From assembly GCF_900142185.1 (NCBI RefSeq), contig NZ_FQZZ01000001.1:1116001-1180000 (forward strand): a stretch of DNA of 64,000 nt. Reading direction: 5' to 3'. The translations under genes were made by a program, and so were the position numbers. How positions within the stretch are numbered: position 1 is the first letter of the stretch; each line of letters starts with the position of its first letter. Shown in pieces: positions 1 to 64,000 of the stretch. The DNA comes from Lutimaribacter pacificus (lineage in GTDB: Bacteria > Pseudomonadota > Alphaproteobacteria > Rhodobacterales > Rhodobacteraceae). Below the pieces are notes generated by a model. It was not told the DNA's origin, searched no databases, and saw nothing but the letters and a program-made list of their open reading frames with translations.

Positions 1-299
1 GCGCCTTTACCGCCGGCTACGCCGCGGGGCAGGAGATCACCGTGCCCATCGCGCATCACGACGGCAACTACTATGCCGACGACGAGACCCTGAAGGCGCT
101 GAACGATCAGGACCGCGTGGCGTTCCGCTATGCCGACAATCCCAACGGGTCGGTTCAGGACATCGCCGGCCTGCTGTCGGAGAACCGCCGGGTGCTGGGC
201 ATGATGCCCCACCCCGAGCGGATGGCCGAGCCCGCCCATGGCGGCACCGACGGGCAGGCGATGTTCCGCGCATTGACGGACCAGCTCGAGACTGCCTGA
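1..299 (+). CDS. purQ: PurQ, FGAM synthase glutaminase subunit, C-terminal part
   Basis: The reading frame is open from the window edge (first full codon at base 3) and ends at 299, so only the last ~98 residues are present. Residues such as [12 protein letters not shown] and the final MMPHPERM match the end of the class I glutamine amidotransferase domain of PurQ. The His and Glu of PHPE are the second and third members of the Cys-His-Glu triad. The enzyme supplies ammonia to PurL for FGAM formation in purine synthesis. The short [10 protein letters not shown] stretch before it fits the family. The catalytic Cys lies outside the window. Family assignment is firm; the start cannot be seen. 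Confidence 0.93.
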
Positions 300-335
300 C
301 TTGAGCGGTTCGCGCGCGCAGCGTAACCTGCCGGT

Positions 336-2102
336 ATGACACAGCTTCCGGCAAAAGTGATCTCGGGCGGGCGCACCATCGGCTGGCGCACGCGCATTGC
401 GCTTGCCGCGTTGCTGGTGCTGGCGGTGACCACGGTGGTGACCACCAATGTTCTGCTGACCGACCGCTTTACCCAGAACACGCGCAACCGCGCCGAGCTG
501 CGCCTTGCGCTTTATTCCGGCAACCTGCTGTCCGAGCTTCGGCGCAACGCCATCGTGCCGCAATTGCTGGCGCGCGACCCGGCGCTGATCGGGGCGCTGG
601 GATCGGGCGATTACTCGTCCTCGACCCAGCGGCTGATTTCCTTTGTCGAGGAAATCGGCGCGGCCTCGCTGATGCTGCTGGACCGCGACGGGCGGGCGGT
701 GGCGGCGACCGACCGCAACCGGCTGGGCAGCCAGCACCGCTCGGATCGCTATTTCGTCGATGCGATCCGCGCCAGCGGAACCGTGTTCACCGCGATGCGG
801 CGCGACAGCGGGGCCTATGTCTTTGCCTATTCCCGCCGTGTCGAGGAGCGCGGCAGCGTGCTGGGCGTGATCCTGGTCGAGGTCGACCTGGCCAAGTTCG
901 AACGCGCCTGGGCGGGTATTTCCGACGCGGTGGTGGTGTCGGACAGCTCGGGCACGATCATCCTGGCGACCGAACCGCGCTGGCGCGGCCTGACCGAGGC
1001 CGAGGCGCTGGCCGCCGAACCCGCCCGCAGCGCGATCCAGCGCGCGATCCAGGTCACCTCGGACTGGACCGCGCTGCCCGCGGACGCCTATGTGCAGGGC
1101 GAGGCGGTGATGCGGATGCAGACGCGCATCCCGTTCCGCGGCTGGACGATGACTAGCTTCACCACCTATGCCAGCGTGCGCGAGAAGGTAAACGGGTTCC
1201 TGGCGCTGGAAATCATGGGATTCGCCATCCTTCTTGCGGTCGCCTTCTATTTCCTCAGCCGCAAGAGCGCGCTGCGCATGGCGCTTTTCCAGCGCGAGTC
1301 GGCAGAGCTTCGCGCATTGAACGCGCGGTTGCAGCGGGAAATCGCCGAGCGTGAGCGCGTGCAGGAGAACCTTGCCGTGGCCGAACAGACGCTTGAGCAA
1401 AGCTCGAAACTGGCGGCCCTGGGCGAGATGTCGGCGGCGGTCAGCCACGAGCTGAACCAGCCGCTTGCCGCGATGAAGACCTACCTTGCCGGCGCGCGCC
1501 TTCTGCTGCGCCGCAACCGCCCCGAAGAGGCGCTGTCCTCGTTCCAGCGCATCGACGACCTGATCGAACGGATGGGCGCGATCACCCGGCAGCTGAAATC
1601 CTACGCGCGCAAGGGCAGCGAGGAGTTTGCCCCTGTAAACATGGGCGATGCGCTGGCTTCGGCCATGTCGATGATGGAGCCGCAGCTCAAGCGCAGGCAG
1701 ATCAGGATCAGCCGCGCCATCCCGTCCCGGCCGGTCATGGTGATGGGCGACCGGATGCGCATCGAACAGGTGATGATCAACCTGCTGCGCAACGCCATCG
1801 ACGCCACCGGCAGCGTGGACGACCCCGAGATCGACATCATCCTGGCCGCGGGCGAAACCGCGACCCTGTCGGTGCGCGACAACGGGGTGGGGATCGACAA
1901 TCTCGATAAGCTGTTCGAACCTTTCTACACCACCAAGACCGCCGGTGACGGTGTCGGGCTGGGGCTTGCGATTTCCTCGGGGATCGTGAACGACCTTGGC
2001 GGACGCCTGACCGCACGCAACGCCGAGGGCGGGGGGGCTGTATTCGAGATGCAGCTTCCTATCTTGGAAGAAGAAGATGCCGATATCGCGGCCGCGGAGT
2101 GA
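336..2102 (+). CDS. dctB: DctB-type sensor histidine kinase
   Basis: 588 residues. A first membrane helix lies near residues 21-41, an extracytoplasmic sensor (double-Cache/PAS type) at about 45-280, and a second helix near 288-308. A coiled linker (320-360) leads to the H-box with His371 in SHELNQPLAAMK. N (NLLRNAIDAT) and G (DNGVGI, GDGVGLGLAI) boxes complete the ATPase domain. This is the layout of DctB, which senses periplasmic C4-dicarboxylates and phosphorylates DctD. It is separated by 3 nt from the response regulator, so the two are co-transcribed. The DctPQM transporter genes are not in the window, so the ligand is inferred from family only; other organic acids are possible. Confidence 0.88.
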   Translation: MTQLPAKVISGGRTIGWRTRIALAALLVLAVTTVVTTNVLLTDRFTQNTRNRAELRLALYSGNLLSELRRNAIVPQLLARDPALIGALGSGDYSSSTQRLISFVEEIGAASLMLLDRDGRAVAATDRNRLGSQHRSDRYFVDAIRASGTVFTAMRRDSGAYVFAYSRRVEERGSVLGVILVEVDLAKFERAWAGISDAVVVSDSSGTIILATEPRWRGLTEAEALAAEPARSAIQRAIQVTSDWTALPADAYVQGEAVMRMQTRIPFRGWTMTSFTTYASVREKVNGFLALEIMGFAILLAVAFYFLSRKSALRMALFQRESAELRALNARLQREIAERERVQENLAVAEQTLEQSSKLAALGEMSAAVSHELNQPLAAMKTYLAGARLLLRRNRPEEALSSFQRIDDLIERMGAITRQLKSYARKGSEEFAPVNMGDALASAMSMMEPQLKRRQIRISRAIPSRPVMVMGDRMRIEQVMINLLRNAIDATGSVDDPEIDIILAAGETATLSVRDNGVGIDNLDKLFEPFYTTKTAGDGVGLGLAISSGIVNDLGGRLTARNAEGGGAVFEMQLPILEEEDADIAAAE

Positions 2103-2105
2103 ACC

Positions 2106-3443
2106 ATGTCTAAAGCCATGAAGATTGCCATTGTCGATGACGAACAGGATATGCGCCAGTCGATCAGCCAGTGGCTGGCCCTGTCGGGATACGACACCGA
2201 AACATTCGCCAGCGCCGAGGACGCGCTCAAGGTGCTGGGGCCGGAGTATCCGGGCATCGTGATCTCCGATATCCGTATGCCCGGCATGGACGGGATGCAG
2301 TTCCTGAAAAAGCTGATGGGCAGCGACAGCGCGCTGCCGGTGATCATGATCACCGGCCATGGCGACGTGCCGATGGCGGTCGAGGCGATGCGCGTGGGCG
2401 CCTATGATTTCCTTGAAAAACCGTTCAATCCCGACCGGATGACCGAACTGGCCAAGAAGGCGGCCAATGCGCGGCGGCTGACGCTGGACAACCGCGCGCT
2501 GCGGCGCGAGCTGTCGGATGGCGGCCAGATCATGAAAAAGCTGATCGGCCAGAGCCCGGTGATGGAACGCCTGCGCGAGGATATCCTCGATCTCGGGCAG
2601 GCCGACGGGCATGTGCTGATCGACGGCGAAACCGGCACCGGCAAGACGCTGGTGGCCCATGCGCTGCACGCGGTGGGCGCACGGGCGGGCAAGAAATTCG
2701 TGCTGATCTCGTGTTCGGCCTTCGAAGAGGACGCGCTGGCCAAGCGGCTGTTCGGCCCGATGCAGCCCGAGGACAGCCAGTTGCCCGCCGTCGAAGAGGC
2801 GCGCGGCGGCACGCTGGTGCTGGAAGATATCGAGGCGCTGTCGGATTCGTTGCAGGCCCGCCTGCTGAGCGTGATGAACGACCAGGGCACCCCGGCGGAA
2901 ACCCGCATCGTGGGGATCTCGAACCTGCAACAGCAGGACAAGACGCTTGAGGACGTGCTGCGCCCCGACCTGTTCTACCGGCTGGCGGCGCTGCGCATCA
3001 CCGTGCCGCCGCTGCGCCAGCGCGGCGAGGATATCCTGACGCTGTTCACCCGGCTGTCGGAACAGTTCGCCGACGAATACGGCTGCGACGCCCCGCAGGT
3101 CAGCGCGCAGGAGGCCGCCCAGCTTTTGCAGGCGCCGTGGCCGGGCAACGTGCGCCAGCTGATCAACGTGGCCGAACGCGCGGTGCTGCAGGCGCGGCGC
3201 GGGCAGGGAACCATCGCGTCGCTGCTGATGGCCGATCACGACGAGATGCAGCCGGTGATGACGACCGAGGGCAAGCCGCTCAAGGAATATGTCGAGGCGT
3301 TCGAACGGATGCTGATCGACAACACCATGCGGCGGCACAAGGGTTCGATCCAGGCGGTGATGGACGAGCTGTGCCTGCCGCGCCGCACGCTGAACGAGAA
3401 GATGGCGAAATACGGTCTGCAACGCGCAGATTACCTCGGCTGA
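2106..3443 (+). CDS. dctD: DctD-type response regulator lacking GAFTGA loop
   Basis: 445 residues. The receiver domain has phosphoacceptor Asp55 in SDIRMPGMDG. An AAA+ domain carries Walker A GETGTGKT (174-181) and the arginine-finger region LFYRL...PPLRQRGED. A Fis-type helix-turn-helix sits at the C-terminus (KGSIQAVMDELCLPRRTL). The order matches NtrC-family enhancer-binding proteins. The segment that should hold the sigma-54 contact loop GAFTGA (about residues 214-232) is replaced by an unrelated stretch, and Walker B reads LVLEDI rather than LFLDEI. Rhodobacter capsulatus NtrC also lacks GAFTGA and works with sigma-70, so this regulator may do the same. It is the direct partner of the kinase upstream. 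Confidence 0.87.
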   Translation: MSKAMKIAIVDDEQDMRQSISQWLALSGYDTETFASAEDALKVLGPEYPGIVISDIRMPGMDGMQFLKKLMGSDSALPVIMITGHGDVPMAVEAMRVGAYDFLEKPFNPDRMTELAKKAANARRLTLDNRALRRELSDGGQIMKKLIGQSPVMERLREDILDLGQADGHVLIDGETGTGKTLVAHALHAVGARAGKKFVLISCSAFEEDALAKRLFGPMQPEDSQLPAVEEARGGTLVLEDIEALSDSLQARLLSVMNDQGTPAETRIVGISNLQQQDKTLEDVLRPDLFYRLAALRITVPPLRQRGEDILTLFTRLSEQFADEYGCDAPQVSAQEAAQLLQAPWPGNVRQLINVAERAVLQARRGQGTIASLLMADHDEMQPVMTTEGKPLKEYVEAFERMLIDNTMRRHKGSIQAVMDELCLPRRTLNEKMAKYGLQRADYLG

Positions 3444-3870
3444 GGGGAGGTGACGGCGGCGATCGCACTTTGCGATTGTAATTGGTCGGTTTCCTCCTCT
3501 ATGAATAGGGAACGGCCCGCTGGCGCGACGCTGCACCGTGTGGACCGGATGGATTTTCCGAAAGGGCATCGTGGAGAAAGACCCGACCCTTCACGGACCG
3601 TGGAATATGGCCCTCCTGTAACGAGGCCATTGTGAACAGCCCGCGGGCGCGAGCAGAACTCTGACAAGCGCCGGGCCTTGAATTGGCGCCTGCCTGGCAG
3701 GCGTCGGAGACGAAACGCGATGCTTGGCGCATGTGATACAAGGCGGATGACAGCGGCCCCCGCGGCCGGGCTGTCCCGCAGCGGCGCCGGCCTTGCCACA
3801 AATAATGGACATGACAGGAAAACCGCCGCGCCCCCCGGTGCGGCCGGTGGCAGTCATGCATACGGATTAC
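3444..3870 (+). promoter_or_regulatory. Long structured leader of rne
   Basis: 427 bases without a convincing gene. A possible promoter is TTGTAA (3476-3481), 18 nt, TATGAA (3500-3505); transcription from about 3511 would give a 5' UTR near 360 nt. Stem-loops visible in it are ATGGC-C-CTC/GAG-GCCAT at 3607-3630, the dyad CACGGACCGTG at 3592-3602, and CGCCTGCCTGGCAGGCG at 3687-3703. A weak hairpin just after dctD (ATCGCA/TGCGAT, 3462-3476) has no T-run. E. coli rne also has a long leader through which RNase E controls its own mRNA. A similar role here is inference. Confidence 0.5.
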
Positions 3871-6597
3871 ATGGCAAAAAAGATGCTCATAGATGCCACC
3901 CACGCGGAGGAAACCCGCGTCGTGGTGGTGGACGGCAACAAGGTCGAGGAATTCGACTTTGAATCGGAGAACAAGCGGCAGCTCGCCGGCAATATCTACC
4001 TGGCAAAGGTAACACGGGTCGAACCCTCGCTTCAGGCGGCCTTTGTCGATTACGGCGGCAACCGCCACGGTTTCCTGGCGTTTTCCGAAATTCACCCCGA
4101 TTACTACCAGATTCCCGTCGCCGACCGCGAGGCGCTGATGGAAGAAGAGCGCGCCTATGCCGAGGCGATGCGCGCCCGCGACGAGGATGACGAAAAGCCG
4201 AAATCGCGCCGCCGCTCGCGTTCGTCCAGCAAGGCGGCCCGCGCCGGCAACGACGATGCGGTGGCCACGCAGGAACTGCCCGGCAACGGCGATATCGCCG
4301 GGATGGAGACCATCGACTTCGAAGGTGACGAACTGCCGGAAGAGGGCAGCTCGCCGATGGATACGGTGTCGGAAACCCCGGTCGAGGAACCGCAGGACGA
4401 CGACCTGCCCGACGGCGCCGCCGAGGCGGTGACCGGCAGCGATGCGGACGACGCCGATGACGACAACGGCGACAATGGCGGGCGCGATGACGACGCCGCC
4501 AGCGCGGCGGACAAGGATTCCTCGATCGAATCCGTGGCCGATGACGACGATGTCGAGGATATCCGCCCGCCGCGCAAACCGCGCCCGCGCCGCTACAAGA
4601 TCCAGGAGGTCGTCAAGGTCCGCCAGATCATGCTGGTGCAGGTCGTCAAGGAGGAGCGCGGCAACAAGGGCGCGGCGCTGACCACCTATCTGTCGCTCGC
4701 GGGCCGCTATTGCGTGCTGATGCCCAACACCGCGCGCGGCGGCGGGATCAGCCGCAAGATCACCAATGCCGCCGACCGCAAGAAGCTGAAGGAAATCGCA
4801 ACCGAGATCGACGTGCCGCAGGGCGCGGGGCTGATCATCCGCACCGCGGGCGCCAAGCGCACCAAGTCCGAGATCAAGCGCGATTACGAATACCTGCAAC
4901 GGCTGTGGGAACAGATCCGCGAGCTGACGCTGCAATCCATCGCGCCGGCCAAGATCTATGAAGAGGGCGACCTGATCAAACGCTCGATCCGCGACCTTTA
5001 CAGCCGCGATATCGACGAGGTGCTGGTCGAGGGCGAGCGCGGCTATCGCATCGCCAAGGACTTCATGAAGATGATCATGCCGTCGCACGCCAAGAACGTG
5101 CGGCATTACGGCGACGCGCTGCCGCTGTTCGCGCGCTACCAGGTCGAAAGCTACCTGTCGTCGATGTTCAACCCGACGGTGCAGCTGCGCTCGGGCGGGT
5201 ATATCGTGATCGGCGTGACCGAGGCGCTGGTGGCGATCGACGTGAACTCGGGGCGGGCCACCAAGGAAGGCTCGATCGAGGAAACCGCGCTCAAGACCAA
5301 CCTGGAGGCCGCCGAGGAAGTGGCCCGCCAGCTGCGCCTGCGCGACCTTGCCGGCCTGATCGTGATCGACTTCATCGACATGGAAGAGCGCAAGAACAAC
5401 GCGGCGGTGGAAAAGCGGCTCAAGGACCGGCTCAAGACCGACCGCGCGCGCATCCAGGTCGGGCGCATCTCGGGCTTTGGCCTGCTGGAGATGAGCCGCC
5501 AGCGCCTGCGCCCCGGCATGATCGAGGCGACGACCCAGCCCTGCCCGCATTGCCACGGCACCGGGCTGATCCGGTCGGACGACAACCTGTCGCTGTCGAT
5601 CCTGCGCCAGATCGAAGAGGAAGGCACCCGCCGCCGCTCGCGCGAGGTGCTGGTCAAGGCGCCGGTCAGCATCGCCAACTACCTGATGAACCAGAAGCGC
5701 GAACATGTCGCCCAGATCGAGGGGCGCTATGGCATGGCCGTGCGGATCGAGGGCGACCCGATGCTGATCAGCCCCGATTTCAGCCTTGAGAAGTTCAAGA
5801 CCGCCACGCGCATCGTGGCCGAGGTCGCGGCGCCCGTGGTGTCGGTCGATACCTCGCTGATGGACCAGATCGACGAGGACGTGGCGGAGGAAGACGAAGA
5901 GGACAGCCGCCCCGAGGCCGAGGCCGAAGCCGGGGACGAGCAGAAGCCCAAGAAGCGCCGCCGCCGTCGCCGGTCGCGCCGCTCGAAATCGTCGCAGCGT
6001 GACGATCAGGACAACGGCGCGGAAGCCGGTGAGGAGGCCACCGCCGAGGCCACGCAGCCCGAGGCGGCAGAGGCTGAGAAACCCGCCGACGAGCCGGTGA
6101 AAGCCGAAACCGCCGAGGCGGATGCCGCCGGGGATGCGCCCGAGGCCGAGGCTGCGGAAGCCGCGCAGGCGGAAAAGGCCGCGGACAAGCCGAAGCGCAA
6201 GACCACGGCCAGGAGCCGCCGCAAGAAGGCCGAACCGGAGGAAGCTGCACCTGCGGAGGCTGCCGAGGCCGTGGAGGTGGCCGAGGTTGCCGAGGCACCG
6301 GAACCCCCGGCGAAGAAACCCGCGACCCGCAGCCGGGCGAAGGCCAAAAAGGCCGAGGACAAGCCGGAACAGCCCGAGGCCGGGGCGGCCGAGGAGGCGC
6401 CCAAGCCGGCCAAAGCCGCGTCGAGGCGCAAACCGAAACCCACACCCGAACCTGAAGCCGAGGCAGAGCCGCAACCGGCGGCCGAACCCGCGCCGGAACC
6501 CGCGATGGCCGAGGCCGCGCAGGAGGACAGCGCGCAGGCCGAGGACAAGGACGATTCGCGCCCCAAGCGGCGCGGATGGTGGTCGCTGGGCCGCTAA
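3871..6597 (+). CDS. rne: Ribonuclease E
   Basis: 908 residues from ATG 3871. This start gives MAKKMLIDATHAEETRVVVV, the conserved alphaproteobacterial N-terminus; the frame stays open 26 codons further upstream. It is the endonuclease that initiates mRNA decay and processes rRNA and tRNA precursors. The S1 domain begins near residue 38 and is split by a ~140-residue insertion rich in Asp, Glu and Arg (about 100-240) before it resumes at RRYKIQEVVKVRQIM. Catalytic Mg-site aspartates lie in VAIDVNSG and IVIDFID. The Zn-link is CPHCHGTG. The C-terminal third is Ala/Glu/Pro/Lys-rich and disordered, with an Arg-rich patch near RRRRRRSRRSKSS, the usual scaffold tail for degradosome partners and RNA. 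Confidence 0.97.
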   Translation: MAKKMLIDATHAEETRVVVVDGNKVEEFDFESENKRQLAGNIYLAKVTRVEPSLQAAFVDYGGNRHGFLAFSEIHPDYYQIPVADREALMEEERAYAEAMRARDEDDEKPKSRRRSRSSSKAARAGNDDAVATQELPGNGDIAGMETIDFEGDELPEEGSSPMDTVSETPVEEPQDDDLPDGAAEAVTGSDADDADDDNGDNGGRDDDAASAADKDSSIESVADDDDVEDIRPPRKPRPRRYKIQEVVKVRQIMLVQVVKEERGNKGAALTTYLSLAGRYCVLMPNTARGGGISRKITNAADRKKLKEIATEIDVPQGAGLIIRTAGAKRTKSEIKRDYEYLQRLWEQIRELTLQSIAPAKIYEEGDLIKRSIRDLYSRDIDEVLVEGERGYRIAKDFMKMIMPSHAKNVRHYGDALPLFARYQVESYLSSMFNPTVQLRSGGYIVIGVTEALVAIDVNSGRATKEGSIEETALKTNLEAAEEVARQLRLRDLAGLIVIDFIDMEERKNNAAVEKRLKDRLKTDRARIQVGRISGFGLLEMSRQRLRPGMIEATTQPCPHCHGTGLIRSDDNLSLSILRQIEEEGTRRRSREVLVKAPVSIANYLMNQKREHVAQIEGRYGMAVRIEGDPMLISPDFSLEKFKTATRIVAEVAAPVVSVDTSLMDQIDEDVAEEDEEDSRPEAEAEAGDEQKPKKRRRRRRSRRSKSSQRDDQDNGAEAGEEATAEATQPEAAEAEKPADEPVKAETAEADAAGDAPEAEAAEAAQAEKAADKPKRKTTARSRRKKAEPEEAAPAEAAEAVEVAEVAEAPEPPAKKPATRSRAKAKKAEDKPEQPEAGAAEEAPKPAKAASRRKPKPTPEPEAEAEPQPAAEPAPEPAMAEAAQEDSAQAEDKDDSRPKRRGWWSLGR

Positions 6598-6622
6598 GGC
6601 GCGGCGCACGGCAAGGATCGGA

Positions 6623-6650
6623 CGGCCCCGGAAATCTCCGGGGCCGTTTT
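6623..6650 (+). terminator. Intrinsic terminator of rne
   Basis: Perfect 10-bp stem CGGCCCCGGA/TCCGGGGCCG with loop AATC, followed by TTTT. It lies 26 nt after the rne stop and runs up to the 3' end of the convergent lipoprotein gene. There is no T-run on the minus strand, so it serves mainly rne. Confidence 0.85.
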
Positions 6651-7090
6651 CATTCGGGGATCGGTTCGCCGCCCATCCGGGCCAGCAGCTCGCGCATTTT
6701 GCGCGCGACCTGCGCATCGGGATACACCACGTAGATCTCGCTGCCGTCCGGTTGCGGCACCGAGACAAAGACCGAGGCGACGACGATGGTCGCGTCCTGC
6801 TCGGTGCTGGTTTCGAAGCGGATGACGCTTTCGGGCAGCGCGTCGATCGTGCCGTTATAGCGCAGGATCGCCCCGGCGGCCCCTTCGGGCGGCAGCAGGC
6901 GGCGGCATTCGATCGTGCCCTCGCGCGGGCGCAGCACACGCTCGCCGGGGCCGGAACATACGGCGGGCACCGCGGCGAACAGCCGCGCGGGCGGTGCGGC
7001 GAAACGCATCCGCGCGGACGGGTCCTGCGGCGGGGTGCAGCCCGCGGAGAGCGCCAGCGCCGCCCCCAGAAAGAATCGCCTGAACCGCAA
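6650..7090 (-). CDS. Putative lipoprotein of unknown function
   Basis: 146 residues if translated from the TTG at 7090. That start gives a short basic N-terminus and hydrophobic stretch ending in LALSAGC, a lipobox, so the product is probably anchored to a membrane by Cys18. No upstream ATG in the frame gives a believable signal peptide; the open frame extends to 7327 but is then not protein-like. The mature part (residues 19-146) contains many Pro/Ala, a CRRLLPPEGA segment and an IYVVYPDAQVARKMRELLARMG helix-like end. I do not recognise a family. It is convergent with rne. Confidence 0.6.
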   Translation of the reverse strand: MRFRRFFLGAALALSAGCTPPQDPSARMRFAAPPARLFAAVPAVCSGPGERVLRPREGTIECRRLLPPEGAAGAILRYNGTIDALPESVIRFETSTEQDATIVVASVFVSVPQPDGSEIYVVYPDAQVARKMRELLARMGGEPIPE

Positions 7091-7324
7091 GATGTGGTGT
7101 CCTGTCCTGTTTGTGCCGCCAAACTGTTGAGTGTCCGGCGACGCGCTGTTGCTTTTTTGTGCAACCGGCCCGATCACGCCCCCGAGCTGAGGCAACGGGG
7201 CAAAAGTGCCGGATAACGGGCACGGATACAACGGTTTTCGCGGCTTATACCGGCCTTGCCCACAGGGTCGTCCACAGGTTGCGCCGCCGCGATGAATCAC
7301 CACCCGGTCCCCGCGTCCCGGCGT

Positions 7325-7364
7325 CAACGATTTTTTTGCGCGTGAAGCGGTAAAAAATTCGTTG
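7325..7364. repeat. AT-rich inverted repeat upstream of nrdJ
   Basis: Arms CAACGATTTTTTT (7325-7337) and AAAAAATTCGTTG (7352-7364) pair at 12 of 13 positions around a 14-nt spacer. It is strikingly AT-rich for this genome. It could be an upstream promoter element, a site for a DNA-bending protein, or a terminator stem. Confidence 0.5.
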
Positions 7365-7378
7365 CCCCCTCGGCCAAT

Positions 7379-7426
7379 TCACGTCACCTTGTGCGGGCCT
7401 TCGGTGAAAGACACAAGATGTAGTGC
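7379..7426 (+). promoter_or_regulatory. Tandem NrdR-like boxes upstream of nrdJ
   Basis: The sequence at 7411-7426, ACACAAGATGTAGTGC, matches the NrdR box consensus (acaCwAtATaTwGtgt) at 13 of 16 positions. A weaker 9/16 match starts exactly 32 bp upstream at 7379-7394. NrdR boxes usually occur as pairs on the same DNA face about three helical turns apart, so the spacing supports the call. NrdR represses ribonucleotide reductase genes when bound to ATP/dATP. The nrdR gene itself is not in the window. Confidence 0.7.
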
Positions 7427-7568
7427 CAGACCGGGCGGGGACAGTGGATTTACCAATAAACCGGGATCGTACCCGGATCGACGCGCAGCAGGTGTTTGCG
7501 CGCACGATACCCGTCTGTGTCGCGTGCCGAAGCGCAAGGAAAACGGCTGAACTGATGGGGCAGATCCA

Positions 7569-10500
7569 ATGAAGATCGAAAGAAAATTCACGCGGGCAGG
7601 GCAGGACGCTTACGCGGAGCTGAATTTCATCACCACCACCTCGGAAATCCGCAATCCCGACGGCACCGTCGTGTTCAAGCTGGACGAGGTCGAGGTTCCC
7701 GACAGCTGGAGTCAGGTGGCATCCGACGTCATCGCGCAGAAATATTTCCGCAAGGCGGGCGTCGCGCCCCGGCTTAAGCGGGTGAAGGAAAAGGGCGTGC
7801 CCGAATTCCTGTGGCGCTCGGTTCCGGCCGACGACAACAGCGAAACCGGCGGCGAAACCTCGTCCAAGCAGGTGTTCGACCGGCTGGCGGGGGCCTGGAC
7901 CTACTGGGGCTGGAAGGGCGGCTATTTCTCGACCGAAGAGGACGCGCGCGCCTATTTCGACGAAATGCGTTACATGCTGGCAACCCAGCGCGCGGCGCCG
8001 AACTCGCCCCAGTGGTTCAACACCGGTCTGCACTGGGCCTATGGCATCGACGGGCCCAGCCAGGGCCACTATTACGTCGATTACAAGACCGGCAAGCTGA
8101 CCAAATCGGCCAGCGCCTATGAACATCCCCAGCCCCATGCCTGTTTCATCCAGTCGGTCGCCGACGACCTTGTGGGCGATGGCGGCATCATGGACCTGTG
8201 GGTGCGTGAGGCGCGGCTGTTCAAATACGGTTCCGGCACCGGCACCAACTTTTCCTCGCTGCGCGCCGAGGGCGAGAAGCTGTCGGGCGGCGGCAAGTCG
8301 TCGGGGCTGATGGGTTTCCTGAAAATCGGCGACCGCGCGGCGGGCGCGATCAAGTCGGGCGGCACCACGCGCCGCGCCGCCAAGATGGTGATCTGCGATG
8401 TCGATCACCCCGATATCCAGGAATTCGTCAACTGGAAGGTCAAGGAAGAGCAGAAGGTTGCCAGCATCGTCGCGGGTTCGAAGATGCACGAGCAGCGCCT
8501 GAACGAGATCTTCGCCGCCATCCGCCAGTGGGACGGCAGCACCGAGGATGCGGTGGACCCGGCCAGGAACGAAAGCCTGAAATCGGCCATTCGCGGCGCC
8601 AAGAAGGCGGCGATCCCCGAGACCTATGTCAAGCGCGTGCTGGATTACGCCAGGCAGGGCTATGACAGTATCGAATTCCCGACCTACAACACCGACTGGG
8701 ACAGCGAAGCCTATGCATCGGTGTCGGGCCAGAACTCGAACAACTCGGTCCGCGTGACCGACGCATTCCTGAAGGCCGTGCAGGACGATGCCGACTGGGA
8801 GCTGCTGCGCCGCACCGACGGAAGCGTGTCGAAGACCGTAAAAGCGCGCGACCTGTGGGAAGATATCGGCCACGCCGCCTGGGCCTGCGCCGATCCCGGC
8901 ATCCAGTATCACGACACGGTCAATGCCTGGCATACCTGCCCCGAAGACGGGCCGATCCGCGGCTCGAACCCGTGTTCGGAATACATGTTCCTCGACGATA
9001 CCGCCTGCAACCTGGCCTCGATGAACCTGCTGACCTTCTACAAGGGCGGCGAATTCCAGGTCGAGGATTACATGCACGCGATCCGGCTGTGGACGCTGAC
9101 GCTGGAAATCTCGGTGATGATGGCGCAGTTCCCGTCCAAGGAAATCGCGCAGCTGTCCTACGAGTTCCGCACGCTGGGGCTGGGCTATGCCAATATCGGC
9201 GGGCTGCTGATGAACATGGGGCTGGGCTATGACAGCGACGAGGGCCGGGCGCTGACCGGCGCGCTGACCGCAATCATGACGGGCGTGTCCTATGCCACCT
9301 CGGCCGAGATCGCCGGCGAGCTGGGCGCCTTTTCGGGCTATGAGCGCAACGCCGCGCATATGCTGCGGGTGATCCGCAACCACCGCAACGCCGCCTATGG
9401 CGCGACCGACGGGTACGAGGATCTGGCGACGCTGCCGGTGGCGCTGGATCATGCCAACTGCCCCGATGAACGGCTGGTCAGGATCGCCATGTCCTCGTGG
9501 GACGAGGCGCTGCGGCTGGGCGAAAAACACGGCTATCGCAACGCGCAGGCCACGGTGATCGCGCCCACCGGCACGATCGGGCTGGTGATGGATTGCGACA
9601 CCACCGGGATCGAACCCGATTTCGCGCTGGTGAAGTTCAAGAAGCTGGCCGGCGGCGGCTATTTCAAGATCATCAACCATTCGGTGCCCGCCGCGCTGGA
9701 AAAACTGGGCTACGGTTCGGCCGAGATCGAGGAGATCATCGCCTATGCCGTGGGCCATGGCAGCCTTGGCCAGGCGCCGGCGATCAACCACAGCTCGCTT
9801 GTCGGGCACGGTTTCGGCCCGAACGAGATCGACAAGGTGGAAAGCGCGCTGGCCACCGCCTTCGACATCCGTTTCGTGTTCAACCAGTGGACGCTGGGCG
9901 AGGAATTCTGCACCAACGTGCTGGGCATCCCGGCCGAAAAGCTGAACGATCCGACCTTCGACATGCTGCGCCACCTTGGCTTTTCGCGCGCCGATATCGA
10001 GGCCGCGAACGACCATGTCTGCGGGACGATGACGCTGGAAGGCGCGCCGCATCTGCGCGACGGGCATTACCACATCTTCGATTGCGCCAACCCCTGCGGC
10101 AAGAAGGGCAAGCGGTACCTGTCGGTCAACAGCCATATCGACATGATGGCGGCGGCGCAGTCCTTCATCTCGGGCGCGATCTCCAAGACGATCAACATGC
10201 CCAACGACGCCACCATCGGGGACTGCCAGGAAGCCTACGAACGCAGCTGGAAGATGGGTATCAAGGCCAACGCGCTGTATCGGGACGGCTCGAAACTGTC
10301 GCAGCCACTGGCCGCCTCGCTGGTCGAGGATGACGACGAGGCCGCCGAGATCCTGGAAACCGGCTCGGCGCAGGAAAAGGCCGCCGTGCTGGCCGAAAAG
10401 ATCGTCGAAAAGGTGGTGGTCAAGGAAATCGTCCGCAGCCACCGCGAGAAGATGCCGGAACGCCGCAAGGGCTATACCCAGAAGGCGGTCGTGGGCGGGC

Positions 10501-11246
10501 ACAAGGTGTATCTGCGCACCGGCGAGTATGCCGACGGCAGCCTTGGCGAGATTTTCATCGACATGCACAAGGAAGGCGCCGGTTTCCGCGCGATGATGAA
10601 CAACTTTGCCATCGCGGTATCGGTCGGGCTGCAATACGGCGTCCCGCTTGAGGAATTCGTGGATGCCTTCACCTTCACCAAGTTCGAACCTGCGGGGATC
10701 GTGCAGGGCAACGATTCGATCAAGAACGCGACCTCGATCCTCGATTACATCTTCCGCGAACTGGCGGTCAGCTATCTCGACCGCACCGACCTGGCCCATG
10801 TGAAACCCGAAGGCGCGTCCTTCGACGATCTGGGCCGCGGCGAGGAAGAGGGCGTATCGAACGTGCAGGAACTGAGCGACAGCGCCGCCTCGCGCTCGCT
10901 CGAAGTGCTCAAGCAGATCAGCTCGACCGGCTACCTGCGCAAGCGCCTGCCGCAGGAACTGGTGGTGCTGAATGGCGGGCAGGGGCTGGCCACCGGCACC
11001 GATCCCGTCAGCGTGCTGAACACGCTGGTGCCGGAAACCGCGCAGGGCGCCACGGCGACGATGACCGCGGCCTCGACCACCACGACCACGGTGGCCAGCG
11101 GCTCGGTCTCGCTGGATGCGCGCACCAAGGCCAGGATGCAGGGCTACGAGGGCGAGGCCTGCGGCGATTGCGGCAACTACACGCTGGTCCGCAACGGCAC
11201 CTGCATGAAGTGCAACACCTGCGGCGCGACGAGCGGGTGCAGCTAA
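7569..11246 (+). CDS. nrdJ: B12-dependent (class II) ribonucleotide reductase
   Basis: 1225 residues, the size of the long NrdJ form. It reduces ribonucleotides to deoxyribonucleotides using adenosylcobalamin, so it works with or without oxygen. The barrel motifs are clear: [32 protein letters not shown] with radical-site Cys and Glu, and [16 protein letters not shown] long extension precedes a Cys-rich C-terminus ([20 protein letters not shown]) of zinc-ribbon or redox-relay type. The start is ATG 7569 (MKIERKFT), common for the family. It is a single-gene unit with its own terminator; control by NrdR is suggested by the boxes 140-190 nt upstream. Confidence 0.97.
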
Positions 11247-11342
11247 ACGAACACGGGGCGGGTGCGCTCGCCCCGCGTGGATCAGGCCGCAGGCAGAAAA
11301 ATTCCGAGCGGTTAACAGACAGAGCCTGATCAACGAAACTCC

Positions 11343-11371
11343 GGGGGCGCGGTTGCGTCCCCTTTTTCTTT
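11343..11371 (+). terminator. Intrinsic terminator after nrdJ
   Basis: Stem GGGGGCGC (11343-11350) and GCGTCCCC (11355-11362), with one G-T pair and loop GGTT, is followed by TTTTTCTTT. A second GC hairpin (CGGGGCG/CGCCCCG, 11254-11275) without a T-run lies directly after the stop codon. The terminator sits only 40 nt before the adenine deaminase start. Confidence 0.8.
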
Positions 11372-11410
11372 GCGCGGGCCGGGGTTAGGCTTGCCCGAAA
11401 GGGGGCGCCG

Positions 11411-13105
11411 ATGGCCGATCTGGAAACACGTATCGCGCAGGCCCGTGGCGAGGCACCCGCCGACCTGGTGCTGCGCGGGGGCCGCGTGCTGGACCTTGTG
11501 ACCGGCGAGTTGCTGGAGGGCGACGTGGCGATCTGCGGCGACCGGATCGTGGGCACCTGCGCGGATTACGAGGGGCGCAAGGTGCTGGATGTCGGCGGGC
11601 TGATCCTTGTGCCCGGCTTCATCGACACGCATCTGCATATCGAATCCTCGCTGGTCACCCCGTTCGAATTCGACCGCTGCGTGCTGCCGCGCGGGGTGAC
11701 CACGGCGATCTGCGACCCGCATGAGATCGCCAACGTGATCGGCGCCGAGGGCATCCGCTATTTCCAGCAGGCCAGCGAACGCACGCTGATGGATATCAAG
11801 GTGCAGCTCTCCTCCTGCGTGCCGTCGAGCCATATGGAAACCGCCGGCGCGCGGCTGGGGGCGGAGGATCTGAAACCGCTGATGGGCCATCCTTCGGGGC
11901 TGGGGCTGGCGGAATTCATGAATTATCCCGGTGTGTTGGCCCGCGATCCCGATGTGATGGAAAAGCTGGCGCTGTTCCGGGGTGGGCATATCGACGGGCA
12001 TTGCCCGCTGTTGTCGGGGCGCGATCTGAACGCCTATGTCGCCGCCGGCATCCGCACCGAGCACGAGGCGACCAGCGCGCAGGAGGCGCGCGAAAAGCTG
12101 CAAAAGGGGATGCGGGTGCTGATCCGCGAAGGCTCTGTCTCGAAAGACCTGCACGCGCTGCAACCGCTGCTGAGCGAGCGCACCGCGCCCTACATGTGCC
12201 TGTGCACCGACGACCGCAACCCGCTGGACATCGCCGAGCACGGGCACCTGGATTACATGATCCGCGAGTTGATCCGCCTGGGCACGCCGGTGCTGGCCGC
12301 CTATCGCGCCGCCAGCCTGTCGGCGGCCGAGGCGTTCGGGCTGAAGGATCGCGGGCTGATCGCACCGGGGCTGCGCGCCGATATCGTGGCGGTGGACAGC
12401 CTTGAGGAGTGCCGCGCGCGGCACGTCATCTGCGCCGGTCAAATCGTTGACGATGCCGCATTTTCTGCGCGTGAGACCATCCCGCCGGTGGGGCGGAGCT
12501 CGGTCCACGCACCGGTTGTCGGGCCGCAGGATTTCCGCGCCCGCGCCAACCGGGCGGAAACCGATGTGATCGGCATCCGCGAGGGGCAGATCCTGACCGA
12601 CCACCTGCACGAGGTGATCGGGATCGCCGACGGCGACAAGCCCCCCAATCCCGCGCGCGACCTGGCGCGGATCGCGGTGATCGAACGGCATGGGAAGAAC
12701 GGCAATATCGCCACCGGATTCGTGCGCGGGTTCGGGATGCAGGCGGGGGCCATCGCCTCGACCGTGTGCCACGACCACCACAACATCGCCTGTGTCGGCG
12801 TCGATTACGCCGACATGGCGCTGGCCGCCAACCGTCTGAGCCAGATCGAGGGCGGGTTCGTGGTGGTGCGGGACGGCCTTGTGCTGGCCGAACTGGCGCT
12901 GCCGGTGGCCGGGCTGATGAGCCTTGAGCCGTTCGAGGCGGTCCACACCCATCTGGATGCCCTGCGCGCGGCGGCGAAATCGCTGGGCGTCACGCTGGAA
13001 GAGCCGTTCCTGCAACTGGCCTTCCTCGCGCTGCCTGTGATCCCGGCGCTGAAGATCACCGATCGCGGCATGGTGGATGTGACGCGGTTCGAACTGATCG
13101 GGTAA
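11411..13105 (+). CDS. ade: Adenine deaminase
   Basis: 564 residues, typical for the AdeC family of the amidohydrolase superfamily. It converts adenine to hypoxanthine and ammonia for purine salvage. The metal-binding HxH is in [42 protein letters not shown] and CLCTDDRNP (late Asp of the barrel) are family motifs. The C-terminal domain (from about residue 385) contains [16 protein letters not shown]-like elements typical of Ade. Start ATG 11411 follows GGGGGCGCCG. The hpt gene near 60.9 kb could take its product onward. No operon partner is evident: pirin follows 99 nt later after its own leader. Confidence 0.95.
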
Positions 13106-13204
13106 CCTGTGCGCCTGTGCGCATATCTGGCGCGTTGATGGGTGTTTTGTGCATTCACGTTTCGCCCTAGCTTTTGGTGATCCCACACAGGAGGAGGACA
13201 TGCC

Positions 13205-14140
13205 ATGAGCTGGAACCCCGCGCTCGACCCCGATTGCCCGACCGGCGATGCGGTGGATGCCATAGACACCGTGATCGTGCCGCGCGCCCGCGACCTCGGG
13301 GATTTCGAGGTGCGCCGCGCGCTGCCCGCGCCGCGCCGGCAGATGGTCGGCCCGTTCATCTTTTTCGACCAGATGGGCCCGGCCGAATTCCTGACCGGGC
13401 AGGGGATCGACATCCGCCCGCACCCGCATATCGGGCTGGCGACGGTGACCTATCTTTACAAGGGCAGGTTCCACCACCGCGACTCGCTGGGCACCGACCA
13501 GTGGATCGAACCGGGGGCGGTGAACCTGATGACGGCGGGCCACGGCGTCACCCATTCCGAACGGGTGGATGGCGACATGCTCGGGGCGCCTTACGCGCTG
13601 TCGGGCATCCAGACCTGGATCGCGCTGCCCGAGGACAAGGAGGACATGCCGGCCGATTTCGTCCACGCGCCGAAGGACGCGCTGCCGCTGATGCAGGGCG
13701 AGGGCAAGCAGGTGCGGCTGATCCTCGGCCATGCCTGGGGCGAGCGCGCGCCGGTCGAAACCCCGTCCGAGATGTTCTATGCCGATGCGGTGCTGGAGCC
13801 GGGGGCGCAGATCCCGCTGCCCGACGATCACGAGGATCGTGGCGTCTATGTCGTGGATGGCGAGGTAAGCGTTGCGGGGCAAGTGTTTGAAAAACAGCGC
13901 ATGATGGTGTTTCGCCCCGGTGACCGGCTGTCGCTGCGGGCCGGTCCGCAAGGCGCGCGGGTGCTGCTGCTGGGCGGTGCCACGCTGAACGGGCCGCGCC
14001 ATATCTGGTGGAACTTCGTGGCCTCGTCCCGCGACCGGATCGACGCCGCGAAAGAGGCGTGGCGCGCGGGCGACTGGGCGCATGGCCGCTTTCGCCTGCC
14101 GCCGACGGACAGCGATGAATTCATCCCGCTGCCGGAGTGA
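13205..14140 (+). CDS. Pirin family protein
   Basis: 311 residues, bicupin fold. The N-terminal metal site is recognisable: RPHPHIGLATVTY supplies two His and HGVTHSE the third His and a Glu. Pirins are iron proteins; some act as quercetinases, others affect transcription or pyruvate dehydrogenase activity, so the exact role is unknown. The start at 13205 is decided by a strong ribosome site (AGGAGGAGG); an ATG five bases earlier runs straight into a stop. A C-terminal cupin half (KQVRLILGHAWGE onward) is intact. Confidence 0.9.
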   Translation: MSWNPALDPDCPTGDAVDAIDTVIVPRARDLGDFEVRRALPAPRRQMVGPFIFFDQMGPAEFLTGQGIDIRPHPHIGLATVTYLYKGRFHHRDSLGTDQWIEPGAVNLMTAGHGVTHSERVDGDMLGAPYALSGIQTWIALPEDKEDMPADFVHAPKDALPLMQGEGKQVRLILGHAWGERAPVETPSEMFYADAVLEPGAQIPLPDDHEDRGVYVVDGEVSVAGQVFEKQRMMVFRPGDRLSLRAGPQGARVLLLGGATLNGPRHIWWNFVASSRDRIDAAKEAWRAGDWAHGRFRLPPTDSDEFIPLPE

Positions 14141-14150
14141 GAAAAAAATG

Positions 14151-14186
14151 CCGCCCCCCGCGCATTCGCTGCTTGACGGGGGGCGG
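14151..14186 (-). terminator. Leftward intrinsic terminator
   Basis: Perfect 10-bp arms CCGCCCCCCG (14151-14160) and CGGGGGGCGG (14177-14186). On the minus strand the hairpin is followed by CA and then seven T (A-run 14142-14148 on plus). It therefore terminates leftward transcription, although both neighbours (pirin, tRNA) point right. The only leftward unit that could use it is the operon ending at 14792. Confidence 0.65.
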
Positions 14187-14201
14187 TGGGCCGCGTAAAT
14201 C
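14173..14201 (+). promoter_or_regulatory. Promoter of first tRNA-Asp
   Basis: TTGACG at 14173-14178, followed after 16-17 nt by GTAAAT/TAAATC (14195-14201). Start of transcription near 14207 would be four bases before the tRNA. The -35 box overlaps the loop and right arm of the leftward terminator. Confidence 0.5.
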
Positions 14202-14210
14202 GGCCCGCAC

Positions 14211-14287
14211 GCGGTTGTAGCTCAGTTGGTTAGAGTACCGGCCTGTCACGCCGGGGGTCGCGGGTTCGAGCCCCGTCAACCGCGCCA
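14211..14287 (+). tRNA. tRNA-Asp (GUC), copy 1
   Basis: 77 nt including encoded CCA. The acceptor GCGGTTG pairs with CAACCGC, followed by discriminator G. D-loop GCTCAGTTGGTTAGAGT, anticodon stem CCGGC/GCCGG around CTGTCAC (anticodon GTC), T-arm GCGGGTTCGAGCCCCGT. The sequence is identical to the copy at 14446. Confidence 0.97.
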
Positions 14288-14407
14288 CTTTCCCCCTTCG
14301 ATCTGATGATACCCCCCTTCGGGGGCGCGAACCGCGCGGTTTCGTGCCCGAAGCGCGCGGTTTTCCCGGTGATGCCACGGCGGCCTTCAAGGCAGGCAAT
14401 TTCGCCA

Positions 14408-14436
14408 TTGACGCCCCCGCGCGCTTGGCCTATCCC
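14408..14436 (+). promoter_or_regulatory. Promoter of second tRNA-Asp
   Basis: TTGACG (14408-14413), 17 nt spacer, TATCCC (14431-14436). The predicted start near 14443 lies three bases before the second tRNA gene, so the two copies are probably transcribed independently. Confidence 0.6.
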
Positions 14437-14445
14437 ACCCCTCAC

Positions 14446-14522
14446 GCGGTTGTAGCTCAGTTGGTTAGAGTACCGGCCTGTCACGCCGGGGGTCGCGGGT
14501 TCGAGCCCCGTCAACCGCGCCA
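14446..14522 (+). tRNA. tRNA-Asp (GUC), copy 2
   Basis: Exact 77-nt duplicate of the gene at 14211, with encoded CCA and anticodon GTC. The copies start 235 bp apart. Flanking sequences are unrelated except for short stretches, so conversion or selection rather than a recent long duplication keeps them equal. Confidence 0.97.
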
Positions 14523-14553
14523 CTTTCCCCCCAGATACGGCGAAGGACGACCC

Positions 14554-14769
14554 ATGCAGGCGCTCGACGGCATTTCCTGGCTTCCGGTCGTCGTGCTGTG
14601 CCTGCTGCTGGGCGGCGCGCCCTTCGTGCCCGAGCCGCACCTGCTGGAAAAGCTGCGGATGCTGGCACAGGGCACGCTGAGCCGCCCCATCGACATCTTC
14701 GACCTGGTCATGCACGGCTCACCGTTCCTGCTGCTTTTCGCCAAGATCGCGCGCGCAGCCACCCGTTGA
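14554..14769 (+). CDS. Small conserved-looking membrane protein
   Basis: 71 residues. A good ribosome site (GAAGGA) lies 7-8 nt before ATG 14554. Two hydrophobic stretches, WLPVVVLCLLLGGAPF (about 9-24) and SPFLLLFAKIA, flank an amphipathic middle with PEPHLLEKLRMLAQG and RPIDIFDLVMHG. This pattern occurs in short Rhodobacteraceae proteins sometimes labelled 'RND transporter', a name the sequence does not justify. Function unknown. It is followed at once by a terminator. Confidence 0.7.
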   Translation: MQALDGISWLPVVVLCLLLGGAPFVPEPHLLEKLRMLAQGTLSRPIDIFDLVMHGSPFLLLFAKIARAATR

Positions 14770-14792
14770 GCCGGGGCGAAACCCGGCCCTTT
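14770..14792 (+). terminator. Terminator after small membrane protein gene
   Basis: GCCGGG (14770-14775) and CCCGGC (14782-14787) with a 6-nt loop, then CCTTTC. Moderate strength; no T-run on the other strand. Confidence 0.5.
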
Positions 14793-15658
14793 CAGGCGGT
14801 CAGGAAACCGCGCAGCGCGGCCAGCGTGTCGCCGGGATTGGCGTCGATGAAGAAATGCCCGCCGGGGATCGCCTGCGCGCGCATGTCGGACAGCCGCCCG
14901 GCCCATGTGGCGGGCACGTCATAGGCGCGCGCCATCGGCCCGTCGGCGCCGTAAAGCACCAGCGCGGGGCAGGCCACCTGCCGGGGCAGGTCGGCGCGGT
15001 CCAGCGCAAGGTCGTGGTCGATGGCCGCGCGATAATCGTTGCACATGCCCCGGATCGTGCCGGGGGTGCGCCAGGCCGCGCGATAGGCGGCAAGCTGGTC
15101 GGGGGCAAAGCCCGACAGCCCGTTGCCGCCCCAGCCGCCGAGGCAGGTTTCGAAATAGGCATCGGGGTCGTGCCCGATCATGGTTTCGGGCAGCGGCGCG
15201 GGCTGGGCGAGGAAGAACCAGTGGTAATAAAAGCGCGCCACCGGCGTTGTCAGTTCGTCCAGCAGCAGTTGCGTCGGCACGATATCCATCAGCGTCAGGC
15301 TGGTGAGCGTGTCGGGGTGATCCAGCGCGATGCGATGGGCGGTGCGCGCGCCCCGGTCGTGGCCCACAAGGTCGAACCGGCGATACCCCAGATGCGCCAT
15401 CAGCGCGACCATGTCGGCCCCCATCTCGCGGAAGCTGTAGTTTTCCACGCCCTGCGGTTTCGACGACGCGCCATAGCCGCGCAGATCGGCGCAGATGACC
15501 GTGCGGGATGCGGCCAGCCCGGGCGCGACCTGCGCCCACATGGCATGGGTTTGCGGAAAGCCGTGCAGCAGCAGCACGGGCGGGCCGTCGCCGGTTTTGA
15601 CATAGGCGATGCTCTGGCCGTTTACCTGCGCGGTGGATTTTTCGAACCCTGCGAACAT
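14792..15658 (-). CDS. Alpha/beta hydrolase, haloacetate dehalogenase-like
   Basis: 288 residues; start ATG 15658 with AGGAGGGG seven bases upstream. The closest remembered family is fluoroacetate dehalogenase: HGFPQTHAMW, nucleophile Asp101 in GHDRGARTAHR with the two carboxylate-binding arginines, YYHWFFLAQPAPLPE (His146-Trp147 of the halide pocket), and final GGHFFID with the catalytic His. In the MCNDYRAAIDHD segment the second aromatic seen in true fluoroacetate dehalogenases is an Asp, so the halide pocket may be incomplete and an epoxide hydrolase or esterase role is possible. It is the last gene of a leftward five-gene run. Confidence 0.75.
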   Translation of the reverse strand: MFAGFEKSTAQVNGQSIAYVKTGDGPPVLLLHGFPQTHAMWAQVAPGLAASRTVICADLRGYGASSKPQGVENYSFREMGADMVALMAHLGYRRFDLVGHDRGARTAHRIALDHPDTLTSLTLMDIVPTQLLLDELTTPVARFYYHWFFLAQPAPLPETMIGHDPDAYFETCLGGWGGNGLSGFAPDQLAAYRAAWRTPGTIRGMCNDYRAAIDHDLALDRADLPRQVACPALVLYGADGPMARAYDVPATWAGRLSDMRAQAIPGGHFFIDANPGDTLAALRGFLTA

Positions 15659-15717
15659 ATGTGCCCCTCCTGCCGCGACAGTAGGGCCAATCGCGCGGTG
15701 GGGAAAGGCGGCTTTGT

Positions 15718-17010
15718 TCAGCCTTCGGTCACGCCGCACCACTCGGCGATGAACAGCGCGGTGGTCTGCGTCACGCGGCGCACGGATTCGAGATCGACCC
15801 GTTCGTTGAAGCCGTGGATCGCCTCGGCCCGCGGGCCATAGACCAGCGCGGGCGTGTCGGCATAAAGGCCAAAGAACCGCGCATCGGTAGTGGCGGTGAT
15901 CGCCATCTTTTCCAGCGCGGTGCCGGTGACGTGGCTGTGCGCGCCTTCCAGCGCGCCGATGGCCTGCGTGGCGGTTGCGCTTTTATCCTCGCTCAGCGCG
16001 TAACCCTCGGCGGCGAAGCCGTGATAGACCACCTCGGGCGAGTTGTTGCGCAGAAAGGCGTTCTGCTGCGCGGCCTCGGCCAGCGTCGCCTCGATCTCGT
16101 CACGCAGGGCCTGGATGTCCTGGCCGGGGTAAAGCCCCATGCGCACGTCGAACACGCACCACGCCGGCACCGACGAGGCCCAGTCGCCGCCCTCGATCCG
16201 GCCCACGTTCAGGTTCAGCGGGTGGTGCATATGGGCGTAATCGGGGTGCTTGCGGTCGTCGGCGTTCCAGCGATCCTCAAGCGCGTGCAGGGCAGCGATC
16301 AGCGGGATCGCCGCGTCGATGGCATTGGCGCCCGACCCGGCATAGGCGACATGGGTCGGCAGCCCCCTGAGATGCACCTGGAACCACAACACGCCCACCT
16401 GCGCGGTCACCAGCCCCTCGTTGAAGGGTTCGGGGATCAGCGCCGCATCGGCACGATAGCCGCGTTGCAGGCAGGCCAGCGCGCCGTTGCCGGTGCATTC
16501 CTCCTCGACCACGGACTGGAAGAAGATATCGGCGGTGGGGGTCAGCCCGGCATGGGCCAGCGCATCCAGCGCAAAGAGGTTCGAGGCCAGCCCCGCCTTC
16601 ATGTCGCCCGCGCCGCGCCCGTACATCCAGCCATCGTCGATGCGGGGTTCGAAGGGCGCGGTGTCCCACATGTCCAGCGGGCCCACCGGCACCACGTCGA
16701 TATGCCCGTTCAGGATCAGCGATCGGCCCTTTTGCATATCGGCGCGCTGCGTGCCCACCACGTTCACCGCGTCGTCATAGGCGCCGATCACCGGGGAAAA
16801 GCCGGGCATGTCGCGGATATCGTCCACGTCGATCTGCCAGCGGTCGACCGCCATCCCGCGCCTTGCCAGTTCGTCGGCCATGAAATCCTGCGCGCCCTGT
16901 TCGTTGCCACGGGTCGAGGGATGCGCCGTCAGTTCCGACAGGAACGCCACCTCGTCGTCGAAAACCGCGTCAACGGCGTTCATGATGCGGGTCGTAAGCT
17001 GCTGGTCCAT
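15718..17010 (-). CDS. M20 ArgE/DapE-family deacylase
   Basis: 430 residues from ATG 17010 (GAGGGGCCAGG upstream). Two-zinc M20 hydrolase: GHIDVVPVG gives the first His and catalytic Asp, GRGAGDMKAG the bridging Asp, VVEEECTGNG the catalytic Glu pair, and the late His is in GPRAEAIHGFNE. Such enzymes remove acyl groups from amino acids (acetylornithine, succinyl-diaminopimelate). The arginine or lysine genes are absent around it; instead it lies 14 nt after CoA-transferase subunit B, so a role in catabolism of an N-acyl amino acid is more likely. Substrate unknown. Confidence 0.85.
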   Translation of the reverse strand: MDQQLTTRIMNAVDAVFDDEVAFLSELTAHPSTRGNEQGAQDFMADELARRGMAVDRWQIDVDDIRDMPGFSPVIGAYDDAVNVVGTQRADMQKGRSLILNGHIDVVPVGPLDMWDTAPFEPRIDDGWMYGRGAGDMKAGLASNLFALDALAHAGLTPTADIFFQSVVEEECTGNGALACLQRGYRADAALIPEPFNEGLVTAQVGVLWFQVHLRGLPTHVAYAGSGANAIDAAIPLIAALHALEDRWNADDRKHPDYAHMHHPLNLNVGRIEGGDWASSVPAWCVFDVRMGLYPGQDIQALRDEIEATLAEAAQQNAFLRNNSPEVVYHGFAAEGYALSEDKSATATQAIGALEGAHSHVTGTALEKMAITATTDARFFGLYADTPALVYGPRAEAIHGFNERVDLESVRRVTQTTALFIAEWCGVTEG

Positions 17011-17024
17011 CCTGGCCCCTCGGT

Positions 17025-17678
17025 TCAGAAAATGGGAATGGCGTCGCCGGGGATATGCAGCGGCGCCCCGGTGGCGTGTCTGACATCCGCGACCGTGACG
17101 CCCTGCGCCAGTTCGCGCAAGGCAAAGCCCGCCGGCGTCACGTCGATCACCGCCATGTCGGTGAATATCCGGTCGACGCAGGCGGCGGCGGTCAGCGGCA
17201 GGGTGCAACGCGTCAGCAGCTTGGGGTTGCCCGCGCGGTCGGTATGGGTGGTCAGCACCGCGACGCGGCGGGCCTTTTGCGCCAGCTCCATGCCCCCACC
17301 CGCGCCGGGCGAGAATTTTCCGGGGATCTTCCAGTTGGCGAGATCGCCGTTTTCCGCCACCTCGAACGCGCCCAGCATCGTCAGGTCCAGCCGCCCCGAG
17401 CGCACCAGCGCGAAGCTGGTGGCGCTGTCGAAGAACGCGCTGCCGGGCACGGTCGAGACATAGGCGCCGCCGGCGTCGATCAGGTTCCGGTCGGCAGCGT
17501 CGGGGGGCAGGGTGGGGCCGATGCCGGTCAGCCCGTTCTCGGTATGCAGGCAGACAGGGAAATTGGCGGGCAGGTGGTTGACCACCTGCGTCGGCAGCCC
17601 GATGCCCAGGTTCACCGTCATGCCGGGCGCGATGTCGCGGGCGGCGCGGGCGATCATGCGGGATTTAGCGTCGGACAA
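17025..17678 (-). CDS. 3-oxoacid CoA-transferase, subunit B
   Basis: 217 residues from a TTG at 17678, which aligns the N-terminus (LSDAKSRMIARAARDI) with ScoB-type proteins; an ATG seven codons later is the alternative. The catalytic Glu is in HTENGLTGIGP, and the GDLANWKIPGK and GAGGGMEL motifs are typical of the SCOT/ScoB family. It overlaps the subunit A gene by 14 nt, as expected for coupled translation of an A/B complex. The complex moves CoA from succinyl-CoA (or acetyl-CoA) to a 3-oxo acid; the acceptor here is unknown. Confidence 0.9.
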   Translation of the reverse strand: MSDAKSRMIARAARDIAPGMTVNLGIGLPTQVVNHLPANFPVCLHTENGLTGIGPTLPPDAADRNLIDAGGAYVSTVPGSAFFDSATSFALVRSGRLDLTMLGAFEVAENGDLANWKIPGKFSPGAGGGMELAQKARRVAVLTTHTDRAGNPKLLTRCTLPLTAAACVDRIFTDMAVIDVTPAGFALRELAQGVTVADVRHATGAPLHIPGDAIPIF

Positions 17679-18357
17679 CGGCGTATTCCCCGGACAGTTG
17701 CGGCACATGCACCACGTGATCGACAAAGGGGCCGGGGGTATGCACATCGTCGGGGGCGATGTCGCCCGGCGGCACGATCTCCTCGGCCTCGACGATCACG
17801 GTGTCGGCGGCCATCGCCATCAGCGGGCTGAAATTGCGCGCGGTGGCGGCGAAACGCAGGTTGCCGAACGTGTCGGCCCGCGCCGCGTGGAGCAGCGCCA
17901 CGCCGGCGCGCAGGGCGGTTTCGATCATGGCCACCTCGCCGCCGATCTCGATCCGTTGCTTGCCGGCACCCATCTCGGTGTCGATGCCGATATCGGTGAC
18001 GACCCCCTTGAGGCCAGCACCGCCCGCGCGGATACGCTCGGCCAGCATTCCTTGCGCGCAGAACTCCACTTCGATCGCGCCCTCGTTCATCAGGCGGATC
18101 GCGTTGGCGTTCAGCCCCAGATGGGTGGTGATCAGGCGGCGCACGCAACCCGCCACCAGCAGGTGATCGACGCCCATGCCGGTTTCGTTGGCGTCGTTCT
18201 TGATGATCGTCAGGTCACGTTTGTTCTGCCGCACAAGTTCCTGAATCATAAGGAAAGGCGTGCCCGGCACCCCGAATCCGCCCAGCATGATCGTGGCGCC
18301 GTCGGGGATGGCGGCGATGGCCTGTTCCATCGTCGTGGTCTTGTCCGGCAGCCTCAT
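17665..18357 (-). CDS. 3-oxoacid CoA-transferase, subunit A
   Basis: 230 residues. ScoA/AtoD-type motifs: MLGGFGVPGTPF near the N-terminus, GMLAERIRAGGAGL in the middle, and FGNLRFAATARNFSPLMAMAA. Its ATG overlaps the stop of the upstream aminotransferase gene (ATGA, 18354-18357), so the three genes are one translational unit. Partner of the B subunit that follows. Confidence 0.92.
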   Translation of the reverse strand: MRLPDKTTTMEQAIAAIPDGATIMLGGFGVPGTPFLMIQELVRQNKRDLTIIKNDANETGMGVDHLLVAGCVRRLITTHLGLNANAIRLMNEGAIEVEFCAQGMLAERIRAGGAGLKGVVTDIGIDTEMGAGKQRIEIGGEVAMIETALRAGVALLHAARADTFGNLRFAATARNFSPLMAMAADTVIVEAEEIVPPGDIAPDDVHTPGPFVDHVVHVPQLSGEYAVVRR

Positions 18358-19694
18358 GCGGCGGACCTGCCAAGCCCGGCCTCGGCCGCGAAATCGTCAA
18401 GCGCGGCGGTCAGCATCTCCATGATTTCATCAACCTGGCCCTGCGTGGTGATCATCGGCGGGCAGACAAGGAAGTGATCGCCCGACAGCCCGCCCCGTGT
18501 GCGGCGGGAATAGATGATCAGCCCCTTGTCATAGGCGATATCGACCAGCCGGGAATGGGCGTTCAGGCCGGGGGGCAGCGGCTCCATCGTCACCCGGTCG
18601 GCGACCAGTTCGAAGGCCAGAAGCAGCCCCTTGCCGCGCACGTCGCCGATGAAGGGATAGCGGTTCATCAGCGCATTCAGGCGTGATTCCAGATACTTGC
18701 CGACCGTTGCTGAATTCTCGATCAGGCCCGCGCGGTGGATTTCGTCGATCACGGCGGTACCCGCGGCGCAGGCCAGCGGGTTGCCCGCATAGGTGTGGCC
18801 GTGGGCGAAACCGCCCGCATCCAGCACGGTTTCCACGATCTCGTCGCGGGCAATCATCGCGCCCAGCGGCACGTAGCCACCACCGAACCCCTTGGAGATC
18901 GAGATCAGGTCCGGCGCGGTGCCCCAGTGATCGGCGCCCCAGAACCTGCCGGTGCGTCCGCCGCCCGACATCACCTCGTCATGGATGAGAAGTATGCCGT
19001 AAGTATCGCATATGTCGCGGATTCTCTGCATATACCCCGCAGGCGGCACCAGCGCCCCGGTCGATGCGCCGCCCACCGGCTCGACGATGAAGGCCAGCAC
19101 GGTGTCGGGCCCTTCGTCCAGGATCTTCTGCTCCAGCATGTCGGCGTAATGAAGCCCCGTGGCCGGGTCATCGGCATCCAGCCCGTCCAGGTAGGCGCGC
19201 GGCGCGGGGATTTTCGGCATGTGCTGCATCATCGGCTCGAATGGCGCGGAGAGCGGCGCATAGCCGGTGACCGACAGCGCCCCCAGCGTCGAGCCGTGAT
19301 AGGACGGCATCCGCGAGATCACCTTGAACCGCTGCGCCTGGCCCTTCGCCAGCGCGTATTGCCGGGCCAGTTTCAGCGTGCTTTCCACCGCCTCGGACCC
19401 GCCCGAGACGAAAAACACCCGGTTCATCCCATCGGGGCAAAGCGCGGCGGTCTTTTCCGCAAGTATTTCCGAGGCTTCGGTCTGGAAGTGCAACCGATAC
19501 CCGAAGGTCGATTTCTCCATCTGGTCGCGCATCGCCTGCAGCACGGCGGGGTTCGAGTGGCCGATATTGCTGACCATCGCACCGCTGGAGCCGTCGATAT
19601 ACCGTTTGCCCGAAATGTCCCACATATAGATGCCCTCGGCACGGTCGAGCGCGGGGCGCGGCAGGCGGGACTGGTAGAAAAGTTTGCTGGCCAT
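18354..19694 (-). CDS. Class III (omega) aminotransferase
   Basis: 446 residues from ATG 19694 (MASKLFYQ). PLP fold type I, class III: GGSEAVESTLKLARQY, YHGSTLGALS, LIHDEVMSGGGRTG (Asp holding the pyridine N), and Lys in LISISKGFGGGYVPLGAM, GHTYAGNPLACAAG. The class acts on omega-, beta- or di-amino acids such as beta-alanine, GABA or taurine. The genes downstream (CoA-transferase, deacylase) suggest the keto product becomes a CoA thioester. First gene of the leftward operon; divergent from a LysR gene. Substrate cannot be read from sequence. Confidence 0.88.
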   Translation of the reverse strand: MASKLFYQSRLPRPALDRAEGIYMWDISGKRYIDGSSGAMVSNIGHSNPAVLQAMRDQMEKSTFGYRLHFQTEASEILAEKTAALCPDGMNRVFFVSGGSEAVESTLKLARQYALAKGQAQRFKVISRMPSYHGSTLGALSVTGYAPLSAPFEPMMQHMPKIPAPRAYLDGLDADDPATGLHYADMLEQKILDEGPDTVLAFIVEPVGGASTGALVPPAGYMQRIRDICDTYGILLIHDEVMSGGGRTGRFWGADHWGTAPDLISISKGFGGGYVPLGAMIARDEIVETVLDAGGFAHGHTYAGNPLACAAGTAVIDEIHRAGLIENSATVGKYLESRLNALMNRYPFIGDVRGKGLLLAFELVADRVTMEPLPPGLNAHSRLVDIAYDKGLIIYSRRTRGGLSGDHFLVCPPMITTQGQVDEIMEMLTAALDDFAAEAGLGRSAA

Positions 19695-19745
19695 TGGGGT
19701 GATCCGGTGACTGAGGGGCTGGAAAACCCTTGCACGGGCGCCGCA

Positions 19746-19772
19746 TTCGTTCAAATTGATAAATAGAATGAA
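19746..19772. promoter_or_regulatory. Candidate LysR operator dyad
   Basis: TTCGTTC (19746-19752) and GAATGAA (19766-19772) form an inverted repeat with one mismatch and 13-nt spacing, in the AT-rich gap between the divergent aminotransferase and LysR genes. It overlaps the LysR start codon, which would fit negative autoregulation. Confidence 0.4.
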
Positions 19773-20751
19773 GGCCATTAACCCAAATAATGCACGGTCC
19801 CCGGCGGAGCGGTTCGCCGCCACGCTCGACTGGAACCTGCTGCGCAGCTTCGTCGTAATCGTCGAGGCGGGCAGCATCACGGCGGCCGCCGAACGGCTGC
19901 TGCGCGGCCAGCCGGCGGTCAGCCTTGCGCTCAAGCGGCTGGAAGAGGCGGTGGGCGCGCGGCTGATCGAGCGCGGGCGCGGCGTGTTCGAACTGACGGC
20001 GGCGGGGCGCGCGCTCTATGAGGATTGCGCCGATCTTTACGGCGGGGTGGCGCGGCTGCCCGATGTCACCCGCGCCGCCGAGGCCGAGATCGCGGGGCAG
20101 GTGGCGATCCACCTGGCCAGCCACGTGGTCACGCCGCTGCTGGACGACCTGCTGGCGGCGATGCACCGGGACCATCCCGGCGTGCGCTTTCGCATCCGCA
20201 CCGACACCAGCGCCGGGGTGGCGCGCGCGGTGCAGGACCGCAGCGCCAGTTTCGGTATCTGCCTGGTGAACCGGCAACATCCCGACCTGGATTACGCGGT
20301 GCTTTACCGTGAATTCTTCGGCTTCTATTGCGGCCCGTCGCATCCGCTGTTCGGCCGGTCCGGCCTGACGCTGAACGATCTGCGCGGGCACGCGGCCGTG
20401 GCGTTCGAGACCGAGGATCTGAACGACGCGCTGCGCCCGGTGGCGCTGTTGCGCCGGCAGGGCGCGCTGGACCAGGTGGTGGTGGGCCGCTCCAGCCAGT
20501 TGGAGGAGGTGCGGCGCATGATCCTGTGCGGGCTGGGTATCGGCGCCTTGCCCGTCCATGTGGTACAGGGCGATGTCGATGCGGGACGCCTGTGGCGTCT
20601 GCCGCCTTATGACGATCCCCCGGCGGTGGATATTTTCCTTGTCACCAACCCGCGCAAGCGCCTGAACCGGGCCGAGGCGGTGATGCGCGATCACCTGCAA
20701 ACCGCGATCGCCACGATGCCGCTTGCCGCGCGCACCTATCCCCCCGAATAG
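19768..20751 (+). CDS. LysR-family regulator
   Basis: 327 residues from ATG 19768; a TTG four codons upstream is possible. The HTH is LLRSFVVIVEAGSITAAAERLLRGQPAVSLALKRLEE (about 25-60), with the usual C-terminal co-inducer domain (AGQVAIHLASHVV onward). Divergent from the aminotransferase-CoA-transferase-deacylase operon with 73 bp between starts, the classic arrangement for a regulator of that operon. Confidence 0.9.
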   Translation: MKAINPNNARSPAERFAATLDWNLLRSFVVIVEAGSITAAAERLLRGQPAVSLALKRLEEAVGARLIERGRGVFELTAAGRALYEDCADLYGGVARLPDVTRAAEAEIAGQVAIHLASHVVTPLLDDLLAAMHRDHPGVRFRIRTDTSAGVARAVQDRSASFGICLVNRQHPDLDYAVLYREFFGFYCGPSHPLFGRSGLTLNDLRGHAAVAFETEDLNDALRPVALLRRQGALDQVVVGRSSQLEEVRRMILCGLGIGALPVHVVQGDVDAGRLWRLPPYDDPPAVDIFLVTNPRKRLNRAEAVMRDHLQTAIATMPLAARTYPPE

Positions 20752-20765
20752 GCCCCGGCTGCTTC

Positions 20766-20811
20766 ATCTTGCCGAAAATACTCCGGGGGGTGTGGGGGCA
20801 GCGCCCCCACG
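20766..20811. repeat. Intergenic hairpin element between convergent genes
   Basis: After an ATCTTGCCGAAAATACTCC stretch comes a perfect 8-bp hairpin GTGGGGGC (20792-20799) / GCCCCCAC (20803-20810) with loop AGC. It lies between the convergent LysR and M20 dipeptidase genes. From memory, very similar sequences recur between genes in other Rhodobacteraceae genomes. No second copy was found here. Confidence 0.5.
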
Positions 20812-20823
20812 CAGCCCTGTATC

Positions 20824-22200
20824 CTATGCCAGTTTCCCCAGCATCCGCGCCCAGCTGCGGATACCCTTGTGGAAACAGGCCAGGTCGTATTTCTCGTTCG
20901 GGGAATGGATGTTGTCGTCGTCCCGCGCGAAACCGGTCAGCAGCGCATCCATGCCGAGGATCGTCTTGAAATGCCCCGCGATGGGGATCGAGCCGCCGCA
21001 GCCGACAAAGGCCGCCGCCTCGCCCCATTCCTCGGTCAGGGCGTCGCGGGTCTGTTCGAACAGCGGGTGATCGGTCACCATGCGCGATCCGCCCGCGCCG
21101 CCGGACAGTTTGAACTCGGCCGTGCAATCGGCGGGCAGTTGCGCGGTGATCCAGTCGCGGAAATTCTGCCGGATCGCCACCGGGTCCTGGTCGCCGACAA
21201 GGCGAAAGCTGACCTTGGCGTGGGCCTCGGCCGGCAGCACGGTCTTGAAGCCCGCGCCGGTATAGCCGCCCCAGATTCCGTTGATTTCCGCCGTGGGGCG
21301 GGACCAGATCATTTCCAGCGGCGTGTAGTCCTGTTCGCCCGCGGGCACGGACAGGCCGACATCGCCCAGGAACCGCGCGTGATCGAAACCCAGCGCCTGC
21401 CATTGCGCGGCGATGTCGGGCGCGATGTCGGGCACACCGTCATAGAAATGCGGGATCATCACCCGGCCCTTGTCGTCGTGCATGCCGCCAAGGATGCGGG
21501 TCAGCAGGCGGATCGGGTTCATGGCGATGCCGCCATACATGCCGGAATGCAAATCGCGGCTGGCGGCGTGGATGGTGAATTCCTCGGCGACCAGCCCGCG
21601 CAGCATGGTCATGATCGCGGGCGTCTGCGACTGGAAGAGGCCGGTGTCGCAGATCAGCGCCAGGTCGGCGCGCAGCTCGTCGGCGTTTTCCTCCAGGAAC
21701 GGCACCAGCGAGGGCGAGGAGGATTCCTCTTCCCCCTCGAACAGGATGGTCAGGCGGCAGGGCAGGGCGCCGTTCACCGCCTTCCAGGCGCGGCAGGCCT
21801 CGACAAAGGTCATGAGCTGGCCCTTGTCGTCCGAGGCGCCGCGCGCGCGGATCGTCTGCCCGTGCGGGCCGTCCACCACCGCGGGATCGAACGGGTCGCT
21901 GTCCCACAGTTCCAGCGGGTCGACCGGCTGCACGTCGTAATGGCCGTAGAACAGGATATGCGGCGCATCCGCCGGCCCCTCCATGTGCCCAACCACCATC
22001 GGGTGGCCGGGGGTGGGGCGCACGCTGGCGTCGATGCCGATGGACTGCAGGTCAGCCACCAGCCATTCGGCGGCGCGCTGGCAATCGCCCGCAAAGGCCG
22101 GATCGGTCGAGATCGAGCGAATCCTGAGCAGCTCCTGCAGCCGTGCGATGGCGTCGGGCAGATCGGCGTCGATATGGGAAAGGGTCTTCTCAAGGCTCAT
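20824..22200 (-). CDS. M20 family dipeptidase
   Basis: 458 residues, the size of the CNDP/PepV-like M20 dipeptidases. Metal ligands: FYGHYDVQPVDP (His and catalytic Asp), GASDDKGQL (bridging Asp), FEGEEESSSPSL (catalytic Glu), and DNIHSPNEKYD (late His). A typical dimerisation lid lies in the middle (VAEEFTIHAASRDLHSG onward). It hydrolyses short peptides in the cytoplasm for amino-acid recovery; specificity unknown. Start ATG 22200 has AGGAGCCGACC upstream on its strand. Single gene, convergent with LysR. Confidence 0.92.
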   Translation of the reverse strand: MSLEKTLSHIDADLPDAIARLQELLRIRSISTDPAFAGDCQRAAEWLVADLQSIGIDASVRPTPGHPMVVGHMEGPADAPHILFYGHYDVQPVDPLELWDSDPFDPAVVDGPHGQTIRARGASDDKGQLMTFVEACRAWKAVNGALPCRLTILFEGEEESSSPSLVPFLEENADELRADLALICDTGLFQSQTPAIMTMLRGLVAEEFTIHAASRDLHSGMYGGIAMNPIRLLTRILGGMHDDKGRVMIPHFYDGVPDIAPDIAAQWQALGFDHARFLGDVGLSVPAGEQDYTPLEMIWSRPTAEINGIWGGYTGAGFKTVLPAEAHAKVSFRLVGDQDPVAIRQNFRDWITAQLPADCTAEFKLSGGAGGSRMVTDHPLFEQTRDALTEEWGEAAAFVGCGGSIPIAGHFKTILGMDALLTGFARDDDNIHSPNEKYDLACFHKGIRSWARMLGKLA

Positions 22201-22322
22201 GGTCGGCTCCTGTCACGAATTCGGGCCGAGCCTATCGGGCGGCGCGCGGGTGTCCAGCGGCTTTGTCTTTGTCGGGGGTGCGCGCCGTGGTAATATGCGC
22301 GCATTTAACAGGAGATTTTACC

Positions 22323-23045
22323 ATGAAACCGATTGTCAAACGCGGCCTGGCGGCTGCCCTGTTGGTGCTGGCGCCCGTGTCGCCGGCGCTGTCCGCGACA
22401 CTTGTGCCGGGCGGGGTGATCTTTCCCGGCGGAACCACCGCCGCTGCCGCGCCGGAACTGGCCGGCACGGTCCAGCAGGATCAGGTGCTGGCGTTCCAGT
22501 CCGTCAGCCCCATTCCGCTTTTCCTTGACGTCCTGGGTAACGTCCAGAACCGGGTGGTGCGGTCCGATGCCACCGGCACCGCGGTTCTGAATTATCGTCT
22601 GCGCGATCTGAGCAGCACCTACGCGGCGGACGATATCGTGATCACCTCCATGTGGCTGGACGGCTTTGCCACCTACGGCGATTTCGACGTCGATGTGGAT
22701 TACCGGCTCGACGGGAACGGGAATCGCGGGCTGGATTCGGTCAGCCGCTCGGCCGATGGCGACAGGCTGACCTTTCGCTTCGACGATATCGCCGTTTCGG
22801 GCGATTTCACGGTGCCGTCCGACGACAGCTATTTCGTGTCGCTTTTCACCGATGCGACTCACTGGTCGAACGAGGGGCGCCTGACGATCGTCGGTATCGA
22901 CACCAGCGACGGGCGCAGTTTTTCCACCACGATCGGCGGAATCGCGATTCCGGCGATCGCGGTCATTCCCCTGCCGCTGCCGGCGGGTTTGCTGCTGGCG
23001 GGCCTGTTGTCGCTGGGTTTGCTGCGGCACCGGTCGCGCGCCTGA
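22323..23045 (+). CDS. Secreted protein with VPLPA-type C-terminal sorting signal
   Basis: 240 residues; AGGAGA precedes ATG 22323. N-terminal signal peptide (residues 1-25, ending near PALSA). The middle is a beta-rich domain of no recognised family with repeated Asp/Tyr segments. The end reads IPLPLPAGLLLAGLLSLGLL followed by RHRSRA: a PLPA motif, one hydrophobic helix and a basic tail. This is the VPLPA-CTERM variant of PEP-CTERM signals, known from Rhodobacterales and processed by an exosortase. The protein is probably exported and then re-anchored or released. No exosortase gene lies nearby. Confidence 0.82.
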   Translation: MKPIVKRGLAAALLVLAPVSPALSATLVPGGVIFPGGTTAAAAPELAGTVQQDQVLAFQSVSPIPLFLDVLGNVQNRVVRSDATGTAVLNYRLRDLSSTYAADDIVITSMWLDGFATYGDFDVDVDYRLDGNGNRGLDSVSRSADGDRLTFRFDDIAVSGDFTVPSDDSYFVSLFTDATHWSNEGRLTIVGIDTSDGRSFSTTIGGIAIPAIAVIPLPLPAGLLLAGLLSLGLLRHRSRA

Positions 23046-23056
23046 CGCTGCGTCGG

Positions 23057-23082
23057 CCGCGCCCGGAAAACGGGCGCGGTTT
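23057..23082 (+). terminator. Terminator after VPLPA-type gene
   Basis: Perfect 9-bp stem CCGCGCCCG (23057-23065) / CGGGCGCGG (23071-23079), loop GAAAA, then TTT. It ends where the FNR-type box upstream of hemA begins. Confidence 0.75.
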
Positions 23083-23094
23083 GACCGAAGTCAA
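23081..23094. promoter_or_regulatory. FNR-type box upstream of hemA
   Basis: TTGACCGAAGTCAA is a perfect dyad (TTGAC-N4-GTCAA) differing from the FNR consensus TTGAT-N4-ATCAA by one base per half. It is 113 nt upstream of the hemA start. In Rhodobacter, hemA is a known oxygen-controlled target of FnrL, so control of tetrapyrrole synthesis by oxygen is likely here. Confidence 0.7.
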
Positions 23095-23206
23095 AGATAT
23101 CTCCCCGTGTCATTTTGTAACCTGTCGCTAACGCGTGAACGGGTTTATATCCGTTCTAATTCCAAGCCCGCCCGCGCGGCGGACCGACTATCGAAGGGAG
23201 AGCCCG

Positions 23207-24436
23207 GTGGACTACAACGCCCAGCTGGATCAGGCGATCAACCGTCTGCATGAGGAAGGCCGCTATCGCACCTTCATCGATATCGAGCGTGAGAAGGGGA
23301 ATTTCCCGCACGCGACCTGGCACCGCCCCGACGGCGAAAAGCAGCCGGTGACGATCTGGTGCGGCAACGATTACCTCGGGATGGGGCAGAACCCCGCCGT
23401 TCTGGCCGCGATGCACGAGGCGCTGGATGCCACCGGCGCGGGGTCGGGCGGGACGCGCAACATTTCGGGCACCACGGTCTGGCACAAGCGGCTCGAGGCC
23501 GAGCTGGCCGACCTGCACGGCAAGGAAGCGGCGCTGCTGTTCACCAGCGCCTATATCGCCAATGACGCGACGCTGTCGACGCTGCCCAAGCTGTTTCCGG
23601 GGCTGATCATCTATTCCGACGAGCTGAACCACGCCTCGATGATCGAGGGCGTGCGCCGCAACGGCGGGGCCAAGCGCGTGTTCCGCCACAACGACGTGGC
23701 GCATCTGCGCGAATTGCTGGCCGCCGACGACCCCGAGGCGCCCAAGCTGATCGCCTTCGAATCGGTCTATTCGATGGATGGCGATTTCGGCCCGATCGAA
23801 GAGATCTGCGACCTGGCCGACGAATTCGGCGCGCTGACCTATATCGACGAGGTGCACGCGGTGGGCATGTACGGCCCGCGCGGCGGCGGGGTCAGCGAAC
23901 GCGACGGGCTGGCGCATCGCATCGACATCATCAACGGCACGCTGGCCAAGGCCTATGGCGTGATGGGCGGCTATATCGCCGCCAGCGCAAAGATGTGCGA
24001 CGCCGTGCGGTCCTATGCGCCGGGCTTCATCTTCACCACTTCGCTGCCGCCGAGCGTGGCGGCGGGGGCCGCCGCCTCGGTCGCCTATCTCAAGACCGCC
24101 GATGGCCGGGCGCTGCGCGAGAAACACCAGGAACAGGCCAGGGTGCTGAAGCTGCGGCTGAAGGGGATGGGCCTGCCGATCATCGACCACGGATCGCATA
24201 TCGTGCCGGTGATCGTGGGCGACCCGGTACACACCAAGAAGCTGAGCGACATGTTGCTGGACGGCTTCGGCATCTATGTGCAGCCGATCAATTTCCCCAC
24301 CGTTCCGCGCGGGACCGAGCGGCTGCGCTTTACCCCGTCGCCGGTGCACGGGCCGGGCGAAATCGACAAGCTGGTGCGCGCGATGGACAATCTTTGGTCG
24401 CATTGTGCGCTGAATCGTGCCGAATTGAGTGCCTGA
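23207..24436 (+). CDS. hemA: 5-aminolevulinate synthase
   Basis: 409 residues from GTG 23207 (GAAGGGAG upstream); this start gives [19 protein letters not shown], matching the MDYN start of Rhodobacter HemA. It condenses glycine with succinyl-CoA to 5-aminolevulinate, the C4 route to heme and bacteriochlorophyll. Motifs: [42 protein letters not shown] (Asp to PLP), and Lys in [13 protein letters not shown]. Length is normal. Preceded by an FNR-type box. Confidence 0.97.
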
Positions 24437-24544
24437 GCAACCGCAAGGTGCAAACTGCCTTGTATCGTGGTAACTTGCGGGTAACAAAGACGCGACTCGA
24501 ATCGGGGATGGGTTCGGGCGCAGTCTGGAAAACGGGGCAGATGC

Positions 24545-25774
24545 ATGATCGGGCGCAAATCCCAGCGCGATGACAGGGAGCAAATCGGCGAACCCAAAGG
24601 GTTCGACGATTTCGATCTGCGGCTGGGCGACGTGATGCGCGGCGAGCGCGCCACGATGGGCAAATCCCTGCTCGATGTGCAGCGCGAGCTGCGGATCAAG
24701 GCAGCCTATATCGCCGCGATCGAGAATTGCGATCCTTCCGCCTTCGACACGCCGGGTTTCATCGCGGGCTACGTGCGCTCCTACGCCCGTTACCTGGACA
24801 TGGACCCCGACCGCGCTTTCGCGCAGTTCTGCGCCGAAAGCGGGTTTTCCACCGCGCACGGCATGTCGGCGGCGGCCAGTTCGGTGCGCAAATCCGACAC
24901 GCCCCGGCAATTGCCGCCCGAGCGCGATCCCTTCGCCTCGCCCGCGACGCCCTTCGTTCCGGCCAAAGACGCGTTCCTCAGCCGGATCGAGCCGGGGGCG
25001 GTCGGCTCGGTTCTGGTGCTGCTGTTGCTGATCGGCTCGATCGGGTTCGGCGGCTGGACGGTGTTCAACCAGGTCCAGCAGGTGCAGGTGGTTCCGGTCG
25101 AGAACACACCGGACGTGCTGTCCGATCTCGACCCGCTGCAGACCGCGCGCAACATGGCCCCGTCAGGGGACGGTGCCACGCCGAACGCCCCGGCGCCCGA
25201 GGCGCTGGACCGTCTTTACCGGCCGCAGGCGCTGGACGTGCCGGTGCTGGTGGCGCGGGATGCGCCGATCTCGACCCTCGATCCCGATACGGTGGGCGTG
25301 TTCGCCGCGCCCGAGGGGCCGGCGCTGCCGCAGATCGACCGCGCGACCGCCATCGCGCAGGCCCTGGCCGAAGCGCAGACCGGCGAGGGCGAAGCGCCCC
25401 TGCCGCAGGTGGTCGAGAAACTGGGCCCCGGCGTCACCATCGTGGCGGCGCGGCCGTCCTGGGTGCGGGTGCGGGCGGCCGACGGATCGACCGTGTTCGA
25501 AGCGATCCTCGAGGCCGGCGATACCTATACCGTCGCCCAGACCGAGGAGCCGCACACCATCCGCGTGGGCGAAAGCGGCGCGATCTATTTCGCCGTCGAT
25601 GGCCAGACCTATGGCCCGGCCGGGCCGCGGGGGTCCGTGACCTCGGGGCTGGCGCTGTCGGCGGACAACCTGACCGGCACCTACCAGGTGGCCGATATCG
25701 AGGCCGATGGCGATCTGGCCCGTGTCGTGGCCGACCTGCAGGGCGTGCCGGACACCACCCCCGCCATCGACTGA
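24545..25774 (+). CDS. rodZ: RodZ-like cytoskeletal/HTH membrane protein
   Basis: 409 residues. Cytoplasmic HTH_25 domain at about 24-95 (LGDVMRGERATMGKSLLDVQ... AAIENCDP), a Pro/charged linker, a membrane helix at 152-174 (AVGSVLVLLLLIGSIGFGG), an Ala/Pro-rich periplasmic stretch, and a DUF4115 domain at about 312-380 (RPSWVRVRAADGSTVFEA). This is the RodZ architecture, which couples MreB to cell-wall elongation. It lies just before ispG, an order common in proteobacteria. An out-of-frame ATG four bases earlier is not used. Confidence 0.85.
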   Translation: MIGRKSQRDDREQIGEPKGFDDFDLRLGDVMRGERATMGKSLLDVQRELRIKAAYIAAIENCDPSAFDTPGFIAGYVRSYARYLDMDPDRAFAQFCAESGFSTAHGMSAAASSVRKSDTPRQLPPERDPFASPATPFVPAKDAFLSRIEPGAVGSVLVLLLLIGSIGFGGWTVFNQVQQVQVVPVENTPDVLSDLDPLQTARNMAPSGDGATPNAPAPEALDRLYRPQALDVPVLVARDAPISTLDPDTVGVFAAPEGPALPQIDRATAIAQALAEAQTGEGEAPLPQVVEKLGPGVTIVAARPSWVRVRAADGSTVFEAILEAGDTYTVAQTEEPHTIRVGESGAIYFAVDGQTYGPAGPRGSVTSGLALSADNLTGTYQVADIEADGDLARVVADLQGVPDTTPAID

Positions 25775-25785
25775 CGAATTCCACG

Positions 25786-25814
25786 TTGCACAGAAGGCCC
25801 GCGCGCCCTAAGTC
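25786..25814 (+). promoter_or_regulatory. Possible ispG promoter
   Basis: TTGCAC (25786-25791), 17 nt, TAAGTC (25809-25814), just after the rodZ stop and before the AGGAGG of ispG. The -10 match is weak. Confidence 0.35.
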
Positions 25815-25845
25815 CTGTGGCGGACCCGCGCAGGAGGTTTGATCC

Positions 25846-26973
25846 ATGTCGCTGAACGAAATCCGCCCGTGGCGCAACATCTATCGCCGTGAAAGCCGCC
25901 GGATCATGGTCGGCAACGTGCCGGTGGGGGGCGATGCGCCGATCAGCGTGCAGACCATGACCAACACGGCGACCACCGATGTGAAGGGCACCATCGGCCA
26001 GGTGCTGCGCGCGGCCGAGGCGGGGGCGGATATCGTGCGCATCTCGGTGCCCGACCAGGACAGCAGCCGCGCGCTGAAAGAGATCGTGCGCGAAAGCCCG
26101 GTGCCCATCGTCGCCGACATCCATTTCCACTACAGGCGCGGGATCGAGGCGGCCGAGGCGGGCGCGGCCTGCCTGCGCATCAACCCCGGCAATATCGGCA
26201 GCGAGGACCGCGTGCGCGAGGTGATCCGGGCGGCGCGCGACCACGATTGCTCGATCCGTATCGGGGTGAATGCCGGGTCGCTGGAAAAGCACCTGCTGGA
26301 AAAATACGGCGAACCGACGCCCGACGCGATGGTGGAATCCGGCCTGGATCACATCAAGGTCTTGCAGGACAACGATTTTCACGAGTTCAAGATCAGCTGC
26401 AAGGCGTCCGACGTGTTCATGGCCGCCACCGCCTATCAGCAACTGGCCGAGGCGACGGATGCGCCGATCCACCTTGGCATAACCGAGGCGGGCGGGCTGA
26501 TGTCGGGCACGATCAAATCGGCCATCGGGCTGGGCAACCTGCTGTGGATGGGGATCGGCGACACGATCCGCGTCAGCCTGTCGGCGGACCCGGTCGAAGA
26601 GGTCAAGGTCGGCTACGAGATCCTGAAATCGCTGGGGCTGCGGCACCGGGGCGTGAACATCATTTCCTGCCCAAGCTGCGCGCGGCAGGGATTCGACGTG
26701 ATCAAGACCGTCGAGGCGCTGGAAAAGCGGCTGGAGCATATCAAGACGCCGATGAGCCTGTCGATCATCGGCTGCGTGGTGAACGGGCCGGGCGAGGCGC
26801 TGATGACCGATGTCGGCTTTACCGGCGGCGGCGCGGGCAGCGGCATGGTCTACCTTGCGGGCAAGGCCAGCCACAAGATGTCGAACGACCGGATGATCGA
26901 CCATATCGTCGAAGAGGTCGAAAAGAAGGCCGCCGAGATCGAGGCGGCAAGCGCGGCGCAGGCGGCGGAATAA
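25846..26973 (+). CDS. ispG: 4-hydroxy-3-methylbut-2-enyl diphosphate synthase
   Basis: 375 residues, normal for bacterial IspG (GcpE). The [4Fe-4S] ligands are Cys275, Cys278 and Cys310 ([18 protein letters not shown]) with Glu317. The TIM barrel starts at [12 protein letters not shown]. It converts MEcPP to HMBPP in the MEP isoprenoid pathway, using flavodoxin or ferredoxin. AGGAGG precedes ATG 25846. It ends one base before the convergent Dsb-like gene. Confidence 0.97.
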
Positions 26974-26974
26974 C

Positions 26975-27454
26975 CTAGTCCTGCAGATACCGCTCCAGCA
27001 CGATGGGCGGCACGTGGCCGCGCACCATCTTGTCGGGCAGCACGTAAGAGGGGGTGGCGTCCAGCTCCAGCGCGGCGGCCAGATCGGCGTTTTCGTGGAT
27101 ATCCAGAACCGTGAAAATCACGCCTTTCCCGTCCGTTAGGGCGCGCAGTTCATCCAGTGCCTGCGCGCAGTCGGGGCAGTCCTTTGCGACGAAGACGGCG
27201 ATCGCCGCGCCCCCCGCAAACAGCGTATCGGCGTGCCGCTCGATCACGCCAAGGTCGCGGTCGACCGCCTCGGCATAGGGCGACGGGCCCGACAGGGCGC
27301 GGGCGACGATTTCAGGCTCGTCCAGCAACAGCGCGCGGATCTCGGCACGCAGCACCGCGCGTTCCTGCAGGGTAAGCGCGGTGAAATCGGTGTCGGCCAA
27401 GGCCGCACCGCCCGCGCCCCACAGGGCGCAGGCCAGTGGCGTCAGGCGTCGCAT
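26975..27454 (-). CDS. Short thioredoxin-fold Dsb-like protein
   Basis: 159 residues with a signal peptide (1-20). Residues 25-55 (LTLQERAVLRAEIRALLLDE) resemble the N-terminal helix of the DsbA protein encoded just upstream. The redox motif is C93-P-D-C96 and the cis-proline is Pro135 in DATPSYVLP, 42 residues later as in plain thioredoxins, so the helical insert of DsbA is missing. Probably a periplasmic disulfide exchange protein that arose beside its larger relative. Four bases separate the two genes. Confidence 0.75.
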   Translation of the reverse strand: MRRLTPLACALWGAGGAALADTDFTALTLQERAVLRAEIRALLLDEPEIVARALSGPSPYAEAVDRDLGVIERHADTLFAGGAAIAVFVAKDCPDCAQALDELRALTDGKGVIFTVLDIHENADLAAALELDATPSYVLPDKMVRGHVPPIVLERYLQD

Positions 27455-27458
27455 CGGG

Positions 27459-28208
27459 TCAGTTCGCGCGGATCTGGTCGACGATCTGCATCATGCCCTG
27501 CAGCGGCACGTAGCCGCGCAAAAGCTGGTCTTCGAACACGAAGGTGGGCGTGCCGTTGACCTGCAGCCGGCCGGCCAGTTCGCGGTTCTGCCGGATCTCG
27601 GCGTCGACCTCGGGGTCGTCCATGCGCGCGAGGATCGGCTCGGGGTCGATGCCCAGCCCCTCGGCCAGCCGGGTCAGCGAGCCGCGCCCGACATTGCCGT
27701 TGAAGGTGATCAGCGCGTCGTGCATCTGCTTGTAGGCGTCGTCGCCGGCGACCATCCGCGTGGCGATGGCAAAGCGCGACGAGACCACCGAGTCCTCGCC
27801 CAGGATCGGGAATTCCTTGAGGATGAAGCGGATATTGCCATCGGTGTCGACCAGCTGCGCCACCTCGTCATGGGCCTTGCGGCAGTACCCGCAGCGGTAA
27901 TCCACGAATTCCACCAGCGTCACATCACCATCGGGGTTGCCGCCGACCCAGGAATAGCCGTCGTCGAAGATATCCTCGGCATTGACGCGCACCAGGTCCA
28001 GGTCGGTCTGCGCCTGCTGGTCGGCCTGGCGTTGCTCCAGCACGCCCACGGCCTCCATGATGATTTCGGGATTTTCCAGCAGGTAGGCGCGGATCTCGGC
28101 GCGGAAGGCGGTGCGCTCGTCCTCGGTCATGGCGGTCAGGTCGAAGGCGGCGGCGGGAACCGACAGGGCCGCAAGCGACAGGCCGGCGGCGGCGAGGGTG
28201 CGTTTCAT
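27459..28208 (-). CDS. DsbA-family periplasmic thiol oxidoreductase
   Basis: 249 residues from ATG 28208. Signal peptide 1-21, an N-terminal helix (TEDERTAFRAEIRAYLLENP), coiled linker, then a DsbA/Com1-type fold with C106-G-Y-C109 and cis-Pro221 (NGTPTFVFED), about 115 residues apart as in DsbA with its helical insert. Likely disulfide oxidase or isomerase of the periplasm. It sits between an M48 protease and the short Dsb-like gene, all leftward with gaps of 4-5 nt: one envelope-quality operon. Confidence 0.88.
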   Translation of the reverse strand: MKRTLAAAGLSLAALSVPAAAFDLTAMTEDERTAFRAEIRAYLLENPEIIMEAVGVLEQRQADQQAQTDLDLVRVNAEDIFDDGYSWVGGNPDGDVTLVEFVDYRCGYCRKAHDEVAQLVDTDGNIRFILKEFPILGEDSVVSSRFAIATRMVAGDDAYKQMHDALITFNGNVGRGSLTRLAEGLGIDPEPILARMDDPEVDAEIRQNRELAGRLQVNGTPTFVFEDQLLRGYVPLQGMMQIVDQIRAN

Positions 28209-28213
28209 ATGGA

Positions 28214-29542
28214 TCATCTCCGTTGTCTGAGGGCGGCTTCGGCCGCAGAAATCACATCTTGGGCCCGAAGGCCAGCGCGCGAACCGCGCGGCACCAGCCC
28301 CTCGGCCCGCCTGGCATGAACCAGCGCATCGTCGAACCGCCCGGCCAGCGCATAGCGTTCCGCCGTCACCACCGAGGCCAGCCCCGGGTCGCCGGTTTTC
28401 GCATAGGCCACGGCAAGGTCGCGCAGCACGCGCGGATCGCGGAAATCGCGGGCGCGGGCCCGTTCCAGCGCATCGCGCGCGGCGCGCGGGTTGTCCGCCG
28501 CCAGCAGCGCGCGGCCATAGCCGCCCATGATCAGCGCGTTGCCCGGCGCCAGATCGGTGGCGCGCTTGTAGGCGGCCACCGCGGCGCCCGCCTGCCGGCT
28601 TTCCAGCAGGATCTGCCCGCGCAGCTCGTGCACGAAGGGGTCGGTGGGGCGCATCGCGGCCAGCTTGTCGATGGCGGCCATGGCGCGGCGCGTGTCGGGC
28701 TGCCGGTGATGGGCGATCGCCGTGCGCATCAGGCGGATATCCTCGGTGGGCGACTCGTTCAGCCGCCGCAGCGTCCAGGCGGGCGCCCGCGAAAAGGCCG
28801 ACAGCTTGCCGGTGGCGCGGGCGAACCAATAGGCCGCGTCCTGCGGCGGGGGCGATGCGACCTGCGCGGCCCCGGCCTGCGCGGTCACCGCGCGCAGCCG
28901 GTCACGCGACAGCGGGTGGGTGCGGGCATAGGGGTCTTGCCGCGATTCCGACAGCAGTTCCTGCCCGCGAAAGATATCCAGCACCTCGATGAACGCCTTG
29001 GGGTCGATGCCCGCGCGCACCATGTAGCGCAGCCCCGAGGCGTCGGCGCTGCTTTCCTCGGCCCGGGTATGCGACATGAAGACCCGGTTGGCAGACCCGG
29101 CCACGCCCAGCGCCAGCCCGCTGGCGGCTTGCCCGCCCGCGCCCGAGGCCGCCGCCGCCATCGCCAGCGCGATCCCCAGCCCCGAGATCGTGTTCGCGGC
29201 CTGCGCACTTTGCAGGCGGCTGGCGATATGGCCGTTCTGGATATGCGCGGCCTCATGCGCGATCACCGCCTGCACCTGCGCGGGGCTGTCGAGCTTCATC
29301 AGCATGCCCGAATGGATGAAGATGTGGCGGTTATCGACGATAAAGGCGTTCAGGCCGGGATCGTCGATCACCAGTATGCGCACCTGCGTGGGCGACAGGC
29401 CCGCCGCGTTCAGCACCGGCCGGGCCAGTTCGGCCAGCGCGTGCTCGATATCCGGGTCGCGGATCAGTCCGCGCGCCTGGGCGGGCAGGGCCAGCGCCAC
29501 GACAAGCGTCGCGGCAACCGCAAATCGCCAGATGTAAGACAT
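28214..29542 (-). CDS. M48 metalloprotease with TPR tail (BepA-like)
   Basis: 442 residues from ATG 29542 (GAGGG upstream). Signal peptide 1-23. Zinc motif H96-E-A-A-H100 and third ligand Glu in EESSADASGLRYM. From about residue 265 on come TPR-like helices. This matches BepA/YfgC, a periplasmic protease-chaperone that guards outer-membrane protein assembly. First gene of an operon with two Dsb-type proteins; divergent from an aminotransferase gene 60 bp away. Confidence 0.88.
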   Translation of the reverse strand: MSYIWRFAVAATLVVALALPAQARGLIRDPDIEHALAELARPVLNAAGLSPTQVRILVIDDPGLNAFIVDNRHIFIHSGMLMKLDSPAQVQAVIAHEAAHIQNGHIASRLQSAQAANTISGLGIALAMAAAASGAGGQAASGLALGVAGSANRVFMSHTRAEESSADASGLRYMVRAGIDPKAFIEVLDIFRGQELLSESRQDPYARTHPLSRDRLRAVTAQAGAAQVASPPPQDAAYWFARATGKLSAFSRAPAWTLRRLNESPTEDIRLMRTAIAHHRQPDTRRAMAAIDKLAAMRPTDPFVHELRGQILLESRQAGAAVAAYKRATDLAPGNALIMGGYGRALLAADNPRAARDALERARARDFRDPRVLRDLAVAYAKTGDPGLASVVTAERYALAGRFDDALVHARRAEGLVPRGSRAGLRAQDVISAAEAALRQRR

Positions 29543-29602
29543 TGACCCTCGTCCGGTTTCGCTGTGAATTGGCCCTTCGCGGCAAAGCATAGGAAGTAAG
29601 TC

Positions 29603-30754
29603 ATGCGGAACTCAACCCGTGGAGAGGTCGATCCCTTCATTGTGATGGACGTGATGGAGGCCGCCCGCGCCGCCGAAGAGGCCGGGCGCCACATCATCCA
29701 CATGGAGGTGGGCCAGCCCGGCACGCCAGCCCCGGCAGCGGCGCGCGACGCGCTGGCGCAGGCGATGCGGGACGATCCGCTGGGATACACGGTCGCGCTG
29801 GGGCTGCCCGCGCTGCGGCGACGTATCGCACGGCTTTACGGCGACTGGTACGGCGTCGATCTCGACCCCGCGCGGGTGGTCGTCACGCCGGGTTCCTCGG
29901 GCGGGTTCATCCTGGCCTTCACCACGCTCTTCGATGCGGGCGACCGGGTGGGCATCGGGGCGCCGGGCTATCCCAGCTATCGCCAGATCCTCAGGGCGCT
30001 GGACCTGACGCCGGTGATGATCGAAACCGCCGCGGAAAACCGCCTGCAGCCGGTGCCCGGCGATCTGGACGGGCTGGACCTGCAGGGGCTGATGGTGGCC
30101 AGCCCCGCCAATCCCAGCGGCACCATGCTGGATCGCGCGGCGATGTCGGCGCTGATCGCGGCGGCGCAGGCGCAGGGCGCGGCCTTTATCAGCGACGAAA
30201 TCTATCACGGCATCGAATACGAGGCCAAGGCGGTCAGCGCGCTGGAAATCAGCGACGAGACCTATGTCATCAATTCGTTTTCCAAGTATTTCAGCATGAC
30301 GGGCTGGCGCGTCGGCTGGATGGTGGTGCCGCCCGACCATGTGCGCCGGGTCGAGCGGCTGGCGCAAAACCTGTTCATCTGCCCGCCCCATGCCAGCCAG
30401 GTCGCGGCGCTGGCCGCGATGGACGCCACCGACGAGCTGGAGGCGAACATGGCGGTCTATCGCTGCAATCGCCAGTTGATGCTCGACGGGCTGCCAAAGG
30501 CCGGGTTCGACCGGATCGCACCACCCGACGGCGCGTTCTACGTCTATGCCGATGTCGGCCACCTGACCGATGACAGCCGCGCCTTTTGCGCCGAGATACT
30601 GGACAAGGCGGGCGTCGCGGTGACGCCGGGGCTGGATTTCGACCCCGCGCGCGGGCATGGCACGCTGCGGTTCTCCTACGCCCGCAGCACCGCCGATATC
30701 GAGGAAGGGCTGGCGCGTCTGGCGCGCTTCATGAAGGACACGGGGCGGCTGTGA
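29603..30754 (+). CDS. Class I/II PLP aminotransferase
   Basis: 383 residues. Fold type I: VGQPGTPAPAAA at the N-terminus, Asp of ISDEIYHGIEYE, PLP-lysine in NSFSKYFSMTGWRVGW, and final Arg in LRFSYARS. It belongs to the aspartate aminotransferase family (subgroup I-gamma), where substrates vary, so no specific reaction is assigned. Its stop overlaps the next gene's GTG start. Confidence 0.88.
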   Translation: MRNSTRGEVDPFIVMDVMEAARAAEEAGRHIIHMEVGQPGTPAPAAARDALAQAMRDDPLGYTVALGLPALRRRIARLYGDWYGVDLDPARVVVTPGSSGGFILAFTTLFDAGDRVGIGAPGYPSYRQILRALDLTPVMIETAAENRLQPVPGDLDGLDLQGLMVASPANPSGTMLDRAAMSALIAAAQAQGAAFISDEIYHGIEYEAKAVSALEISDETYVINSFSKYFSMTGWRVGWMVVPPDHVRRVERLAQNLFICPPHASQVAALAAMDATDELEANMAVYRCNRQLMLDGLPKAGFDRIAPPDGAFYVYADVGHLTDDSRAFCAEILDKAGVAVTPGLDFDPARGHGTLRFSYARSTADIEEGLARLARFMKDTGRL

Positions 30755-31623
30755 GGTGGGCCGCGGCCCTTTTGCTGTTGTCCGCCGCATTGCTGGCGGG
30801 GGTGCTGGCGTGGCGCATGATCCCGCCGGCGGCGGGCATCGCGCCAAGGCTGGACGCCGGGGCCGGGCGCGCGCCGGTCGTGCTGCTGCTGGGGCCCCAG
30901 ACCGGCGGGCGGCCCGGCGCGGGCGATCCGCTGCCGCAGGAGTTGCGCAATGCCGGTTTCCGCGTGGCGCGGGTGGGCTGGATCGGGATGCCGGGCACCC
31001 CGGCCCGGCTGGACCGGATCGCGCTGGACCCGTTCGACAGCTACCTGGAAGGGCTTGCTGCGCGGGGTGACGTGGACCGGCGCTGCCTTTACGTGGCGGG
31101 CGCGTCGCGGGGGGCGGAACTGGCGCTGCTGATCGCCTCGGGCAACGGGGCGGTGGGCGCGGTCGCGGCGGTGGCCCCGGCGCATGTGGCGTTCCAGGCG
31201 CCGGGCATCGCGCCGCTGCGGCAAAGCGCGTGGCGGCGGGGCGGGGCGCCTGTCGCCTTCGTGCCGTTCCGGGCGGACCTGCGCGCCTTGCGCGGCCTTG
31301 TTACCGGTGATCGATTCGCCGGACGATACGCCCGCGCGCTGCAGGACGCGGCGGCGGTGGCCCGCGCGGCGATCCCGGTGGAACGCATCGCCGGGCCGGT
31401 GCTGCTGATCGGCGCAGCGCGGGACGAGGTCTGGCCCTCGGCGCGGATGGCGCAGGCGGTGGCGGACCGGCTGGCCGAAAGCGCATTCGCCCACGAGGTC
31501 GGGCTGACGATCGTGGATGCGGGGCACGACCTGCTGGCGCGGGGGGACGTGCGGGCCGGCATCGTCACCTTCCTGACCGGCGCGGCGCAGCGGGCGGGAT
31601 GCCTGCCGCCGGTGGCGCGTTAG
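30751..31623 (+). CDS. BAAT C-terminal-type alpha/beta hydrolase
   Basis: 290 residues from GTG 30751, which overlaps the TGA of the aminotransferase gene by four bases. A leader/anchor helix covers residues 3-20. Catalytic elements are Ser in YVAGASRGAELALL, Asp in GAARDEVWPS, and His in DAGHDLL. The pattern follows acyl-CoA thioesterase/BAAT C-terminal proteins. Probably a membrane-tethered or exported esterase; substrate unknown. Very Ala/Arg-rich compared with neighbours. Confidence 0.7.
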   Translation: MRWAAALLLLSAALLAGVLAWRMIPPAAGIAPRLDAGAGRAPVVLLLGPQTGGRPGAGDPLPQELRNAGFRVARVGWIGMPGTPARLDRIALDPFDSYLEGLAARGDVDRRCLYVAGASRGAELALLIASGNGAVGAVAAVAPAHVAFQAPGIAPLRQSAWRRGGAPVAFVPFRADLRALRGLVTGDRFAGRYARALQDAAAVARAAIPVERIAGPVLLIGAARDEVWPSARMAQAVADRLAESAFAHEVGLTIVDAGHDLLARGDVRAGIVTFLTGAAQRAGCLPPVAR

Positions 31624-31695
31624 GCGCTTTCTCGGCGCGGGGTTTGCTGTTAGTTTGCGGCCAAAGGCCGGGCGGACACCGGCCGGGGGCGATGT

Positions 31696-32913
31696 ATGAG
31701 CAGGCTGCTGGTTTTCTTGTTGACGATGCTGTGGGGCGGTCTGGCGCTGGCCGAGGATTTCAGCGCGCTGGCCCGGGTGCAGCCGGATGGCAGCGGCATC
31801 GACGACACGCGCGGCGGCGCGCGGCTGACCCTGACGCTCAGCCAGGGGGTGCCGTGGCGGGCCTATACCCTGACCGATCCGCCGCGGCTGGTGCTCGATT
31901 TCCGCGAGGTTCTGTGGGACGGGCTGGATGCCGGCACCCTCGACCGGGCCGAGGCCGTGCGGGGCGTGCGCTTTGGCGGGTTCCGGCCGGGCTGGTCGCG
32001 CATGGTGGTGGATCTGGCCATGCCGCTGGCGGTGGCGCAGGCCGGTATGACGGTCGCGCCGGACACCGGCCTTGCCAGGCTGGCGGTGATGCTGGATGCG
32101 GTGGCGGCGGAAGAGTTCGCCGCGCGGTCGGGCACCCCGCACGATCCGCGCTGGGATCTGCCCGAACGCAGCCGGCCTGCGGACGTGCCGCCGCGCCCGA
32201 TGGGCGAGGGGCCGGTCGTCGTGGTGCTGGACCCCGGCCATGGCGGGATCGACCCCGGCGCCGAACATGACGGGCTGACCGAGAAGGACCTGATGCTGAC
32301 CTTCGCGCGCGAATTGCGCGACGTGCTGCGCCGTGCCGGTGGGTTCGAGGTGGTGCTGACGCGCGACGACGACCGCTTTGTCTCGCTCGAACGCCGGGTC
32401 GCCATCGCGCACGAGAGGCGCGCGCATGTGTTCCTGTCGCTTCATGCGGATGCGCTGGCGCAGGGGCAGGCCCATGGCGCGACGGTGCATGTGCTGGACG
32501 ACGAGGCCAGCGATGCCGCCACCCGGCTTCTGGCCGAGCGGCACGACCGCGACGACCTGCTGTCGGGCGTGGATCTCGACGGGCAGGACGACGTGGTGGC
32601 CGGGGTGCTGATGGACCTTGCGCGGCACGAGACCCGGCCGCGCACCGTGCGGCTGGCCGAGGCGCTGGTGCAGGGGCTGATGGCCGCGGGCGGCCCGGTC
32701 AACCGGCGCCCGATCCGGCGCGGCGCGTTCTCGGTGCTGAAGGCGGCCGATATCCCCTCGGTCCTGATCGAGGTCGGGTTCCTGTCCAGCCCGCGCGACG
32801 CGGCCAACCTGCGCGATCCGGCATGGCGGATGGCGATGGCGCAGGGGATGCGCGACGCGCTGCGCGCCTGGGCCGATGACGACATCGCCCGCAGCGCGCT
32901 GCGCCGGCAATAG
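31696..32913 (+). CDS. N-acetylmuramoyl-L-alanine amidase with AMIN domain
   Basis: 405 residues. Signal peptide 1-19, AMIN domain about 25-130 (RLTLTLSQGVPWRAYTL), then an amidase_3 domain from 173: zinc ligands His182 (LDPGHGG), Glu196 (LTEKD) and His250 (SLHADA), and the catalytic Glu in SVLIEVGFLS. This is AmiC-type: it cuts the peptide stem from glycan strands at the division site. It stands directly before the PBP1A gene, which has its own promoter. Confidence 0.93.
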   Translation: MSRLLVFLLTMLWGGLALAEDFSALARVQPDGSGIDDTRGGARLTLTLSQGVPWRAYTLTDPPRLVLDFREVLWDGLDAGTLDRAEAVRGVRFGGFRPGWSRMVVDLAMPLAVAQAGMTVAPDTGLARLAVMLDAVAAEEFAARSGTPHDPRWDLPERSRPADVPPRPMGEGPVVVVLDPGHGGIDPGAEHDGLTEKDLMLTFARELRDVLRRAGGFEVVLTRDDDRFVSLERRVAIAHERRAHVFLSLHADALAQGQAHGATVHVLDDEASDAATRLLAERHDRDDLLSGVDLDGQDDVVAGVLMDLARHETRPRTVRLAEALVQGLMAAGGPVNRRPIRRGAFSVLKAADIPSVLIEVGFLSSPRDAANLRDPAWRMAMAQGMRDALRAWADDDIARSALRRQ

Positions 32914-32959
32914 GCCGCGCGACGGGCAAGGTTTTGCCCATCGGGCACGCCGAGTTGTT

Positions 32960-32988
32960 TTGACCGCGGCCGGTCGCGCGCGTATAGA
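32960..32988 (+). promoter_or_regulatory. Sigma-70 promoter of PBP1A gene
   Basis: TTGACC (32960-32965), exactly 17 nt, TATAGA (32983-32988). The predicted start near 32995 leaves a leader of about 14 nt. A small hairpin GGGCAA/TTGCCC (32924-32939) lies between the amidase stop and this promoter. Confidence 0.75.
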
Positions 32989-33008
32989 GGCCCCAGACTG
33001 CAAGGGAA

Positions 33009-35543
33009 ATGCTGGTGATACGGTTCGTTCTGTCCTTTTTCGGCGCGATTTTCACGCTGATCACGCTTGGCCTGCTGATGGTCGCGCTGAGTATCGGCGC
33101 GGTCTTCTGGATGTATGGCCGCGACCTGCCCAGCCACGAAAGCCTTGCGCAATACACGCCCCCGACAATCAGCCGGATCTATTCGGCGCAGGGGCGGCTG
33201 ATCGACGAGTTCGCGCAGGAACGCCGCCTGTTCACCCCGGCCGAGGAAATCCCCGACCTGGTCAAGCGCGCCTTTATCAGCGCCGAGGACAAGAATTTCT
33301 ATACCCACAAGGGCTATGACGCGCGCGGCATCGCCAGCGCGGCGATCGACGCGGTGCGCTCGCGCGGGCAGGATATCCGCGGCGCCTCGACCATCACGCA
33401 GCAGGTGATGAAGAACTTTCTGCTGGGCGGCGAGCGCCGGGCCGAGCGCAAGATCAAGGAAATCATCCTGGCCACCCGGCTTGAGGAAACGCTGTCCAAG
33501 GACAAGATCCTTGAGCTTTACCTTAACGAGATCTTCCTGGGGCAGAATTCCTATGGCGTGACGGCGGCGGCGCAGACCTATTTCAACAAATCGCTGAACG
33601 AACTGGCCCCGCACGAGGCGGCGACGCTGGCCTCGATGCCCAAGGCGCCATCGGATTACCATCCGGTGCGGCAAAAGGAGCGCCTGCTGGCACGGCGCAA
33701 TTTCGTGCTAAAGGAGATGTACGAAAACGGCTACCTGACCGAGGCGGAATACCAGAGCGAGCGGGAAATGCCGCTGCGCTCGGTCCAGAACGGCGATTTC
33801 GACAGCTTCAAATCGGCGCTGCCGCCGCGCGACTATTTCACCGACGAGATCCGCCGCCAGCTGTCCGACACGTTCGGCGAGGACGAGTTCTTTTCCGGCG
33901 GCATGACCGTGCGCGCCACGATCGACCCCGAGATGCAGGCGGTCGCCGCCGCCTCGCTGCGGCAGCAACTGGAACAATACGACCGCGGGCTGGGCATCTG
34001 GCGCGGCACCGGCGCGACGATCCCCGAGGACCGGCTGGGCAGCGAAGAGGCCTGGCGCGAGGCGCTGGCCGCGACCGAGGTGGCGCGCGACATCGACCTT
34101 GACGGCACATGGCACCCGGCGGTGGTGCTGGCGGTCGAGGACCAGCAGTTGCGCATCGGCATCGAGGGCGTGCAGGAGACCGAGGCCGAGCCCTTTGTCG
34201 TGCCGCGCAAGGATATCGGCTGGCTGCGCGGCGATTTCTTCGACAATTTCAAAACCGGCGACGTGGTGCATGTGCGCCGCATGACCTCCGGCGACGACGG
34301 CACCGGCGATTTCATCCGCTGGACGCTGCGGCAGGTGCCCGAGGTGCAAGGCGGTTTCATGGCGATGGACGTCAATACCGGGCGGGTGATCGCCATGCAG
34401 GGCGGGTTTTCCTACCAGCATTCGGTGTTCAACCGCGCCACGCAGGCGCAGCGCCAGCCGGGCTCGTCCTTCAAGCCCTTCGTCTATGCCTCGGCGCTGG
34501 ACAGCGGCTATACCCCCGCGACGATCATCATCGACGCCCCGATCGAGATCGACACGCCGCAGGGGCTGTGGCGGCCCCGCAACGCGTCGAACACCTTTTA
34601 CGGGCCGACGCCGCTGCGCACCGGGATCGAACGGTCGCGGAACCTGATGACCATCCGCCTTGCGCAGGAGGTCGGGATGGACGTGGTGGCCGACTATGCC
34701 GAACGGTTCGGCGTCTATGACAACATGGGCCGGTTCCTGGCCAATTCGCTGGGGTCCGAGGAAACCACGCTGTACAAGATGGTGGCGGCCTATGCGATGT
34801 TCGCCAATGGCGGCGAACGGGTGGAGCCCACGCTGGTCGACCGTATCCAGGACCGTTACGGGCACACCGTCTATCGCCACGACCGGCGCGATTGCGTCGA
34901 TTGCACCGACCCCACGATCCCGGCCAGCGAAAGCCCGGCCATCCTGACCAACCGCGAGCGCGTGATGAACGCGGTCACCGCCTATCAGCTCACCTCGATG
35001 ATGACGGGCGTGGTGCAGCGCGGCACCGCGTCGGGCGCGGTGAACCTGCCGGTGCCGGTCGCGGGCAAGACCGGCACGACCAACGAGTCGAAGGATGTGT
35101 GGTTCATCGGCTTCACCAACTCGGTCGTGGCGGGTTGCTATATCGGTTACGACCAGCCGCGCAGCCTTGGGCGCGGCGCCTCGGGCGGCGGGTTCTGCGG
35201 GCCGGTGTTCCAGCGGTTCATGGAGCAGGCGATCCAGAAATACGGCGGCGGGCGGTTCCGCATCCCGGATGAATGCATGTTCATCAAGATCGACCGCTTC
35301 ACCGGCGCGCGGCTGGACGACGACGCCACCGGCGACCATGTCGTGCCCGAATGTTTCCGCGAGGGCGAGCAGCCGATGTTCGGCATCATGTTCGACGGCG
35401 GTTTCGCCATGGGCGCCAACCTGCCGCTGGTCGAAGAGGTCGGCACGCGGCTGGGCCGCGAGGTCACCACCTCGACCGGGAAAAAGGCCGTGGTCGGCCC
35501 CAAGGCGAATTTCGGCACGCTGAGCTCCGGCGGGCTCTACTGA
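33009..35543 (+). CDS. mrcA: Penicillin-binding protein 1A
   Basis: 844 residues. Membrane anchor about 8-37, glycosyltransferase domain with Glu in [14 protein letters not shown] and [12 protein letters not shown], an OB-like insert, and a transpeptidase with SSFKPF (SXXK Ser) and KTGTTNES (KTG). It polymerises and cross-links peptidoglycan. A C-terminal extension with [21 protein letters not shown] closes it. Good promoter 20 nt upstream. Confidence 0.96.
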
Positions 35544-35556
35544 CGCGCCGGATGCT

Positions 35557-35582
35557 CACCGCTTGCCCCCTGGCAGGCGGTG
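35557..35582 (+). other. Stem-loop between mrcA and prfB
   Basis: 11-bp stem CACCGCTTGCC / GGCAGGCGGTG (one T-G pair) with loop CCCT, 41 nt before the prfB start and without a T-run. It could be a weak terminator, an RNA-processing signal or a stabiliser. Confidence 0.5.
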
Positions 35583-35623
35583 GTCTATCACCCCGCACTG
35601 AAACCCCAAATCAGGACAATGCG

Positions 35624-36748
35624 ATGCGCGCAGAGGCCCAGAATACCGTTGCCGAGATCGAGAAATCGCTGGAGCTTTTGCGCCAGCGGATGGACTGGGA
35701 TACGGCGCAGCACCGGCTGGAGGAATTCAACGCCCGTGTCGAGGACCCCAATCTTTGGGACGATCCCGCCGCCGCGCAAAAGCTGATGCGCGACCGGCAG
35801 GCGCTGGTCGATTCCATCGACACCTACGAGGGCATCCGGCAGGAGCTGTCGGACAATGTCGAACTGATCGAACTGGGCGAGATGGAGGGGGATGACGAGG
35901 TCGTCGCCGAGGCGGAGGCCGCGCTGAAGGCGCTGGCCAGACGCGCCGCCGCGAAAGAGCTTGAGGCGCTGCTGAACTGCGAGGCCGACGGTAACGACGC
36001 CTTCCTGGAAATCAACGCCGGCGCCGGCGGGACCGAGGCCTGCGACTGGGCGCAGATGCTGGCGCGGATGTATGTCCGCTGGGCCGAGCGGCGCGGCTTT
36101 ACCGTCGATCAGCAGGACATGAGCCCCGGCACCGAGGCCGGGATCAAGTCGGTCGTCTACCAGATCAAGGGGCAGAACGCCTATGGCTGGCTCAAGTCGG
36201 AATCGGGCGTGCACCGGCTGGTGCGCATCTCGCCCTTCGGCAAGGGCACGCGCGAGACATCCTTTGCCTCTGTCTGGGTCTATCCGGTGGTGGACGACAA
36301 TATCGAGATCGAGGTGAACCCCGCTGATATCCGCATCGACACTTACCGGTCCTCGGGCGCGGGCGGTCAGCACGTGAACACCACCGACTCGGCGGTGCGG
36401 ATCACCCACATGCCCACCGGCATCGTGGTCACGAGTTCCGAGAAATCGCAGCACCAGAACCGCGACATCGCCATGAAGGCGCTGAAATCGCGGCTCTATC
36501 AGTTGGAGCTGGAAAAGCGCACGGCCTCGATCCAGGAGGCGCACGAGGCCAAGGGCGAGGCCGGATGGGGCAACCAGATCCGGTCTTACGTTCTGCAGCC
36601 CTACCAGATGGTGAAGGATCTGCGCACCAGCTTCGAGACCAGCGATACGCAGGGTGTGCTGGACGGCGATCTTGACGGGTTCATGGCCGCGACGCTGGCG
36701 ATGAACGTGGCCGGCAAATCCCGCGCCGAGGCGCAGGGCGAGGACTGA
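35624..36748 (+). CDS. prfB: Peptide chain release factor 2
   Basis: 374 residues from ATG 35624. GGQ motif in [17 protein letters not shown] for peptide release, and SPF in [13 protein letters not shown] for reading UGA/UAA. The frame is continuous through the region LRQRMDWD that corresponds to the programmed +1 frameshift site of E. coli prfB; no in-frame UGA exists here, so the gene lacks that autoregulation. Full length for RF2. Confidence 0.97.
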
Positions 36749-36803
36749 GGCAGGATTTCGAGGAGGCTTTCGAGTCCTTTCGAGACATCTGAAAGACGCA
36801 CCC

Positions 36804-36968
36804 GCCCGGAACAGCCGCGCAGCGGCCCGGGCATCGCACGGCCGCCCCCCGGCCGGGCGATTGGCTGCCGCAGGCACTCCGTTTTGAGGTAGGATGTGGC
36901 TGGACGACAAAATGCCAGTCACAGACGTCGGATCGCCCGACCGCGGTCGTGCGATGTCCTTCTGTTGC
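36804..36968 (+). repeat. Dispersed intergenic repeat, full copy 1
   Basis: 165 nt; the first 69 are identical to copy 2 at 48501. The left end folds as GCCCGG-AACA-GCCGC/GCGGC-CCGGGC. Outer arms GGGCATCGCACGGCCG (36829-36844) and CGGTCGTGCGATGTCC (36944-36959) pair with two mismatches. It sits between the convergent prfB and penicillin acylase genes and contains no gene. Confidence 0.85.
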
Positions 36969-36987
36969 CAACGACCGGGCCCCGTCG

Positions 36988-39456
36988 TCACTCCCTCGGC
37001 AGCAGCCGCGTCACCCCCACGGCGGCGGCGCGGGCAAGGTCGAGGTCCAGCGACATCGGGATATACTCCCCGCGCCGCCACAGCTCGCCCATGTCGTCAT
37101 AGAACCGCGACAGCGGATGGCCGGACTGACCGGTGGCGATGATGAAGACCGAGCTGTCGGGATCGGTGAAATCATAGACCCCGCGATAGCCCGCCGCGTG
37201 GACGTTCTCGAACGGCGCCGCGCCGGTCCCGCGCGTCAGCCCGCGTTGCAGCGTGTTGTCCCCGCCCGAGGTCGATTGCCGGATATTCACCACCCAGCGC
37301 AGCAGCGGCACGTCGCCCAGCGTCGGGTGATCGTGGGTGGCCTGGTGCGCATCGCCCCAGCGCAGCGATTCCAGCGCGGTGCCATAGTTTTCCTCCAGCC
37401 AGACGATCGCGTCGTCCAGCGCCAGCCGCGCCATGTCTGTGCAGCTTTCCCGCGGCGCGCTCTGGATCACGTCGCACCAGATCCCGGCGCCGTCCACGTC
37501 ACGATAGACCCGTTCGATGAACAGCGGCTCGATATGGGTGAAATCCCGCGACAGCGGGCCCAGCTCGTCGCGGATCAGCCGGTCCTGCAGCGCGCGGACC
37601 CAGGCCGAATAGATCAGCGGCTCGGGCAGGTGCTCGTTCATCTCGCCGTTCCAGTCGGCCAGCAGGGCCAGTGCGTCGTGGCGCTGGCGTTCGGCGGTGC
37701 CTTCGGGCGCGGCCTCGCCGGTGAACCACAGGTCGGCGCCGATCAGCGGCAGCAGCGTGCGCGCGGTGGGCGACACGGTATCGAGCTGCGCCTCGATGAA
37801 ACTGTCGCGGGTATGGACCTGCCGCGACTGCATCAGGCGGGTCCAGCGTTGCACGCGCTGGGTGTCGCCCCAGTGAAACGACATGTGCAGCGGAAAGGGG
37901 CGGTCGACGATCTTGTTGTTGGTGGTGCCGACGATGCCGCCGGGGGGCGAGATGAATTCGGGATTGGCGCTGTAGGGGCTGATCCCCTTCCAGAGGTTGT
38001 GATCCAGCCAGCCGGGCGCGGGCAGGCGGCCCTGGCTTTGATGGTCGGCATCGCGGCGCGGGGCGTGGCCGATCGTCTTCATGGCGATCTGCACCCCGTC
38101 CACCACCACGAGGTTGAGCGACGGCGCGACATGCGCCTCGGCAGCGGCGATGGCATCCTGCACGGTGCGGGCCTGCATCAGCCGCAGCCAGGCGGCGATC
38201 GACCGGTCCTCGGGCGACAGCCCGGTCCAGCCCAGCGCCATCACGTGCCCCTGCGGCGTGATGCTGTCGAGGTCGAAATCGGTGCCGGGCAGGACCGGGC
38301 CGTTCCCGGTCCAGCGCAGGGTCAGGGTCACCGGGGTTTCGTCCCTGATCCGCAGGATCGACCGCCGGGTTTCGAACGCGGCGAAACCGTCGGGCGTTTC
38401 GTATTGCTCGGGGTCGTCGGGGTTCAGCTTTTCGACGAAAATATCCTGATCGTCCATGTAGGAGGCGGCGATGCCCCAGCCCAGGTCCTCGCTGCGGCCC
38501 GACAGGATCACCGGGATACCGGGGATGGTGGCGCCGATCACGCCGCCAGTGCCCAGCTCCAGCCGGGCGAGATACCAGATCGCCGGGGCGGTCAGCGGCA
38601 GGTGCGGATCGTTCGCCAGCAGCGTCCCGCCCGAGGCCGAGCGTTTCGGCGCCGCGGCCCAGGCGTTCGACGCGCCCGACAGCCCCGCGCGCGCCACCGG
38701 CCAGAGCGGATCGGGGGATTGCCGCGCGGCCTGTGCCACGCGGGGCAGGGGCGTGTCGAACAGCGCGGCGTAATCGGGCAGGGCGGCCACGCCGCTGCCC
38801 GGCGCCTCGGGCAGGATATCGGCCACCCGCGCGGCATCGGGCAGCAGCAGCGACACCCGGGCGCGGCGCACCTCGGCCTGCAGGTGGTCGGTGACCTGCA
38901 ACGCCATCAGCTTGACCAGCGCGATGGAATCGGCGGGCTGCCAGGGCGCGACGGCGGGGTTGAACAGGAACATCTCGGGGGCGCCGCGGCCCAGCGCGCG
39001 CTCGTTGATCTCGGCCAGCCGCGCGTTCACGCCGTCGGCATAGGCGTTGAGCGCGGCCAGCGTCGCATCGTCCTGCACCCCGGCCGAGGCCTGCGCCGCG
39101 CCGTAGATGTCCAGCCGGCGCATCAGCTTGTCGGTTTCCACGGTGCGGGTGCCGAACACCTCGCTCAGCCGGCCCTGCGCGGTGCGGCGCAGCACCACCA
39201 TCTGCCACAGCCGGTCCTGCGCATGGGCATAGCCGAGGCCGAAAAACACGTCGGCATCGGTTTCGCCCAGGATATGCGGCACGTTGGCGTTGTCGCGCAC
39301 GATCTCGACCGGGGCCGAGGGGCCTGTGACCTCATGCGTGGCGTCGTATTCGGGCAGCGACCGGGCGGCGAGGTAATAGGTGACGAACAGCGCCAGGAAC
39401 GTCAGAACGACCAGCCCGCCCGCGATCCGCAAGAGCCATCGGAAAACCTGCGCCAT
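36988..39456 (-). CDS. Penicillin acylase family N-terminal nucleophile hydrolase
   Basis: 822 residues. Membrane anchor/signal at 11-31, alpha chain to about 262, then the autocleavage site and nucleophile Ser263 in SGASNAWAA with GGTLLANDPHL after it; late TTNNKIVDRPFP and TTNN-type segments follow. These enzymes hydrolyse amides such as penicillin G or acyl-homoserine lactones; the substrate is not readable. The anchor suggests action in the periplasm. Single leftward gene. Confidence 0.92.
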   Translation of the reverse strand: MAQVFRWLLRIAGGLVVLTFLALFVTYYLAARSLPEYDATHEVTGPSAPVEIVRDNANVPHILGETDADVFFGLGYAHAQDRLWQMVVLRRTAQGRLSEVFGTRTVETDKLMRRLDIYGAAQASAGVQDDATLAALNAYADGVNARLAEINERALGRGAPEMFLFNPAVAPWQPADSIALVKLMALQVTDHLQAEVRRARVSLLLPDAARVADILPEAPGSGVAALPDYAALFDTPLPRVAQAARQSPDPLWPVARAGLSGASNAWAAAPKRSASGGTLLANDPHLPLTAPAIWYLARLELGTGGVIGATIPGIPVILSGRSEDLGWGIAASYMDDQDIFVEKLNPDDPEQYETPDGFAAFETRRSILRIRDETPVTLTLRWTGNGPVLPGTDFDLDSITPQGHVMALGWTGLSPEDRSIAAWLRLMQARTVQDAIAAAEAHVAPSLNLVVVDGVQIAMKTIGHAPRRDADHQSQGRLPAPGWLDHNLWKGISPYSANPEFISPPGGIVGTTNNKIVDRPFPLHMSFHWGDTQRVQRWTRLMQSRQVHTRDSFIEAQLDTVSPTARTLLPLIGADLWFTGEAAPEGTAERQRHDALALLADWNGEMNEHLPEPLIYSAWVRALQDRLIRDELGPLSRDFTHIEPLFIERVYRDVDGAGIWCDVIQSAPRESCTDMARLALDDAIVWLEENYGTALESLRWGDAHQATHDHPTLGDVPLLRWVVNIRQSTSGGDNTLQRGLTRGTGAAPFENVHAAGYRGVYDFTDPDSSVFIIATGQSGHPLSRFYDDMGELWRRGEYIPMSLDLDLARAAAVGVTRLLPRE

Positions 39457-39538
39457 TGCACCCTGTCCAGTTCATCCTTGCCTTTGCCCTGTTCCCTAGA
39501 CACAAACCTAGGCGAACACAAACAGATGAAGGAGGGGT

Positions 39539-40405
39539 ATGATGGCAAAGGTGACGTTTCTGGGGCTCGGCGTGATGGGCTATCCGATGGCGGGCCACCT
39601 GGTCAAATCCGGGCACGAGGTCTGCGTCTACAACCGCACGCCGGCGAAGGCGGAAAAATGGGTGGCCGAGCATGGCGGCACCAGCGCGCCGACCCCGCGC
39701 GCGGCGGCGCAGGGCGCCGATTTCGTGATGGCCTGCGTCGGCAACGACGACGACCTGCGCGCCGTCGTGCTGGGCGATGACGGAGCGCTGGCGGGCATGG
39801 CCGAAGGCACGGTCTTCGTCGATCACACCACGGTTTCTGCAAAGGTCACCGCCGAGCTTTATGAGGCGGCACGCGCGCAGGGCGTGGGCTTTGTCGATGC
39901 GCCGGTGTCGGGCGGCCAGGCGGGGGCCGAGAACGGCGTGCTGTCGATCATGTGCGGCGGCGATACGGGCCATTACGACCGGGCCGAGCCGGTGATGCAG
40001 GCCTATGGCCGCTCGATCAAGCGGCTGGGCGAAAGCGGCGCGGGACAGCTGACCAAGATGGTCAACCAGATCTGCATCGCAGGGCTGGTGCAGGGCCTGT
40101 CCGAGGGGCTGGCATTCGCGCAAAAGGCCGGGCTGGACGGCAAGGCCGTGGTCGAGGTGATCAAGGGCGGCGCGGCGGGAAGCTGGCAGATGGAAAACCG
40201 CCACGAAACCATGCTTGAGGATTTCTTCGACTACGGTTTCGCCGTCGACTGGATGCGCAAGGATCTGGGCATCTGCCTGTCCACGGCGGACGAGCTGGGC
40301 GCGGCGCTGCCCGGCACTGCGCTGATCGACCAGTTCTACAAGGATGTGCAGAACATGGGCGGCGGGCGCTGGGACACCTCGTCGCTGATCAGGCGGCTGC
40401 GCTAG
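39539..40405 (+). CDS. 3-hydroxyisobutyrate dehydrogenase-family oxidoreductase
   Basis: 288 residues. Rossmann motif FLGLGVMGYPMAGHL, substrate motif DAPVSGGQAGAENG, catalytic Lys in GQLTKMVNQICIAG. The family covers 3-hydroxyisobutyrate, tartronate-semialdehyde and related beta-hydroxyacid dehydrogenases; no finer call. The start is ATG 39539 or the adjoining ATG 39542, which is better spaced from GGAGG. Confidence 0.9.
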   Translation: MMAKVTFLGLGVMGYPMAGHLVKSGHEVCVYNRTPAKAEKWVAEHGGTSAPTPRAAAQGADFVMACVGNDDDLRAVVLGDDGALAGMAEGTVFVDHTTVSAKVTAELYEAARAQGVGFVDAPVSGGQAGAENGVLSIMCGGDTGHYDRAEPVMQAYGRSIKRLGESGAGQLTKMVNQICIAGLVQGLSEGLAFAQKAGLDGKAVVEVIKGGAAGSWQMENRHETMLEDFFDYGFAVDWMRKDLGICLSTADELGAALPGTALIDQFYKDVQNMGGGRWDTSSLIRRLR

Positions 40406-40420
40406 GCGGCGCAGGCCGCC

Positions 40421-40759
40421 TCAGTGCGGGGTGGCGTTGGAAAAGATGTGGATGACGACGATTCCGCCCAGGATCATCGTCATCCCGATCACCGCCGGCC
40501 AGTCCAGCGCCTGCCGGAACACCAGGTAACCGATCAGCGCGATGAACACGATGCCCAGCCCCGACCACATCGCATAGACGATGCCCACCGGCAGCACCTT
40601 GAGCGTCATCGACAGCAGGTAGAAGCTGACGCCATAGGCCAGCACCACCAGCACCGAGGGCCAGAGCCGGGTGAATTGCTGGCTGGCCTGCAACGCCGAG
40701 GTGCCGACGGTTTCGGCAAGGATCGCAACGGCAAGAACAAGGTAGACATGGGTGGGCAT
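40421..40759 (-). CDS. emrE: SMR multidrug efflux protein, EmrE-like
   Basis: 112 residues, four membrane helices. The essential Glu is at position 16 in AILAETVGTSALQAS, and YAMWSGLGIV in helix 3 matches the EmrE Tyr-Trp signature; it even ends in NATPH like EmrE (RSTPH). It exports cationic drugs in exchange for protons as a dual-topology dimer. AGGAGA-type site before ATG 40759 on its strand. Confidence 0.93.
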   Translation of the reverse strand: MPTHVYLVLAVAILAETVGTSALQASQQFTRLWPSVLVVLAYGVSFYLLSMTLKVLPVGIVYAMWSGLGIVFIALIGYLVFRQALDWPAVIGMTMILGGIVVIHIFSNATPH

Positions 40760-40831
40760 GGGCGACTCTCCTGCGGAACTCCGCCTGTCTTAGCCTGCGG
40801 CGCGGTCGGGGTCACGGGGGGGGGCGACGGG

Positions 40832-42046
40832 TCAGAACCGGCCGAGGCGGTTTTCGGCGCGGCGCATGACGATCATCGTGACGAAGGCACCGGCGCAGAC
40901 CGCGCAGACCCCCAGCGTCAGCGGCAGCAGCGTGCCGTTGAACGACAGCCCGATCGGCACCGCCAGCAGCGCCCCGGCGAGGGTCGAGACCGAGCCGATC
41001 ACGCTGGCGGCCATGCCCGCGACATGGCCCATCGGCTCCATCGCGATGGCGTTGAGGTTGCCGATGGTCAGCCCGGTCTGGAAGAACACGCTGGCCTGCC
41101 AGCCGATGAACAGCCCGAACAGCACCGGCCCCGGCAGCGGCGCCAGCGACAGCAGGGTCATGGTCAGCGACAGCACGACCTGGATGCCGAAGGCGGCGGT
41201 CGCCAGGCGCCGCATCCCCAGCCGCATCACCAGCGTGGCGTTCAGGATTGAGGCGCTGGCCGCGATCAGCGACACCAGCGCGAACCAGTAGGGAAAGCTG
41301 TCGGCGGCGCCGAACACCTGGTCATAGATCGGCTGCACCAGGCTGATCATCACGAACAGCATGGCATAGCACAGCGCCTGCGCCAGCAGCGCCAGGCTGA
41401 CCGTGGGGTGCCGGGCCATTTCGACCAGCGCCGCGATCATCAGCGAAAACCGCATCGGGCGGCGGTTTTCGACGGGCAGGGATTCGGGCTGGCGCAGCGC
41501 CAGCCACAGCCCCGAAATCACGGCAAAGACGATGAACGAGACAAAGATCGCGCGCCATCCCGCCGCGTCGGCGATCCAGGCCCCGAGCAGGGGCGCGACC
41601 GCAGGCACAAGCGTGAAGGTCATCATGATGAAGGACAGGATACGCGCCATGTGGCGGCCGCCATAGAGGTCGCGCACGATGGCCATGGCGACGACGCGCG
41701 GACCCGAGGCGCCGATCCCCTGCAACACCCGCGCGGCCAGCAGCATCTCAAGCGTCTGCGCGCGCCAGGCCAGCGCCGAGGCCGCGATATAAAGCGCCGT
41801 GCCCGACAGCAGCACGACCCGGCGGCCCAGCGCATCCGACAGCGGCCCGACAAAGAAGGTGGCGATCCCCATGCCGATGACGAAGCTGGTGACGATCATC
41901 TGCACATTGTTCGGCGCGTCCGGCGTCAGTTCACCGGCGATCTGCGGCAGCGCCGGCAGCATCGCGTCGATCGAGAACGCGATGGTGGCGAACAGCATCG
42001 CCATCAGGGCGATGAATTCGATGATCGACAGGGGACGCGCGCGCAT
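40832..42046 (-). CDS. MFS drug transporter, Bcr/CflA family
   Basis: 404 residues from ATG 42046. Twelve hydrophobic segments, MFS motif GPLSDALGRRVVLLSG between helices 2 and 3, antiporter-like motif GIGASGPRVVAMAIVRD. Bcr/CflA members export sulfonamides, bicyclomycin or chloramphenicol-like compounds. With the adjacent SMR gene it forms a small efflux region. Two short dyads lie upstream. Confidence 0.92.
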   Translation of the reverse strand: MRARPLSIIEFIALMAMLFATIAFSIDAMLPALPQIAGELTPDAPNNVQMIVTSFVIGMGIATFFVGPLSDALGRRVVLLSGTALYIAASALAWRAQTLEMLLAARVLQGIGASGPRVVAMAIVRDLYGGRHMARILSFIMMTFTLVPAVAPLLGAWIADAAGWRAIFVSFIVFAVISGLWLALRQPESLPVENRRPMRFSLMIAALVEMARHPTVSLALLAQALCYAMLFVMISLVQPIYDQVFGAADSFPYWFALVSLIAASASILNATLVMRLGMRRLATAAFGIQVVLSLTMTLLSLAPLPGPVLFGLFIGWQASVFFQTGLTIGNLNAIAMEPMGHVAGMAASVIGSVSTLAGALLAVPIGLSFNGTLLPLTLGVCAVCAGAFVTMIVMRRAENRLGRF

Positions 42047-42061
42047 GAAAATAGTTACATA

Positions 42062-42126
42062 ATTCCCGTGGAATGCGCCGACCCAACACCAAACGACCCT
42101 GGGTAGCAATGGTAAGAATTTTTACC
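42062..42126. promoter_or_regulatory. Operator-like dyads upstream of MFS gene
   Basis: ATTCC-CGT-GGAAT (42062-42074) is a perfect dyad 16 bp before the MFS start. GGTAAGAATTTTTACC (42111-42126) is a 16-bp palindrome with one mismatched pair. Either could bind a repressor of the pump or, for the second, act as a stem after the K+ channel gene. Confidence 0.35.
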
Positions 42127-42152
42127 GTTTGGTTGACGTCACGGAAGGGGTG

Positions 42153-42485
42153 TCACGCGTCGCCATCCTCGTCTTCCGTGGTTTCGCGCCGTTTCTCGCG
42201 CTCGGCACGGCGGCGGCGCAGGCGGCTGGCGATGGTGATGTTGGAAAAGTGCTGGATCGCGGCGGCGAATATGCCGAGCCCGGTAAAGATCAGGACCGTG
42301 GCGGCGATCTTGCCCAGCGCCGTTGCCGGCACAAGGCTGCCATAACCGACGGTGGACAGGGTCACGACGGTAAAGAAATAGGCGTCGAGCCAGCTCCACC
42401 CCTCGACATAATGAAAGAACACCGTGCCGACCGCGACGACCGCGACAAGCGCGCCGATCAGGAGCCTGGCGGCCTCGGTATTCAC
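42153..42485 (-). CDS. Two-helix potassium channel
   Basis: 110 residues from GTG 42485. TM1 about 8-28, pore helix and filter TLSTVGYGSLVP (TVGYG selectivity filter) about 42-53, TM2 about 58-78, then a basic and acidic tail. A KcsA-type minimal K+ channel. Its GTG overlaps the TGA of the FrnE-like gene (GTGA), so the two are translationally coupled, an unusual pairing. Confidence 0.88.
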   Translation of the reverse strand: MNTEAARLLIGALVAVVAVGTVFFHYVEGWSWLDAYFFTVVTLSTVGYGSLVPATALGKIAATVLIFTGLGIFAAAIQHFSNITIASRLRRRRAEREKRRETTEDEDGDA

Positions 42486-43144
42486 ATCATGCCTCCGTGT
42501 TCTCCCCCGGCCTGCACCTGCCCGGCGATTTCGTCGATCACCTTCAGCCACAGGTCGGTCGCCTGCGCGCCCGGCACCGCGTGCTGGCGGTTGACGAGGA
42601 AGGTCGGCACCGAGTTTATGCCCATCTCGCGCGCGGCGGCGTCCCTCTCGCGGATCTCCTGCAGGTCGGCGTCCGAGGCCAGAAGCCGCTGGATCATCGC
42701 GGCGTCCATGCCCGCACTGTCGGCGATATCGGCCAGCACCTCGGCATCGCCGATATCGCGGCCCTCGGTGAAATAGGCGCGGAACAGCGCGCTGACAACG
42801 AATGTCTGCCGCCCCTCGATCCCGGCCCAGTGGATCAGGCGGTGCGCGTCCATCGTGTTCGGCGTGCGTGCGATCGCCTCGAAGTCGATGGTCAGCCCGG
42901 CCTGCGCGGCGTGCTCCACCACCGGCATATAGGCTTTTACCGCCGCCTCCCTGCCGCCGAACTTGGCCTCGAGATAGGCGCGGCGGTCCATCCCCTCGCG
43001 CGGCATGTCGGGGTTGAGCTGGAAGGGATGCCATTCGATCGTGAAGGGATGGCCGGGGCGCTGCTCCAGCGCGCGGTCCAGCCGCGTCTTGCCGATATAG
43101 CACCACGGGCAGATCGGATCGGAAAAGATATCGAGCTTGATCAT
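42482..43144 (-). CDS. FrnE-like DsbA-family oxidoreductase
   Basis: 220 residues, no signal peptide, so cytoplasmic. C12-P-W-C15 in DPICPWCYIGKTRL, and cis-Pro in INSVPTFLVNRQHAVPGAQ. This is the FrnE/2-hydroxychromene-carboxylate isomerase-like group linked to thiol or oxidative stress. It precedes and overlaps the K+ channel gene. Confidence 0.9.
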   Translation of the reverse strand: MIKLDIFSDPICPWCYIGKTRLDRALEQRPGHPFTIEWHPFQLNPDMPREGMDRRAYLEAKFGGREAAVKAYMPVVEHAAQAGLTIDFEAIARTPNTMDAHRLIHWAGIEGRQTFVVSALFRAYFTEGRDIGDAEVLADIADSAGMDAAMIQRLLASDADLQEIRERDAAAREMGINSVPTFLVNRQHAVPGAQATDLWLKVIDEIAGQVQAGGEHGGMM

Positions 43145-43218
43145 GTTGGCCTCATTCGCATCGCGCCGGGGTAACAGGCGCGGGCGCGGATGAAAAGTGC
43201 CGCAGCCGTTGCCCGCCT

Positions 43219-44730
43219 TCAGACCAGCGCCTTCAACGCCTGGCGTTGCAGCTTGCCGTTGGGGTTGGTCGGCAGGGCGTCGAGCCTGCGGAAGATGCGC
43301 GGCTGCTTGTAGCGGGCCAGCCGTTCGGCGCACCACGCGGCCAGTTCGTCCGCGGGGATGTCGGCGGGGCCGGTGTAGAAGGCGGCGATCAGGCGCACGT
43401 CTTCCTTGACCTCGATATCGGTCGCGCCCGCCTCGGTGATACCGGGATGGGCCAGCAGCGCGGCCTCGACCTCGAGCGGCGAGACGCAGTAGCCGCCCGC
43501 GTTCATCATGTCGTCGTTGCGCCCGTGATAGGCGATCTGCCCGTCCTCTTCCATGTGGCCCTGATCGCCGGTCAGGAACCATTCGCCCCTGATCCGCGCG
43601 GCGGTGTCGGTCTCGGCGCCCAGGTAGCCCAGCATCAGGCCGGGATCGGCGGTGCCGACCGCGATCGTGCCTTCCGTGCCCATCGCAACCGGCTGTCCGT
43701 CGGCATCGACGATGGCAACCCGCCGCCCGTCCTGCGGCTGGCCCAGCATACCGGCGCGCGAAGGATGCGCGGGGCTGCCCGAGATGAAGGTGGAACATTC
43801 CGACATCCCGTACGCCTCGTATATCCGGGTGCCGGTGGCGTCGTTCCAGTGCCGGCGGATGCTGTCGGACAGCTTTTCGCCCGCCGCCAGCCCGTGCCGC
43901 AGTTTCGGCAGGTCGATCCGGTCGTGATGGTTCAGGATCTTGCGGTAAACCCCCGGGGCGGCGGCGAAAAGCGTCGCGTCATGGCGTTTGAGCAGCAGCG
44001 GCAGCGTGTCGGGGCCGACACCCCTGGCGGGGATCAGCGCCGTGGCGCCGACGCTCCACGGGTCCATCAACCCGGTGCCCAGCGTGAAGGTCCAGTTGAA
44101 CGCCCCGGCATGAAGCAGGCGGTCGTCCTGTCCCAGCCCGTACCAGCCCTCGTGCATCATGCGCCGGGCCCAGATCGCGCGATGCGCGTGGCAAACCGCG
44201 CGGGGCACGCCCGAGGTGCCCGAGGTATAGACGATATAGGCCAGCCGGTCGGGATCGCCCATCGCGTAGTCGCAGGGCGGCAGGCTGCGCATGTCCTCCA
44301 GCGCATCGGTGCCGATCACCGGCACGCCGGGATCGTCGGGGCAGGGCACGCCCGCGTCGCGCAGGATGCCCGCCGGTTTCAGCCCGGCGATCATCCTGTC
44401 CACCTCGGGCGCGGTCAACTGGCTGGAGGTCGGCACCGGCACCATGCCGACGGCGATGGCGCCGAGATAGGCGATGGGAAACTCCACCGTATTGCCCAGC
44501 CGCATCAGCAGGATGTCGCCCGGTGCGAACCCCGCTTGCAGCAGCCCGGTTCCGGTGCCGCGCACGGCGGCGGCCAGCCTGGCGTAACTCCAGCGGTCGG
44601 CCCCGGCGGGCGACAGCACCGCCAGCGCGATCTTGTCGGGCAGATCCCCGGCATGGGCCAGCACATGGGCGGCCATGTTGAAGGGGGCGGGGCAGGGCGC
44701 GGGCGCGCCGGTATCGAAAACGGACAGCAT
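43219..44730 (-). CDS. Acyl-CoA synthetase (AMP-forming)
   Basis: 503 residues. A3 motif YIVYTSGTSGVPRAV, YGMSECSTFISG, A7 FLTGDQGHMEEDG, A8 region YHGRNDDMMNAGGYCVSPLE, and the final catalytic Lys in PNGKLQR. It resembles benzoate- and medium-chain acyl-CoA ligases. It activates a carboxylic acid to its CoA ester; substrate unknown. Divergent from an XRE-cupin regulator 65 bp away, which probably controls it. Confidence 0.9.
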   Translation of the reverse strand: MLSVFDTGAPAPCPAPFNMAAHVLAHAGDLPDKIALAVLSPAGADRWSYARLAAAVRGTGTGLLQAGFAPGDILLMRLGNTVEFPIAYLGAIAVGMVPVPTSSQLTAPEVDRMIAGLKPAGILRDAGVPCPDDPGVPVIGTDALEDMRSLPPCDYAMGDPDRLAYIVYTSGTSGVPRAVCHAHRAIWARRMMHEGWYGLGQDDRLLHAGAFNWTFTLGTGLMDPWSVGATALIPARGVGPDTLPLLLKRHDATLFAAAPGVYRKILNHHDRIDLPKLRHGLAAGEKLSDSIRRHWNDATGTRIYEAYGMSECSTFISGSPAHPSRAGMLGQPQDGRRVAIVDADGQPVAMGTEGTIAVGTADPGLMLGYLGAETDTAARIRGEWFLTGDQGHMEEDGQIAYHGRNDDMMNAGGYCVSPLEVEAALLAHPGITEAGATDIEVKEDVRLIAAFYTGPADIPADELAAWCAERLARYKQPRIFRRLDALPTNPNGKLQRQALKALV

Positions 44731-44794
44731 GGCCTTGGGTTAGGCCCGCGCGGGCGCAGTTGCAAGGCCCGCGATGCCCGCTTATAGCAACGCC

Positions 44795-45418
44795 ATGACG
44801 GAAAGAGATCCCAAGGCCCTGATCCGCATCGCGCGATCGACCGGCGAGGACGAGGCGGCCGAGCCGCTCGACCTCGGAAGCCGCGTGCGCGAGCTGCGCA
44901 AGGCGCGTGACTGGACGCTGGAACAGGCGGCGGCGCGGGCGGGGCTGGCGCGCTCGACCCTGTCGAAGATCGAGAACGGGCAGATGTCGCCCACCTACGA
45001 GGCGCTCAAGAAACTGGCGACGGGGCTGGCGATCTCGGTGCCGCAGCTCTTCACCCCGCCGCAGCGCGACCAGATCAACGGGCGCATGTCGGTCACCCGG
45101 TCCGACGAGGGTGCGGCCCATGCCACCGCCACCTACGAGCACGAGTTGCTGGCCGAAGGCCTGACCAAGAAAAAGATGCTGCCCTATCGCGCGCGGGTGC
45201 GCGCGCGCTCGATGGACGAGTTCGATGGCTGGGTGCGCCACGACGGCGAGGAATTCCTGTACGTGCTGACGGGTGTGATCCGGCTTTATACCGAGTTCTA
45301 CGAGCCGGTCGAAATGCGCCGGGGCGACAGCGCCTATTACGACGCCGCGATGGGACATAACGTCATCTCGGTCAGCCAGGAGGATGCGACGATCCTCTGG
45401 GTCACGTCACTGGCCTGA
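44795..45418 (+). CDS. XRE-type regulator with cupin domain
   Basis: 207 residues from ATG 44795 (MTERDPKAL); ATG 44774 is an alternative. HTH at about 30-80 (RVRELRKARDWTLEQAAARAGLARSTLSKIENG), then a cupin_2 domain at about 130-205 (HDGEEFLYVLTGVIRLYTE). Proteins of this build regulate catabolic genes, with the cupin sensing a small ligand. Head-to-head with the acyl-CoA synthetase gene. Confidence 0.9.
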   Translation: MTERDPKALIRIARSTGEDEAAEPLDLGSRVRELRKARDWTLEQAAARAGLARSTLSKIENGQMSPTYEALKKLATGLAISVPQLFTPPQRDQINGRMSVTRSDEGAAHATATYEHELLAEGLTKKKMLPYRARVRARSMDEFDGWVRHDGEEFLYVLTGVIRLYTEFYEPVEMRRGDSAYYDAAMGHNVISVSQEDATILWVTSLA

Positions 45419-45428
45419 AGCGCGGGGC

Positions 45429-45551
45429 TCAGAACCAGCTCTGGACCGTGCGCGCCGCGCCCGAGATATCCTGACCGATGCCGTCGATCGTGCCGCAGCC
45501 GCCCAGAAGGGCGATCAGCGCCACAAGACCCATCTGCCTTGCGATTGTCAT
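45429..45551 (-). CDS. Entericidin-like small lipoprotein
   Basis: 40 residues. ATG 45551 gives MTIARQMGLVALIALLGGCG then TIDGIGQDISGAARTVQSWF. The lipobox is LLGGC (Cys19), and GIGQDISGAA is the entericidin A/B signature. The mature peptide of about 22 residues is probably an envelope lipopeptide; in E. coli entericidins form a small toxin/antidote pair, but only one gene is seen here. It lies 30 nt after the binding-protein gene, in the same direction. Confidence 0.85.
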   Translation of the reverse strand: MTIARQMGLVALIALLGGCGTIDGIGQDISGAARTVQSWF

Positions 45552-45581
45552 CTCTGCTCTGCCTTCGTTCGTTATTCTTTG

Positions 45582-47396
45582 TTAATCTTCGGACCACCAG
45601 ACATCGGGCATCCAGCCGATCCTGTCGCCATATATCGGCGTATTTTCGGGAAATTTCAAGTTTTTGGCATGGGCCACGCGGTCGGTCAGGGTGGTCCAGA
45701 TCGGGATGACGAAGCGCCCCGCCATCAGCACCCGGTCCAGCGCGCGGGCGGCGGCGGTGAAATCCTCGGGGGTTTCGGCGTTCAGCAGCGCGTCGATCAT
45801 CGCGTCCACCGCCGCGCTTTGCACGCCCATCAGGTTGCGGGTGCCGTTGCGGTCGGCGCCTTCCGAGCCCCAGTAAAGCCGCTGCTCGGTGCCGGGGCTG
45901 AGCGACAGGTCGCGCCGGAAGGTCATGATGTCGAAATCGGCCGCGGCCTCGCGCTCGGTGAACTGGGCGTTGTCGATGCTGCGGACGGTCAGCGCGATGC
46001 CCAGCCGCTCCAGCGCGCGGGTATAGATCTGCAGAACCGATTCCATCCGCTTGTCGCCCTGGCGCAGCACCGCCTCGATCTGGAACGGCTGGCCCTCGGC
46101 GTTGCGCAGCACGCCCTGCTCTACGCTCCATCCGGCCTGCGCCAGCAGATCGACCGCCCGGCGCAGGTCGCCCCGGTTGCGCGGCGCGCTGTCGCCTTCG
46201 GGCAGGGCATAGCCCTCGATCGCGCCGGGTGGCAGCGTATCGGCGAAGGGGGCCAGCAGCGCGCGCACCCGGCCGCTGGCCGGGCCGGGGCGCATGGCCA
46301 GGTCGGAATTGGCGAAATAGGAGGTGATGCGCGGCTGCCGCCCGCCGGTCACGGTGCCGTTGATATAGGGAAAGTTGAACGCCAGGATCAGCGCCTCGCG
46401 CACGCGCCAGTCGGCCAGGTGCGGGCGGCGGGTGTTCATCACGAAGCCGGTCATGCCGGTGGGGCGGTCGTGGCGGATTTCCGACAGCACGATCCGGCCC
46501 GATTGCACGGCGGGAAAATCGTATTGCGTGGCCCATTTGTCGGCGTTGGTTTCGCGGTAGAAATTGAGGACACCGGCCTTGAACGCCTCGAACATGACGT
46601 TCTCGTCGCCGAAGAACTCGATGCGGATCTCATCGAGATTGGCGATGCCGCGCCGGATCGGCAGGTCGTTGCCCCAGTAATCGGGGTCGCGCGTCAGCGT
46701 GACGTGGCGGCCCGCCTCGTACCCGGTGACGACATAGGGCGCGGTGCCGATGGGAATGTCGCGGATCGTGCCGGCGGTGAAATCGCGCCCCTCCCATTGC
46801 GCCTTTTTCAGGATCGGGCGCAGCCCGGCGATCAGCGCCAGTTCGCGGTTGTCGCCCTCGAATGTCAGGCGCAGGCTGCGCGGGCCGGTCTGTTCGATGC
46901 TTTCGACCTGCGTCCAGAACGGAAGGTAGCGGGGGTGGCCCACCGTGCCCAATGTCTCGTAGGACCAGATCACGTCCTCGACCGTGACCGGGCTGCCATC
47001 CGAGAATCGCGCCTGCGGGCGCAGCGTGAATTCGACCCAGGACCGGTCCGGCGCGACCTCGACCGATTCGGCCAGAAGGCCGTAAAGCGCAAAGGGTTCG
47101 TCCCAGTTTCGCGTCATCAGCGATTCATAGGCATAAAACCGCAACTGCCACGGGACCGTGCCCTTGCGCAGGAACGGGTTGAGCGAATCGAAGCCCCCGG
47201 TATTGCCCTCGACCAGCCTCCCGCCACGGGGCGCGTCGGGGTTGGCATAGGGCAGGGACACAAAATCCGGTGGTAGCTGCGGCTCGCCATACATAGCGAT
47301 GCCATGGCGCGGTTCGGCGATTCCCGCCACGGCCTGAAAAACAAAGGCCGCAACGGCGGTGACGACCAGGGATTTACGGAAAAATATAGACCGCAT
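45582..47396 (-). CDS. YejA-like family 5 solute-binding protein
   Basis: 604 residues from ATG 47396, which starts directly at a signal peptide (MRSIFFRKSLVVTAVAAF). SBP_bac_5 fold: GFDSLNPFLRKG near the N-terminus, a YLPFWTQVESI region, and RPTGMTGFVMNTRRPHLADWRVREAL in the middle. It resembles YejA, the binding protein for oligopeptides/microcin C uptake. No permease or ATPase genes are adjacent; instead an entericidin gene follows. The transporter core may be elsewhere. Confidence 0.88.
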   Translation of the reverse strand: MRSIFFRKSLVVTAVAAFVFQAVAGIAEPRHGIAMYGEPQLPPDFVSLPYANPDAPRGGRLVEGNTGGFDSLNPFLRKGTVPWQLRFYAYESLMTRNWDEPFALYGLLAESVEVAPDRSWVEFTLRPQARFSDGSPVTVEDVIWSYETLGTVGHPRYLPFWTQVESIEQTGPRSLRLTFEGDNRELALIAGLRPILKKAQWEGRDFTAGTIRDIPIGTAPYVVTGYEAGRHVTLTRDPDYWGNDLPIRRGIANLDEIRIEFFGDENVMFEAFKAGVLNFYRETNADKWATQYDFPAVQSGRIVLSEIRHDRPTGMTGFVMNTRRPHLADWRVREALILAFNFPYINGTVTGGRQPRITSYFANSDLAMRPGPASGRVRALLAPFADTLPPGAIEGYALPEGDSAPRNRGDLRRAVDLLAQAGWSVEQGVLRNAEGQPFQIEAVLRQGDKRMESVLQIYTRALERLGIALTVRSIDNAQFTEREAAADFDIMTFRRDLSLSPGTEQRLYWGSEGADRNGTRNLMGVQSAAVDAMIDALLNAETPEDFTAAARALDRVLMAGRFVIPIWTTLTDRVAHAKNLKFPENTPIYGDRIGWMPDVWWSED

Positions 47397-47437
47397 TTCT
47401 GCAACAATCCTGCTCTGCCTTTGTTTTCTTGAGGCGG

Positions 47438-47466
47438 AACGTAGCGGTGGATTCATTGCTTTTCAA
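47438..47466 (-). promoter_or_regulatory. Possible promoter of the YejA-like gene
   Basis: On the minus strand TTGAAA (47466-47461), 17 nt, TACGTT (47443-47438). It lies back-to-back with the rightward small-RNA promoter, -35 boxes ten bases apart. Confidence 0.4.
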
Positions 47467-47475
47467 ACTTTTAGC

Positions 47476-47504
47476 TTGGAGTCGCGTGTTGGATTGCTTA
47501 TAAA
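47476..47504 (+). promoter_or_regulatory. Promoter of candidate small RNA
   Basis: TTGGAG (47476-47481), exactly 17 nt, TATAAA (47499-47504). A good sigma-70 match (-10 five of six). Expected start near 47511. Confidence 0.7.
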
Positions 47505-47510
47505 GAGGGC

Positions 47511-47587
47511 ACTGCTCGATAGGTTTCTTGCCTGTATGAAACCTGCCTCAATAACTGAACGCCGGCCTTGTGCCGGCGTTTTTTTTT
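47511..47587 (+). ncRNA. Candidate small RNA (~77 nt)
   Basis: Defined by the promoter ending at 47504 and the strong terminator ending at 47587. The 5' part folds as AGGTTTC (47521-47527) / GAAACCT (47538-47544) with a 10-nt loop; a single-stranded stretch GCCTCAATAACTG leads to the terminator. No open frame with a ribosome site fits inside. It lies between the divergent YejA-like and hydroxybutyrate dehydrogenase genes. I do not recognise it as a named Rhodobacter small RNA. It could instead be an attenuated leader of the downstream gene, whose start is 82 nt beyond the terminator. Confidence 0.6.
47558..47587 (+). terminator. Intrinsic terminator of the small RNA
   Basis: AACGCCGGC (47558-47566) / GCCGGCGTT (47572-47580), loop CTTGT, with nine T from 47579. 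The strongest intrinsic terminator in the window. Confidence 0.9.
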
Positions 47588-47668
47588 GTGTGCCCGCTGG
47601 CGGGGTCTTGGTTCCTTTTGCAGATGCAGAATGTCAGGATGGCGGGGAAACCAGACAAGGAGCCATCC

Positions 47669-48442
47669 ATGAGCTTTGCAGGAAAGACCGCCATCGTCAC
47701 CGGATCGAATTCCGGGATCGGGCTGGGCGTTGCCCGGGAACTGGCCCGCGCGGGCGCGAACGTGGTGCTGAATTCCTTTACCGACCGGGACGAGGATCAC
47801 AAGCTGGCCGCCGGCCTGGCGGCCGAATTCGGCGTGACCGCGCGCTATATCGCGGCCGACATGTCCGACCCCGACGCCTGCCGCGCGCTGATCGCGCAGG
47901 CCGGGGCCTGCGATATCCTCGTGAACAACGCAGGCATCCAGCATGTCAGCCCGATCGAGGATTTCCCGGTGGCGAAATGGGATGCGATCATCGCGATCAA
48001 CATGTCCTCGGCCTTTCACTGCACCGCCGCCGCGCTGCCGGTGATGCGCAAGGCGGGCTGGGGCAGGGTGGTCAATATCGCCTCGGCGCACGGACTGACG
48101 GCCTCGCCCTACAAATCGGCCTATGTGGCGGCCAAGCACGGGGTTGTGGGGCTGACCAAGGTCACCGCGCTGGAAACCGCGCAGGAGGATATCACCTGCA
48201 ACGCGATCTGCCCCGGCTACGTGAAAACCCCGCTGGTCGAGGCGCAGATTCCCGACACGGCCGCGAAATACGGCATGACCGAGGAAGAGGCGGTGCAGAA
48301 GGTGATTCTGGAGCGCCAGCCGTCCAAGCAATTCGCCACCGTCGAACAGATCGGCGGCACCGCGGTATTCCTGTGCTCGCCCGCCGCCGACCAGATCACC
48401 GGCACGACGATCAGCGTGGACGGCGGCTGGACCGCGCTGTGA
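47669..48442 (+). CDS. bdhA: 3-hydroxybutyrate dehydrogenase
   Basis: 257 residues from ATG 47669 (AAGGAG upstream). SDR motifs: TGSNSGIGLGVA for NAD binding, NNAGIQHVSPIEDFP, Ser and YxxxK in ASPYKSAYVAAKHGV, and the QFATVEQIGG end typical of PHB-type D-3-hydroxybutyrate dehydrogenases. It oxidises 3-hydroxybutyrate, the monomer released from PHB, to acetoacetate. That product could feed a CoA-transferase like the one at 17-18 kb. Confidence 0.93.
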   Translation: MSFAGKTAIVTGSNSGIGLGVARELARAGANVVLNSFTDRDEDHKLAAGLAAEFGVTARYIAADMSDPDACRALIAQAGACDILVNNAGIQHVSPIEDFPVAKWDAIIAINMSSAFHCTAAALPVMRKAGWGRVVNIASAHGLTASPYKSAYVAAKHGVVGLTKVTALETAQEDITCNAICPGYVKTPLVEAQIPDTAAKYGMTEEEAVQKVILERQPSKQFATVEQIGGTAVFLCSPAADQITGTTISVDGGWTAL

Positions 48443-48500
48443 TCCGGGAGGGCGCGGTGTCACCGCCGCGCCCTTACACGACAGTCGAGTGATGCACCTT

Positions 48501-48665
48501 GCCCGGAACAGCCGCGCAGCGGCCCGGGCATCGCACGGCCGCCCCCCGGCCGGGCGATTGGCTGCCGCAAGCACTCCGCTTTGAGGGAGGATGTGGCGGC
48601 ACGATAAACTGCCAAATCCCGACCGTCGGATCGCCCGACCGCGGCCGTGCGATGCCCTCTGTTGC
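48501..48665 (+). repeat. Dispersed intergenic repeat, full copy 2
   Basis: 165 nt. Outer arms GGGCATCGCACGGCCG (48526-48541) and CGGCCGTGCGATGCCC (48642-48657) are perfectly complementary; inner arms CGGGCGAT (48551-48558) / ATCGCCCG (48630-48637) extend the stem. The left end carries the same small GC hairpin as copy 1. Between the convergent bdhA and FAD oxidoreductase genes. Confidence 0.88.
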
Positions 48666-48673
48666 GAATGCGG

Positions 48674-50317
48674 TTACTGCGCCGGCACCGCCACGGGCGT
48701 TGCGGCGAACAGGCCCGCCCGGTCGAAGAAATCCGCGATCTGGCGCTCTGCCACCTCGTTGCCCGACAGGGTGCGGCCCGCATCGACATAGGTCATGCGC
48801 TGCACCGTACCCGCGCCCGCGTCCTTGGCCCCCGGCGCGCGCCAGTCGCTGTCGAGGTGGTCGGACAGATGCGCCTGCGCCAGCACCTCGCCGTCGCGCA
48901 CCAGCCGCAGCACCGGGTGGATGAACGGGTCGGCGGCGTCCCCGTCGGTGGTGTGGGCACGCTTCACATGCATCGGGTCGGGGCCGAAATTGCCGAATTC
49001 CAGAGTCACGCGCAGCACCGTGCGGCCCCGGAACTCCGGCGCCTCATCGGCCCAGTGCATCGGCACGTCGGTGTAATGCGCCCCGGCCTCCGGCCCGTCC
49101 AGCACGATGACATCCCCCAGGAACGAGGGTTGCAGGAACATGCCCGAGGCGGTGCTGATACGGTCGATCAGCAGCCCGCCCAGCGCCGGCCGGTCCAGCG
49201 GCGCGGTGCCGTGCGGATAGGGCTGGCCGGTCACGCGGCCCGCCACGAACTCGGCCAGACATTTCACGTTGTGGCGGAACCCGTGCACGAAACCCGACAT
49301 GGTCTTCTTGAAATCGCGGCATTGCATGATGGTGCCGGCAAAGAACAGGCCCGGCGCGGCCTCGCTTTCCCATTCGGCGGTCATCGCCGGAAACTTGCCC
49401 ATGTGGCGCATCTCGGGGCGGATCGCCGGGTCGAGGATCGAGTCGTCGAAACGGAAGCCGGTGCAGGCGATGACGTGATCGTAATGCAGCACGATCTCAT
49501 GCCCTTCGGCGGCGCTCATGGCGACATGGAGCGTCAGCCCGTCGCCCTCTTTTTCAATCCGGGTCACGGCGCCGTCCACCACGGCGTTTTGCGATTTCAG
49601 CTGGTAGGTATCGAGGAAATTGTTGTTCACCGCCCGCAGGTTGCCGACGAAATGCGTGTTCCACGCGAATTTCACCGGGTTGGGGCTGACGACATGGATC
49701 GCCTGCGCCTCTTCGATCAGCGACTCGGCGGTCTCGAAGGCCGAATTGCCCTTGCCCAGGATCGCCACGCGCTTATCGCGGAACCGCTCGGGCGTCGGGT
49801 CGAAATCGTGATATTGCTCGGCCAGGCCGATCCCTTCGATATCCGCGTGCCAGGGGCGCGAGACGCCGGTGGCCACGATCACCGTGCGGGCGTGATGCGT
49901 CGCGCCATCGCCGGTTTCCACCGTGAACAGCTCACCCTCTTTCCCGATCCGCGTGACCTCGACCCCGCAGCTGATCCGGTCGGCGAACCTTTCGGCAAAG
50001 GCATCGAGATAGCCCACGTAATCGTCGGCATCGGGGAAATAGCGGCGGCTGACATCGGTGAACATCTGCCCCTCGTCGTTCAGCAGGCTGTTCCAGTCGA
50101 AGCGCAGCTTCGTATCGGGGTTGCTGAGGCCGGTATGCACCTTGTTGATGGAAATCAGCATCCGGTGGCGCGGGAACCGGCGAAAGAACTGCCCGACCGC
50201 GCCCCGTTCGAGGATACGGAAACTGATGCCCTTCCTGTCCAGGAAATAGGCCGCCTGCAGCCCGGCGGGCCCGGCGCCGATGATAAGGCAGTCGGTGACG
50301 TGATTTGCTGTTTCCAT
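48674..50317 (-). CDS. FAD/NAD(P)-dependent oxidoreductase
   Basis: 547 residues. FAD-binding GAGPAGLQAAYFLDRKG at the N-terminus, ATGVSRPW, a second nucleotide-binding motif GKGNSAFETAESLIEEA near residue 190, and GTIMQCRDFKKTMSGFVHGFRH later. The order matches flavin-containing monooxygenase-like or TrxB-like proteins; substrate unknown. The C-terminal ~130 residues (RGRTVLRVTLEFGNFG onward) look like an added beta-rich domain. Leftward single gene, divergent from patatin. Confidence 0.82.
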   Translation of the reverse strand: METANHVTDCLIIGAGPAGLQAAYFLDRKGISFRILERGAVGQFFRRFPRHRMLISINKVHTGLSNPDTKLRFDWNSLLNDEGQMFTDVSRRYFPDADDYVGYLDAFAERFADRISCGVEVTRIGKEGELFTVETGDGATHHARTVIVATGVSRPWHADIEGIGLAEQYHDFDPTPERFRDKRVAILGKGNSAFETAESLIEEAQAIHVVSPNPVKFAWNTHFVGNLRAVNNNFLDTYQLKSQNAVVDGAVTRIEKEGDGLTLHVAMSAAEGHEIVLHYDHVIACTGFRFDDSILDPAIRPEMRHMGKFPAMTAEWESEAAPGLFFAGTIMQCRDFKKTMSGFVHGFRHNVKCLAEFVAGRVTGQPYPHGTAPLDRPALGGLLIDRISTASGMFLQPSFLGDVIVLDGPEAGAHYTDVPMHWADEAPEFRGRTVLRVTLEFGNFGPDPMHVKRAHTTDGDAADPFIHPVLRLVRDGEVLAQAHLSDHLDSDWRAPGAKDAGAGTVQRMTYVDAGRTLSGNEVAERQIADFFDRAGLFAATPVAVPAQ

Positions 50318-50444
50318 GAATGTTCCCCAATGTCAGTTTGAACGCGGCGCGCAGATGGCCCGAGGATAAACAGCCAAGGCGCGCGTCGAAAAGGAAAAAT
50401 TCGCCCGAAAGGCGTGTTTGCCGGCGACAGGGGAAAAATTGGTT

Positions 50445-51485
50445 ATGAGCGATACGATCCGCATCAATCTGGCGCTGCAGGGCGGGGGGGCGCATGGCGC
50501 CTTTACCTGGGGTGTGCTCGACAGGCTTCTGGATGACGAGGATATCGAGGTTGCCGGCATCTCGGGCAGTTCCGCCGGGGCGATGAACGGCGCGGCGTTC
50601 AAGGCCGGCTGGCTGGAGGGCGGACGCGACGGGGCGCGGGCCAATCTCGAATGGCTGTGGCAGCAGCTGGGGGCGCAGCAGGACACGCCGATGATGCAAT
50701 GGATGATGGCCTTTGCGCCCTCGGCGGCGCTGCTGGGCCGGGCCTTCGAATATTCGATCGGCAGCGCGATGGCCGATGCCGCCTCGCGGTTTTCCTCGCC
50801 CTACGCGCTGGGGCCGTTTTACGACAACCCGCTGCGCAAGGTGGCCGAGCGGTTCCATTACGACACCGTCTGTGCCGCCGAGGGGCCGCGCCTGTTCATC
50901 GGCGCGACCAATGTGCAGACCGGCAAGATCCGCATCTTTTCCGGGGACGAGATCACGCCCGACGCGATCCTGGCCTCGGCCTGCCTGCCCACGATGTTCA
51001 AGGCGGTCGAGATCGAGAACCCGAAAACCGGCGAGACCGAGGCGTTCTGGGACGGCGGCTATACCGGCAATCCGGCCCTGTTTCCGCTGTTCGCCGCCGA
51101 TCTGCCGGACGATATCCTGATCGTCTGCATCAACCCGCAGGAACGTGCGGGCGTGCCGGTTTCGCCGCAGCAGATCCATAACCGGATCAACGAGATCAGC
51201 TTCAACAGCTCGCTCCTGCGCGAGTTGCGGGCCATTGCCTTTGTGAAAAGGCTCATCGCCGAGGGCAACCTGGGGCGCGGCCGCATGAAGGATGTGCTGG
51301 TGCACATGATCGCCGATGACGCGCTGATGACCGAATTGACGGCAAGCACCAAGCTGGCGCCGGGGCCGGTGTTGCTGAGCCGGCTCAAATCCGCGGGCAG
51401 GACGGCGGCGGATGCCTTCCTGGCGGCGCATAAATCCGATCTGGGCGCGCGCGGCACGGTCGACCTGCAGGCGATGTATGGCTGA
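50445..51485 (+). CDS. Patatin-like phospholipase
   Basis: 346 residues from ATG 50445. Oxyanion motif LQGGGAHGAF, catalytic Ser43 in SGSSAGAMNG, and Asp in FWDGGYTGNP, the full patatin Ser-Asp dyad. Such proteins hydrolyse lipids, and some depolymerise PHB. The nearby bdhA (2 kb upstream) makes a link to PHB turnover possible but not shown. Confidence 0.9.
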   Translation: MSDTIRINLALQGGGAHGAFTWGVLDRLLDDEDIEVAGISGSSAGAMNGAAFKAGWLEGGRDGARANLEWLWQQLGAQQDTPMMQWMMAFAPSAALLGRAFEYSIGSAMADAASRFSSPYALGPFYDNPLRKVAERFHYDTVCAAEGPRLFIGATNVQTGKIRIFSGDEITPDAILASACLPTMFKAVEIENPKTGETEAFWDGGYTGNPALFPLFAADLPDDILIVCINPQERAGVPVSPQQIHNRINEISFNSSLLRELRAIAFVKRLIAEGNLGRGRMKDVLVHMIADDALMTELTASTKLAPGPVLLSRLKSAGRTAADAFLAAHKSDLGARGTVDLQAMYG

Positions 51486-51540
51486 AGGCGGGGGCGATGG
51501 TCAGGGCATTTGCCCTTTTGGGGCATCTGCACGCTGGATT

Positions 51541-51580
51541 GGTTCGCCCGACCGCGGCCGTGCGGTGCCCTTCTGTTGCG
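51541..51580 (+). repeat. Dispersed repeat, partial copy 3 (right end)
   Basis: 40 nt matching the right end of the 165-nt repeat (TTCGCCCGACCGCGGCCGTG, then CGGTGCCCTTCTGTTGCG) with a few substitutions. The left part is absent. It lies between the convergent patatin and DUF502 genes. Confidence 0.75.
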
Positions 51581-51623
51581 AACCGCCCGTTCTTCGGCTC
51601 CTTTTCGTCATCGGATCAGCGGT

Positions 51624-52370
51624 TTACCCCTGTTTTGCCGGCTTCGTCGGGTCCTTGGGGTTGGGATAGACCAGCCCGGCCGAGATCACCAGCTTGGCGG
51701 CATCCTCGACCGTCATGTCCAGTTCGATCACGTCCTCCTGCGGAAAGAACAACAGGAAGCCGGATGTGGGGTTCGGCGTGGTCGGCACGAAGACCGACAA
51801 AAGCCCGCCCGAGGTTTCGGCCCGGCCCGCGATCTCGCCCCTGGCCGTGGTCGAGATGAATCCGATGGCCCATATCCCCTTGCGCGGATACTGGATCAGG
51901 CAGGCCTTTTCGAAACTGCTTTCGGATTGCGCGAACACGGTCTCGGCCAGTTGCTTGACCCCGTTATAGACCGATCTGACGACCGGCATCCGGTCGACCA
52001 GCCCTTCGGCCCAGCGGATCAGCGACCGCCCGATGAACCCCTTGGCCAGCCAGCCCACCACGATGGTGAACAGCAGAAAGATCACCACGCCGACGCCGCG
52101 GATATGCAGCTGCGTGTCGTCGCCCAGCCACCGGGCATAAAGCTCGTCGCCGATCAGCGCGCGCAGCACCACGTCGGGCTGATAGGCCTGCGGGATGAAG
52201 GGCAGCACGAAACTGTCGACCCAGCCGATCACCGTCCAGATCAGCCAGATCGTCAGCCCCACCGGCGCGATCACCACCAGCCCCGTCAGGAAGGACGAGC
52301 GCAGCCGCGCGAAAATGCCCGGCCTGCGCGGCGGGTCCGGGTGATCGTTGAATTCGAACGGGGTGTTCAT
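51624..52370 (-). CDS. DUF502 membrane protein
   Basis: 248 residues from ATG 52370. Two membrane segments (about 29-52 with FLTGLVVIAPVGLTIWLIW, and 94-113 with GVGVVIFLLFTIVVGWLA), followed by a soluble domain holding GFISTTARGE and SVFVPTTPNPTSGFLLFFP, the DUF502 signature. Function unknown. Leftward. Confidence 0.9.
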   Translation of the reverse strand: MNTPFEFNDHPDPPRRPGIFARLRSSFLTGLVVIAPVGLTIWLIWTVIGWVDSFVLPFIPQAYQPDVVLRALIGDELYARWLGDDTQLHIRGVGVVIFLLFTIVVGWLAKGFIGRSLIRWAEGLVDRMPVVRSVYNGVKQLAETVFAQSESSFEKACLIQYPRKGIWAIGFISTTARGEIAGRAETSGGLLSVFVPTTPNPTSGFLLFFPQEDVIELDMTVEDAAKLVISAGLVYPNPKDPTKPAKQG

Positions 52371-52451
52371 GACTGGCCCTGTGCCTCGCAAAACGCTTTG
52401 CGACATTTAGGCTTTAACGGGTCCGGCCACAATACGCAGCGGCAGGCGGGG

Positions 52452-53372
52452 TCAGGCGCGATCCCGTGCCGCGCCCAGTTCGCGGGCGATTTCCGCGCCC
52501 AGCCGCGCGTTGTTCAGCACCAGCGCGATATTGGCGGTCAGCGACCGCCCTTCGGTCAGCTCGAAGATACGTTGCAACAGGAAGGGCGTGACCGCCTTGC
52601 CGGCGATGCCCTGCGCTGCGGCCTCGGCCTGCGCCTGCGCGATGATCGGGGCCAGCGTGGCGGCCGGGATCTCGTCCTGCTGCGGGATCGGGTTGGCGAC
52701 AAGCTGGCCGCCGGTCAGCCCCAGCCCCGCCCGCATCCGGTGCGCCGCGGCGATATCGGCGGCGCTGTCGGCGCGCAGCGGCGCGGCCAGCCCCGCGTCG
52801 CGCGACCAGAAGGCCGGGAAGGCGTCCTGCCCGTAGGCCAGGACCGGCACGCCCAGCGTTTCCAGCACCTCAAGCGTCTTGGGCAGGTCGAGGATCGCCT
52901 TGGCCCCGGCGGCGACCACCGTGACCGGGGTGCGGGCCAGCTCGTGCAGGTCGGCGGAGATGTCGAACGTGTCTTCCGCGCCCTTGTGCACCCCGCCGAT
53001 CCCGCCGGTGGCGAAGACGGCGATTCCGGCCAGATGCGCGCCGATCATCGTGGCCGCCACGGTGGTGGCGCCGGTGCGGCCCTGCGCCATGCAGGCGGCG
53101 ATATCGGCGCGGCTGAGTTTCGCCACGTCTTCGGCCTGTGCCAGCGCGGTCAGTTGCCCATCGGTCAGCCCGGCGTAAAGCACCCCGTCGAGCACCGCGA
53201 CGGTGGCGGGCACGGCGCTGGCGGACCGCACGGTTTCCTCGACCAGCCGCGCGGTTTCCAGGTTCTGCGGCCAGGGCATCCCGTGGGTGATGATCGTGCT
53301 TTCCAGCGCGACGACGGGGCGGCCATCGGCCAGCGCCCCGGCGACCTCGGGCGAAAGGGTAGGGCGGATCAT
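52452..53372 (-). CDS. psuG: Pseudouridine-5'-phosphate glycosidase
   Basis: 306 residues, family length. ALESTIITHGMPWPQN at the N-terminus, ATTVAATMIGAHLAGI, FATGGIGGVHKGAEDTFD, and PVLAYGQDAFPAFW are PsuG signatures. It cleaves pseudouridine 5'-phosphate to uracil and ribose 5-phosphate in RNA salvage. Its ATG overlaps the TGA of psuK (ATGA). Confidence 0.95.
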   Translation of the reverse strand: MIRPTLSPEVAGALADGRPVVALESTIITHGMPWPQNLETARLVEETVRSASAVPATVAVLDGVLYAGLTDGQLTALAQAEDVAKLSRADIAACMAQGRTGATTVAATMIGAHLAGIAVFATGGIGGVHKGAEDTFDISADLHELARTPVTVVAAGAKAILDLPKTLEVLETLGVPVLAYGQDAFPAFWSRDAGLAAPLRADSAADIAAAHRMRAGLGLTGGQLVANPIPQQDEIPAATLAPIIAQAQAEAAAQGIAGKAVTPFLLQRIFELTEGRSLTANIALVLNNARLGAEIARELGAARDRA

Positions 53373-54265
53373 AGGCTCGTGTCTCCCGATACGTATTGCG
53401 CGGCGGTGTCCAGCGCGCGGGCCAGCGCCTGCGCGCGGTCGGCACCGTCGCGTTCGGCGGCGATATGGGCCGCCATGAAGGTATCGCCCGCGCCGGTGAC
53501 GCGGGTCACCAGCACCTCGGGCGGTTGCCGGCCGATCGTGGGCTGGCCCGCCGCCGCCTCGGCCGCGGGGTTGCCGCCATCGGTGACCAGCACCCGTTTC
53601 GCGCCGCGTGCCACCAGCGCCTCGGCCGCCGTGGCGCTGTCGGTAAAGCCGCGCTGCGCCAGCAGGCTTGCCTCTTCGAGGTTGACGTAAAGCACCGCGC
53701 GGGGATGGGTCAGGAACGGCAGCAGCCGCTCGGCCTTGCCGGGCGAGGCGGGCGCCACCCGCAGATCGGCCCGCGCCAGCGCCGGGTCGGTGGCGATACG
53801 CTCCAGCAGCATCTGCGTCAGGTTCCCGTCCAGCGCCACGGTGCCGGCAAAGGGCGCCTCCGCCGTACCCAGCCGCCCGTCGCTGAGCGGGCGCAGGATC
53901 TTGTCGCCCGCCGCCTCAAGCGAATGGGCGTCGGCGATGGCGGCGATCAGCCCGTTGGCGCCCTCGACCGCCATGTACCGGTCGGTCGGCAGGTCGTCCG
54001 ATCGGTAGAGATAGGCGGTTTCGAGGGTCAGCGCCGCGCAGGCGGCGACCAGTTCGTCGCCCTCGGCATCGCGGCCGACCGAGGACAGCAGCGCCGGGCG
54101 CAGGCCTGCGCGCGCCATCGCCATGGCGATGTTCAGCGCCACGCCCCCCGGCAGCCGCGTGATCCGGCCCGGCACGTCCGAGCCCGCGCGCATCGCGCTG
54201 GCGGAACGGCCGATCACGTCCCACAGGACGGAGCCGATGCAGAGGATATCGGGGCGGTCTGTCAT
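53369..54265 (-). CDS. psuK: PfkB-family kinase, probable pseudouridine kinase
   Basis: 298 residues from ATG 54265. PfkB signature with VTRVTGAGDTFMAAH near the C-terminus (catalytic Asp), and LPGGVALNIAMAMARAG at the N-terminus. Overlap with psuG makes pseudouridine the expected substrate: it yields pseudouridine 5'-phosphate for PsuG. Divergent from a SulP transporter. Confidence 0.9.
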   Translation of the reverse strand: MTDRPDILCIGSVLWDVIGRSASAMRAGSDVPGRITRLPGGVALNIAMAMARAGLRPALLSSVGRDAEGDELVAACAALTLETAYLYRSDDLPTDRYMAVEGANGLIAAIADAHSLEAAGDKILRPLSDGRLGTAEAPFAGTVALDGNLTQMLLERIATDPALARADLRVAPASPGKAERLLPFLTHPRAVLYVNLEEASLLAQRGFTDSATAAEALVARGAKRVLVTDGGNPAAEAAAGQPTIGRQPPEVLVTRVTGAGDTFMAAHIAAERDGADRAQALARALDTAAQYVSGDTSL

Positions 54266-54321
54266 GATCCCTTGATGCACGGGGCAGGCGCGGGCGGCAA
54301 GGGGGATCGGGCGGTGACCCT

Positions 54322-54367
54322 GGGGGCGGCCGTGCGATGCCCGGGCCGCTGCGCGGCTGTTCCGGGC
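54322..54367 (-). repeat. Dispersed repeat, partial copy 4 (left end)
   Basis: 46 nt, reverse complement of the left end of the 165-nt repeat, including the small GC hairpin GCCCGG...CCGGGC and the arm GGGCATCGCACGGCCG. It lies in the divergent gap between psuK and the SulP gene. Confidence 0.8.
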
Positions 54368-54495
54368 AGGGTGCGGCGGGCGAACGCCGTGGCGATGGGC
54401 GACACAGCCGCTTTTTGCCGCACCCCCCGGATTTTCCGGGAATTCCGCAGCGCGGAAGACTTGTCTGCCGACGCGCGCGGGTCTAACGATCGCAT

Positions 54496-55749
54496 ATGAA
54501 ACCGCAAATCCTTTCGACTCTGCCCGGTTACGGGGGCAGGGCGCTGTTGTCGGACCTCGCTGCCGGGGTCACCGTTGCCATGGTGGCGATTCCGCTGTCC
54601 ATCGCGATTGCCATCGCGTCGGGCGGAACGCCCGCGCAGGGGCTGGTGACGGCCGTCGTCGCGGGCTTCCTGATCTCGGCGCTCGGTGGCAGCCGGGTGC
54701 AGGTCGGCGGGCCGACCGGCGCCTTCATCGTGGTGGTTCACGGCGTCATCGCAACCCACGGCTATGACGGGCTGGTGCTGGCGACCCTGCTGGCGGGCGT
54801 CATCCTGCTGATCGCCGCTGTGCTGCGCGCCGGACGGCTGATCGCCTATGTGCCCGAACCGGTGGTCAACGGTTTCACCATCGGGATCGCGGTGATCATC
54901 GCAAGCAGCCAGATCAAGGATGCCCTGGGCATCGAGCTGGCCGAGGTGCCGGCCGAATTCCTGCCGAAACTGGCCGCCCTGTGGGGCGCGCGCGCAACGA
55001 TCCTGCCGCAGGCGGTGGCCGTCGCGGCCGGCACCGGGCTGATGATCGTGGTGCTGCGGCGGCTGGCCCCGGCCTTTCCCGGGCTGATCGTCGCGGTGGC
55101 CGCGGGCTCCGCCGCGGCGCTGCTGTTCGGCTGGCCGGTCGAGACCATCGCCGACCGTTTCGGCGCCTTGCCTGCGGGGCTGCCCGCGCCGTCCTTGCCC
55201 CGGCTGGACCTTGCCAAGGTGGTCGAAGTGCTGCCCTCGGCCTGCCTGATCGCGTTTCTCGCGGCGATCGAGTCGCTGCTGTCGGCGATGGTGGCCGACC
55301 GCATGATCGACGACAACCACCGGCCCAACGCCGAGCTGATGGCGCAGGGCGCGGCGAATATCGGTTCGGCGCTGTTCGGCGGGATGCCCGCGACCGGCGC
55401 CATCGCCCGGACCGCGACCAATGTCAGGGCAGGGGGGCGCACCCCGGTTGCCGGGATGACCCACGCGCTTGTGGTCCTTGCGGTGCTCAGCCTTGCCGCG
55501 CCGCTGGCGGGGATGCTGGCGCTGCCGGCACTGGCGGCGCTGCTGATGCTGACCGCCTGGAACATGTCGGAACCGCACCAGTGGCGCGGCTACCTGGCGC
55601 TGCCGCGCACCGACCTGTTCCTGCTGCTGATCACCATGGTGCTGACCGTGCTGGCCGACCTGGCGGTGGCGATCGCGGTCGGGGTGGTGCTGGGGCTGCT
55701 GCTGCGGGGCGCGCGGCGGGTCCGGTCGCGGCGCATCCGCGAACGCTGA
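54496..55749 (+). CDS. SulP-family anion transporter without STAS domain
   Basis: 417 residues, about a dozen hydrophobic segments. SulP motifs: [20 protein letters not shown] at the start, [52 protein letters not shown]. The protein ends after the last helix with a basic tail; the cytoplasmic STAS domain of most SulP proteins is absent. Likely imports sulfate, bicarbonate or another anion. Confidence 0.9.
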
Positions 55750-55769
55750 TCCCGCGGGCGATTTCGGGG

Positions 55770-55798
55770 TTGCGCGCGCGGCGCATGGCCTGTATACG
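55770..55798 (+). promoter_or_regulatory. Promoter of rpsB-tsf
   Basis: TTGCGC (55770-55775), 17 nt, TATACG (55793-55798). The ~115-nt leader holds two small stems, CCCGC/GCGGG (55812-55823) and TTGGGG/CCCCAA (55833-55851), in the place where S2-binding leaders occur in other bacteria. Confidence 0.65.
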
Positions 55799-55918
55799 CG
55801 CGCCACTCAATCCCGCAGGCGGGGTCGGGCCCTTGGGGGAGACATCCCCAAACGGTCCACCGGTTGGCGCATCCGCGCTATCACCCCCGCCAAGGCGCAA
55901 ACCGGAAAGGAAAAACAC

Positions 55919-56677
55919 ATGGCTCTTCCCGAGTTCTCCATGCGTCAGCTGTTGGAAGCTGGCGTTCACTTCGGCCACCAGACGCAGCGTTGGAACCCCA
56001 AGATGGGCGAGTTCATCTATGGCGCGCGCAACGGCATCCACATCGTCGACCTGACGCAGACCGTCCCGATGCTGGACGCGGCGCTGAACGCGATCCGCGA
56101 AACCGTGGCCAAGGGCGGCCGCGTGCTGTTCGTCGGCACCAAGCGCCAGGCCGCGCAGCCGGTCGCCGATGCGGCCGAGAAATGCGCCCAGTATTACATG
56201 AACCACCGTTGGCTGGGCGGCACGCTGACCAACTGGCAGACCGTGTCGCAGTCGATCGGCCGCCTGAAGCAGATCGACGAGCAGATGGAAGCCGGCGCCG
56301 AGGGCCTGACCAAGAAAGAGCGCCTGAACATGGAGCGCGACCAGCAGAAGCTGCAGGCATCGCTGGGCGGTATCCGCGAAATGGGCGGCGTGCCGGACAT
56401 GCTGTTCGTCATCGACGTCAAGAAAGAGGCCCTTGCCGTGGCCGAGGCCAACAAGCTGGGCATTCCCGTGGTGGCCGTGGTCGATACCAACTGCAGCCCG
56501 GCGGGCGTCGATTACATCATCCCCGGCAACGACGATGCGGCGCGCGCCATCTCGCTCTACTGCGACCTGGTTGCCCGCGCGGCGCTGGACGGGATGCAGG
56601 CACAGCTGGGCGCCGCCGGCGTCGACCTGGGCGAGCTTGAGGCCGCGCCGGTCGAAGAGGCCGTGGCCGAGGCCTGA
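55919..56677 (+). CDS. rpsB: 30S ribosomal protein S2
   Basis: 252 residues. [46 protein letters not shown] and [21 protein letters not shown] are S2 hallmarks. It binds the head-body junction of the 30S subunit and helps place S1. AAAGGA precedes the ATG. Co-transcribed with tsf. Confidence 0.98.
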
Positions 56678-56688
56678 TTTTCGCAAGG

Positions 56689-56749
56689 GACGCGCCCCGG
56701 CGCGTCACGCAACCGACATGGAACGCGCGGCATAAGGCACGCGCGTTCC
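56689..56749 (+). other. Two stem-loops between rpsB and tsf
   Basis: GACGCGCC/GGCGCGTC (56689-56706) and a perfect 10-bp stem GGAACGCGCG (56720-56729) / CGCGCGTTCC (56740-56749) with a 10-nt loop; no T-run. Probably processing or attenuation signals. Confidence 0.55.
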
Positions 56750-56779
56750 GAAACCTCAGACATATTGGGAGATCCAGAG

Positions 56780-57655
56780 ATGGCGATCACGGCTGCACTG
56801 GTGAAAGAGCTGCGCGACAAGACGGGCGCAGGCATGATGGATGCCAAGAAGGCGCTGACCGAAACCGATGGCGACATGGAAGCCGCGGTTGACTGGCTGC
56901 GCACCAAGGGCCTGGCGAAGGCCGCCAAGAAATCGGGCCGCACCGCGGCCGAAGGGCTGGTCGCCGTCAAGGTCGAGGGCGGCACGGGCGTCGCCGTCGA
57001 GGTGAATGCCGAAACCGACTTCGTCGCCAAGAACGCCGAGTTCCAGGGCATGGTCGCCCGCATCGCGGACGCCGCCATGGGCGTGGGCGATGTCGAGGCG
57101 CTGAAGGCGGCCGATATCGGCGGCAAGACGGTTGCCGACACCATCACCGACAAGATCGCCACCATCGGCGAAAACATGTCGCTGCGCCGCATGGCCCGGA
57201 TCGAAGGCGAAACCGTGGTGTCCTATATCCACAACGCCGCCGGTGACGGCATGGGCAAGATCGGCGTGCTGGTTGCGATGACCGGCGGTGACGAGGCGTT
57301 CGGCAAGCAGGTGGCGATGCATATCGCGGCGGTGAACCCGGCCTCGCTGTCGTCCGACGATCTCGATCCTTCCGTGGTCGAGAAAGAGCGCCAGGTGCAG
57401 ATGGATATCGCCCGCGAATCCGGCAAGCCCGAGCAGGTCATCGAGAAGATGATCGAAGGCCGCATGAAGAAATTCCTGAGCGAGGTCACGCTGCTGGGCC
57501 AGAACTTCGTGGTGAATCCCGACCTGACGGTCGAGGCCGCCGCGAAAGAGGCCGGTGCGACGATCACCGGTTTCGTGCGCCTGGAAGTGGGCGAGGGGAT
57601 CGAGGTGGAGAAAGAGGATTTCGCCGCCGAGGTTGCCAAGGCCGCGCAGGGCTGA
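56780..57655 (+). CDS. tsf: Elongation factor Ts
   Basis: 291 residues from ATG 56780. The EF-Tu-binding N-terminus [19 protein letters not shown] and the core DFVAKNAEF are intact, with [10 protein letters not shown] later. It recycles EF-Tu by exchanging GDP for GTP. Ends 24 nt before its terminator. Confidence 0.98.
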
Positions 57656-57679
57656 TTCGGCCCTACCCGCTGAAACGAG

Positions 57680-57713
57680 AAAACGGCGTCGCCCTTGCGG
57701 GCGGCGCCGTTTT
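57680..57713 (+). terminator. Terminator of rpsB-tsf
   Basis: AAAACGGCGTCGCCC (57680-57694) pairs over 15 bp (one T-G) with GGGCGGCGCCGTTTT (57699-57713) around loop TTGC. Strong. Confidence 0.9.
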
Positions 57714-58144
57714 CCATACCAAGACGGCCCGAAGGCCGCCACACTGGCACCATACAAGTAAACACCGGCGCTGTGACCGGAACCTTGGGACCAAACATTA
57801 ACGAAAGACTTGCAACAATCAGCGGCGCCAGAACCTGTGGCCGCACCTTGAAAACCCCGACACGGTGCCATCCCCATCAGGGAATGGCACCGGCCGAAAC
57901 ACCGCCAGACCCCGAGACATTGGGGATGAGAGGGCCCGGCGTTACCGGACGACACACCGAACATAGGCGTGCCCCCCGGAGGTTCGGGCCGGAGAGCCTT
58001 GTAATCGCAAGGATCCGACCCGAGAGTTCCAATGGCATAAAAAGCCACCACTCACGGAACAGGGACAGAGTGCCGCCTTACGCCGCGTCAGTGAAGTAGG
58101 GGATTCCCTACCCATGCCGGGTTTCACAGTTTTTTCACGGGCAA
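57714..58144. other. Structured non-coding region between tsf and luxR
   Basis: About 430 bases between convergent genes with no convincing coding frame and visibly lower GC than the neighbours. It contains a 12-bp hairpin GGTGCCAT-CCC/GGG-A-ATGGCACC (57863-57892), a 14-bp interrupted hairpin with CCTTG/CAAGG core and TCGGG/CCCGA base (57984-58023), TGGC/GCCA (58033-58047), and at the right end GTAGGG-GATT-CCCTAC (58096-58111) inside GTGAA/TTCAC, followed by six T (58130-58135) on the plus strand. This resembles a rightward structured RNA with terminator, or a long luxR 3' region. It does not show the conserved cores of RNase P RNA, tmRNA, SRP RNA or 6S RNA that I know. Confidence 0.45.
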
Positions 58145-58900
58145 TCAGGGTTCCAGCACGAACATCTGGTTCTGGAACGCCGCTTTCAGAACGGCCTGCG
58201 CGGTGGTTTCCACGCTCAGCGCCTCACGCGCGAGGCGCAGGTGCTTTTCGATCGTGGCGGGCGTCAGCCCCAGCAACATGGCGATATCCTGCGTGGTCTT
58301 GCCGTCGCCGACCCATTCCAGGACCTCGCGCTGGCGCCGCGTCAGCCCGCGCGAGGCGCCGTGATAGGGCAGGGTCATGATCTTGAGATGCACGATGTTG
58401 TTCATCACCGTGATGTCGGTGCCGTGCTCGGCCCAGATGGCATCGACGTCGTCCTGCACCATGTCCGCGCGCGCGGTCAGCGCGATCGCCCCCTTGGAGC
58501 GCGGCGACAGCGAGCGGAAGCTGATCGAATACCCGGCATGGACCTTGTGCGACAGGTTGAAGATGACGACCTGCTTTTCCTCTTCGCTCAGCGTGTTGCT
58601 GGCGATTTTCTCGGCCATGATCCGCCAGCTGCAACTGCCTTCGTGGTCCAGCGCCCACCGGGTCATCGGCGCGTGCTTGTAAAGACCGCGACCGATGAAG
58701 CCGTCGGTATAGCTGTCGGGGTGGTTGGTGAGGATCACGAAATCGTCGGGATCGCCCAGCGAACTGCCCGAGCGATAGCGCGTGAACCCGTAAAGCAGCC
58801 GGTCGAATCCGTAACCGGCCATGCGCTGCGTGTGCATGTCCCACAGCTCTTCGATCGAGGCGGCTGTCGTCAGGGCATCGAGATACCGGCTGCTGATCAT
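58145..58900 (-). CDS. LuxR-family regulator, solo with altered ligand pocket
   Basis: 251 residues. An N-terminal autoinducer-binding domain and a C-terminal LuxR HTH (GLTRRQREVLEWVGDGKTTQ). At the exact spacing of TraR Trp57, Tyr61, Asp70, Pro71 and Trp85 it has Tyr64, Phe68, Ala77, Pro78 and Trp92, so three of the four invariant ligand residues are replaced. No luxI gene is in the window. It may bind a non-AHL signal. A CATAAT/ATTATG dyad lies 123 bp upstream. Confidence 0.88.
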   Translation of the reverse strand: MISSRYLDALTTAASIEELWDMHTQRMAGYGFDRLLYGFTRYRSGSSLGDPDDFVILTNHPDSYTDGFIGRGLYKHAPMTRWALDHEGSCSWRIMAEKIASNTLSEEEKQVVIFNLSHKVHAGYSISFRSLSPRSKGAIALTARADMVQDDVDAIWAEHGTDITVMNNIVHLKIMTLPYHGASRGLTRRQREVLEWVGDGKTTQDIAMLLGLTPATIEKHLRLAREALSVETTAQAVLKAAFQNQMFVLEP

Positions 58901-59022
58901 CCGTGTTCCGTAAGTCCGAGTGGTTCCTGGCGCAAAATGGCGCGAGGCAGAGGTTACAGCCTATACGGGCGCTTTGTCGAGAATACTGCGCCGGGGCTCA
59001 GGGTTGGATGGTATTGATTTAA

Positions 59023-59038
59023 CATAATCCTCATTATG
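59023..59038. promoter_or_regulatory. Perfect dyad upstream of luxR
   Basis: CATAAT-CCTC-ATTATG, two perfect 6-bp arms, AT-rich in a GC-rich gap between the luxR start and the end of the PrpD-family gene. Similar in size to lux-box-type operators but not in sequence. Confidence 0.4.
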
Positions 59039-59057
59039 CGACTAATGGATCAACCCG

Positions 59058-60359
59058 TCACACACCGGCGATGATCGCGCCTATCGCATCCGGGTCCGCC
59101 CCGTTTTCGATTATCCGCCAGGCACTTGCCGCCAAATCGTCACCCAGAAGGCTTGCCGCCTTGGCGCGCAGGCGCCGGTCGCGCTCGGCCAGCGCAATCG
59201 GTGCGTCCAGATCGTGCGATGCCTCGCGGATCGTGCCGTTCAGCGCCACGCGCAGATGCGCCTCGGTTTCCGTCAGCCCGTCATCCGCGATCACGGTCAC
59301 CTTGGCGCGCAGACCGCGCAGCGCGGGATCGGCGCAGACCTCGGCGCTGTAGCTGTCCAGCCGCGCGGTATCGTGGCCCAGGATCTGCATCGGCAGCACG
59401 GTGGCATAGCTGAACTTGGCGCCCAGCCCGGTCGTCGGTTCGGGCTGGTTGCACACGCTCATCCAGCGCGAATGGGTGTGCACTGTGATCGAGTCGATCG
59501 CCGCCGGGTCCAGCGGCAGCAGCGTGGATTGCGCCTCCAACGCGGCGTGCAGGCCGTGGCAGCAGGCGTGGAACTTGTGACTGATACCGTCGAAAACCCA
59601 CTCTTTGCCAATGTCTTGCATGGCATTGCTGATGTCCTCCCCGGCATGGGTTGCGGCAAAGCCCTGTGCGCATTCCAGCGCATCGGGGTTCGCCACGAAG
59701 CCGCGGGCCACGAGTTGCGCTGCCTCAACCCCGTTCGATGCCGCCAGCCCGGCATTGAAGGGTTTGCCCATGGTGCCGAACTGGGATTTCAGCCCGCTGG
59801 CCCGCGTGGCGAGCAGGCCCAGAACCATGGCCGTATCCCCTGCCCCGAATCCCATCAGCCGCGCCGCCGCCAGCCCCGCGCCGAAGGCGCCGGCGGTGGC
59901 TGTCTGGTGGAACCCGGTCTGGTAATGGCTGCGCCCCAGCCATGTGCCGATACGGATCGACGCCTCGATTCCCAGCAGCGCGGCGTGGCGGAAGGCGTCG
60001 CCGCTGGCGCCCTGCGCCTGCGCCACCGCCAGCGCGGCGGGAAACACCGCGACCGACGGGTGGCCGATATGGGCAAAATGCGTGTCGTCGTAATCGAGCG
60101 CGTGGCTGGTCGTGCCGTTCGACAGCGCCGCCGCGCGTGCGGGCAGCCGCGTGCCGGTGCCGAACAGGCTGGCCTGCGGGGCGCCCGCCTCGTCCAGAAC
60201 CATGTTGCGGGTGATGCGCGCCACCGGCTCTTCCGCGCCGGCGATGCCGACCGCCATCCAGTCGAGCAGCGACAGGCGCAGCATGTGCGCGGTGTCCGGC
60301 GGGATATCACCGGGATTGGTTTTCGTCACGAAATCAGCGATTTGAAGCGTTATGCTCAT
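59058..60359 (-). CDS. MmgE/PrpD family protein
   Basis: 433 residues. Typical features: [19 protein letters not shown] near the N-terminus, [31 protein letters not shown], and [14 protein letters not shown]. The family includes 2-methylcitrate dehydratase and other dehydratases; without prpBC neighbours the reaction is open. Its ATG overlaps the stop of the COQ10-like gene (ATGA). Confidence 0.9.
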
Positions 60360-60814
60360 GTCATGCCCTTCCCATGCAGATCCCGTGCGCGGGCCTCGAA
60401 CGCGCGCACGATGCGTTGCATCGCCTCGTGAAAGAACATGCCGGCCGCGCCTTGCAGGATTCGGTTCCGAAACTCGAAATCGACGAAGAACGATACATCA
60501 ACTCCGCCCTCCACATCTTTGAATTCCCAATTGGATTTCATGTATTTGAAGGGGCCGTCCAGGTATTCGGTGTCGATCCGCTTCGACGCGGGCCAGAGCG
60601 TCACGCGGCTGCCGAACCGTTCGCGGAACACCTTGAACGAGATCACCAGGTCGGCCTCCATCACCTCGCTGCCATCGGGTTTTGGCGTCACGCTGCGCAC
60701 CCGCGCGGCGGCGCACCAGGGCAGGAACTGGGGATAGGCCGCCACGTCGGCGACAAGGTCGTACATCTGCTGCGCGGTATAGGGCAGCCTGCGTGTCTCG
60801 GCGTGGGTGGGCAT
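60356..60814 (-). CDS. COQ10/RatA-type SRPBCC protein
   Basis: 152 residues. START-like fold with [20 protein letters not shown] at the N-terminus and [13 protein letters not shown], the signature of Coq10 (ubiquinone-binding) and RatA (ribosome association) proteins. In alphaproteobacteria these are taken as ubiquinone-binding proteins of the respiratory chain. Upstream member of a coupled pair with the PrpD-family gene. Confidence 0.88.
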
Positions 60815-60883
60815 GTCGCCTCTTTTTGTCGTGACAGTGGGGCCTCATTTCGTATCCTGCGCGGGAAAAAGCAAGGGGGGCAG

Positions 60884-61429
60884 ATGCCTACGCGTCCTTA
60901 TGTCATCGACGAAATGATCTCGGCCAAGCAGATCGCGGCCCGGATCGAGGAACTGTCGCGCGAGATCGCGGAGGAGTTTGCCGACACCGACAAGCTGGTG
61001 GTGGTCGGGCTGCTGCGCGGGTCCTTCGTATTCATCGCCGACCTGGTGCGCGAGCTGGACCTGGCGGTCGAGGTCGATTTCCTTGAGGCGTCGAGCTATG
61101 GCAACACGATGGAATCCAGCCGCGAGGTCAAGATCCTCAAGGATCTGCGCGGCGCGATCGAGGGGCGCGACGTTCTGGTGGTCGAGGATATCGTCGATAC
61201 CGGGCACACGCTGTTCCACGTCATCGGCCTGCTCAAGGCGCGCAAGCCGCGCAGGCTGCGCAGCATCGCCCTGCTCGACAAGCCGTCGCGCCGCGAGGCG
61301 CCGGTCAGGGCCGACTGGACCGGGTTCGAGATCCCGGACGAGTTCGTGGTGGGCTACGGCATCGACTTTGCCCAACGCAACCGCAACCTGCCCTTCATCG
61401 GCAAGGTCCGGTTCACCGACGAGGGTTAG
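60884..61429 (+). CDS. hpt: Hypoxanthine phosphoribosyltransferase
   Basis: 181 residues from ATG 60884 (AAGGGGGG upstream). PRPP-binding motif [33 protein letters not shown], and [18 protein letters not shown] at the C-terminus. It converts hypoxanthine (and guanine) with PRPP to nucleotides. Its stop overlaps the convergent Sel1 gene by a few bases. Functionally downstream of adenine deaminase at 11.4 kb. Confidence 0.95.
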
Positions 61430-62328
61430 AAGGTCGCCGCCAGCCGCGCGCCCTCGGCGCGTTGGTCGTCGGTCAGGTCGCCGGCCAGCGCAGCGCATTG
61501 CGTTTCGTACTGCGCCGCCAGGTCGGGCGGCGCGTTGCGGCTGCCCCACAGGCAATAGGCATGGGCCAGCGCCGGGTCGGTCCAGTAGCCGTCGGTCTGC
61601 TGCATGAACAGCGCAAGGTTCACCGCCGCGCTGGCATCGCCGAGGTTCACCGCCTCCTGGTAAAGCGCGAAGGCCGCCGCCGGATCGGCCGGCCCGCCCT
61701 GCCCCAGTTCGTACATCACGGCAAGCTGCGCCATCGCCGGCCCGTGGCCCAGCCGCGCGGTGCGGGCAAGCGTTGCGCGGGCGCGGGCCGCGTCCTGCGG
61801 CACGCCCCGGCCCGTCGCGTAGAGATCGGCCAGCACCATGCCCGCCTGCGGCGTGCCAAGCTCCAGTGCGGTGATCAGCAGCGCCGCCGCCGCAGCGGGG
61901 TTGGCGGGCCCGCCCACACCGTCCAGCATCATCTGCGCGCGCGTCAGGAATGCCCGCGGCTCGCCCTGCGCCATCGCCTGTTCCAGCCAGCCGAGCGCGG
62001 CTTGCGGGTCGGGCGGCATGTCGGGCCGCCCCTCGATCGCCATGATCGCCAGCGCCAGTTGCGCGGCGGCCGCGCCCTGCCCCGCCGCGCGGGTGAACCA
62101 GTCGCGGGCAAGCTGCGCGCTGGTGCCCTTGCCCCGGCCGGTGTCATAGGCGGTGCCCAGGATCACCTGCGCCTGCGGGTCGCCCGCCCGCGCGGCGGGT
62201 TCGATCACCGTCAGCGCGGCCTCGTGCCGGCCTTGCGCAAATGCCTCGGCGGCGCGGGCAACCGCGTCGTCCCGGGCCGTGGCGGGGGCTGCAAGGGACA
62301 GGAAAAGACAGCTCAGAAGCGTGCGCAT
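61426..62328 (-). CDS. Sel1-repeat protein, exported
   Basis: 300 residues from ATG 62328. Signal peptide 1-19 (SLAAPATA), then at least five Sel1/TPR-like repeats with the A-x-x-x-L-x-x-x-Y-x-x-G pattern (for example [31 protein letters not shown]). Such proteins mediate protein contacts in the periplasm. No partner is evident. Confidence 0.88.
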
Positions 62329-62396
62329 TCTTGATCTCACCGATACTCGTGCCCGACACTACAACAATCGCCCGCCCCGGCAAGAAGGAGCCCCCG

Positions 62397-62573
62397 ATGA
62401 TCCGGCATATCCTGCGCATGACCATGTGGGCCCGCCGCCCGCCCAGCCGGGCGCGCGTGCGGCTGGTGCTGGGGGTTCTGTTGCTCTGTGCCGTGCTGGT
62501 CGCGGTCGAGCGGCTGTTCGGCTGGCCCGGGGCGCTGACGCTGGAACCGCTGGGCCGGGGCCCGCTGCGTTAA
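62397..62573 (+). CDS. Small membrane protein
   Basis: 58 residues. AAGGAG eight bases before ATG 62397. Basic N-terminus (MIRHILRMTMWARRPPSRAR), one membrane helix (about 22-40, LVLGVLLLCAVLVAVERLFG) and a short tail. Function unknown. Its stop codon overlaps that of the convergent LysR gene. Confidence 0.65.
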   Translation: MIRHILRMTMWARRPPSRARVRLVLGVLLLCAVLVAVERLFGWPGALTLEPLGRGPLR

Positions 62574-63457
62574 CGCCCGGCCAGCGCCGCGCGATGCGCC
62601 CGCAGCTGCCGGACAAGGTGGCGCGAGACCAGCCTGATGCGCGGGCTGTCGGCCAGGTCGGCATGGCACGCCACCCAGAGCGGCACGTCCATCGCGGGAA
62701 ACCGCCCGTAGCGCCGCCTCAGCCGGGGATCGGCATCGCCCAGCAGGCAGGGCAGGATGGCGTGGCCCATCCCCTCGGCCGCCATGTCGCGCAGGGTGAC
62801 GAAACTGTTGGCCGCGGCAGCGGTTTCGCCCTGGCCCACATTGCCGGCCATCCAGTCCGCCGGGCCCGCGCGCGACAAAAGGCCCGAAAGCCCCAGCCAC
62901 AGCTCGGGGGCGCCGGCGGCCGCGTAATGGCCGAACGTCATCCGGGCGGCGATGGTGCCGGACATCCCGTCGCTCAGATGCGGCGTGGGGCGCAGCGCGA
63001 TATCGGCCTGCATCCGGGCGAAATCCTCGTGCGCGTTGGCGTTGCGGATCTCGATGCGCAGCCCCTCGGCCCGCGCCATGATGCGCGCGGCAATGGCGGG
63101 CAGGATCGTGGTGCACAGCGTATCGGTGGCCGAAATCCGCACGGTGCCCAGAACCGGCGTGCGCGCGCCCGCCATCAGCCGGGCCACGTTGTCCATCGCG
63201 CTGGCCGCGTCGCGCGCCGCATCTATCACCCGCGCCCGTTCCGGCAGCACCGCGTAACCCTGCGGCGTGCGGGTGAAGACGGGGCCGCCATGGGCGATCT
63301 CGAAGGCCTGGACATGGCGCAGCACGGTGGCGTGGTTGACGCCCAGCCGCCGTGCCGCCGCCGACAGCGACCCGGTTTCCGCCACCGCCAGCACATAGCG
63401 CAGATCGTCCCAGTCGGCATTGTGCAAGAATCGGCACCCCCTTTGCAGTATTGTCAT
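62570..63457 (-). CDS. LysR-family regulator
   Basis: 295 residues from ATG 63457. HTH LAVAETGSLSAAARRLGVNH then ATVLRHVQAFE at about residues 22-55, and an ordinary effector domain. Divergent from a cytochrome c gene 63 bp away, which it may control. A TATACT -10-like box lies at 63481-63486. Confidence 0.9.
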   Translation of the reverse strand: MTILQRGCRFLHNADWDDLRYVLAVAETGSLSAAARRLGVNHATVLRHVQAFEIAHGGPVFTRTPQGYAVLPERARVIDAARDAASAMDNVARLMAGARTPVLGTVRISATDTLCTTILPAIAARIMARAEGLRIEIRNANAHEDFARMQADIALRPTPHLSDGMSGTIAARMTFGHYAAAGAPELWLGLSGLLSRAGPADWMAGNVGQGETAAAANSFVTLRDMAAEGMGHAILPCLLGDADPRLRRRYGRFPAMDVPLWVACHADLADSPRIRLVSRHLVRQLRAHRAALAGR

Positions 63458-63520
63458 ATTCTTTTGAAAAATCTCACAGGTATACTAGTGTCAGATTACA
63501 ACCTGACGGGGAGAACGACG

Positions 63521-63997
63521 ATGAAGCAGAGTTTTACGATCCTTGCCGGCGCCGTGGTCGCGGTGGCCATGGCCGGAACGGTGATCGCGCAATCCGACGG
63601 CGACAAGGCGGCCGAGGCCGCGCAGGACGCGCGCGAGGCGCAGATGGATCTTTACGCCTTCAACCTGGGCCTTCTGGGCGACATGGCGAAGGGCGCGGTG
63701 CCCTATGACGCCGCCGCCGCGCAGGCCGCCGCCGAAAACCTGGCCGCGCTGAGCGCGCTGGACCAGTCGCGCCTGTGGCCCGAGGGGTCGGGCGAGATGA
63801 GCATCGAGACCCGCGCCAAGGTCGATATCTGGGACGACATGGACGATTTCACGGCCAAGGCCGACGACCTGATGAAGGCAGCGGCCGCGATGGCCGAGGT
63901 CGCGGGCACCGGGCTCGAGGCCGTGCAGGGCCAGATGGGGGCCCTTGGCGGCGCCTGCGGGGCCTGCCACAAGGCGTATCGGGCCCCCGAAAGCTGA
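63521..63997 (+). CDS. Class II cytochrome c (c'/c-556 type)
   Basis: 158 residues. Signal peptide 1-23 (AMAGTVIAQ), a four-helix type body rich in Ala, and a single heme site CGACH near the C-terminus in GGACGACHKAYRAPES. The C-terminal placement of CxxCH is that of cytochromes c' and c-556. Periplasmic electron carrier or NO/redox binder. Confidence 0.93.
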   Translation: MKQSFTILAGAVVAVAMAGTVIAQSDGDKAAEAAQDAREAQMDLYAFNLGLLGDMAKGAVPYDAAAAQAAAENLAALSALDQSRLWPEGSGEMSIETRAKVDIWDDMDDFTAKADDLMKAAAAMAEVAGTGLEAVQGQMGALGGACGACHKAYRAPES

Positions 63998-64000
63998 TCG

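Follow-up and report, generated by a model that had tools for sequence, protein, structure and literature searches.

A conserved small RNA gene of Rhodobacteraceae with predicted pairing to the UpsM/dcw leader of the cell division operon

We analyzed a stretch of 64,000 nucleotides from Lutimaribacter pacificus (contig NZ_FQZZ01000001.1, positions 1,116,001 to 1,180,000; hereafter the window, numbered from its first letter). A gene for a small RNA (sRNA) of ∼77 nt is located at 47511..47587 of the plus strand, its start being inferred from the -10 element and the onset of conservation. It is flanked by a divergently transcribed gene for a family-5 extracellular solute-binding protein (SBP_bac_5, 45582..47456, minus strand; Pfam PF00496) and, downstream, by a gene for 3-hydroxybutyrate dehydrogenase (47669..48442, plus strand), which scored over the cut-off of TIGR01963. 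The sRNA gene is preceded by a promoter of the form TTGGAG-17-TATAAA (47476..47504, plus strand), recognized by its sequence and its conserved arrangement, with the -35 element at 47476-47481, a 17-nt spacer and the -10 element at 47499-47504. Between TATAAA and the first hairpin lies ACTGCTCGAT. Hairpin 1 (47521..47544, plus strand), supported by the fold and the alignment, consists of AGGUUUC and GAAACCU around the loop UUGCCUGUAU; in DNA letters it reads AGGTTTC-TTGCCTGTAT-GAAACCT, with 7 bp between arms at 47521-47527 and 47538-47544 and a 10-nt loop. It is separated from the terminator hairpin by a linker, GCCUCAAUAACU (47545..47556, plus strand; GCCTCAATAACT in DNA letters). The intrinsic terminator (47557..47587, plus strand), detected by a terminator scan, combines a hairpin of 10 pairs (47557-47581) with nine T (47579-47587). 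The preliminary description of this DNA had listed the same promoter, 7-bp hairpin, single-stranded segment and terminator with nine T, and had placed them between a peptide-binding-protein gene and 3-hydroxybutyrate dehydrogenase; all were found where it had put them, and both neighbors agree with PF00496 and TIGR01963. Elsewhere in the window, two tRNA-Asp (gtc) genes with equal Rfam scores lie ∼235 nt apart (14211-14287 and 14446-14522).

Taken singly, the promoter and terminator parts are weak. A generic consensus scan of 3 kb around the sRNA returned no sigma-70-type promoter, and the three terminator-like sites found in 3 kb hardly exceeded the mean of 2.4 in shuffled sequence. In combination, the sRNA elements exceed chance: the fold of 47505-47595 had a z-score of -4.96 and none of 200 shuffles was as good, although part of its energy comes from a 6-bp outer helix that reaches past the terminator. 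The arrangement of the promoter was conserved among relatives. TTG[GA]-15..19-TA[TC].. occurred at the right distance in 158 of the 175 distinct upstream regions, compared with 17 of 1750 mononucleotide shuffles; the spacer was 17 nt in 136 of these 158, and TTGG-17-TATAA is conserved upstream of the sRNA gene. Upstream of the -35 element, 126 of the 175 regions also contained the block CAAACTTTT (47464..47472, plus strand in the window), for which an UP-like element or a regulator site are candidates.

The neighborhood was compared across loci, some of which came from genomes fetched twice, so that the following locus counts are not fully independent. At 139 of the 145 loci with enough upstream sequence, the solute-binding gene was divergent and at most 400 nt away; the terminator therefore is not the end of a longer transcript from that gene, a reading that the preliminary description had set against its candidate and that was not borne out. 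The dehydrogenase gene, on the same strand as the sRNA, started within 700 nt downstream at 107 of 138 loci, as would be expected if the RNA were an attenuated 5' leader of that gene in the way that UpsM is of mraZ. At the other 31 loci it was farther away or missing nearby while the sRNA core was still kept, and its distance varied widely. The sRNA is thus not simply a dehydrogenase leader, and we regard this reading as improbable. As judged from sequence only, the gene has the properties of a trans-encoded sRNA: its own promoter, an intrinsic terminator and an upstream gene that is not co-directional. The divergent upstream gene and the dispensability of a nearby dehydrogenase support the earlier proposal of a stand-alone regulatory RNA, and on this comparative evidence 47511-47587 of the plus strand is a real stand-alone sRNA gene.

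The gene was found throughout the family. BLASTN searches with 47470-47600 of the window matched 35 of 36 genomes of the same family (E values of 2.6e-63 to 4.7e-15), the only genome without a match (G035) being 74% complete, and in a genus sample centered on a Paracoccus genome the sRNA gene was present in 120 of 121 genomes. This agrees with the conservation of 47511-47587 that had been named as a check on the candidate. The same query produced no convincing match in 24 genomes from other families, where the best match (1.9e-4) covered the terminator part only. A 30-nt core pattern allowing up to 3 mismatches, searched in 142 genomes of which 2 belonged to the family, was found in none of the 140 genomes of other alphaproteobacterial families. 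A core scan of named genomes yielded at least 118 matching stretches; the 80 matches listed carry names that we take to be those of Rhodobacterales or uncultured alphaproteobacteria, and it is by these names that we take the family to be Rhodobacteraceae. Four plasmid or chromid records from three Paracoccus species carry the sRNA, at places where an incomplete gene table lists no feature, and three further such records matched the terminator part only; phage records gave no match to the sRNA. No Rfam family reached its gathering score.

We aligned 47 genes, comprising 45 of 76 with distinct cores and the variants of two genomes (G031 and G085). Two-sided compensatory changes were present in 8 of 9 terminator-stem pairs. 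The covariation score of the whole structure was 0.222, compared with 0.078 in shuffles (none of 500 reached it) and at most 0.067 when the structure was slid along the alignment; the count of further pair types was equaled by 32 of 500 shuffles. In hairpin 1, 6 of 7 pairs never varied, so its covariation speaks neither for nor against it; of the covariation check suggested earlier, the part concerning the terminator stem thus stood, and the part concerning the near-invariant hairpin 1 went neither way. Of 34 invariant alignment columns, 31 lie in the 5' half of the gene, a 40-nt part that is nearly invariant. Since the 76 genes had been gathered with a pattern fixing 23 of 24 core bases, the invariance of the core is partly due to selection of the sequences, but unfiltered BLAST loci agree with it. 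An ATG lies inside this core, and a very short peptide (ATG AAA CCT GCC TCA ...) might be encoded there; its frame was not kept past the core in the 47 genes, in which lengths vary after GCCTCA, and no ribosome-binding site was seen ahead of the ATG, which makes this reading very improbable.

The preliminary description had named no target, and the dcw/UpsM leader is new here as a partner of the sRNA. In Rhodobacter sphaeroides, UpsM is reported to arise by partial termination within the 268-nt leader of the dcw operon, and the long, terminator-containing leader is presented as a peculiarity of Rhodobacteraceae (PMC5089854). The same source describes UpsM as conditionally cut by RNase E, with involvement of Hfq and RpoHI/RpoHII. 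The leader emerged as a target without a prior guess: genome BLASTN searches with the sRNA returned the gene itself and, in 23 of the 35 genomes that carry it, also a short match to the dcw leader. These second matches covered about positions 58-82 of the query and were each weak alone (E values of 0.028-0.98). Among 20 loci fetched from them, picked by query range, 19 contained mraZ and the remaining one preceded a motB-like gene; the remaining four of the 23 genomes were confirmed via other leader loci. A reading of the match as a shared same-sense motif, acting as a decoy for StsR or a protein, was withdrawn, as mraZ is on the opposite strand. In the window's own genome, the leader site (G000:C3, L031:520-536) is transcribed from the minus strand. 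With mraZ on that strand, the leader RNA holds CAGGUUUCAUACAGGCA, a perfect complement of sRNA positions 47529-47545. This 17-nt seed of the sRNA, UGCCUGUAUGAAACCUG (47529..47545, plus strand), consists of the loop and the 3' arm of hairpin 1.

Complementarity was conserved in 30 leaders gathered by similarity to the own leader. The longest contiguous complement was 10-18 nt (median, 16), compared with a mean of 6.7 and a maximum of 12 in shuffled leaders (n = 1200) and at most 9 in a same-sense control; in 9 of the 30 leaders the 10-12 contiguous pairs are not above the shuffled maximum, which counts against pairing there. Identity across the 30 leaders was 94% within the site and 50-67% in the three neighboring stretches measured, and pairing with the sRNA would offer a reason why 16 nt are conserved where the leader otherwise varies. 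Dimer partition functions, computed with the sRNA of the window for every leader, gave a mean of -20.5 kcal/mol versus -7.9 kcal/mol with the site shuffled, and binding was stronger with the intact site in all 30. Five core bases of the site had a mean unpaired probability of 0.81, compared with 0.37-0.51 for whole leaders. RNAduplex z-scores against shuffled leaders ranged from -0.8 to -5.2 and were weak for some leaders, and on the estimated R. sphaeroides UpsM the program preferred another region than the site; as its unlimited internal loops led to unrealistic long-range pairings, we relied on contiguous complementarity and dimer partition functions. When up to 3 mismatches were allowed, a 20-nt complement pattern occurred in 99 of 100 family genomes (the sRNA gene itself being included), and the reversed pattern in 5 of 100. 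Conserved complementarity of the sRNA to an mRNA from another locus is as expected of a trans-encoded sRNA, and its pairing with the leader is a well-supported prediction.

A second contact may be formed by the 5' segment CUGCUCG (47512..47518, plus strand), which is complementary to CGAGCAG within the leader element GCGAGCAG. This element was 100% identical in the 30 leaders, and the contact is suggestive; it spans only 7 nt and is missing from some further leaders, for example L292. Apart from the sRNA site, the dcw leader contains a very conserved block, GCGAGCAGACATCCCCCCAGGTGG, with 95-100% mean identity over the 30 leaders (L193-L222). The four leader loci that were scanned match no Rfam family, and UpsM is a candidate for a new entry there.

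Natural variation of site and sRNA was followed in a larger set. Nineteen further mraZ loci were fetched by protein from 21 genomes, partly chosen for a deviating leader or sRNA; two genomes (G010 and G024) gave no mraZ, and one leader cut by a contig end (L304, from G019) was left out, resulting in 48 readable leaders. At least 9 contiguous complementary bases (9-18) were present in 46 of these, about 140-230 nt before mraZ. The two leaders without a site belong to G031 (L288) and G085 (L300), in which the sRNA loops have changed to GUGCCUAUGU and UUGUCUGUAC. Both leaders are also without the GCGAGCAG element. In three others (L203, L292, and L301) the CATACAGGC part is lost and GAGGC precedes AGGTTTCA; here, 14-15 nt could pair by taking in the GCCUC(AA) of the sRNA linker, to which GAGGC is complementary. 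Lost and shifted sites are as expected under selection for pairing with the sRNA, the cases being few: since the seed hardly varies, compensatory changes of sRNA and target cannot be counted, and the concordance consists of the two lost and the three shifted sites. A third genome, G019, differs by one base in its sRNA loop, and its leader is the one that ends at the contig end. Two observations count against the pairing: the genome that is 74% complete (G035) has a 13-nt leader site although no sRNA was found in it, and two of the 46 leaders (L289 and L296, from G016 and G121) have only 9 contiguous bases. An ungapped scan was low for L202, whose contig starts inside the site, L222, which is one base shorter, and L293; their longest contiguous matches were 16, 12, and 13 nt, respectively.

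The shifted sites also bear on the reading that a protein binds the conserved 40 nt, as RNA or as DNA, with the likeness to the leader arising from a shared protein site. The invariance of arm, loop, and flanks does exceed what pairing alone needs. The leader RNA, however, bears the reverse complement and not the same sequence, and the shifted leader sites extend the complement into the sRNA linker, so that we consider a shared protein site a poor explanation with little chance of being right.

A reversed direction of regulation is the main rival to our reading: UpsM, very abundant in growing cells, would sponge the sRNA off other mRNAs, and dcw would not be the regulated output. The 40-nt nearly invariant stretch goes beyond one target's need, and a single target does not fully explain the invariant 5' part. 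One genome (G034) has 20 nt that are perfectly complementary to the sRNA (query 62-81; L253, G034:C17:169549-169568) directly upstream of the start codon of a motB-like gene, which we take to be motB; this complement was found in only 1 of 27 such loci, and motB was dropped as a second conserved target. A near-match, GCGGTAGGTTTCAAACAGGC, recurring in three genomes (G107, G115, and G121) was likewise dropped, its flanks resembling a coding region. The few searches made for a second conserved target thus returned none. Reports on R. sphaeroides describe UpsM as its most abundant sRNA and as the principal sRNA bound to Hfq (PMC5089854, PMC8307010), which speaks for sponging. Overall, we consider the reversed direction unlikely, if clearly less so than the other rivals.

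In R. sphaeroides, the predicted site can be placed on a published map. On contig C4 of genome G077, SorX and SorY lie within a few bases of their published positions, 2,598,224 and 1,632,642 (PMC6238624), and the coordinates of C4 are therefore those of that paper. The sRNA copy is at ∼1,444,075-1,443,998 on the minus strand of chromosome 1 of strain 2.4.1 (ends estimated). Interpolation of published sRNA positions suggests the number RSs1368 for this copy, an identity that we do not claim; the number is not printed in the literature searched. Five exact core strings of the sRNA were not found in that literature either. A second UpsM-targeting sRNA was absent from titles and abstract beginnings among the matches listed; an earlier mention of the sRNA in the primary StsR paper, the 2009 R. 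sphaeroides list, or supplementary tables is possible. The predicted site within UpsM (L212, 694690-694705) comprises 12 contiguous pairs, one mismatch, and 5 pairs, and ends 15 nt before the RNase E cut published at 694,720 (PMC6238624).

Cleavage of UpsM already has an assigned regulator. Binding of StsR to UpsM and the dcw leader is reported to open the RNase E site and to lower dcw mRNA, and UpsM processing in R. sphaeroides is ascribed to StsR (PMC8307010, PMC11354728, PMC8625941); the share of the sRNA described here may therefore be small in this species. We located StsR via the complement of its published Northern probe (PMC11354728). The probe site is at 858,073 in R. sphaeroides, in the same genome as the sRNA at ∼1,444,0xx. 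The probe complement was found neither in the sRNA nor, with up to 3 mismatches, in the window's own genome, and identity of the sRNA with StsR, which has 72 nt and also targets UpsM, is ruled out by the probe sequence. Among 198 family genomes, 2 had an exact copy of the probe site, a count from which a diverged StsR could escape; eight more matches with 2-3 mismatches look like chance because a reversed control matched more often. StsR site and sRNA gene occur together in two genomes (G077 and G117). In our own reading, not taken from a paper, UUCACUGUCCC of StsR matches, and may pair with, GGGACAGUGAA close to the 5' end of UpsM in R. sphaeroides; this UpsM stretch is absent from the own leader.

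Sequence comparison establishes the gene, its complementarity on the transcribed strand and the loss of the site in two genomes with a changed seed, and from it we infer pairing in cells and a first contact through the loop. We consider it likely that this is a family-wide trans-acting sRNA that pairs with the UpsM/dcw leader and tunes its cleavage or read-through. In such a mechanism, the loop sequence CCUGUAU would first touch the mostly unpaired AUACA of the leader. The sRNA hairpin would then open and the duplex grow to 12-18 bp, perhaps with CUGCUCG/CGAGCAG as a second contact. The leader might subsequently refold near the RNase E site and shift cleavage or terminator read-through, and thereby set the levels of UpsM and dcw mRNA. 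The direction of this last step is a guess; by analogy with StsR, down-regulation appears the more likely one. An hfq gene is encoded in the own genome. The sRNA probably helps to set the amount of cell division machinery made. More tentatively, and with the balance somewhat against it, the sRNA could be an ancestral, family-wide RNA switch of the Rhodobacteraceae cell division operon that first makes a loop-loop contact and then pairs as a full duplex close to the RNase E site, with StsR as a later, lineage-specific second input at a neighboring site and UpsM as the shared hub at which both RNAs integrate growth and stress signals into division.

If the pairing is right, a ∼77-nt RNA acts on the leader of the division operon across a family of marine, soil, and phototrophic bacteria, and the unusually long dcw leader receives a second RNA input beside StsR. 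The prediction can be tested directly in R. sphaeroides, for which maps of UpsM, StsR, and the RNase E cut already exist. What is gained is a family-wide sRNA that belongs to no Rfam family and has a specific, conserved, predicted partner.

Among known RNAs, the best sub-threshold Rfam matches of the sRNA were SorX (RF02784), BjrC1505 (RF02356), and Hrs13 (RF02631), with which it shares a short hairpin, a linker, and a terminator; these matches reached ∼24 bits versus gathering scores of 46.6-52. EcpR1 of Rhizobiales is likewise described as an alphaproteobacterial sRNA, one with an effect on the cell cycle, and its targets are reportedly gcrA and dnaA. Intergenic 134 of Paracoccus denitrificans resembles the sRNA in its description and may or may not be the same RNA: it is reported as an RT-PCR-confirmed RNA of 84 nt that is conserved across Rhodobacteraceae, has a putative homologue in R. 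sphaeroides that shares its context and shows homology to Actinobacteria (PMC5107571). At its published place, no sRNA match was found in the 121-genome genus sample, which perhaps did not include P. denitrificans. From its predicted partner, the UpsM/dcw leader (RSs0682), the sRNA differs in having its own promoter and terminator, whereas UpsM is made by partial termination of an mRNA leader. The closest likeness in function is to StsR (RSs0827) of R. sphaeroides, described as an orphan sRNA of 72 nt whose 3' end resembles a terminator (PMC8307010): the sRNA has a similar length of ∼77 nt, ends in a terminator and has the same leader as its predicted partner. Yet it is encoded by another gene, has another sequence and another pairing site and is family-wide; it is thus predicted to work like StsR without being StsR.
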